33,405 nucleotides of DNA from an uncultured Rhodospirillales bacterium (GTDB lineage: Bacteria > Pseudomonadota > Alphaproteobacteria > Azospirillales > Azospirillaceae). Numbering within the stretch: position 1 is the stretch's first letter; the number at the start of each line of letters is the position of its first letter. The stretch lies in assembly GCA_903856295.1 (NCBI GenBank), contig CAIOBP010000108.1, positions 1 to 33,405 of the forward strand. Direction: 5' to 3'. The translations under genes were made by a program, and so were the position numbers. The notes beneath the pieces are model-generated. The model made no database searches and had not been told where the DNA came from. It saw nothing but the letters and a program-made list of their open reading frames with translations. Shown one piece after another: positions 1-33,405 of this stretch.

Positions 1-534
1 CTGCCAAGCGGCAGGTCGGCGCCGAGGGATGGTCTCTCCGGTCTCACCAAGGGATAAATGATGGGAGGCCGGCGTCCGGCGTCAGGGGCAGGCAGCTACT
101 TCAACGCGAGTTCTAACCCACGAGTCGCAGCGACGGGCCCGTCTTTATGGCAACACCCGCCTGTGCCATCAGCCCCGCGGCGCTGAAAATACACAGACTT
201 TCTACGAGCGACCTTCGCGCATTCCCCTGAATATCGCCAGACTCGCCCACCAATAGCACAAGAGCAGCCAAGTTTTGACAAAACCCAAAGAATAAATCAC
301 TCAACATCTCATAAATTGCAGCCAGACCACCTGATAACGCCGCATCCGCCTGCCCGAATTTTTCTAGGCGAGCCCAGCACAGGCGCGCCCTGTTATCCTG
401 TCATTGGGCGAAAACGCCCGGATATAGTCACGCTCCCCAGCAAAAAGACTCGGAAAAACAGCGGGCAATTACCCGACTCTCATCGTTTACCTCAAGATGG
501 ATCGACAGTCCGATGGCCCGGGGGATGCCGGCCC
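1..534. other. Left flank without a convincing gene
   Basis: This stretch lies downstream of the minus-strand pepF gene. It contains only short open frames on the minus strand (about 61 and 64 codons, near 96-307) with no clear ribosome-binding site and no recognisable domain. It is less GC-rich than the coding regions, especially from about 240 to 330. Two small palindromes are visible: CTGCC/GGCAG at 1-14 and GGGCG-AAAA-CGCCC at 406-419. The second resembles a terminator stem, but no T-run follows it on either strand. I see no tRNA cloverleaf. Confidence 0.5.
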
Positions 535-2307
535 TCAGCCCTCGGCTTCCAGCGCGTCGATGAAGCCGCGCACCACCGACAGCCCCTTCTGCCAGAAGGC
601 CGGGTCGGAAGCATCGAGCCCGAACGGCGCCAGCAGATCGCGGTGGCGCCGGGTGCCACCAGCCTCGAGCATCGCCCGGTACTTGCCGGCGAAGCCCTCG
701 GGCGCCTCGGTATAGGCGGCATAAAGCGAATTGACCAAACAATCGCCGAAGGCATAGGCATAGACATAAAACGGCGAATGCACGAAATGGGGAATATAGG
801 ACCAGTAGCCGCGATAGCCCTGGTCGAAGCGCAGCGCCGGCCCCAGGCTCTCGGCCTGCACCGCCAGCCAGATTTCACCCAGCCGTTCGGCGGTGATCTC
901 GCCTGTCCGGCGCTCGGTGTGGACGCGCACCTCGAAATCGTAGAAGGCGATCTGGCGGACCACGGTGTTGATCATGTCCTCGACCTTCGAGGCCAGCATG
1001 GCGCGGCGGCGCCGGGGCTCGGTCTCGGCCGCCAGCAGGGCACGGAAGGTCAGCATTTCGCCGAACACCGAGGCGGTTTCGGCCAGGGTCAGCGGCGTGT
1101 CCGAGAGCAGATGCCCCTGCCCCGCCGCCAGCACCTGATGGACGCCATGGCCCAACTCGTGGGCCAGGGTCATGACATCGCGGGTCCGGCCCTGGAAATT
1201 GACCAGCAGATAGGGATGGACGCCGGACACGGTGGGATGGGCGAAGGCACCCGGAGCCTTGCCCGGCCGCACCGGAGCATCGATCCAGGGCCGCTCGAAG
1301 AAGCGCCGGCCGATGTCGGCGAGCTCGGGCGAGAAGTCCTGATAGGCGCCGAGCACGACGTCCCGGGCCTCGGCCCAGCTATACGTCCGCTCCTCGACAT
1401 CGGGCAGCGGCGCGTTGCGATCCCAGTAATCGAGGCGGTCGCCGCCGAACCATTTGGCCTTGAGGGCGTAATAGCGGTGCGACAGCTGCGGATAGGCCGC
1501 CTTGACCGCCGACACCAGCGCCTCGACCACCCCATCCTCGACCCGGTTGGACAAATTGCGCGCCGAGGACGGGTGCGGATAGTTCCGCCACTTGTCGTCG
1601 ATCTCCTTGTCCTTGACCAGGGTGTTGGTGATCAGCGCGAAGGTGCGGACATTCTCCCCCAGTACCCGGCCGATCACCTCGGCGGCCTCGCGCCGTACCG
1701 CCGGATCAGGATTGCTCAGCCGGTCGAGCGCCCGGGTGCTGGTCAGCGCCTCGCCCCCGAGCGGAAAGCGCAGCGCCGTGATGGTTTCGTCGAACAGCCG
1801 GCTCCAGGCCGCCCGTCCGACCACCACCTTCTCATGGAGCAGCCGCTCCATTTCATCGCTGAGCTGGTGGGGGATGAAAATCCGGGTGTCGCGCAGCCAG
1901 GGCGCGTACCGGGTCAGCGTCTTGTCCTTGGCGATCCAGCCGTTGAGGGTGTCCTCGTCGAGCTGATTGATCTCCAGGGTGAAGAACACCAGATTGGCCG
2001 AGATGGTGTTGACCCGCTCCTGAAGCGTCTGGAAGAACTGCCCGATCTTGGGGTCGCTCATGTCGCCGGAATAGACCAGGCTGGCATAGCTGAGCAGCCG
2101 GCCGAGCCGCTCGTCGATCGCCTCGAACTCGGCGATCGCCCGCCCCAGCCCCGCCGCTCCCAGCTTGGGCAACCCGCCGGCATACCGGCGGTGAAAGGCC
2201 ACGGCCTCGCGCTCGCTGGTTTCCAGATCCTCGGCCAGCTGCGGCGACGCGGTGCCCGGATACAGGTCGTCGAGGTTCCAAACCGGCAGCGCGCCCAGAT
2301 CGGTCAT
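535..2307 (-). CDS. pepF: M3 family oligoendopeptidase F
   Basis: A cytoplasmic zinc metallopeptidase that cleaves short peptides, 590 residues long, which is the usual size for the PepF group of family M3. The zinc motif HELGH is at about residues 383-387, preceded by TLA. A Glu in the downstream ETASVFGE stretch (about 409-416) supplies the third ligand expected for M3 enzymes. The C-terminal Y/F-rich segment (GYRGYWSYIPHF and following) is also typical of PepF. The open frame continues upstream of this ATG, but that part reads through a GC-rich palindromic repeat and has the composition of non-coding sequence. The product beginning MTDLGALPVWNLDDLYPG matches the normal N-terminus of the family. 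The gene follows regA in the same direction, separated by the repeat at 2321-2431, so it is probably transcribed independently. Confidence 0.93.
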   Translation of the reverse strand: MTDLGALPVWNLDDLYPGTASPQLAEDLETSEREAVAFHRRYAGGLPKLGAAGLGRAIAEFEAIDERLGRLLSYASLVYSGDMSDPKIGQFFQTLQERVNTISANLVFFTLEINQLDEDTLNGWIAKDKTLTRYAPWLRDTRIFIPHQLSDEMERLLHEKVVVGRAAWSRLFDETITALRFPLGGEALTSTRALDRLSNPDPAVRREAAEVIGRVLGENVRTFALITNTLVKDKEIDDKWRNYPHPSSARNLSNRVEDGVVEALVSAVKAAYPQLSHRYYALKAKWFGGDRLDYWDRNAPLPDVEERTYSWAEARDVVLGAYQDFSPELADIGRRFFERPWIDAPVRPGKAPGAFAHPTVSGVHPYLLVNFQGRTRDVMTLAHELGHGVHQVLAAGQGHLLSDTPLTLAETASVFGEMLTFRALLAAETEPRRRRAMLASKVEDMINTVVRQIAFYDFEVRVHTERRTGEITAERLGEIWLAVQAESLGPALRFDQGYRGYWSYIPHFVHSPFYVYAYAFGDCLVNSLYAAYTEAPEGFAGKYRAMLEAGGTRRHRDLLAPFGLDASDPAFWQKGLSVVRGFIDALEAEG

Positions 2308-2320
2308 GTCTCTTACTCCA

Positions 2321-2431
2321 GGTTTCCAAAGACCCCCGGCCTTTGGCGGGGTCCAGGGGCTGAGCCCCTGGTGTCTCCGACGGCCAGGGCTTTGCCCTGG
2401 ACCCACTGGGGCCTCGGGCCCCAGACCCCAT
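2321..2431. repeat. Dispersed palindromic element (REP-like), copy 1
   Basis: Between regA and pepF there is a run of nested palindromes: CCAAAG...CTTTGG, CCAGGGGCTGAGCCCCTGG, CCAGGGCTTTGCCCTGG, and CTGGGGCCTCGGGCCCCAG followed by ACCCC. The same building blocks recur at 20143-20196 and 24361-24417 in this window. It is intergenic and non-coding. Inference: a REP/BIME-like repetitive element that could form RNA hairpins and separate the regA and pepF transcripts. Confidence 0.75.
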
Positions 2432-2434
2432 CGG

Positions 2435-3019
2435 CTAGCCCCTGGGGGCGTGCTTGTTGAGAATGCGCTGAAGGGTGCGGCGATGCATCTTGAGCCGGCG
2501 CGCGGTCTCCGAGACATTGCGGTCGCACTGCTCGAACACCCGCTGGATATGCTCCCAGCGCACGCGGTCGGCCGACATCGGATTGTCGGGCGGCGAGGGC
2601 AGCGGCCGGCCATCCATCAGCAGCGCGGACTCGATGGCGTCGGCGTCGGCGGGCTTGGGCAGATAATCCACCGCCCCGGCCTTCACCGCCGCCACGGCGG
2701 TGGCGATGTTGCCGTAGCCGGTGAGCATGACGATCCGCGCCTCGGGCCGGGCGTCGCGCAAGGCGGCGACCACATCGAGACCGCTGCCGTCGGCAAGGCG
2801 CAGATCGACCACCGCGAAGACCGGCGCCGCTTCCTGCGCGATATCGATGCCGAGCGAAACGGTGTCGACCGCCACCACGTCGAAGCCGCGCTTCTCCATC
2901 GCCCGCATCAGCCGGATGCGGAAGGGCGCGTCGTCGTCGACGATCAGCAGACTGCGCGAGGCATCGCCGTTGAAGGTCAGCTTGGTGACGTCGATCGGCA
3001 AAATGTCATCGGAAGGCAT
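2435..3019 (-). CDS. regA: Redox response regulator RegA/PrrA/ActR
   Basis: Response regulator of the RegB/RegA (PrrBA, ActSR, RoxSR) global redox system, which in alphaproteobacteria controls photosynthesis, respiration, and carbon and nitrogen fixation genes. The product is 194 residues. The receiver domain (about 22-135) has the acidic pocket VDDD, the phospho-acceptor Asp in VVDLRL (about residue 72), the T in MLTGYG and the K in YLPKP. A short linker leads to a FIS-type helix-turn-helix at the C-terminus, NVSETARRLKMHRRTLQRIL, which is nearly invariant in RegA orthologues. The ATG at 3019 is chosen because the product then has the family length; a GTG at 3031 is also possible. Its kinase regB lies 183 bp upstream on the same strand. 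The senC/prrC gene often found in this neighbourhood in other species is not present here. Confidence 0.95.
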   Translation of the reverse strand: MPSDDILPIDVTKLTFNGDASRSLLIVDDDAPFRIRLMRAMEKRGFDVVAVDTVSLGIDIAQEAAPVFAVVDLRLADGSGLDVVAALRDARPEARIVMLTGYGNIATAVAAVKAGAVDYLPKPADADAIESALLMDGRPLPSPPDNPMSADRVRWEHIQRVFEQCDRNVSETARRLKMHRRTLQRILNKHAPRG

Positions 3020-3202
3020 TGCACTCACCACTTCTCACAAGGCGACCGAACCGCCCGACGCTCATCATCATCTCGCAAGACCGGCACTGTTCTTCACGAG
3101 GAGTACAGTATCACGATCGTTTCGTAAATCATGGAGTTTCAACCACCGTCATGCCGGCTGAAATTAAGCGGCTTTTGATCGAGAGGTTTCCTGAAAGCTC
3201 GC

Positions 3203-4543
3203 TCATGCTTCCTCCATGTCCAGGATCGTGCGCTCCCAATGAACCAGGACCTGGGCGCCACCCTGACGACGATTACAGAATTCCACCCGCGCGCCGGTGC
3301 GGCCGAGCAGGGTCGCGGCGATGAAGATGCCCAGCCCCATGTGACCGGAGCGATCGCTTCGGGCCGAGATATAGGGCTCGCCGATCCGGGACAGCAGATG
3401 GGAGGGAAAGCCCGGCCCGTCGTCGGCGATGGTCAGCCGCACGGTGTCGGCATCCCAGGCGGCAATGACCTCGACCTCGCGCTGGGCGAACTGAAGCGCG
3501 TTCTGCAGCAGGTTGCCGACCCCGTGAATGATCTCGGGCCGGCGGCGGATCACCGGCTCGGGCGAGCCGTCGAGGGCGCTGGGCACGATGCGCAAGGTCG
3601 CCGGAGCGGCGCGATGGCAGGTGGAGGCGGCGTCGATCAGGGCGGTCAGCGGCAGGCGCTCGAAGGGGTCGCCGCCATCGGCCTCGGGCTTGCGCGCCAG
3701 CTCGGCCAGAATATCGCGGCAGCGCAGGCTCTGGCTCCTCAGCAGCGCGATGTCTTCAGCCATCGGGCTGTCCTTGGGCACCTCGTGGGCCAACTCGGCC
3801 GCCACCACCACGATGGTCCCCAGCGGCGTGCTCAATTCGTGGGCGGCGGCGGCGGCCAGCCCGCCCAGGGCCGACAGCCGCTGTTCGCGCGCCAGCGCCA
3901 TCTGGCTCGCCGACAAGGCATCGCTGATCCGCCGGGATTCGTGGGCGACCCGGAAGACATAAGAGGCCAGCATCACCGCCGCCATGGCCAGCCCGATCCA
4001 CACCCCGGTCAGGTACAGCGGCGGCATGACCAGATTTTCGCCATCCCACGGCAGCGGAAAGTGCCAGATCGCCAGCACCGCGCAGCACAGCTGGTTGACC
4101 AGGGTCAGCAGACAGACGTTCCAGACCGAGAGGATCGCCGCGCCCACGGTCAGCGGCGCCAGCAGCAAAATCGTGAAGGGATTGACCATGCCGCCGGTCA
4201 GGTAGAGCAGCAGGGTCAGTTGCAGAGTGTCGAACGCCAGATAGAGGGTGGCGTCCCGGTCGGTCAACCGCTGCTGGCCGCCGCGCTGGAGCATCACCAG
4301 CAGATTGAGCAATACCGACGCCCCGACCGTCGCCAGCATCGGCGGAATCGGCAGCTCGATCTTCAATAACTCGGTGATCACCGCCATCGAGGTCAACTGG
4401 CCGGAAATCGCGATCCAGCGCATCATGACCAGGGTCCGGCCGTTGACCCGGCCATCGGGCAACGGCGGCACCACGGCGGCGCCCCGCGCCTCCCGTTTGG
4501 CGCCGGCCCTGGATCGGTCGATGTCCTCGGTGGTGCTGGCCAT
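3203..4543 (-). CDS. regB: Redox sensor histidine kinase RegB/PrrB/ActS
   Basis: Membrane-bound sensor kinase partner of RegA, 446 residues. An N-terminal region with about six transmembrane helices (roughly 40-200) carries the quinone-sensing signature GGMVNPF at about 117-123, equivalent to the GGxxNPF box of RegB. The H-box is AAAHELSTPLGTI with the phospho-acceptor at about His235. The redox-active cysteine expected in the dimerisation domain is present at about Cys275 within SQSLRCRDILAEL. HATPase_c follows, with an N-box (HGVGNLLQNALQF), DDGPGF and GHMGLGIF. The start has the ribosome-binding sequence AGAGGA a few bases upstream. The gene is divergent from the substrate-binding-protein gene at 4749, leaving a 205-bp shared regulatory region. 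All known redox-sensing residues appear intact, so I expect a functional sensor. Confidence 0.95.
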   Translation of the reverse strand: MASTTEDIDRSRAGAKREARGAAVVPPLPDGRVNGRTLVMMRWIAISGQLTSMAVITELLKIELPIPPMLATVGASVLLNLLVMLQRGGQQRLTDRDATLYLAFDTLQLTLLLYLTGGMVNPFTILLLAPLTVGAAILSVWNVCLLTLVNQLCCAVLAIWHFPLPWDGENLVMPPLYLTGVWIGLAMAAVMLASYVFRVAHESRRISDALSASQMALAREQRLSALGGLAAAAAHELSTPLGTIVVVAAELAHEVPKDSPMAEDIALLRSQSLRCRDILAELARKPEADGGDPFERLPLTALIDAASTCHRAAPATLRIVPSALDGSPEPVIRRRPEIIHGVGNLLQNALQFAQREVEVIAAWDADTVRLTIADDGPGFPSHLLSRIGEPYISARSDRSGHMGLGIFIAATLLGRTGARVEFCNRRQGGAQVLVHWERTILDMEEA

Positions 4544-4748
4544 GAGTTCCTCTTGCGGCCGGCGCGAAACGCCCTCTGCCCTGTGCGCTTATGTCTCATT
4601 TTGCCGACAAAGTCGACTGTTGACAGCGCCAGAACAGGGCTCTGCGGCGTTATCTTTCGTGCGCCCGTCCGAGGCCGGCTTTTCTTCCGGGTGGGTTTCG
4701 TGTCACAAGGAGTGGCTCCCGAACTCATCACACCGGAGGTTTCGATCC

Positions 4749-5888
4749 ATGGCGTCTTTCTGGAAAACCGCCCTCGCCGGGGCGCTCGGCCTCGCGGCGC
4801 TCACGCAGTCCTCCGCGCCCGCCCTGGCGGCGGACCCGGTGACCATTGGTTCGATCGAGGCGCTGAGCGGCCCGGCCTCGCGCTATGGGCTGGCGATCCG
4901 GGCCGGCCTGGAACTGGCGCTCGAGGAAATCAATGCCGCCGGTGGTGTGCTGGACGGCCGGCCGCTGCAGATTCTGTTCGAGGACTCGGCGGGTCAGAAG
5001 GAGCAGGCGATCAACGCCGCGCGCAAGCTGATCGGCCGCGACAAGGTGCCGGCGATCATCGGTCCGACCCTGTCCACCGAGATGTTCGCGGTCGGGCCGG
5101 TGGCGCTCGAGCGGCAGGTGCCGATCATCGGCACCTCCAACACCGCCAACGGCATCACCGACATCGGCCCCTTCGTCTTCCGCACCTCGATGCCCGAGGC
5201 CGACGTGATTCCGGTGACCCTCAAGGCCGCTCAGGCCAAATTCGGGGTCAAGCGGGTGGCGGTGATGTACGGCAATGACGACGCCTTCACCAAGTCGGGC
5301 TACGATGTCTTCAAGGCCGCCCTGGCGGCCCAGGGCATCGAGACCGTGACCACCGAAACCTTCGGCGCCAAGGACACCGATTTTTCCGCCCAGCTGACCA
5401 AGATCAAGAGCCTCGATGTCGACGCGGTGGTGGTCTCGGCGCTGGTCGAGGCGGCGTCGGGCATCCTGCTCCAGGCCCGGCAGGTCGGCATTCCGGACAC
5501 GGTGTTCTTCATCGGCGGCAACGGCTTCAATTCGCCCAAATTCGGCGAGATCGCCGGCGCCGCCGCCGACGGCACCCTGGTCGGCAGCCCGTGGTTCATC
5601 GGCAAGCCCGACCCGGCCAACCAGAGGTTCGTCGCCGCCTTCACCAAACGCACCGGCGCCCCGCCCGACCAGTTCGCCGCGCAAGCCTACGACACCCTGT
5701 TCATCCTCGCCGAGGCGATCACCCGCGCCGGCACCGCCAGCGGCGACGCCATCCGTCAGGCCCTGCTGAGCACCAGCCACACCGGCGTGCTCGGCCCCTT
5801 CACCTTCGACGAGCACCGCTCCCCCGGCGCCACCACCGGAGTCGTGGTGCTGGTCAGCCAGGGCGGAAAATTCGCAGCGCTGAAGTGA
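4749..5888 (+). CDS. ABC transporter substrate-binding protein, branched-chain amino acid (LivK) type
   Basis: Periplasmic ligand-binding protein of 379 residues. A Sec signal peptide (about 1-27, ending APALA before ADPVTIG) is followed by a type-I periplasmic-binding fold. Family landmarks are IGSIEALSGPASRYG, the LALEEINAAGGV stretch, the AARKLIGRDKVPAIIGP lobe and the GTSNTANGI ligand-contact segment. The ATG at 4749 is preceded by GGAGGT eight bases upstream, so this start is preferred over the longer open frame that begins near 4248 opposite regB. No permease or ATPase gene is adjacent, so the protein is an orphan in this window. It may feed a transporter encoded elsewhere, or serve as a sensory ligand-binding protein. 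Its 3' end is 12 bp from the end of the convergent hybrid kinase gene. The actual ligand cannot be read from the sequence. Confidence 0.9.
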   Translation: MASFWKTALAGALGLAALTQSSAPALAADPVTIGSIEALSGPASRYGLAIRAGLELALEEINAAGGVLDGRPLQILFEDSAGQKEQAINAARKLIGRDKVPAIIGPTLSTEMFAVGPVALERQVPIIGTSNTANGITDIGPFVFRTSMPEADVIPVTLKAAQAKFGVKRVAVMYGNDDAFTKSGYDVFKAALAAQGIETVTTETFGAKDTDFSAQLTKIKSLDVDAVVVSALVEAASGILLQARQVGIPDTVFFIGGNGFNSPKFGEIAGAAADGTLVGSPWFIGKPDPANQRFVAAFTKRTGAPPDQFAAQAYDTLFILAEAITRAGTASGDAIRQALLSTSHTGVLGPFTFDEHRSPGATTGVVVLVSQGGKFAALK

Positions 5889-5900
5889 TCGGCGGCGCGG

Positions 5901-9536
<3,636 letters not shown>

Positions 9537-9700
9537 TTCATCCGCTCCCGGAGCAACTGACCTGAACAACCTCAGGAGGCGCCATCTCTACGCGAGGGCC
9601 GGCAAGGCCGCCGAATCCCCTCGAGTCTTATGGTTTTTTAGCAAAAGTCAATCCTTAACCTCCGGCCATGGGGGGGAGGGACTCGGCATAACGGCGGCGA

Positions 9701-12700
9701 TCAACCGCTTGAACCGACCAGGGGCAAGCCGGTCACCTGGGACCAAGTCTGCTGCTGGGCGGGCGTGAACGCCAGCAAGACCGTCGATGCCGAGAATGTC
9801 CGGGCGCCGGTTTTGGTCATCTGGGACAAAAAGCCGGTATCCAGCGCCATCAACTGACCGGCGGACAGGCCGCGCAGCTGCCCGCCGGTCAGCCCCTGAA
9901 TCTGCGGCTGCGACATGCTGTTCAGCACATCGCTGCCGATCACCGCGATCTGGGCCGGCGTCAGCTTCGCCACCTGACTGGCGCTCAAGCCGCGCATCTG
10001 TCCCGGGGTCAGCGCGGCGATGCTGGACAGGCTGATGCTCGACGGAGCCATGAGCGCCGCCACCTGATCGGCGCTCAGGCTTTGGAACTGGCTGGCGGAC
10101 AGCGAGTCGATCTGCGTCGCCGACAACGCCTTCACCTGGGCGGTGGAGAAGCCGTCCAACTGCTGGTTGCTCAAGCTGCCGATCTCGCTGGCGCTGAAGC
10201 TGCCGATCTGGCTGTTGGACAGCAGGCCGATCGAGGGGGCGGTGAGCGCGGCCAATTGCTCCGCGGTCATGTTTTTCAGGTCCGCCCCGCTCAGCCCCGC
10301 CAGCTGAGGGCCAGCCAGTGCCGAGACGACGCCGGGGCTGAGAGCCTGAAACTGGGCGGTGCTGAACGCCGCCAGCTGGCTCGCGGAGAACTGGCCGACC
10401 TGCGCGGCACTCAACCCGGCGATGTGATCGGGGCTCAGGCTTTTCAGTTGGGACGCCGACAACAGCGCCGTCTGATCGGCACCCAGCGCCTGCACCTGAC
10501 TGACCGACCAGGCGGCCAGTGACTTCAGGCCCTTGATTTGGGCCGAGCTCAGGGCCTGAACCTGCGCACCGGTCAAGCCGGCGAGCTGGTCGGCCTTCAG
10601 GCTGTTGAGTTGCGCCGCCGTCAGAGCCTGGATCGCCGGGACGCACATCTGAGCGAGCGTCCCGGCGCCCAGCGCACCGAGCTGGCCGGCGCTCAGGCTC
10701 ATCAGGGCAGGAACGCTCAGGCCGTTGAGCTGATCGGCGGTCAGAGCGGAGAGCTGCGCGGTGGAAAACGCCTTCGCCTGGGCCGCGCTCAGCCCCGCCA
10801 TGTCCGCGGCCGACAGGCTGCTTAGCTGGCTCGCGGTGAGCGCCGCCAGCTGAGCCGTGCCAAAGCCGGCGATCTGCTGCGCGCTCAGGGCGCCAAGCTG
10901 GCCGTTGGTCAGCGCCTGCATCTGGGGGGAGGTCAAGGCGCTCAGCTGGGCGGTGCTGAAGCCGTTCAGCAGACTGGTGCTCAACCCGCTGACCTGACTG
11001 GCGCTCAGCGACTTCAGCTGGCTCAGCGTCACGCCGGCAAATTGCGCGGACGACAGCAGGTTGAGCTGGGCGGCGCTCAGCGCCCCGATCTGGGAGCTGG
11101 ACAAGGCCTTGATCTGACCGGAGCCGAAGCCCTGTACCTGCGCGTCGGCCAAGCCGCCGATCTGGGTGGGCGTCAGGGCCGCCATCTGGGCGCTCGATAA
11201 ATTGGCCACCGGCAGGGCATTGAGCTGGTCGGTGGCCATCGCCTTCAGCTGAGCGCTGGTCAGGGCCGCAGTCTGGGTGGCCGACAACCCCGCGACCAGA
11301 GTGCCGCTCAGGGCTCCGATCTGGACCGTGGTCAGGGCCTTGATCTGGCTGACCGTCAGCGTGCCGAGCACGCTCGTGCCAAGGGCCGCCACCTGATCGG
11401 TGCTCAGTGCCGCGACCAGGGACGCGCTCAATCCGGCGACCTGGGCGCTGCTCAGGCTGTTGAGCTGGGCCGGCGTGAAGCCCCGCATCTGCCCCGAACT
11501 CAGGCTGTTGAGTTGGGCGACGGTCAGCGCCGCTTGCTGATCGCCGGTCAGGCCGGCCAGCTGGTCGGTGGTCAGGCTTTTGATCTGGGAGCCGCCCAGC
11601 GCCGCCACCTGATCGGCGGTCAGCGCGGCGACCTTGGCGGAGGTCAGGCTGGCCAGCTGCTTGGTCGTCAGCGCCTTGACCTGGGCGGCAGTCAACCCCT
11701 GGAGCTGCGTGCTGTTCAGGCTGTTGAGCTGATCGCTGGTCAGGGTGGCGACCTTGAGCCCGGTGATGTTGGCGCCCAGATTGCCGATCGCCAGATTGGC
11801 AAGCTGGGCCGTGCTCAAGGCCGCAACCTGTGCCGAGGACAGGGTGTAGACCTGATTGGCGGTCAGCGCCGCCACTTGGCTGGCGCTGAGCGAACTCGCC
11901 GGAATGACCGCCATCTGGTCGCTGGTCAGATATTGCAGCTGACTCGTGGTCAGCGCCTTGATGTTCAAGGATTTGAGTTGCTGCGCGCTCAAGGCCTGCA
12001 TCTGCGCGCCCCCCAGCGCCGCCAACTGGGCGGTGCCAAGCGAAGCGATGGCGATGGCCTGGATTTGCACCGCCGTCAGCCCGGCGATCTGATCGGTGGT
12101 CAGGGCCTTGAGGGTGACGGCCTTGATTTGGTCGGCGGTGAGGTTCGCGATCTGACCGGCGCTCATCGCCTGGAGCTGCGCCGCCGACAGCGCCCTGAGC
12201 TGCGCCGACGACATCTGAGCCAGTTGGTCGTAGGACAGCAGCGCCACCTGATCGCCGCTCAGTTTCGTGACCTGCGCGGGGTTCAGCGCCTGAATCTGAA
12301 CCTCGCTGCCCCCGGGCGACGGGTTGGCCGAGGCGTCCTGGGCCGGCGGTTTGGGCAGAGGGGGCGGGACCGGCCTGATTTCCGAAAGCGTGATCGTTTG
12401 CCAGTCACCCCAATAGGGGCCGTTGCTGGCGCGAATCTGGATGGTGTCGATCCCCGCCTTGTCTGCGGTCTTGATCGAAACACCGTCCAATGTCGACACG
12501 GATACTGCGGCAGCGGCACTGGTCGCGGTTTTCGTCTCGCCATTTATGGTGATGACCTGGCCGGCGCTATCGAAAATCTGGTATTGGACAATCGGCTTAC
12601 CGGCCGGGTCCGTGAAGCTGGCCAGATCGGAGAGCGTGACCGAGGTCGAGGTATTCGCCGTCGCGCTGCCGCCGGCCGTCGAATATGGCGCGTCAAGTCT

Positions 12701-13615
12701 GAAGATATGCACGGAATTATCCGTGATACCCAGCGCGAATTCATCGGCGGCACTATGCGGCTTGCTGATGATGAGGTCGGGCGCCGCGCCATCGTTGGCC
12801 GAAGGACCGGTGTTGTCGACCACCAACGCCGTCGCGCCGAAACCCGACACCACGGTCAGGATGTGTCCGGTGCCCGATTGCCAGTAGCCGCTGACGATGT
12901 CGCCGGGCCGCAGGCGTGACTTCCAGTTTGGATCGATCCCGGACGCACCACTATAGGCGGTGATCCACTCGCCGTTCGAGACCGGGCCGGTGATCGCCGC
13001 CGAACTGACCGGCAGCGCGGCACCGGCAATCGTGGCGATCTCGCTGGCCAGGATCCAGCAGCCATGATCATTCCACGGGGTTCCGACGAACGCATTCGCG
13101 ACGGCGGTAATATCCGAGGGCAAAGCCTGCCCGGATAGATGTGTGGCTGGCAGCATCGCGCTGGCCTGGGACGACGGCAGCGTGGTGAATGAGGCGCTGC
13201 ACAGCACATCGTCGCGATTGGCGATAAAGAAACCGCTGAAACTATAGCCACTCAGATCAAAGTCCGAGTCTATCAGAGATAAATATTCATTCTCACGATA
13301 GGTGGTTGATGATGTAAATGTTATATCATTAAAATAACCAAGGCCGGCATTGTAGTACCCATCCGCCGTCCATGCGAATGACACCGACAATGAGTAGCCC
13401 AAATCATGGCTCTTGGCAAAGGGCGTCGTATTACCATTGCCCTGAAGCCGACCCACCCCGGGAGACCAGGATACTGTATAATTATCAAGATCATAGCCGG
13501 ACAGCAGAAGATATTTTGGATTATCGCTCCCTGAGATCGCGAAGACATCCGACAGTTTTACAGCCTGCCCCGGTGAGAGGACATTCGACCCATTGTTTTT
13601 GATTGCGATTGTCAT
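9701..13615 (-). CDS. Giant octapeptide-repeat protein with NlpC/P60-like N-terminal domain
   Basis: Not recognised as a named family. The product is 1304 residues without a classical signal peptide. Residues about 1-150 are beta-rich. Residues about 170-270 look like a papain-like NlpC/P60 or CHAP fold: GTPWNDHGCW (Cys186), LRPGDIVSGYW, GTGHILTVV (His251) and LVVDN (Asp267). Residues about 320-415 resemble the beta-sandwich modules of type-I-secreted adhesins, ending GPYWGDWQTITLS. A Pro-rich linker (about 415-438) leads into roughly 105 tandem octads of the form x-L-(S/T)-x-x-Q-(L/V/I/M)-x (about 442-1275). The C-terminus has no RTX nonapeptides. The start has only a modest AAGGGCG ribosome-binding site. 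The first 400 bp are visibly AT-richer than the repeats. Inference: an exported or surface protein with an enzymatic or formerly enzymatic head on a long solenoid stalk. No secretion system is encoded nearby. Confidence 0.75.
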   Translation of the reverse strand: MTIAIKNNGSNVLSPGQAVKLSDVFAISGSDNPKYLLLSGYDLDNYTVSWSPGVGRLQGNGNTTPFAKSHDLGYSLSVSFAWTADGYYNAGLGYFNDITFTSSTTYRENEYLSLIDSDFDLSGYSFSGFFIANRDDVLCSASFTTLPSSQASAMLPATHLSGQALPSDITAVANAFVGTPWNDHGCWILASEIATIAGAALPVSSAAITGPVSNGEWITAYSGASGIDPNWKSRLRPGDIVSGYWQSGTGHILTVVSGFGATALVVDNTGPSANDGAAPDLIISKPHSAADEFALGITDNSVHIFRLDAPYSTAGGSATANTSTSVTLSDLASFTDPAGKPIVQYQIFDSAGQVITINGETKTATSAAAAVSVSTLDGVSIKTADKAGIDTIQIRASNGPYWGDWQTITLSEIRPVPPPLPKPPAQDASANPSPGGSEVQIQALNPAQVTKLSGDQVALLSYDQLAQMSSAQLRALSAAQLQAMSAGQIANLTADQIKAVTLKALTTDQIAGLTAVQIQAIAIASLGTAQLAALGGAQMQALSAQQLKSLNIKALTTSQLQYLTSDQMAVIPASSLSASQVAALTANQVYTLSSAQVAALSTAQLANLAIGNLGANITGLKVATLTSDQLNSLNSTQLQGLTAAQVKALTTKQLASLTSAKVAALTADQVAALGGSQIKSLTTDQLAGLTGDQQAALTVAQLNSLSSGQMRGFTPAQLNSLSSAQVAGLSASLVAALSTDQVAALGTSVLGTLTVSQIKALTTVQIGALSGTLVAGLSATQTAALTSAQLKAMATDQLNALPVANLSSAQMAALTPTQIGGLADAQVQGFGSGQIKALSSSQIGALSAAQLNLLSSAQFAGVTLSQLKSLSASQVSGLSTSLLNGFSTAQLSALTSPQMQALTNGQLGALSAQQIAGFGTAQLAALTASQLSSLSAADMAGLSAAQAKAFSTAQLSALTADQLNGLSVPALMSLSAGQLGALGAGTLAQMCVPAIQALTAAQLNSLKADQLAGLTGAQVQALSSAQIKGLKSLAAWSVSQVQALGADQTALLSASQLKSLSPDHIAGLSAAQVGQFSASQLAAFSTAQFQALSPGVVSALAGPQLAGLSGADLKNMTAEQLAALTAPSIGLLSNSQIGSFSASEIGSLSNQQLDGFSTAQVKALSATQIDSLSASQFQSLSADQVAALMAPSSISLSSIAALTPGQMRGLSASQVAKLTPAQIAVIGSDVLNSMSQPQIQGLTGGQLRGLSAGQLMALDTGFLSQMTKTGARTFSASTVLLAFTPAQQQTWSQVTGLPLVGSSG
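9790..12292 (-). repeat. 24-bp periodic coding array (about 105 octapeptide units)
   Basis: In-frame tandem repeats inside the giant gene. Each 24-nt unit encodes x-L-(S/T)-x-x-Q-hydrophobic-x, for example ALTADQVA, SLTTDQLA and ALTVAQLN. Units differ considerably in nucleotide sequence, so the array has diverged by substitution and is not a set of identical recent duplications. A few units are one or two residues longer or lack the Gln (for example around 11740-11800), which may mark breaks in the solenoid. Confidence 0.9.
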
Positions 13616-13911
13616 CTCTGACGCCCTTGCCCATGGCCTCCCCGGACGTATCCTGTGGTGCCGAAATGCAGGCCCCGCGCGACTGGGCTCTCCGCGACTG
13701 GGCTCGCGATGACGAAGGGCCTTAACGAATTATTAATATTGCAAAAACTTCGCCGCATGTCAATGACGCGCGGCGGCAATGCAGGGTCAGCGCAGACCGC
13801 TTGGCCTGCGAAAAGAAGGGCTTAAGCGGGAGACGGTGGCGGCCTTGATGGCAACCGACCGGTTCAGACATGATCCCGAACTGTGTTTACCTTCATCAGC
13901 CAGAACAGGTC
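13616..13911. other. Upstream region of the giant gene; AT-rich promoter-like segment
   Basis: This intergenic stretch lies between the giant gene and the RHH gene and holds no convincing coding sequence. An AT-rich island (about 13720-13755, containing GAATTATTAATATTGC) is a plausible minus-strand promoter for the giant gene, but no consensus -35/-10 pair can be assigned. A 13-bp direct repeat, CGCGACTGGGCTC, occurs at 13678-13690 and 13693-13705. Confidence 0.4.
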
Positions 13912-14175
13912 TCAGGCTTGCGTGTCCGCATCGCCACCGGGAGAGGTCCCAAGCGAATATCCATCGCGCTCCAAGCGCTCCCTCAAGGCCTGGCGAACAT
14001 AGTCAGACATGTCACAAAAACGATCCGAAGAGGCTTGGCGAACAATCCGATAAAGGCCAGGATGAATGCGAATCTGCATCAGTTTTGAAGCTTGCATCTT
14101 TTTCCTCGCCTGATGAGACGCTGCGGTTTCACTCGTGACGGCAAAGCTGGTCATCGGGGCAATCTTATTTTTCAT
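13912..14175 (-). CDS. Small ribbon-helix-helix (CopG/Arc-like) protein coupled to nuoM
   Basis: 87 residues. The central part has the layout of a ribbon-helix-helix DNA-binding domain: a short strand LMQIRIHPGL (about 32-41), helix A (about 42-52), then the turn and helix B in CDMSDYVRQALRERLERDG. The N-terminal 30 residues are polar and may be flexible. Its ATG overlaps the nuoM stop in an ATGA arrangement (14172-14175), indicating translational coupling and co-transcription with nuoL-nuoM. It is likely a regulator, possibly autoregulating the cluster or acting as the antitoxin-like half of a system whose toxin is missing; no toxin gene follows. The RHH assignment rests on pattern alone. 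Confidence 0.65.
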   Translation of the reverse strand: MKNKIAPMTSFAVTSETAASHQARKKMQASKLMQIRIHPGLYRIVRQASSDRFCDMSDYVRQALRERLERDGYSLGTSPGGDADTQA

Positions 14176-15704
14176 TTCACTCCCCCCATGGCAGGCCCAA
14201 CGATAGACAGGGCATGAGCATCATCAGATAGGTGAACCGTGGCCACCAACTGGGTCACGGTCGCGTCGGTGGTTGAAAAGAACCCCGCCGGATGAACACC
14301 AAGCCAAACCATCAACGCCAGAACGCAACCGATCGCGATCAGCTGATTCTGGGGCAAATCCGCACCCGAGGCCACTTCACGACCCGTGGACGAGGTAAAC
14401 AGGATGCGATGATAGGAAGAGAAGAAGTACACGGGGCCGATGACGATCACCGAACCGGCAAGCACCGTTATCAAAGGAAGCGAGTGGAACGCGCCAATCA
14501 TGATCAGCAACTCGCCAAGAAATGTTGCGGTTCCAGGAAGACCGACCGCGCCCAGGACCAGCATCAAAAAAACAAAGGCGAATTTAGGCATAGTCGAGAT
14601 CAGGCCGGAAATCCGGCTCATCTCATAAGTCTGAATGCGGTCGTAGAGCGACCCGGCACACATGAACAAGCAGGCCGACACCATGCCCTGAACAAAAATC
14701 ATCAGGACGGTGCCCTCAATGCTCTGCACCGTGAGGGAAAAGACGCCGATGGCGGTGAACCCCATATGCGCCATCGTGGCGTAGGCCAGCACCCGCTTGA
14801 TGTGATCCTGCGAGACCGCGACAATCGAACTCTGCATCACTGTGATCGCCCCAAGGGTAATCACCAGCGGCGCGAAATAATGACAGGCGTCCGGCAGCAA
14901 CGGCAGCAGCAGTCGCAAGAAGCCATAGGTCCCGAGTTTCATATGAACGCCGGCGATGAGCATTGAAACCGCGGTCGGCGCGTGAACATGCACTTCCGGC
15001 AACCAAGTGTGCACCGGCCACATCGGCATTTTGACGGCAAACGACACAAACATCGCAACCCATAGCCACATCTGCATTTGCGGCGATAGTTTGTGGGTCA
15101 TCAACACTGGAATGTCGAAGGTGCCGCCCTGCCAACCGATCACGAGAATTGCGACCAGCAAACAGACCGAGCCAACCATATTGAACAGCACAAAGTTGAA
15201 GGCGGCTTGACTCCGACCCTCGCCCCGCTGGCTGCCAATCAGCAGAAACAAAGGAATCAGCGCCGCCTCGTAAAACACAAAGAACAAAATCATATCAAGC
15301 GCACAAAACGTTCCGATCAGCACGCTCTGAAGAACGAGCAATGCGACCACGTGCTCGCGCACCCGGACACGGACGCTTTCCCGACCGGCAATCATGGCCA
15401 GCGGCACCAGCAATGACGCCAGCGCCACCAGCCAGACCGAAATGCCGTCAATGCCCAGATGCCAGGAAATCCCAAGTTGAGGAATCCAACTCGCGCGCTC
15501 CTCAAACTGAAACCCAACCTTGCCATGTTCAAAAAAGTAAAGCGTCAGCAAAGAGAGCGCGGATGTCAAAAGAGCGAAAGAAAACGCGATTCGATAGGCG
15601 ATATCCTGCTGCCGCGCGTCCCCCTGGTCCCTGACCATGATTGTGGCCAGCGCGCCAAGAAGCGGGGTGATAATCAGGATTGTCAGCACTGGCAATTCAA
15701 GCAT
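14172..15704 (-). CDS. nuoM: NADH-quinone oxidoreductase subunit M-like antiporter subunit (orphan)
   Basis: Proton-translocating membrane subunit of the complex I antiporter family, about 510 residues with roughly 14 transmembrane helices. Conserved charged residues of the channel are present: Glu in FYEAALIPLFL (about 146), Lys in FAVKMPMWPVHTWLPEVHVHAP (about 225) and further His/Lys in the LIAGVHMKLGTYGFLR helix. The ATG at 15704 has AGGGGA eight bases upstream; the TTG two codons earlier is less well placed. The gene lies downstream of nuoL and a 38-codon open frame and overlaps the RHH gene by 4 bp. There is no nuoN or any peripheral-arm nuo gene in the window, unlike the normal nuoA-N operon. 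GC content is lower than in the flanking housekeeping genes. It is closer to NuoM than to MrpD by these motifs, though I cannot run a phylogeny. Confidence 0.88.
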   Translation of the reverse strand: MLELPVLTILIITPLLGALATIMVRDQGDARQQDIAYRIAFSFALLTSALSLLTLYFFEHGKVGFQFEERASWIPQLGISWHLGIDGISVWLVALASLLVPLAMIAGRESVRVRVREHVVALLVLQSVLIGTFCALDMILFFVFYEAALIPLFLLIGSQRGEGRSQAAFNFVLFNMVGSVCLLVAILVIGWQGGTFDIPVLMTHKLSPQMQMWLWVAMFVSFAVKMPMWPVHTWLPEVHVHAPTAVSMLIAGVHMKLGTYGFLRLLLPLLPDACHYFAPLVITLGAITVMQSSIVAVSQDHIKRVLAYATMAHMGFTAIGVFSLTVQSIEGTVLMIFVQGMVSACLFMCAGSLYDRIQTYEMSRISGLISTMPKFAFVFLMLVLGAVGLPGTATFLGELLIMIGAFHSLPLITVLAGSVIVIGPVYFFSSYHRILFTSSTGREVASGADLPQNQLIAIGCVLALMVWLGVHPAGFFSTTDATVTQLVATVHLSDDAHALSIVGPAMGGVK

Positions 15705-15767
15705 TTCCAAGGTCCCCTTTTGATACAGGCCGCGCCATCCAGCAGAATCCGAATAGAGCTTTCAAAC

Positions 15768-15884
15768 TTATGGTGAAACATGGGTGATGGGATGGTTCGG
15801 GCTCTCTCCGACATGGTGAGGCCGGACCGGCGCCAGGGTCACGTAAACGATAATAATAATCGCAAGTACAGTCCAACCGCCCAT
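15768..15884 (-). CDS. Predicted 38-residue single-helix membrane protein between nuoL and nuoM
   Basis: A short open frame beginning MGGWTVLAIIIIVYVTLA, which is one clear transmembrane helix, followed by a Pro/His-rich tail of about 20 residues. The ATG at 15884 is preceded by AGGAG nine bases upstream, a better ribosome-binding site than most in the cluster. The frame is open further upstream into the end of nuoL, but that part has no hydrophobic character and a poorer start. It lies between and is co-oriented with nuoL and nuoM, so it may be a small accessory subunit. No known family recognised; it is too short to be NuoK (about 100 residues, three helices). Confidence 0.5.
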   Translation of the reverse strand: MGGWTVLAIIIIVYVTLAPVRPHHVGESPNHPITHVSP

Positions 15885-15985
15885 TGCCTGATGCTCCTGT
15901 TGCTGCGGTGTCTCACCGCCGATGTCAGTGTGAGTGCCTGAGAAAATCGTATCGGGTCCAACGCGACAGAATACTGAGTAGAACT

Positions 15986-17854
15986 CTATTGAGTGAGGTA
16001 GGCCCACAGAATAATAACGGCAATACCGGTGATCATCCCCGCCGCATAATGATAGATGAATCCCGTCTGAATGCTGACGGAGCGACGGGCGAAGTTCCAG
16101 ACCGACACCGAAACTTGGTTTCGTATCAGGTTTTCGATCCAGCTGCCGTTCACCGAATAAGCGAGCTCCTTGATCATGCCGCCGGCACCCTTGACGAAAT
16201 AGCGGTCATACACGGAGTCGAAGCACCACTTTTCATTGAAGAGCCGGTACAGCACCGGCAGCGCCCGCGCGATCCGTCCCGGCAGCTCCGGTACGAAAAT
16301 GTAGCAGATCAGAGCCGCGACAATCCCAGCCGCCGCCAGACCAATCACCAGGAAGCCAATCATTTCAGGCAACTCAGCCGCAGGGGCGAACAAACGCCCG
16401 GCGACACCTGAGATCAGCGTCGCCCCCATGAGCAGAACAACAGTCGCCAGCATCAACCAAGCCGTACCATGGCTGTGCCCATGGTCCTGATCATGGCCAT
16501 GAGACGCCCGCCCCGACTGACCGAAAAACACCACGAACATCAACCGCCACGAGTAAAAGGCGGTGAGCGGCACGGTCAGCACCAGCAGGGAAAAGGCGAT
16601 GGCGGCGCTGGGGCGGTCCGACGCGGCATAGATCGCCCCGAGAATCGCCTCCTTGGACAGGAAGCCCGAAAAGCCCGGAATGCCGGACAAGGCCAGCGAC
16701 CCGATCGCCATGGCGAGCACGGTGACCGGCAGCGTCCGGGCCAGACCGCCCATGCGCCGGATGTCCTGCTCGCCGCTCAGGGCATGAATAACAACGCCGG
16801 CACCAAGGAACAGCAGGGCCTTGAAGAAGGCGTGGGTGATCAGATGAAACATCGCGGCATCGGTGGCAAGAACACCGCACGCGGCGACCATGAAGCCCAA
16901 CTGACTCATCGTCGAGTAGGCGATGATTCGCTTGATGTCATATTGCGCAAGAGCGGTCGTCGCCGCGACAAACGCTGTGACGGCACCGATGATCGTGACA
17001 AAATCCAGCACCAGCGGCGCGGCCTGGAACAACGGCGCTAACCGAACCAGCATGAACACACCAGCGGTCACCATGGTCGCGGCATGGATCAGCGCGGAAA
17101 CCGGGGTCGGGGCCTCCATGGCATCGGGCAGCCAGATGTGCAGGCCGATCTGAGCAGACTTGGCCATCGCCCCGATGAACATCCAGATGCCGATCAAGGT
17201 CAGAGCCGGAATCTTGATGCCGGCAAAATCCAGCATGACCCCCCGAGCCGCGGGGATACCGGCAAATATCGTGTCGAAGTCCAGCGAGCCAAAGACAAAG
17301 GCAACTGCGATGATGCCAAAGCAGAACCCGTAATCCCCCTCACGATTGACAATCATTGACTTGATCGCGGCCAGATTGGCGCTGTTCCGGTTATACCAAT
17401 GATTGATCAGAAGGTACGAAGAGAGGCCGACACCCTCCCAGCCAAAGTACAGCTGCAGAAGATTGTCCGCCGTAACCAGGGACAGCATAAAAAATGTAAA
17501 AACACTGATGTTGCCGAAATAGACATCCCGGCGCGAGTCATCATGCATATAGTCTAAAGAATAAATGTGAACCAGGGCAGAGATCACTGTGACCACGACG
17601 ATCATGATCGCAGCCGTCTGGTCAATCCTGATCGACCACGCGACCTTCAGGTCGCCGCTCCTGAACCATTCGGCAAGCACTGTCGTGTGACTGGTCCCGG
17701 TCAGGCAGTCGTTGGCCAGAATCACCGCGGCGACCGCCGAACAGCATAGGGCGATAACGGAGAGCAGCGAGCCGTGACGAAATCCGAACACCGGCCTGGA
17801 CAGGAATGCCAGCGCCCCCCCGACCAGTGGGGCAAATACCAACAACGCTTCCAT
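15986..17854 (-). CDS. nuoL: NADH-quinone oxidoreductase subunit L-like antiporter subunit (orphan)
   Basis: Large proton-translocating membrane subunit, 622 residues. Channel residues are conserved: Glu in FGWEGVGLSSYLLI (about 140), Lys in GAMAKSAQIGLHIWLPDAMEAPTPVSALIH (about 232) and the HAFFKALLFLGAG helix. The C-terminal part contains the sequence expected before and within the lateral helix and final anchor of NuoL (FNEKWCFDSVYDRYFVKGA, then RRSVSIQTGFIYHYAAGM). A His-rich loop (about 455-470, GHDQDHGHSHG) is unusual and could bind metal. The ATG at 17854 has GGAGG five bases upstream. The next gene upstream encodes a CBS-domain protein, not NuoK, so the gene is outside a canonical nuo operon. 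It probably forms an accessory antiporter module with NuoM. Confidence 0.9.
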   Translation of the reverse strand: MEALLVFAPLVGGALAFLSRPVFGFRHGSLLSVIALCCSAVAAVILANDCLTGTSHTTVLAEWFRSGDLKVAWSIRIDQTAAIMIVVVTVISALVHIYSLDYMHDDSRRDVYFGNISVFTFFMLSLVTADNLLQLYFGWEGVGLSSYLLINHWYNRNSANLAAIKSMIVNREGDYGFCFGIIAVAFVFGSLDFDTIFAGIPAARGVMLDFAGIKIPALTLIGIWMFIGAMAKSAQIGLHIWLPDAMEAPTPVSALIHAATMVTAGVFMLVRLAPLFQAAPLVLDFVTIIGAVTAFVAATTALAQYDIKRIIAYSTMSQLGFMVAACGVLATDAAMFHLITHAFFKALLFLGAGVVIHALSGEQDIRRMGGLARTLPVTVLAMAIGSLALSGIPGFSGFLSKEAILGAIYAASDRPSAAIAFSLLVLTVPLTAFYSWRLMFVVFFGQSGRASHGHDQDHGHSHGTAWLMLATVVLLMGATLISGVAGRLFAPAAELPEMIGFLVIGLAAAGIVAALICYIFVPELPGRIARALPVLYRLFNEKWCFDSVYDRYFVKGAGGMIKELAYSVNGSWIENLIRNQVSVSVWNFARRSVSIQTGFIYHYAAGMITGIAVIILWAYLTQ

Positions 17855-17922
17855 CAAGCCCTCCACAACAGGACATTAATTTGGACACTGCGCGCCAGAG
17901 TCGCGCTGAAAAGGCTGGAACT

Positions 17923-18408
17923 TCAGTATCGAGCGCCTGACCGGAAGACAAATTCCGTGACAGACTTCAATTCGAGAGAGGCGTTTTCATACAACCCTTC
18001 AAGAACATCTTTTCGAGTGATCACACCCAAAAGCACCCCGTTCTCGACGACCGGCATGTGGCGGATTTTCTTTTCCGCCATCAACTCCATCAACGCGGAT
18101 AACTCATCATCAGCCTTCGCGGCGCAGACATCCCGGGTCATGATTTGATCAACAGTCATCGTGACCACGGCTGCTTTATGACGACTCAGAGCGAGCGCGA
18201 TATCACCAAGCGACAACACGCCGGCAACCTGCCCATCCTCGTTCACAACGACTGCCAGCGAATGCTTTCGGCCATTGGCTGTTCCGGTAAAGCTGGTCGC
18301 AGCATCGACAACATTATCCTGCGGATGCAGAATAAAGCTGCTCACGTTGTTTGTCCTCAAGAAACGAGCGACAGTACAACCATCCTGCGCTGGATACATG
18401 CCACCCAT
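17923..18408 (-). CDS. Tandem CBS-domain protein
   Basis: About 161 residues made of a CBS pair (Bateman module), which typically binds adenine nucleotides or NAD(H) and acts as an energy-state sensor. The first CBS ends LAVVVNEDGQVAGVLSLGDIALAL. The second contains VDQIMTRDV and ends KIRHMPVVENGVLLGVITRKDVLEGL. There is no fused effector domain. The start at 18408 follows GGGAAG by a few bases. The frame is open back to an ATG at 18528, which would add about 40 residues including a Cys-rich stretch (YYCCKYDG... VLCCECG), but that segment has no good ribosome-binding site and I think it is non-coding. It lies 68 bp upstream of nuoL on the same strand, so it is likely co-transcribed and may gate or report on the antiporter module. 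Confidence 0.8.
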   Translation of the reverse strand: MGGMYPAQDGCTVARFLRTNNVSSFILHPQDNVVDAATSFTGTANGRKHSLAVVVNEDGQVAGVLSLGDIALALSRHKAAVVTMTVDQIMTRDVCAAKADDELSALMELMAEKKIRHMPVVENGVLLGVITRKDVLEGLYENASLELKSVTEFVFRSGARY

Positions 18409-18901
18409 TTGCTTCCCATCGCCTTTGAAAGTTGATGCCGGCACGCCACATTCACAACACAATACGCAAGCAGCATACGACCACATCAACATGCCATCGT
18501 ACTTACAACAGTAATATTTGATCGCCATGACACTGCATAGCTGTATATCTCAACAGCTGTCAGATATGACAGGTTCCGCAAACGCCCATCACGGCAAGGC
18601 GCGCGGCCCTGCCGGCCGGCTCACAGCGCCGCCCCGTCGATTGTTGTCAGGTGCAATTTTTTCCCAGCGATGCTACCAGTCGCCCGAAGTCCTGACCACT
18701 GTATCGGTACCGGACTTGCAGGTTTTGGCCGGCTGGAGTGAGGAAAATCCAGACTTGGCCTTGGAAATGACAGGCGGAAAGAGGGTCAAACGCTCCGCCA
18801 TAGGAACGTTGCTGGCACTCGTTTTCACCATCGCCATGCCGATGGTGCTCCGGGAGCCATTCCCACCTTCACTCAACTGACCATAACAAGGGGAAACAGT
18901 C
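18409..18901. other. Divergent intergenic region between the CBS/nuo cluster and the copper chaperone
   Basis: This stretch should hold the promoters for the minus-strand nuoL-nuoM cluster and the plus-strand copper chaperone gene. It contains a perfect palindrome at 18557-18572 (listed separately). A plus-strand frame is open from about 18518 to 18880. Its last 37 codons (from 18767) would encode a peptide with one hydrophobic segment, but the upstream context is weak. AAGGGG lies just before the chaperone ATG. Confidence 0.45.
18557..18572. promoter_or_regulatory. Operator-like palindrome CTGTCA-N4-TGACAG
   Basis: Perfect 6-bp inverted repeat with a GATA spacer, located about 150 bp upstream of the preferred CBS start and 330 bp upstream of the copper chaperone ATG. 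Its symmetry and position in a divergent promoter region fit a dimeric regulator binding site. The regulator is unknown; the RHH protein at the end of the nuo cluster is one candidate by proximity only. Confidence 0.35.
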
Positions 18902-19444
18902 ATGAGACTACTGACCGTAACGATGGCCACCGCGGTCGCGGCCCTGCTCGCCGTGCCCGCCCTCGCCCACGACTTCAAGGTCGGCGCCATCGAGGTCGAG
19001 CATCCGTGGGCGCGAGCCACGGTCGCGTCGGTACCGAACGGCGGCGCCTTCATGGAGCTGAACAACACCGGCAAGGAGGCTGACCGGCTGGTTTCCGCCG
19101 CCTCCCCAGCCGCCGAGCGGGTTGAATTGCACACGCACATCGATGATGGCGGTGTGATGAAGATGCGCCAGGTTCCCGCCGTGGAACTGGCGCCCGGCGC
19201 CACGCTCAAGCTCGCGCCCGGCGGCCTGCATGTGATGCTGCTCGGCCTCAAAGAACCACTGGTCAAGGGCAAGACGATCCCGCTGACCCTGACCTTCGAG
19301 AAGGCCGGCGCCGTTACCGTCGAGATCGAGGTCCAGGCTGCCGGAGACGCCAAGGCCGCTCACGAAGCCAAGCACCACGATCATGAGCACGAGCATGGTG
19401 ACCATGACCACGAGCACGAGCACGAGCACGAGCACAAGTACTGA
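18902..19444 (+). CDS. PCu(A)C-family periplasmic copper chaperone with His-rich tail
   Basis: 180 residues. Signal peptide about 1-22 (ending VPALA before HDFKVG). The mature domain has the exact PCu(A)C ligand spacing H-x10-M-x21-H-x-M: His77, Met88, His110, Met112. These proteins deliver Cu(I) in the periplasm, classically to the CuA or CuB site of cytochrome oxidase. The last 25 residues (about 156-180) are an unusual His/Glu/Asp-rich tail built from repeated HEHE/HDHE units, which probably binds additional metal. The coding DNA for the tail is a short tandem CACGAG repeat prone to slippage. The ribosome-binding site is AAGGGG. No SCO/SenC or copper transporter gene is adjacent. The gene is followed by a palindromic repeat. 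Confidence 0.9.
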   Translation: MRLLTVTMATAVAALLAVPALAHDFKVGAIEVEHPWARATVASVPNGGAFMELNNTGKEADRLVSAASPAAERVELHTHIDDGGVMKMRQVPAVELAPGATLKLAPGGLHVMLLGLKEPLVKGKTIPLTLTFEKAGAVTVEIEVQAAGDAKAAHEAKHHDHEHEHGDHDHEHEHEHEHKY

Positions 19445-19496
19445 CGATTGATGATGAACGCCGCCAGAGTTGGAATCGGCGGACAGAAAATATCAC

Positions 19497-19556
19497 GGGG
19501 TCAAGGGGCCTTTCGGCCCTTTGCCAGAGGGTGCGGGGGAGCGGCGCTCCCCCGCT
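19497..19556. repeat. Dispersed palindromic element type 2, plus orientation
   Basis: GGGGTCAAGGGGCC, then TTTCGGCCCTTT, then GCGGGGGAGCGGCGCTCCCCCGC: two adjacent stems, 19503-19522 and 19533-19555. Nearly the same sequence occurs in reverse complement at 33280-33335. It lies downstream of the copper chaperone gene and could end its transcript. Confidence 0.75.
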
Positions 19557-19643
19557 GCCGGCCTCGCCGTGAACATGCAAAGGGTTTCTTTTTCATAAAA
19601 TACTCGATATCAATGGGGCGATCATCCCCTCGGGCGACAGGCC

Positions 19644-20129
19644 GTGAGTGAAAAACTGGACACAGAGTTAGCGGTAAAGCTGGAGGCGATTCAGTCCCTG
19701 GCGGCAGTGGCCTTGAGCGCGCTGCCACTGGGCGTGAACGCGATCTTCAAGGGCGCCGACGGGCTGCTGGCCATTTCCAAGCCGCCCCGCCCTTCGCGCC
19801 TGAAGTTCTTCGCCGAGGAGTTGTCGTTCAGCCTTGCGGTCAGCCCCGAAGGCGAAGACTCCGTGTGCCAGATTTGGGCTGAGATCGGCCACGTGCCTTA
19901 CACCGTCGAGTCGGTCGACCGCCGGAACAGCGTCCTCGCCGTGCTCAGGGCCACCCAGGGACTGACGCGCGCGCGCTTCGTGGTCGAAAACGGCCAGAAA
20001 ATCCTGCTGATCGCCGACAGCCGCATCGCCGGCACCGTCACCCCCGAACGCTTGGTCTACGAGGTCGTACAACTGCTCCAGGAGGCGCGGCCCTATTTGC
20101 GCCTCCTGGCAGCGGAAATGTCTGGCTGA
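19644..20129 (+). CDS. Unrecognised 161-residue protein, possibly of the YbjN/secretion-chaperone fold
   Basis: The start is GTG with only a weak upstream purine stretch, so the start is uncertain. There is no signal peptide, although one hydrophobic stretch lies near the N-terminus (about 17-36, SLAAVALSALPLGVNAIF). The middle and C-terminal part alternates strands and helices: WAEIGHVPYTVESVDRRN, LRATQGLTRARFVVENGQK, then a helical ERLVYEVVQLLQEARPYLRLL. This layout vaguely resembles the YbjN / type III chaperone-like fold, but I cannot confirm it. Codon use is normal for the window, which supports a real gene. It stands alone, flanked by palindromic repeats on both sides. Confidence 0.65.
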   Translation: MSEKLDTELAVKLEAIQSLAAVALSALPLGVNAIFKGADGLLAISKPPRPSRLKFFAEELSFSLAVSPEGEDSVCQIWAEIGHVPYTVESVDRRNSVLAVLRATQGLTRARFVVENGQKILLIADSRIAGTVTPERLVYEVVQLLQEARPYLRLLAAEMSG

Positions 20130-20142
20130 GGGCCTTCGGCGA

Positions 20143-20196
20143 CCAAGGGGCGCCGCCCCTTGGAACCCTGCTGGGGCCTTGAGGCCCCAGACCCCG
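20143..20196. repeat. Dispersed palindromic element (REP-like), copy 2
   Basis: Two stems: CCAAGGGGCGCCGCCCCTTGG (20143-20163, written in parts: CCAAGGGGCG and its complement CGCCCCTTGG) and CTGGGGCCTTGAGGCCCCAG (20171-20190), followed by ACCCCG. It lies between two convergent genes and is well placed to act as a bidirectional terminator. Confidence 0.7.
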
Positions 20197-20204
20197 TTAC
20201 TGTT

Positions 20205-21398
20205 TTATTCGTCAGCTTTGGGTTTGGGCTTTTTCGCCGGTGGCGGTGGAGGCGACGCCAACAGCGGACACGCGGCGGGCGTCGGCTGGCAGGCCAGTTC
20301 CAGAGGCGGCGGCGGATAGTGCTTCAACGCCGCCTCGGCCGCGGCTTCGCCATGAGCCATGCTGCGTTCGAGGTTCGACCAAGTCCAGTCATAATTGGTC
20401 TGGTGGCTGACGTGAATTTCGATCACCCGCACTTTGCTGTTCTGCTCCCGCATTTTATATTTGAACAGCTTAACGTCGTCTTCACTGGTCGTCGAGGCGA
20501 ACAGCATCACCAGATTGTTCATTGACTGGTACAGGGTTTCCGCCGGGCGCACCTGCTTGCGATCGAGAATGCGGCTGACCCAAACCTCATCGAGATCCGG
20601 GTGATTCTCCATCAGGTGCTCGAAGTTGACGGTGTCGATGGTCGCACCTTCGCAATACATGTCGCCATCGATGGTCACCGGCGCGACAATATAAGGCAAG
20701 GCCGAGTTGGCGCAGATGCTCTCGGGAGTGATCGGAAGATAGCCCGGATGCCCCTTCTTGTTGGTGAACATCTGGAGCTTTTTCTTGGTCAGATTATAGG
20801 CGTTGAAATAGATCGGCGGCTTGCCGGGCTGATACAGCCGATCGAACTTGATCGACTCCAGGAACGAGCTATTCGGGTAATACAGCTTCGACAACCCGTT
20901 GTTGGCCGAGAGGAAAATCATGCTGGTCAAAAAGCGGGTGACCGGATTGACCGCCAGCACGTCGTTGAGCAACGTGCTGTTGAAGTTGGCGATACTCCAC
21001 TGGCTCGGATTGGTGGCAAAGCGCAGCAGATCGTCGGAGGCCTTCTTGATCGCCTCGGGCACCACCAGATTGGCATAGTTCTTGGGATTGAGCGTAAAGT
21101 TGACGCTGTCGTTGACGAGACCGACGAAGTCGGGGGCAAAGACATTGGCAATGGGAAAGCGCTCATACTCTTCGTCGGGACGGAAAATGTCCTTGAAGAA
21201 CTGCGTCGCGGTCTCGACTTCCGTGCCCGGATCGGCTTGATTATAAACCACACCCAGCCAGGAGCCGACGCAGGAGCAACTCCAAACGTCGAAGGTGATA
21301 TTGGCCCGCTTCAACGCCTTCAAGGCGCCGATGCTGATCCCGACCGCCGGGCCCCCGCCCGCGAGTGCAATCGCACGTTTGACTGGACGCTCACTCAC
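20205..21398 (-). CDS. Divergent patatin-like protein with substituted catalytic dyad
   Basis: About 397 residues. The N-terminus has the patatin oxyanion loop (ALAGGGPAVG, about 11-20) and the following helix GALKALKRANITFD. Aligned to the usual GTSAG elbow, this protein reads CSCVG, so the nucleophilic Ser is replaced by Cys (about Cys43). The later catalytic DGG/DGA motif aligns with CEGA in GDMYCEGATIDTVNF, a Glu in place of Asp. The body is otherwise well preserved, including YLPITPESICANSALPYIV. The tail (from about 365) is Pro/Lys-rich and low complexity. The GTG at 21398 has a strong GGGGAGGG upstream and is preferred over the longer frame to 21446. There is no signal peptide. It may be a Cys-dependent acyl hydrolase or a non-catalytic lipid-binding derivative. 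It is oriented like clpA but separated from it by 195 bp. Confidence 0.8.
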   Translation of the reverse strand: MSERPVKRAIALAGGGPAVGISIGALKALKRANITFDVWSCSCVGSWLGVVYNQADPGTEVETATQFFKDIFRPDEEYERFPIANVFAPDFVGLVNDSVNFTLNPKNYANLVVPEAIKKASDDLLRFATNPSQWSIANFNSTLLNDVLAVNPVTRFLTSMIFLSANNGLSKLYYPNSSFLESIKFDRLYQPGKPPIYFNAYNLTKKKLQMFTNKKGHPGYLPITPESICANSALPYIVAPVTIDGDMYCEGATIDTVNFEHLMENHPDLDEVWVSRILDRKQVRPAETLYQSMNNLVMLFASTTSEDDVKLFKYKMREQNSKVRVIEIHVSHQTNYDWTWSNLERSMAHGEAAAEAALKHYPPPPLELACQPTPAACPLLASPPPPPAKKPKPKADE

Positions 21399-21593
21399 CG
21401 CATTTCCCTCCCCTGTCCCAACCGTCACGCAGACGGAATACACCAAAGATAAAAGCGTTACCGGTCCTCTATACCATAACCGGCACCCGGACGCATGGGC
21501 ATTCTGCGTGAATTGTCGATGATCAGGTCAGGAGGCACAACCCTTAGATTGAGACACAGCACAACCATGACAACCAAAGGAGGATGATGGCCC

Positions 21594-23921
21594 TCAGCCA
21601 GCCATTTCCGGCATCTTTTCACCGGTGCGCGGCCGGTCTTCGCCGGGTGGCGGTGAGGACGGCGAGTCGGGATAGTGAAAAGCCGGCTTGCCCCCCCGGA
21701 TAGTTACCAGCACGGCGCCACCGCGCGCGAGGCGGCCGAACAGCAGCTCTTCGGCCAGCGGTTTCTTGATGTGCTCCTGAATCACCCGACCGAGCGGGCG
21801 GGCACCGAACAGTGGGTCGTAGCCCTTCCGGGCCAGCCACGCCCGCGCCTCGGCGTCGAGTTCGATCGAAACGCCGCGATCGGTGAGTTGCGCCTCGAGC
21901 TGGATGATGAACTTGTCCACCACCATGGCCACAATCTCGGCCGGCAGTGCGCCGAAGGGAATGATGGCGTCGAGCCGGTTGCGGAACTCGGGCGTGAACA
22001 GCTTCTCGATGGCCTCCATGTCCTCGCCGACCCGCACCGTGCGCTCGAAGCCGATCACCGGTTTGGCCATATCGGCGGCGCCGGCATTGGTGGTCATGAC
22101 CAGGATCACCGAGCGGAAATCCACCGACTTGCCGTTGTGGTCGGTCAGCTTGCCGTGATCCATGATCTGCAACAGGATGTTGAACAGATCGGGATGGGCC
22201 TTCTCGATCTCGTCGAGCAGCAGCACGGCGTGAGGGTGCTGGTCGATGGCGTCGGTCAGCAACCCGCCCTGGTCGAAGCCGACATAGCCGGGCGGGGCGC
22301 CGATCAGCCGCGACACCGTGTGGCGCTCCATGTACTCCGACATGTCGAAGCGGATCAGTTCAACCGAGAGGATTTTGGCCAGCTGGCGCGCCACCTCGGT
22401 CTTGCCGACGCCGGTCGGACCGGCGAACAGATAGGAACCGATCGGCTTTTCCGGCTCGCGCAACCCGGCGCGGGCGAGTTTGATCGCGCTCGACAGCACG
22501 CCGATCGCCTTGTCCTGGCCGAACACCACGGTCTTGAGATCGCGCTCCAGGGTCTGCAATGCCTCGCGGTCGTCCTTGCTCACCGATTTCGGCGGAATGC
22601 GCGCGATCTTGGCCACCACCCCTTCGATGTCCTTGACCGAGATGGTTTTCTTGCGCCGGCCCTCGGGCAGCAGCATCTGGGCGGCGCCGACCTCGTCGAT
22701 GACGTCGATCGCCTTGTCGGGGAGCTTGGCATCACCAATATAGCGCGCCGACAGTTCGACCGCCGAACGAATGGCGTCGTTGGTGTAGCGGACATGGTGG
22801 AATTCTTCGTAATAGGGCCTGAGTCCGCGCAAAATCTTGATCGCATCCTCGATCGACGGTTCCTTGATGTCGATCTTCTGGAAACGCCGGACCAGCGCCC
22901 GGTCCTTCTCGAAGTGGCTGCGGTATTCCTTGTAGGTGGTCGAGCCGATGCAGCGGATCGCCCCCGAGGCCAGGGCGGGCTTGAGCAGGTTCGAGGCGTC
23001 CATCGCCCCGCCCGAGGTCGCCCCCGCCCCGATCACCGTGTGAATCTCGTCGATGAACAGCACCGAGCCTTCCAGCCCCTCCAACTCGGTCAGCACCGCC
23101 TTCAGCCGCTCCTCGAAATCGCCCCGGTAGCGGGTGCCGGCCAGCAGCGTGCCCATGTCGAGCGAATAGATCACCGCGGTGGCCAGCACCTCGGGCACCT
23201 CGCTATGAACGATGCGCCGCGCCAGCCCCTCGGCGATCGCGGTCTTGCCGACTCCGGGGTCGCCGACCAGCAGCGGATTGTTCTTGGCCCGGCGGCACAA
23301 AATCTGAATGGTGCGCTCGACCTCCTGGTCACGGCCGATCAGCGGATCGATCTTGCCGGCCGCCGCCTTGCGGTTGAGGTTGACGCAATAGGCCTCCAGC
23401 GCCTCGCCGGGCTTGCGCGCGGCCTTCTCAGCCGCCGCCGGTTCCTCTTCTTCGACACCGGAAACCCGGCGCGGCTGGGAGTAACCGGCCGCTTTGGCAA
23501 TGCCGTGGGAAATATAATTCACCGCGTCGAGCCGGGTCATGTCCTGTTCCTGGAGGAAATAGACCGCGTGGCTCTCGCGCTCGGCGAACAAGGCGACCAG
23601 CACGTTGGCGCCCGTGACCTCCTCGCGCCCCGAGGACTGAACGTGAATCGCCGCCCGCTGCAAGGCCCGCTGGAAGCCGGCGGTCGGCGCCGCGTCCCCC
23701 GGCCGGGGCAAGGTGAGATTGGCCAGACCGATATTGACATGATCAAGCAACCGCCGCCGCAACTGCTCGATATCGACCCCGCACGCCCGCAGCACCGCAA
23801 GAGCATCCGGGTCATCGAGCAGTGCCAGCAGCAGATGCTCCAGCGTCACATACTCGTGGCGCCGGTCGTTGGCGTGGCCAAGAGCGCGATGCAAGGTTTG
23901 TTCGAGATTGCGGGAAAGCAT
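21594..23921 (-). CDS. clpA: ATP-dependent Clp protease ATP-binding subunit ClpA
   Basis: AAA+ unfoldase that feeds substrates to ClpP; 775 residues, the normal length. The N-domain (about 1-145) contains the Clp_N repeats. Two AAA+ modules follow: Walker A GDPGVGKT (about 220-227) with Walker [10 protein letters not shown], and a second Walker A GPTGVGKT with [12 protein letters not shown]. The ClpP-docking loop is present as IGF in [22 protein letters not shown], and the [10 protein letters not shown] sensor region is intact. The C-terminal 25 residues are Pro/Asp-rich. The gene begins 7 bp after the clpS stop, so the two form an operon and ClpS-guided N-end-rule degradation is expected. 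No clpP is in the window. Confidence 0.97.
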
Positions 23922-23928
23922 GACCGGG

Positions 23929-24255
23929 TCAGTCCTTCTCCAATGTGCACTGCAACGGGTGCTGGTGCTGCCGCGCGAAATCCATGACCTGCGTCACCTT
24001 GGTTTCCGCGACCTCGTAAGTATAGACGCCACACAAACCGACGCCACGGCGGTGAACGTTAAACATGATCCGGGTCGCCTCTTCACGATTTTTATTAAAG
24101 AAGCGCTCAAGCACATGAACGACGAACTCCATCGGTGTATAGTCATCATTCAGCATCAGCACCTTGTACATCGAGGGCTTTTTTGTCTTCGGCTGCGCCT
24201 TGACCACCACCCCGGTGTTGATGCCATCGTCGTTATTGCGATCGATATCGGCCAT
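23929..24255 (-). CDS. clpS: Clp protease adaptor ClpS
   Basis: 108-residue adaptor that binds N-degron substrates and delivers them to ClpA. The N-terminal 25 residues are flexible, followed by the core with the N-degron pocket segment [20 protein letters not shown] and the [23 protein letters not shown] stretch. The family core is intact. A GGGGACC sequence lies just before the ATG. Upstream there is 169 bp of intergenic DNA with a palindromic repeat near the caspase gene, so the clpSA promoter must lie between about 24256 and 24360. Confidence 0.96.
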
Positions 24256-24360
24256 GGTCCCCGCGGAGCCCTCCGTCGCGTGAGCAATCCGAACAATGAT
24301 ATGAGAAGACCCGCCCGGTTTAAAAGGGCCGAGATGGCGGGGCTGTCCATTAACGGGCCG

Positions 24361-24417
24361 GGGTCACCAGGGGCGTCGCCCCTGGACCCCACCAAAGGCC
24401 GGGGGCCTTTGGAAACC
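24361..24417. repeat. Dispersed palindromic element (REP-like), copy 3
   Basis: Two stems: CCAGGGGCGTCGCCCCTGG (24368-24386) followed by ACCCCA, then CCAAAGGCC-GGG-GGCCTTTGG (24392-24412) and AAACC. It is built from the same blocks as copy 1, in the opposite order and orientation. It lies immediately after the caspase/EF-hand gene and may end that transcript. Confidence 0.75.
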
Positions 24418-24424
24418 GACGGGT

Positions 24425-26320
24425 TTAACGCTTCTCGGCGGTGTATATGCTGTGGATACCGATCTGGTAGGTCCGGCCCTCCAACTGCTTCAGCAGAGCG
24501 GCCTCGAGGGTGCGGGCGGCGGGCTTGTCGTCAACCTCCCGGAGCGCCTTGTGCAGATCGGTCAGCGCTTCGCCGCTGGCGATCGCCACCAGATGATCGG
24601 CGCCATAAGGCGCTGCCACGACCAGCGGCACCAGATACGGCTTACCCAGGGGAATCTCCAGCGGGTCTTTCACCTCGGCGGTGTTGAGCGGATAAATGAG
24701 GTTGATCGTGCCGTCGGACGCGACATTGAACAGGGTGAAGAAGGTCTTGTTGTGCCCGTCGATGGCGAAGGAGACTTTGTCGCCCGCGACATGCACCGCG
24801 TCGCCGGGGTTCAGCGCCATGCCGAGACTGCGCCCTTCGGCCAGCTTTTTGATCAGCTCGGTCAGATGCCACTTGTCGGCCACGCTCTGGACTCTCGGCA
24901 AATCGGCCTGGGCATCGCCCTTCGGCTTCACGTCGGCCGACACGACCTGGCGCTTGAAGGCCCGGGTCTCCTCGGCGATGACCGCCGGGTTGGTAGCGAA
25001 ATCCGCAACCATGTCGCCCAGAGACGACGACACCCGCCGTCGGGCCACGTCCCAGGTCAGCAGGGGGCGCGTGGTGACGTCCACCACGTCGACATTGGTC
25101 AGCCCGCCCTTCAGCGCGCCGACATCGGGAGCGTTGACGATGGCCAGGGCGATGCGGGGCGCCACGACCGGAGCGGCGGCACTGGCGTTGGCCTTGACCT
25201 GCTCCTGGATCGTCTTGATGACCGGATCAGGCTTCGCGGCCGGCGCCGGGGGTGCCGCCGGAGCCGGAGACACGGCCGCCACCGCAACAGGCTTCGCCGC
25301 CGGGGCCGGAACGGGCTTGTTGGCGTTTTCCAGCAACAGCTTCGCGATATCCTTGAGCCCGTCCTGGGACGACTTCTTCGCGGCTTCCGCCGCCGTCGGG
25401 GTCAGGAAGGCGAGCTCGTTGTTCCGCTGCATGACGACGCCGCGCGCCTTGTTCGGGATCACCGAGGGGTGCTGCTGGCCCTCGAGCTTCATCCGAACCT
25501 CGTCGAGCACGTAGTCGCGCAGTTCCTCGATGGTGATGACGCCGTCCTTGTTGGCGTCGGCGGCGCCGCGCAGCCCCTCGGCCAGCGACCAACTCAACGC
25601 CCCGCGGATGTTGCCGCCGATTTCGACCTCCGGCGCCTCCTCGTGATCCTGAACGGCGCCGAAATAATAGACATTGGGCAACTCGGACGGAATCTGCGCC
25701 CAGGCCGGATCCATCGGCGGCAGGCGGTCTTCCGAGGCCTTGATCGGCAGATAGGGCACCGCCCGCACCTTCGGCTTGGTCAGGGCGGAATTGCTGAAGC
25801 CCCGGGTCATGGTCCCGGAGTGGCAGGCATCGACCACCACCAGCAGCTTGACCCCGGCATCGGAGGCGCGCTTGAACATCGCCCCCATTTCGTCGTCGAC
25901 GATGCGCTCGTAGGTGCCCTTGCCGCTGAGGGAGAAACCGGTCAGCATCAGCGTCGAATCGTAACCGCTGGCTTCGGAGCCTTTGACATGCTCGGGTTCC
26001 TGCCCGCCATGGCCGGCATAATGGAACACCAGAATGTCGTCCTTCTTGGCTTTCGCCAGCAGATCGTTCCAAGCGGCCATCACGGCGTCGCGGGTGACCG
26101 CCGCGTCGACCAGCAGGCGAACGTCGACCGCGCCGCCCTTGCGCAGGGCATCGGCGACATCGCGGGCGTCGTTGACCGCGCCATCGAGCTTGGGATTGAT
26201 GATCTGATAGTCGTCGATCCCGATGACCAAGCCATAAAGATTGGCCGCCATCGCCATTTTCGGGGCCACCGCCTCATACGACAGCGCCAGCATCGCCAGT
26301 CCGGCCAATATCCACCGCAT
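24425..26320 (-). CDS. Exported caspase-like (C14) protein with EF-hand and DUF4384-like C-terminus
   Basis: 631 residues. Signal peptide about 1-25 (ending AMA before ANLYGLVIG). The caspase-like domain (about 28-250) has the catalytic pair His104 in FHYAGHGG and Cys166 in VVVDACHSG. At 255-266 there is a canonical EF-hand loop, DANKDGVITIEE, with Asp, Asn, Asp, Thr and Glu at the calcium-binding positions. An Ala/Pro-rich linker (about 340-410) precedes a C-terminal domain (about 500-620) resembling DUF4384: GDKVSFAIDGHNKTFFTLFN and GTINLIYPLN. The ATG at 26320 has AGGAG close upstream; the frame is open further but overlaps the WD40-caspase gene. It starts 29 bp after that gene's stop, so the two are probably co-transcribed. 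Export of both caspases is shown by the signal peptides; the substrate is unknown. Confidence 0.88.
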   Translation of the reverse strand: MRWILAGLAMLALSYEAVAPKMAMAANLYGLVIGIDDYQIINPKLDGAVNDARDVADALRKGGAVDVRLLVDAAVTRDAVMAAWNDLLAKAKKDDILVFHYAGHGGQEPEHVKGSEASGYDSTLMLTGFSLSGKGTYERIVDDEMGAMFKRASDAGVKLLVVVDACHSGTMTRGFSNSALTKPKVRAVPYLPIKASEDRLPPMDPAWAQIPSELPNVYYFGAVQDHEEAPEVEIGGNIRGALSWSLAEGLRGAADANKDGVITIEELRDYVLDEVRMKLEGQQHPSVIPNKARGVVMQRNNELAFLTPTAAEAAKKSSQDGLKDIAKLLLENANKPVPAPAAKPVAVAAVSPAPAAPPAPAAKPDPVIKTIQEQVKANASAAAPVVAPRIALAIVNAPDVGALKGGLTNVDVVDVTTRPLLTWDVARRRVSSSLGDMVADFATNPAVIAEETRAFKRQVVSADVKPKGDAQADLPRVQSVADKWHLTELIKKLAEGRSLGMALNPGDAVHVAGDKVSFAIDGHNKTFFTLFNVASDGTINLIYPLNTAEVKDPLEIPLGKPYLVPLVVAAPYGADHLVAIASGEALTDLHKALREVDDKPAARTLEAALLKQLEGRTYQIGIHSIYTAEKR

Positions 26321-26349
26321 TGCAACTCTCCTATGACGCGCCATCGTCT

Positions 26350-29300
26350 TCAGTGAAACTTTCTGACCAGCGGGAAGTCTTCCTGCTCGCCGAGCGACTG
26401 CCATTTCGCCGCCTGGGAGTGGTTCGGGCTGACTTCCTTGGCCAGCACCGGCACCGTCTGCTTGACGTACCTCGCCAGATTGTTCGGATACACGATACCG
26501 GTTTCGTCGGCCGAGGCGCCGCCGGTCAACCCGCCGATCACCGCGTAGGCGAAAACGCCGTGCTCCGCCCTGCCGCTGCCCTGGGGTTTGTAGCCGTCGA
26601 GCGCCTCCTGATTCGAGGCCGCCGCCGCCAGCACCGAAATGCCGGCCTCGTCGTTGAGGTTGGCCAGGGCGTCAAAGGACGTGCCCTTGGCGAAAGCGCC
26701 GGAATGGCAGGTGTCGAGCACCAGCAGCACGTGCGCCTTCTTGCCGTTGATCGCCACCAGATGCTGCAACAGGGCGTCCTGGCCGAAGGCTTCCTTCTCC
26801 ACACTGTCCGGACCGGCGACATTCGCGGTGATGAAGTAGAACTTCCCGGCGGCCCGGGCGCCGCCGGCATCGCCATCCTCGCGCGTGCCGTGCCCGGCCA
26901 GATAGATGACCACGGTGTCGGCCGGGCGCAGCACGTCGCCCGAAGTCAAGGCGACGAACGCCTTTTCGATCATCTCCCGGCTGGCATCCTCGTTGGCCAT
27001 GGCGCCGCGACCGCCCTTGTACTCGGCGAAACTGACCTTGCGGTCGGCCGAGACCACCGGCACCATGACCTTCTCATAAAGATCGGCCACCCGGCCCTTC
27101 AGAGTCGAGGTCACGCCCTCGGCGTCGGCGACCGGGAAATTGAGGTGGAACGCCGGGTTGATGTAATTGTCGACCCCCGCCGCCAGCACGAACAGCCGGG
27201 GCTTGGTCGGGACCGGCGCCTTCTGCGCCGCCGCCGGCGGCGGCGCCGGGCGCCGGATCTCGATCTGGCCCGAGCTGGCGAAGGCCGAGCGGGCGCCGTC
27301 GTAAACCCTGAGTTCGATGCGATTGACGCCCGGATCCAGAGCAACCGTGCGGTCGAAGACCTGCCCCGCGGCCGCCGGAGCGACGATCGAGGTCAGATCG
27401 CGGCGGAAGGCGCGGGTCATGTCCTGACGATCGATGTTGCGATCATTGACATAAACGCCGATGTCGCCGACACCGCCGCCGCCATCGGCGACCCGGAAGC
27501 GCAGCTTCAACCGCGACACTTCGTCGGGAACCGTGACCGACAGCGCCGTCGAGCCGGCCGCCGCCGGAGCCGCGGGCGCCGAAACCGGAGCGGTGGCGGT
27601 GGGGGCCGCCGGAGCAGGGCCCGCCGGCCGGCTGGTGTCGCGCACGAAGCCGCGGGTGGCCATCTCGCTGATCGGCCGGCAGATTTCCGCGCCTCCCGGC
27701 GGCGTCCAGCAATATTCGAGAGTATCGATCTTCGGCAGAGGCTTCCGCTCGAAGCGCGAGCGCAAATCGCCGATCGCCGCGTAGGTCTTGGCGATCTCGG
27801 CCTCGTAACCGCCGGCGATCTTCTTCACCACCAGATCAGAGCTGTGCAGCAACTGGTAGACCTGGGCGAAAGTGATCCACTCCGGGTTCCCGCTCTTGCC
27901 CTTGTTGAAGTGGTAGCCGACCAGATCCTTGCCGCCCGCCTCCGCGTGATCGAAGAAGCCCTCGGGGGTCCAGGCAACCCAGCGCTGGCCATCGCCATGG
28001 ACGAACAGCGTCGCGCGCTCCTCGAGCGGCTTGCCGGCGCCATTCAGATTATACCAATGCAGGGTGCCGTCGCTGAGCGCGACCACCGCCATCGTGCCCG
28101 GACGGGTGATGGCGACCCCGGTCGCCATCGCGGGAATCGCGACCTTCTCGATCAGCGCCCCGGTGTTGTCGAACCAGCGCAGCCAGTAATCGCCGCCGAG
28201 CAGGAACGACATGCCGTCGGGGGCGATGGCCAGACTGTGGGTCCGTTCCTCGCCGTCCAGCCTGAGTTTGCGGTTGCCGACCATCGGCGCGGTGCTGCGG
28301 GACCAGTTGGTGACCTTGAGCCGGGGGGACTCGGTGACCGGCCGGCTGAGCGACGGATCGGCCTTGGGCGCCGGAGCATAGCTGCGCTCGCGCAAATCCA
28401 GGCGCATCGGACGCTGACCCTTGGCGGTAATGCCGAATTCCAGGGTCAATCCGTCATCGGAGACCGCGAAGCGGCCGGCGGTGATTTCGCGGAAATTAGC
28501 GATGCCGCTGACCACCTCCATCAGCTTGCGGCCAGCACCGATCCGCCCCCAAGAAGGAGCGGCACTGACAAACACAGCCTCACCGTTGCCACGCGACTCG
28601 ATCTGAGTGATGGAATCCTTGGCGACCGGAATATCCACCGCCCGCCCGGAACCTGCCCCGGACCAGACCCGGATGATCCCGCTGACGCCGTCGATGGTGG
28701 CGCTGCCGCCCGCCGCCAGCAGCAGTTGCCTGCCGTCCTCGATCCAGGTCACCGCCGCGAGATTGCCGCCCCTGAGATCGGAGGTATCGGGCGTGGCGCG
28801 CGATTTCAGGTCGCTGCCCGACAGGAGTTCGACCTTGGGCGAATCGTTCATCCCGACCGCCAGCAGGCTGCCATCGGGAGAAAAAGCCACCGAGAACGGC
28901 CGGCTGGTGCCGGGCAAATCGCGCTTAGCAATCAGTTTCATCGACGCATCATACAGCCGGACCGCACCGTCGAACGCGGTGGTGGCCATGCGGCCGTCAC
29001 GGGCGAAGGCCACCCAGTTCGCCGATTTCTGACCGTAATTGGCGTCCACTCCGACGACACGGCCGCTGCCCATGTCGTAGACAGTCACTCCGGCCCCGGA
29101 GCCGAAGGCCGCCGCCAGACGCTTGCCATCGGGAGAAAAGGCCAGATGCATGACCTCGCTCGGCATCCGGGGCATGCGCTGCACGATTTTCCGGGTCGCA
29201 ACATCGAACAAATAGAGCGAGGCTCGGCCCTCCCACTGCAAGCCGCTCTGACCGCCGGCCGCCACGGTTTTGCCGTCGGGGGACAGCGCGACGCTGTACA

Positions 29301-29616
29301 GGCGATCCTCGGGACCGGTGCCGATCGGCACCCGCAACGTCGCCACCGGACGACCGTCGGGCAGGGACCACAAGCGCACCGTCTTGTCGTCGGAGGCGGT
29401 CGCCGCCAACCGACCGGACGCATCCACCGACACCCGGTTGATGATCGCGGTGTGCATCCCGGTTTCGATGCGCAGGAGCGGCGCCGAAGGCGGCTCGCTC
29501 GCCGGCGCGGCCTCGGCGGCCAACGCCCCGGCCGACATCCCGCACAGCAGCGGCGCGGCCAACATCAAAGGAGCCAGGATTGCCAGAGCCCTGCGGCCAG
29601 ACTGGACCAAACGCAT
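26350..29616 (-). CDS. Exported WD40-repeat/caspase-like (C14) fusion protein
   Basis: 1088 residues. A strong signal peptide (about 1-33, ending GALA). Residues about 45-560 form one or two beta-propellers with WD40-type repeats, for example GRLAATASDDKTVRLWSLPDG, YSVALSPDGKTVAAGG, HLAFSPDGKRLAAAFG and SVAFSPDGSLLAVG. Then comes the connector often seen in such proteins (WVAWTPEGFFDHAEAGGKDLVGYH, about 580-605), a beta-sandwich (about 705-800), and a C-terminal caspase-like domain (about 805-1088) with His909 in IYLAGHG and Cys970 in VLDTCHSG. Two Ala/Pro-rich linkers separate the modules. The ATG at 29616 has GGAGAGGGG upstream and gives the signal peptide. The catalytic dyad is intact. The propeller would be the sensor or docking part; that is inference from fusion architecture. 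Confidence 0.9.
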   Translation of the reverse strand: MRLVQSGRRALAILAPLMLAAPLLCGMSAGALAAEAAPASEPPSAPLLRIETGMHTAIINRVSVDASGRLAATASDDKTVRLWSLPDGRPVATLRVPIGTGPEDRLYSVALSPDGKTVAAGGQSGLQWEGRASLYLFDVATRKIVQRMPRMPSEVMHLAFSPDGKRLAAAFGSGAGVTVYDMGSGRVVGVDANYGQKSANWVAFARDGRMATTAFDGAVRLYDASMKLIAKRDLPGTSRPFSVAFSPDGSLLAVGMNDSPKVELLSGSDLKSRATPDTSDLRGGNLAAVTWIEDGRQLLLAAGGSATIDGVSGIIRVWSGAGSGRAVDIPVAKDSITQIESRGNGEAVFVSAAPSWGRIGAGRKLMEVVSGIANFREITAGRFAVSDDGLTLEFGITAKGQRPMRLDLRERSYAPAPKADPSLSRPVTESPRLKVTNWSRSTAPMVGNRKLRLDGEERTHSLAIAPDGMSFLLGGDYWLRWFDNTGALIEKVAIPAMATGVAITRPGTMAVVALSDGTLHWYNLNGAGKPLEERATLFVHGDGQRWVAWTPEGFFDHAEAGGKDLVGYHFNKGKSGNPEWITFAQVYQLLHSSDLVVKKIAGGYEAEIAKTYAAIGDLRSRFERKPLPKIDTLEYCWTPPGGAEICRPISEMATRGFVRDTSRPAGPAPAAPTATAPVSAPAAPAAAGSTALSVTVPDEVSRLKLRFRVADGGGGVGDIGVYVNDRNIDRQDMTRAFRRDLTSIVAPAAAGQVFDRTVALDPGVNRIELRVYDGARSAFASSGQIEIRRPAPPPAAAQKAPVPTKPRLFVLAAGVDNYINPAFHLNFPVADAEGVTSTLKGRVADLYEKVMVPVVSADRKVSFAEYKGGRGAMANEDASREMIEKAFVALTSGDVLRPADTVVIYLAGHGTREDGDAGGARAAGKFYFITANVAGPDSVEKEAFGQDALLQHLVAINGKKAHVLLVLDTCHSGAFAKGTSFDALANLNDEAGISVLAAAASNQEALDGYKPQGSGRAEHGVFAYAVIGGLTGGASADETGIVYPNNLARYVKQTVPVLAKEVSPNHSQAAKWQSLGEQEDFPLVRKFH

Positions 29617-29691
29617 GCCGACAACCCCTCTCCACCAAACCTCAAACCCCCGCGGCACCGGCGAGGGGCCGCGGCGCTGACAGATTATAGA

Positions 29692-29725
29692 TTGGGAGGG
29701 GCGGCGAACCGGCAACCCCTCCCAA
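29692..29725. other. 10-bp perfect inverted repeat between lipoprotein and WD40-caspase genes
   Basis: TTGGGAGGGG...CCCCTCCCAA with a 14-nt loop, 15 bp after the lipoprotein stop codon. No T-run follows in the direction of transcription, so it is not a clear intrinsic terminator. It may stabilise or attenuate the mRNA. Just beyond it a perfect minus-strand TATAAT (29684-29689) could be the -10 box of a promoter for the two caspase genes, but no good -35 is seen at 16-18 bp. Confidence 0.4.
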
Positions 29726-29739
29726 CCGACTTTACATCA

Positions 29740-30570
29740 TCAGGTCACTTTTTCCCAGCCAGTCGCTTCCGCGGCATAGGAGGCGCCGTCCTGCTTCAAG
29801 GACGTCTGCTTCGCCTGGAGCGAGATGAGGGAAGCCGCAACCGGCGTGCGCGCCGCCGGCCTGCTCGAGGTGGACGGCCGGGGCCGGGACTGGGTCGCCG
29901 CGGAGCCCGCCGACGGCGGCGGAACGGTCGAATCGATCTGGTTGGCCGCATACTGGTACTCGGCCATACGCTTGTCGGAATCGCCGGTGATGCCGTTCAA
30001 GATATCCACGTCTTTTCTGGCCTGGGTGGCCAGCATGCGCAGCTTGGTCTGGGCCTCTTCGCGAGAAATCGTCTTGGCCGCATACTGAGCGCGGATATTC
30101 TTGGCCGCCTCACGACGGCAAGCGCTCAAATTCTTGAAGGCCAGCTGGGTCTTGTCGAGTTGGGCTTCGTCGCCCTTCATGTCGGAGATCATCGACGGGA
30201 CCGCCTGATCCCGGCTCTGGTCCATCTTGCTCTTCCAGTAGCCGCCGAGACCGCCGGCCACGGCGCCGGCCGCGGCGCCGATCAGCGCGCTCTGCCAGTT
30301 GCCGCCCGCGAGCCCGCCGATCAGCGCGCCGCCCAAGGCGCCGATCGCGGCGCCCTTGATCATGTCTTCCGCGAAATAGTCACCGGTGGAGTCGAGGGCG
30401 ACCACGTAGGCCCGGCACGAGTCGGTGCCATCGTCCGGCCCGATCCGCTGGGTCCGGGTGGTACAACCGGTGAGGCTGCTCAGCACGAGGGACGCACTGA
30501 CCACAAAGGCCACCCCCGATCGCGCCAACCTGGTTGCGAAATTGCTACCCTTGCTCGGCATCTCTTCCAT
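29740..30570 (-). CDS. Glycine-zipper lipoprotein
   Basis: 276 residues. The N-terminus has a lipoprotein signal ending in the lipobox LTGC (Cys36). Residues about 70-115 form a Gly-zipper membrane hairpin (IKGAAIGALGGALIGG and LIGAAAGAVAGGLGGYW). The remainder is a helical domain (about 120-210) with many Ala/Lys/Arg residues, then a low-complexity Ser/Pro/Arg stretch and a short conserved-looking tail. The ATG at 30570 is preceded by GAGGAGAGGG. It should be anchored in the envelope by the lipid and could insert through the glycine zipper. It is the first of three co-oriented genes encoding exported proteins, 123 bp upstream of the WD40-caspase. A membrane anchor or pore-like partner for the caspases is a reasonable but unproven idea. 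Confidence 0.8.
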   Translation of the reverse strand: MEEMPSKGSNFATRLARSGVAFVVSASLVLSSLTGCTTRTQRIGPDDGTDSCRAYVVALDSTGDYFAEDMIKGAAIGALGGALIGGLAGGNWQSALIGAAAGAVAGGLGGYWKSKMDQSRDQAVPSMISDMKGDEAQLDKTQLAFKNLSACRREAAKNIRAQYAAKTISREEAQTKLRMLATQARKDVDILNGITGDSDKRMAEYQYAANQIDSTVPPPSAGSAATQSRPRPSTSSRPAARTPVAASLISLQAKQTSLKQDGASYAAEATGWEKVT

Positions 30571-30704
30571 TACCCTCTCCTCATGAAAACGAGAACTTCG
30601 CACACAAATTCGAGCGACTCCGAACCATAACAAGTCCGCGCGACCTTACCAAGAGTTCCGATACGGGATGTGACATATTTCCGGCCCCGACCGGCAGGCC
30701 CCGG

Positions 30705-31832
30705 TCAAGAAATCCCCCGGCCCGCGATCCAGCCGCCGCCCAGCAGACGCTCGCCCCGGTAGGCAACGCAGGCCTGACCGGGAGCGACTCCATGCTGGGG
30801 TTCAGCGAACACGACCTCGGCCTCGCCGCCATCGACCGGACGCAGCGTCGCCGCAACCGCCGGCTGTGCGGACCGCAGCTTGACCGACACGGCCAGCCCC
30901 TCGGCGGGCGGTGGCGCCTCGTCCAGCCAGTTCAGCCCGGTGAGGCGCAGCTGCGACCGGGCCAGGGCCTGACGCGGCCCGACCACCACCCGCCGGCCGC
31001 CGGCATCGATATCGACCACAAACAGCGGCTGGTTGGCCTCGCCGCGCCGGGCTCCCAGCCCCAAGCCCTTGCGCTGGCCGATGGTATAATGAACGGTGCC
31101 CTGGTGCCGACCCAACACCCGGCCCGCCATGTCCACGATCTCCCCCGGCGCGGCCGCCTCGGGCCGGCGCGCGGTGACCAGGGCGGCATAGCTGCCCTCG
31201 GGCACGAAGCAAATGTCCTGACTGTCGGGCTTGGCCGCGACGTCCAGGCCAAAACGGCGGGCCAGCGCCCGCGTCTCGGCCTTGTTGAGATCGCCGAGCG
31301 GAAAGCGCAGAAACTCCAGTTGCTCCCGGGTGGTCGCGAACAGAAAGTAGCTCTGATCACGCCCGGCCTCGGCGCCCCGGTGCAATTCCGGGCCCCGGCC
31401 GCCGGCGAGGCGGCGAACATAATGTCCGGTGGCCATGGCATCGGCGCCAAGCTCGCGGGCCGTGGCCAGCAAATCCTGAAACTTGATGCGCTGATTGCAG
31501 CGGACACAGGGAATCGGCGTCTCGCCCCGCGAATAGCTGGCGACGAAATCCTCGATCACCGCCTCGGAGAAACGGGATTCGAAATCGAGGACGTAATGGG
31601 GAATGCCCAGGGTTTCGGCGACCCGGGCGGCATCGTAGATGTCCTGCCCGGCGCAACACGCCCCCTTGCGCCCCAGCGCCATGCCGTGATCGTAGAGTTG
31701 GAGCGTGATGCCAACGACCTCGTAGCCCTGCTCGACGAGCACGGCCGCCGTCACCGATGAATCCACACCGCCCGACATCGCGACCACGACCCGCGTCGCC
31801 ACGGCGGGCTTGTCAAATCCGAGAGAATTCAT
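30705..31832 (-). CDS. mnmA: tRNA-specific 2-thiouridylase MnmA
   Basis: Cytoplasmic enzyme that adds the 2-thio group to the wobble uridine of tRNAs for Lys, Glu and Gln. It is 375 residues, the usual length. The PP-loop [10 protein letters not shown] is near the N-terminus. The two catalytic cysteines are Cys109 in PIPCVRCN and Cys208 in DSQDICFVP. The middle TGHY motif and the C-terminal RNA-binding beta-barrel ([12 protein letters not shown]) are present. The ATG at 31832 gives the normal N-terminus; longer frames upstream read into skewed intergenic sequence. It appears to be transcribed alone. Confidence 0.96.
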
Positions 31833-32099
31833 CGGCTCCGAAAGTCCCCAGGCCCGAGAGCCCCCGCCCGCCAAAGGCCGGGGCCGCCCCACGCCGCGAA
31901 CCGCCCCACAGCCGCGGACCGCAGGAGCACGAAACCGCGCGAGCCTCCGCCGCGGTCACCGGCAACCACCCCACCCGCCCGGACACCACCGAACAGGTCA
32001 CAACCACCCACGCCCCAACCCACACGCCGGGGGTCTCGCGCAAGCCGACGCACGCGGCAACCGCGAACACGCACCTCTGAACACCCTCAGAACCGCGTG
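31833..32099. other. Intergenic stretch with strong strand skew
   Basis: No recognisable gene. On the plus strand it is unusually rich in A and C and poor in T (for example ACCACCCACGCCCCAACCCACAC-like runs near 32003-32025). Frames are open across it on both strands, but the products are of low complexity (Pro/Arg/Thr or Gly/Val/Arg) and resemble nothing known. Confidence 0.5.
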
Positions 32100-32273
32100 T
32101 CACCGGTCGGCGCACATCTCCAATTCCCGTCGCAGGCTCCTTGCTTCCTGCCGCAAGGCCGACAGCCGCGCCACGTCGGGAGCCGAGCGCTTCTGCTCGG
32201 CCTCGATCTGGTCTTCGAGCTGCCGCTCCTCCTGACGGATGATGCTGAACAGAGCGTTTCTTAGCATTGTCAT
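32100..32273 (-). CDS. Short helical protein of the YdcH/DUF465 type
   Basis: 57 residues, nearly all helical and highly charged: LFSIIRQEERQLEDQIEAEQ, then DVARLSALRQEARSLRREL. The two-helix hairpin and the spacing of hydrophobic residues match the YdcH/DUF465 family of small proteins common in alphaproteobacteria, whose function is unknown. The ATG at 32273 has GGAGG seven bases upstream; a second ATG at 32267 is also possible. It is followed by a 267-bp gap before mnmA. Confidence 0.65.
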   Translation of the reverse strand: MTMLRNALFSIIRQEERQLEDQIEAEQKRSAPDVARLSALRQEARSLRRELEMCADR

Positions 32274-32370
32274 GGTCACCCTCCCCAAGAACAACCATGG
32301 ACGTTAAATTAAGTGTGAGGCAATTTCAACACCAATCAAAAATATTTCCCTGCGAAATCGGCATGGCCGC

Positions 32371-32407
32371 CGTGGCGCCGCAGCAAATCCTCCGCCGCGG
32401 CGCCACG
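32371..32407. repeat. Perfect 11-bp inverted repeat downstream of rph
   Basis: CGTGGCGCCGC (32371-32381) and GCGGCGCCACG (32397-32407) separated by 15 nt. It begins 27 bp after the rph stop on the minus strand and lies upstream of the YdcH-like gene. It is a likely transcript-end or processing hairpin for rph; no T-run follows on the minus strand. Confidence 0.55.
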
Positions 32408-32433
32408 ATGGTTAGCAAAATTTAACTTTTAGC

Positions 32434-33162
32434 TCAGGATTCTACGGCCTTTTTTTGCAGTGCGGTAAGCTCGGTGACTCCCTGGCGCGCCAATGCCAGC
32501 AGTTCAAAAAACTGGGCTTCGGAAAACGGCCGTTCCTCGGCGGTGCCCTGAATCTCGACGATGCCGCCCTTGCCGGTCAAAACGAAGTTGGCGTCGGCTT
32601 GGGCGGCGACATCCTCGCTGTATTCGAGGTCGAGCACGGTCTGGCCGTCATAAATGCCACAGGAAACCGCAGCCACCGAATCGGTCAGCGGCAGAGTCTG
32701 GATCGCCTTGATCTTCATCAGATGCCGGAAAGCCTGATGCAGGGCGACGTAACCACCAGTGATGGCGGCGGTTCTTGTGCCGCCATCGGCCTGGAGCACG
32801 TCGCAATCGATCTTGATCTGGATTTCGCCCAGCGCCTTGCGGTCGACCACGGCACGCAAGGCACGGCCGATCAGGCGCTGAATCTCCTGCGTCCGCCCCG
32901 ACTGCTTGCCCTTCGCCGCCTCGCGGTCGCTGCGGCTGTGCGTCGAGCGGGGCAGCATGCCGTATTCGGCGGTGACCCAGCCCAGGCCGGTCCCACGCAG
33001 AAACGACGGCACCCGGTCGTCGACACTGGCGGTGCACAGCACGTGCGTGCCACCGAACCGCACCAGACAAGACCCCTCCGCATATTTGGAGAAACCCGGC
33101 TCAAGGGTGACAGCGCGCAGGGCATCCCGTGCCCGGCCCGAGGAACGCAAAATGTTGGTCAT
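32434..33162 (-). CDS. rph: Ribonuclease PH
   Basis: Phosphorolytic 3'-5' exoribonuclease that trims tRNA 3' ends; 242 residues, typical length. Family signatures: [19 protein letters not shown] at the N-terminus, [25 protein letters not shown], the active-site region [21 protein letters not shown], and [17 protein letters not shown]. The ATG at 33162 gives the normal N-terminus [11 protein letters not shown]. Intact. The short region to the right contains palindromic repeats, so its promoter must lie between about 33163 and 33275. Confidence 0.97.
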
Positions 33163-33279
33163 GACGGACGCTTCCGAATGGTGCGAGGGGCGGCGACCTT
33201 AGCCGCACCCCCCACGGGCGTCCAGTGTTCCGACGCCCGCATCCAGGGAATCGGGTGAACGGATGGCGGGCCGATAGCA

Positions 33280-33335
33280 GGGGAGCGCCGCTCCCCCGCA
33301 CCCCCGCGCAAGGGGCCGAAAGGCCCCTTGACCCC
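33280..33335. repeat. Dispersed palindromic element type 2, reverse orientation
   Basis: GGGGAGCGCCGCTCCCC (33280-33296), CGCACCCCCGCGC, then AAGGGGCCGAAAGGCCCCTT (33310-33329) and GACCCC. It is the reverse complement of the element at 19497-19556 with a few substitutions, showing that this is a mobile or amplified repeat family. Confidence 0.75.
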
Positions 33336-33343
33336 TTTGACTT

Positions 33344-33405
33344 TTTTCAGTTCCCCCCATCCCTGTCGTATCAGCGGCTCCTTTGGGGATGGGGGGAACT
33401 GAAAA
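33344..33405. repeat. Perfect 20-bp inverted repeat at the right edge
   Basis: The 20 bases at 33344-33363 (beginning TTTTCAGTTCC) are the exact reverse complement of 33386-33405, with a 22-nt spacer. The right arm ends at the last base of the window, so the true repeat could be longer. It could be the terminator hairpin of a plus-strand transcript, a stem-loop repeat, or the end of a small mobile element. Confidence 0.7.

Follow-up and report, generated by a model that had tools for sequence, protein, structure and literature searches.

Three tandem genes on the minus strand (24425-30570) of the window, by which we mean the whole stretch of 33,405 nucleotides that was analysed, are predicted to encode an outer-membrane-type lipoprotein and two C14 proteases that are exported by the Sec route and whose catalytic dyads are intact, a WD40-caspase and a second caspase referred to as EFcasp. 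The enzyme class is known and its arrangement new, namely C14 caspases with a lipoprotein partner in the envelope, and it is the compartment, the partner, a repeated linker motif and a recurrent T6SS placement that make it more interesting than a standard WD40-caspase. In our leading reading, which we hold tentatively and with somewhat less than even confidence, the cassette would be an envelope proteolytic module made of outer-membrane-anchored, Arg-specific periplasmic caspases that are processed on activation. To our knowledge, little has been established about what bacterial caspases do physiologically. The locus offers these enzymes, together with prokaryotic serpins, a concrete hypothesis that names the cut site and the resulting fragments, the compartment, the partner in the membrane and a candidate for the inhibitor.

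Gene layout and predicted products

The host contig (G000:C108) belongs to a 4.0-Mb genome that is 99% complete. The cassette lies between housekeeping genes, with mnmA (30705-31892) on one side and clpS-clpA (24255-21594) on the other; ClpV matches close to the window, and at some loci of Azospirillum, turned out to be housekeeping ClpA/ClpB genes and were discarded. The intergenic gaps measure about 125 bases between the lipoprotein and WD40-caspase genes and about 29 bases between the WD40-caspase and EFcasp genes, and clear purine-rich ribosome sites precede the first and third gene starts. The lipoprotein starts at an ATG that follows an RBS-like GGAG, and EFcasp at an ATG that follows GGAGAG (26320), the ATG of the open reading frame list (26404) being located upstream, where it would overlap the WD40-caspase gene. 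The WD40-caspase start was assigned to the ATG at 29616, an in-frame TTG further upstream (29715) being less likely.

The first gene (29740-30570, minus strand, as for all cassette features below) encodes a TagQ-like glycine-zipper lipoprotein of 276 aa. Its signal peptide (30463-30570) carries the lipobox L-T-G-C36, whose lipid-bearing Cys is invariant across 16 aligned lipoproteins; residue Cys+2 is Thr, with no Asp retention signal. The glycine-zipper hairpin (30238-30363; PF13441, Gly-zipper_YMGG) reached 39 bits for a cut-off of 28.9 which, with the lipobox, bears out the glycine-zipper lipoprotein described in the sequence-only reading of this DNA. All 16 lipoproteins (that of the window and 15 homologues) matched NF041250 (TagQ), with a best E-value of 2.8e-20 and scores far below the 300-bit cut-off; the window protein scored 62 bits, its residues 27-209 being aligned with positions 16-205 of the 301 of the model. 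Judging from this similarity, the lipoprotein may be a distant relative of TagQ at most, and not TagQ itself.

The second gene (26350-29616) encodes the exported WD40-caspase, 1088 aa long, in which a signal peptide, a double beta-propeller, linkers, a small beta domain and a caspase domain follow each other (AlphaFold2 model, pLDDT 77). Pfam detected WD40 at 68 bits (cut-off 27) and Peptidase_C14 (PF00656) at 28.9 bits (curated cut-off 21.4), the caspase domain being located at 26392-27195, where His909 (26890-26892) and Cys970 (26707-26709) form a dyad that is invariant in 16/16 aligned WD40-caspases. The propeller matched 7bie_A, a designed 7-bladed propeller (Z 35.6, rmsd 2.2, 283 aligned residues); the VIA-align comparison, run on the full WD40-caspase model, listed propeller matches only, and none for the caspase or small beta domain.

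EFcasp (24425-26320; 631 aa; AlphaFold2 model, pLDDT 75) has a DUF4384 domain at its C-terminus (24572-24787; PF14326, 30.4 bits, cut-off 27). Its caspase domain (25460-26230) was, like that of the WD40-caspase, above the Peptidase_C14 cut-off (66.4 versus 21.4 bits), with a dyad, His104 (26009-26011) and Cys166 (25823-25825), that is invariant in 18/18 aligned second caspases. Inside this domain, the EF-hand-like loop DANKDGVITIEE (25523-25558) scored under the EF-hand_5 cut-off (19.5 versus 25.9 bits), matches the canonical EF pattern and is conserved among the 18 second caspases. The fold of the model matched 3bij_A (Z 24.1, 243 aligned residues, rmsd 3.3), metacaspase-9 8a53_D (Z 23.7) and MALT1 3uo8_C (Z 22.0), and was nearest to Arg/Lys-type C14 folds, namely metacaspases 4 and 9 and MALT1.

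Signal peptides were assigned by eye in the cassette proteins, their homologues and the serpin described below: AxA ends are visible on both caspases, and export signals are visible in homologues as well. Both signal peptides, both dyads (the same residues when counted from the ATGs) and the beta-propeller fusion had been pointed out in the sequence-only reading and were recovered here. That reading did not mention the serpins or the repeated TR[GA]F motif of the disordered linkers, nor that the lipoprotein is TagQ-like and has T6SS neighbours in relatives. It proposed that the three proteins may act as sensor, effector and membrane partner, possibly in envelope stress or programmed death. A role in programmed death or anti-phage defence, where caspase activation kills the cell, appears very improbable. 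The PADLOC caspase model did match both proteases (2.5e-20 and 4.6e-9), and caspases are effectors in NTP-dependent conflict systems (PMC7159879); however, such systems use cytoplasmic ATPase or STAND partners, absent here, whereas both proteases are predicted to be exported, their neighbours are housekeeping genes, and the window showed neither a mobile element nor any further defence gene. Scores for the EACC1-associated caspase NF047832 (34 and 47 bits) were under the 140-bit cut-off for both proteases.

An arginine motif in the linkers

Four TR[GA]F sites occur in the two caspases of the window, all inside segments of the AlphaFold2 models with pLDDT<50 (WD40-caspase 650-692 and 730-750; EFcasp 168-181 and 447-466). 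The WD40-caspase carries TRGFVR in linker 1 (residues 654-659; 27640-27657; proposed cut R655|G656), with R655 invariant in the 16 aligned WD40-caspases, and TRAFRR in linker 2 (residues 734-739; 27400-27417; proposed cut R735|A736), as identified from the alignment and the motif count. EFcasp carries TRGF just behind the catalytic Cys166 (residues 172-175; 25796-25807), a possible autocleavage site (R173|G174) whose Arg173 may also be structural, since it is invariant in 18 aligned second caspases. Its second site, TRAFKR, lies in a loop (residues 452-457; 24950-24967; proposed cut R453|A454) that is an insertion of the window's own genus.

Alignments present these short Arg motifs as set in otherwise variable Pro/Ala linkers. 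Among the WD40-caspases of the window's clade (21 rows from alpha- and gammaproteobacteria, 23,447 aa), the strict form [TS]R[GA]F.R was found 34 times for 0.2 expected, this expectation being derived from the neighbouring proteins (472,597 aa). A loose form was present in 21/21 rows, two or three copies being found in 17 of them, and the strict form had no copy in 40 WD40-caspases outside the clade. Copies within the same protein were more alike than copies across proteins (0.89 versus 0.65 identity; permutation p 0.0004), as expected where one reader recognises all copies. The two caspases of G056 have both changed to TR[SA]ARR, with TRSARRRR in the WD40-caspase and TRAARRR in EFcasp.

Characterised non-metazoan C14 enzymes cleave after Arg or Lys (PMC5756287), and on this class rule both proteases may be expected to cleave after Arg. 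As the motif, moreover, lies in linkers with pLDDT<50, (auto)proteolytic processing would be its simplest reading: copies that covary within a protein, recur in EFcasp and sit in disordered loops look like Arg-specific (auto)cleavage sites, and we infer that [TS]R|[GA]F.R in disordered linkers may be the cleavage site of these proteases. The motif could instead dock a common partner, such as the lipoprotein or an OmpA/DUF4384 protein, in which case concerted variation of the copies would be equally expected; TRGF-like sequences are also seen in neighbouring DUF4384 and OmpA proteins (L040, L042). We consider such docking rather unlikely, in view of the location of the sites in disordered interdomain linkers, their resemblance to serpin bait loops (see below) and the basic-P1 rule of the protease class.

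Co-occurrence of the motif with EFcasp was rejected as independent evidence: only 3 motif changes on the tree give this association no statistical support and, the motif being confined to one clade, it is not phylogenetically independent. The WD40-caspases of Acetobacteraceae lack the motif, which indicates that the core pair of lipoprotein and WD40-caspase works without it. A DNA-pattern scan of the window's own genome gave 39 matches, versus 24 in the reversed control; among the 30 of these 39 that were examined, most were out of frame, three of the few in-frame occurrences were those of the cassette itself, and no convincing new substrate was found.

From a mechanistic point of view, the proteolytic module could work as follows. 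The lipoprotein, sitting in the outer membrane, would serve the WD40-caspase as anchor or gate, and the latter would act next to it in the periplasm, its propellers binding a signal or a partner. Envelope disturbance would alter the complex of these two proteins and render the caspases active, with a possible Ca2+ dependence of EFcasp conferred by its EF loop. Each caspase would cut after TR, in its own linkers and in those of the other (autocleavage, or one acting on the other), which would split the WD40-caspase into its WD40 part, small beta domain and caspase and would process EFcasp too; both would then act on further envelope substrates. Envelope disturbance or damage is probably the trigger, by analogy with TagQ, of which the lipoprotein is a distant likeness: outer-membrane-damage signalling in P. 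aeruginosa depends on TagQ (PMC11881912), which makes envelope damage the most likely candidate.

Distribution and T6SS neighbourhood

Some WD40-caspase match, often to the WD40 repeats only, was found in 61/82 genomes, which were sampled as the order and in fact represent one family. The lipoprotein and WD40-caspase genes are adjacent in most homologous loci. The lipoprotein gene is directly upstream in the window's own genus (G049, G050), Azospirillum, two other Azospirillaceae genera, Zavarzinia and many Acetobacteraceae (Roseomonas, Belnapia, Neoroseomonas, Caldovatus and others), and downstream in a Methylococcales MAG (L088). EFcasp adjoins the pair in the own genus, Azospirillum, G055, G056 and a Methylococcales MAG, in differing orientations: in the own genus it follows the pair on the same strand, most Azospirillum loci have it upstream and divergent, and G015 has it convergent. 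Such variation argues for selection for co-occurrence and against a frozen neighbourhood. Neighbour analysis found no EFcasp in the Acetobacteraceae loci, where the pair stands alone. The core is the lipoprotein and WD40-caspase pair, and the second caspase is variable. The proposal that the three genes are conserved together thus stands for the pair, with EFcasp added in several lineages, and not for a fixed trio; that of an envelope-directed functional unit gains support, the genes being found together in relatives.

Related loci also hold DUF4384, OmpA and peptidoglycan-binding partners. Together with the lack of toxins in the neighbourhood, these would suit a housekeeping envelope protease, devoted to the constitutive maturation or turnover of periplasmic or outer-membrane proteins and having linkers that are merely exposed. 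Such a role seems improbable, however, as the distribution of the cassette is patchy even within its own genus and the conservation of the linker motif far exceeds what chance exposure could account for.

The pair was repeatedly found among T6SS genes. In Roseomonas oleicola, it lies inside a complete T6SS cluster, between TssM-TssL-TssK-TagH-VgrG and ClpV-TssB-TssC; six further Acetobacteraceae loci (L073, L074, L075, L081, L087, L090) have T6SS genes within 10 kb, and tssL-tssM-vgrG comes after the pair in Azospirillum. All three cassette genes accompany T6SS genes in G054, from another Azospirillaceae genus, one contig of which holds lipoprotein-WD40-caspase-vgrG and a TssC-like gene, and a second one ClpV-EFcasp-TssB-TssC-TssF-TssG. 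On the WD40-caspase tree, a quick tree with long branches, T6SS adjacency underwent at least 8 state changes. The cassette-linked TssM of Azospirillum forms a lineage separate from both the main T6SS copy and the Acetobacteraceae one, which indicates that the T6SS associations of the pair are independent. This recurrent placement ties caspase-type proteolysis to a bacterial weapon, a connection for which no report was found in the literature searched.

Taken with the TagQ-like lipoprotein, these loci could reflect a T6SS accessory system, i.e., a TagQRST-like sensor in which a caspase replaces TagR, the window's cassette being a remnant or an unlinked copy. We regard this as possible but doubtful, since the nearest 10 kb around many cassette loci hold no T6SS gene, and since the window's genome (99% complete) has TssL-TssM only, with no TssB, TssK or VgrG, all three of which are also lacking in G050, where the cassette is kept. 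Conversely, G047 and G048 possess a T6SS, and no close cassette was found in them. The TssM tree places the orphan TssL-TssM of the window's genome, and likewise the TssL-TssM pair of G050, in a genus-wide lineage (shared with G047 and G048) and not with the cassette-linked type; a T6SS link in this genome was rejected on these grounds. T6SS use thus appears lineage-specific and not the common denominator: relatives would have wired the proteolytic module to the T6SS, and the window's organism would not.

Serpins and known systems

A serpin gene stands beside caspase genes in G056, G003, G073 and a Rhodospira MAG. An unbiased scan detected serpins in 9/385 alphaproteobacterial genomes, the window's own included; in G366, G276, G162 and G368 the serpin lies beside caspase genes, and it abuts one in at least three. 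The bait loops of caspase-side serpins read SR|AF, SR|GL and SR|GM (L042, L049 and L051), TR|AG (twice), TR|AA (twice, one shifted by one residue), LR|TA and EK|SM. The serpin of the window's own genome has a signal peptide (by eye) and the bait loop GTEAAAATAVTLGR|GFPSR, i.e., GR|GF, with a basic P1 and similarity to the caspase motif; it is unlinked to the cassette and adjoins an exported papain-like protease. Arg at P1 was rejected as serpin evidence on its own, because L177 and L178 have it (ER|TA and IR|VS) without caspase neighbours. In G366, G276 and the Rhodospira MAG, caspase and trypsin domains are joined in one protein, and the same probably holds, judging from length and homology, for G162 and G368; these fusions and the papain-like neighbour mean that caspases are not the sole candidate serpin targets. 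Conservation of the serpin with the cassette in the genus was predicted before the search and failed, the serpin being present in 1/5 own-genus genomes and absent from the cassette-bearing sisters G049 and G050.

The roles of prokaryotic serpins have been termed enigmatic (PMC8233489). In some lineages, exported serpins with look-alike bait loops may restrain such proteases. Extended to alphaproteobacteria, this would give a caspase cascade in the periplasm that serpins control, in which the lipoprotein-anchored WD40-caspase and its partner caspase would activate each other at their TR|[GA]F linkers and be stopped by exported serpins whose bait sequence is similar, and the whole would act as a T6SS damage sensor in several lineages. 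Such a cascade is a fairly unlikely scheme in our view and, if true, would provide a natural target for the rare proteobacterial serpins.

Several known systems may be compared with the cassette. TssW of Acidovorax citrulli (PMC12607579) is an outer-membrane T6SS accessory protein, as the pair may be in relatives; this comparison is by description only, and the TssW paper names no caspase or WD40 domain. The lipoprotein resembles TagQ, of the P. aeruginosa TagQRST-PpkA system, in its predicted export, in the same zipper and following helical region and, in some relatives, in the location of its gene within T6SS clusters. Unlike TagQ, it is paired with a WD40-caspase, scores far below the equivalog cut-off (300 bits) and occurs in the window in a genome where no TssB, TssK or VgrG was found. 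The plant metacaspases AtMC4 and AtMC9 count among the solved structures nearest in fold to EFcasp (Z 23-24), which, unlike them, is bacterial and predicted to be periplasmic. AtSerpin1 is a suicide inhibitor of metacaspase 9 (AtMC9; Vercammen 2006, listed in PMC10609998), which constitutes a precedent for a serpin-inhibited C14 protease, the unlinked serpin of the window's genome being a candidate inhibitor only. Finally, cyanobacterial WD40 orthocaspases (PMC5756287) also combine, in one protein, beta-propellers and a C14 domain with a His/Cys dyad; unlike them, the WD40-caspase described here is predicted to be Sec-exported, and has an N-terminal double propeller, a fixed lipoprotein partner and a conserved linker motif.

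Arginine motif and exported protease genes

The TRGF-type motif of the disordered caspase linkers is not confined to the caspases themselves, and TRGF, RRGF or VRGF sequences were also found in neighbouring OmpA and DUF4384 proteins (L040_6, L040_9 and L042_4), so that the motif may mark additional substrates or partners. In the window's own genome, a set of five exported envelope genes occupies positions 6028-13156 of locus L176 (contig C224, minus strand), encoding a papain-family (C1) protease that is extended at its C-terminus, a serpin, an OmpA protein, a 308-aa protein and a DUF4384 protein, the latter peptidoglycan-binding and lipoprotein-like. Directly upstream of the protease and serpin genes lies the second of two large ALTTAQ-repeat proteins of this genome (L176:13305-15368); the first is encoded in the window at 9701-13615, on the minus strand (PF20080, scores of 357 and 251 bits).

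Further caspase genes

The same genome carries a 2964-aa open frame which extends from a contig edge and bears a caspase domain near its C-terminus (L061, G000:C228:1-8895). In other loci (L180, L181, L182, L179 and L111), genes for a caspase or caspase-like protein, a trypsin-caspase-DUF4384 fusion and a serpin are clustered, joined in some by an OmpA/TPR-type gene. The first caspase-like protein of L180 has apparently lost both dyad residues, which would make it a pseudo-caspase.

Type VI secretion-like genes

The window's genome and its cassette-bearing sister G050 carry a TssL-TssM pair (L057, G000:C245:2964-7426; L058; L062) but no TssB, TssK or VgrG. The pair, whose lineage is common to all five genomes of the genus, is in these two a T6SS-like membrane pair without a known machine. 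In the relative G054, a protein of 849 aa whose C-terminal half is TssC-like (L043:9526-12072; 218 bits, short of the 271.5-bit cut-off) adjoins vgrG and the cassette.
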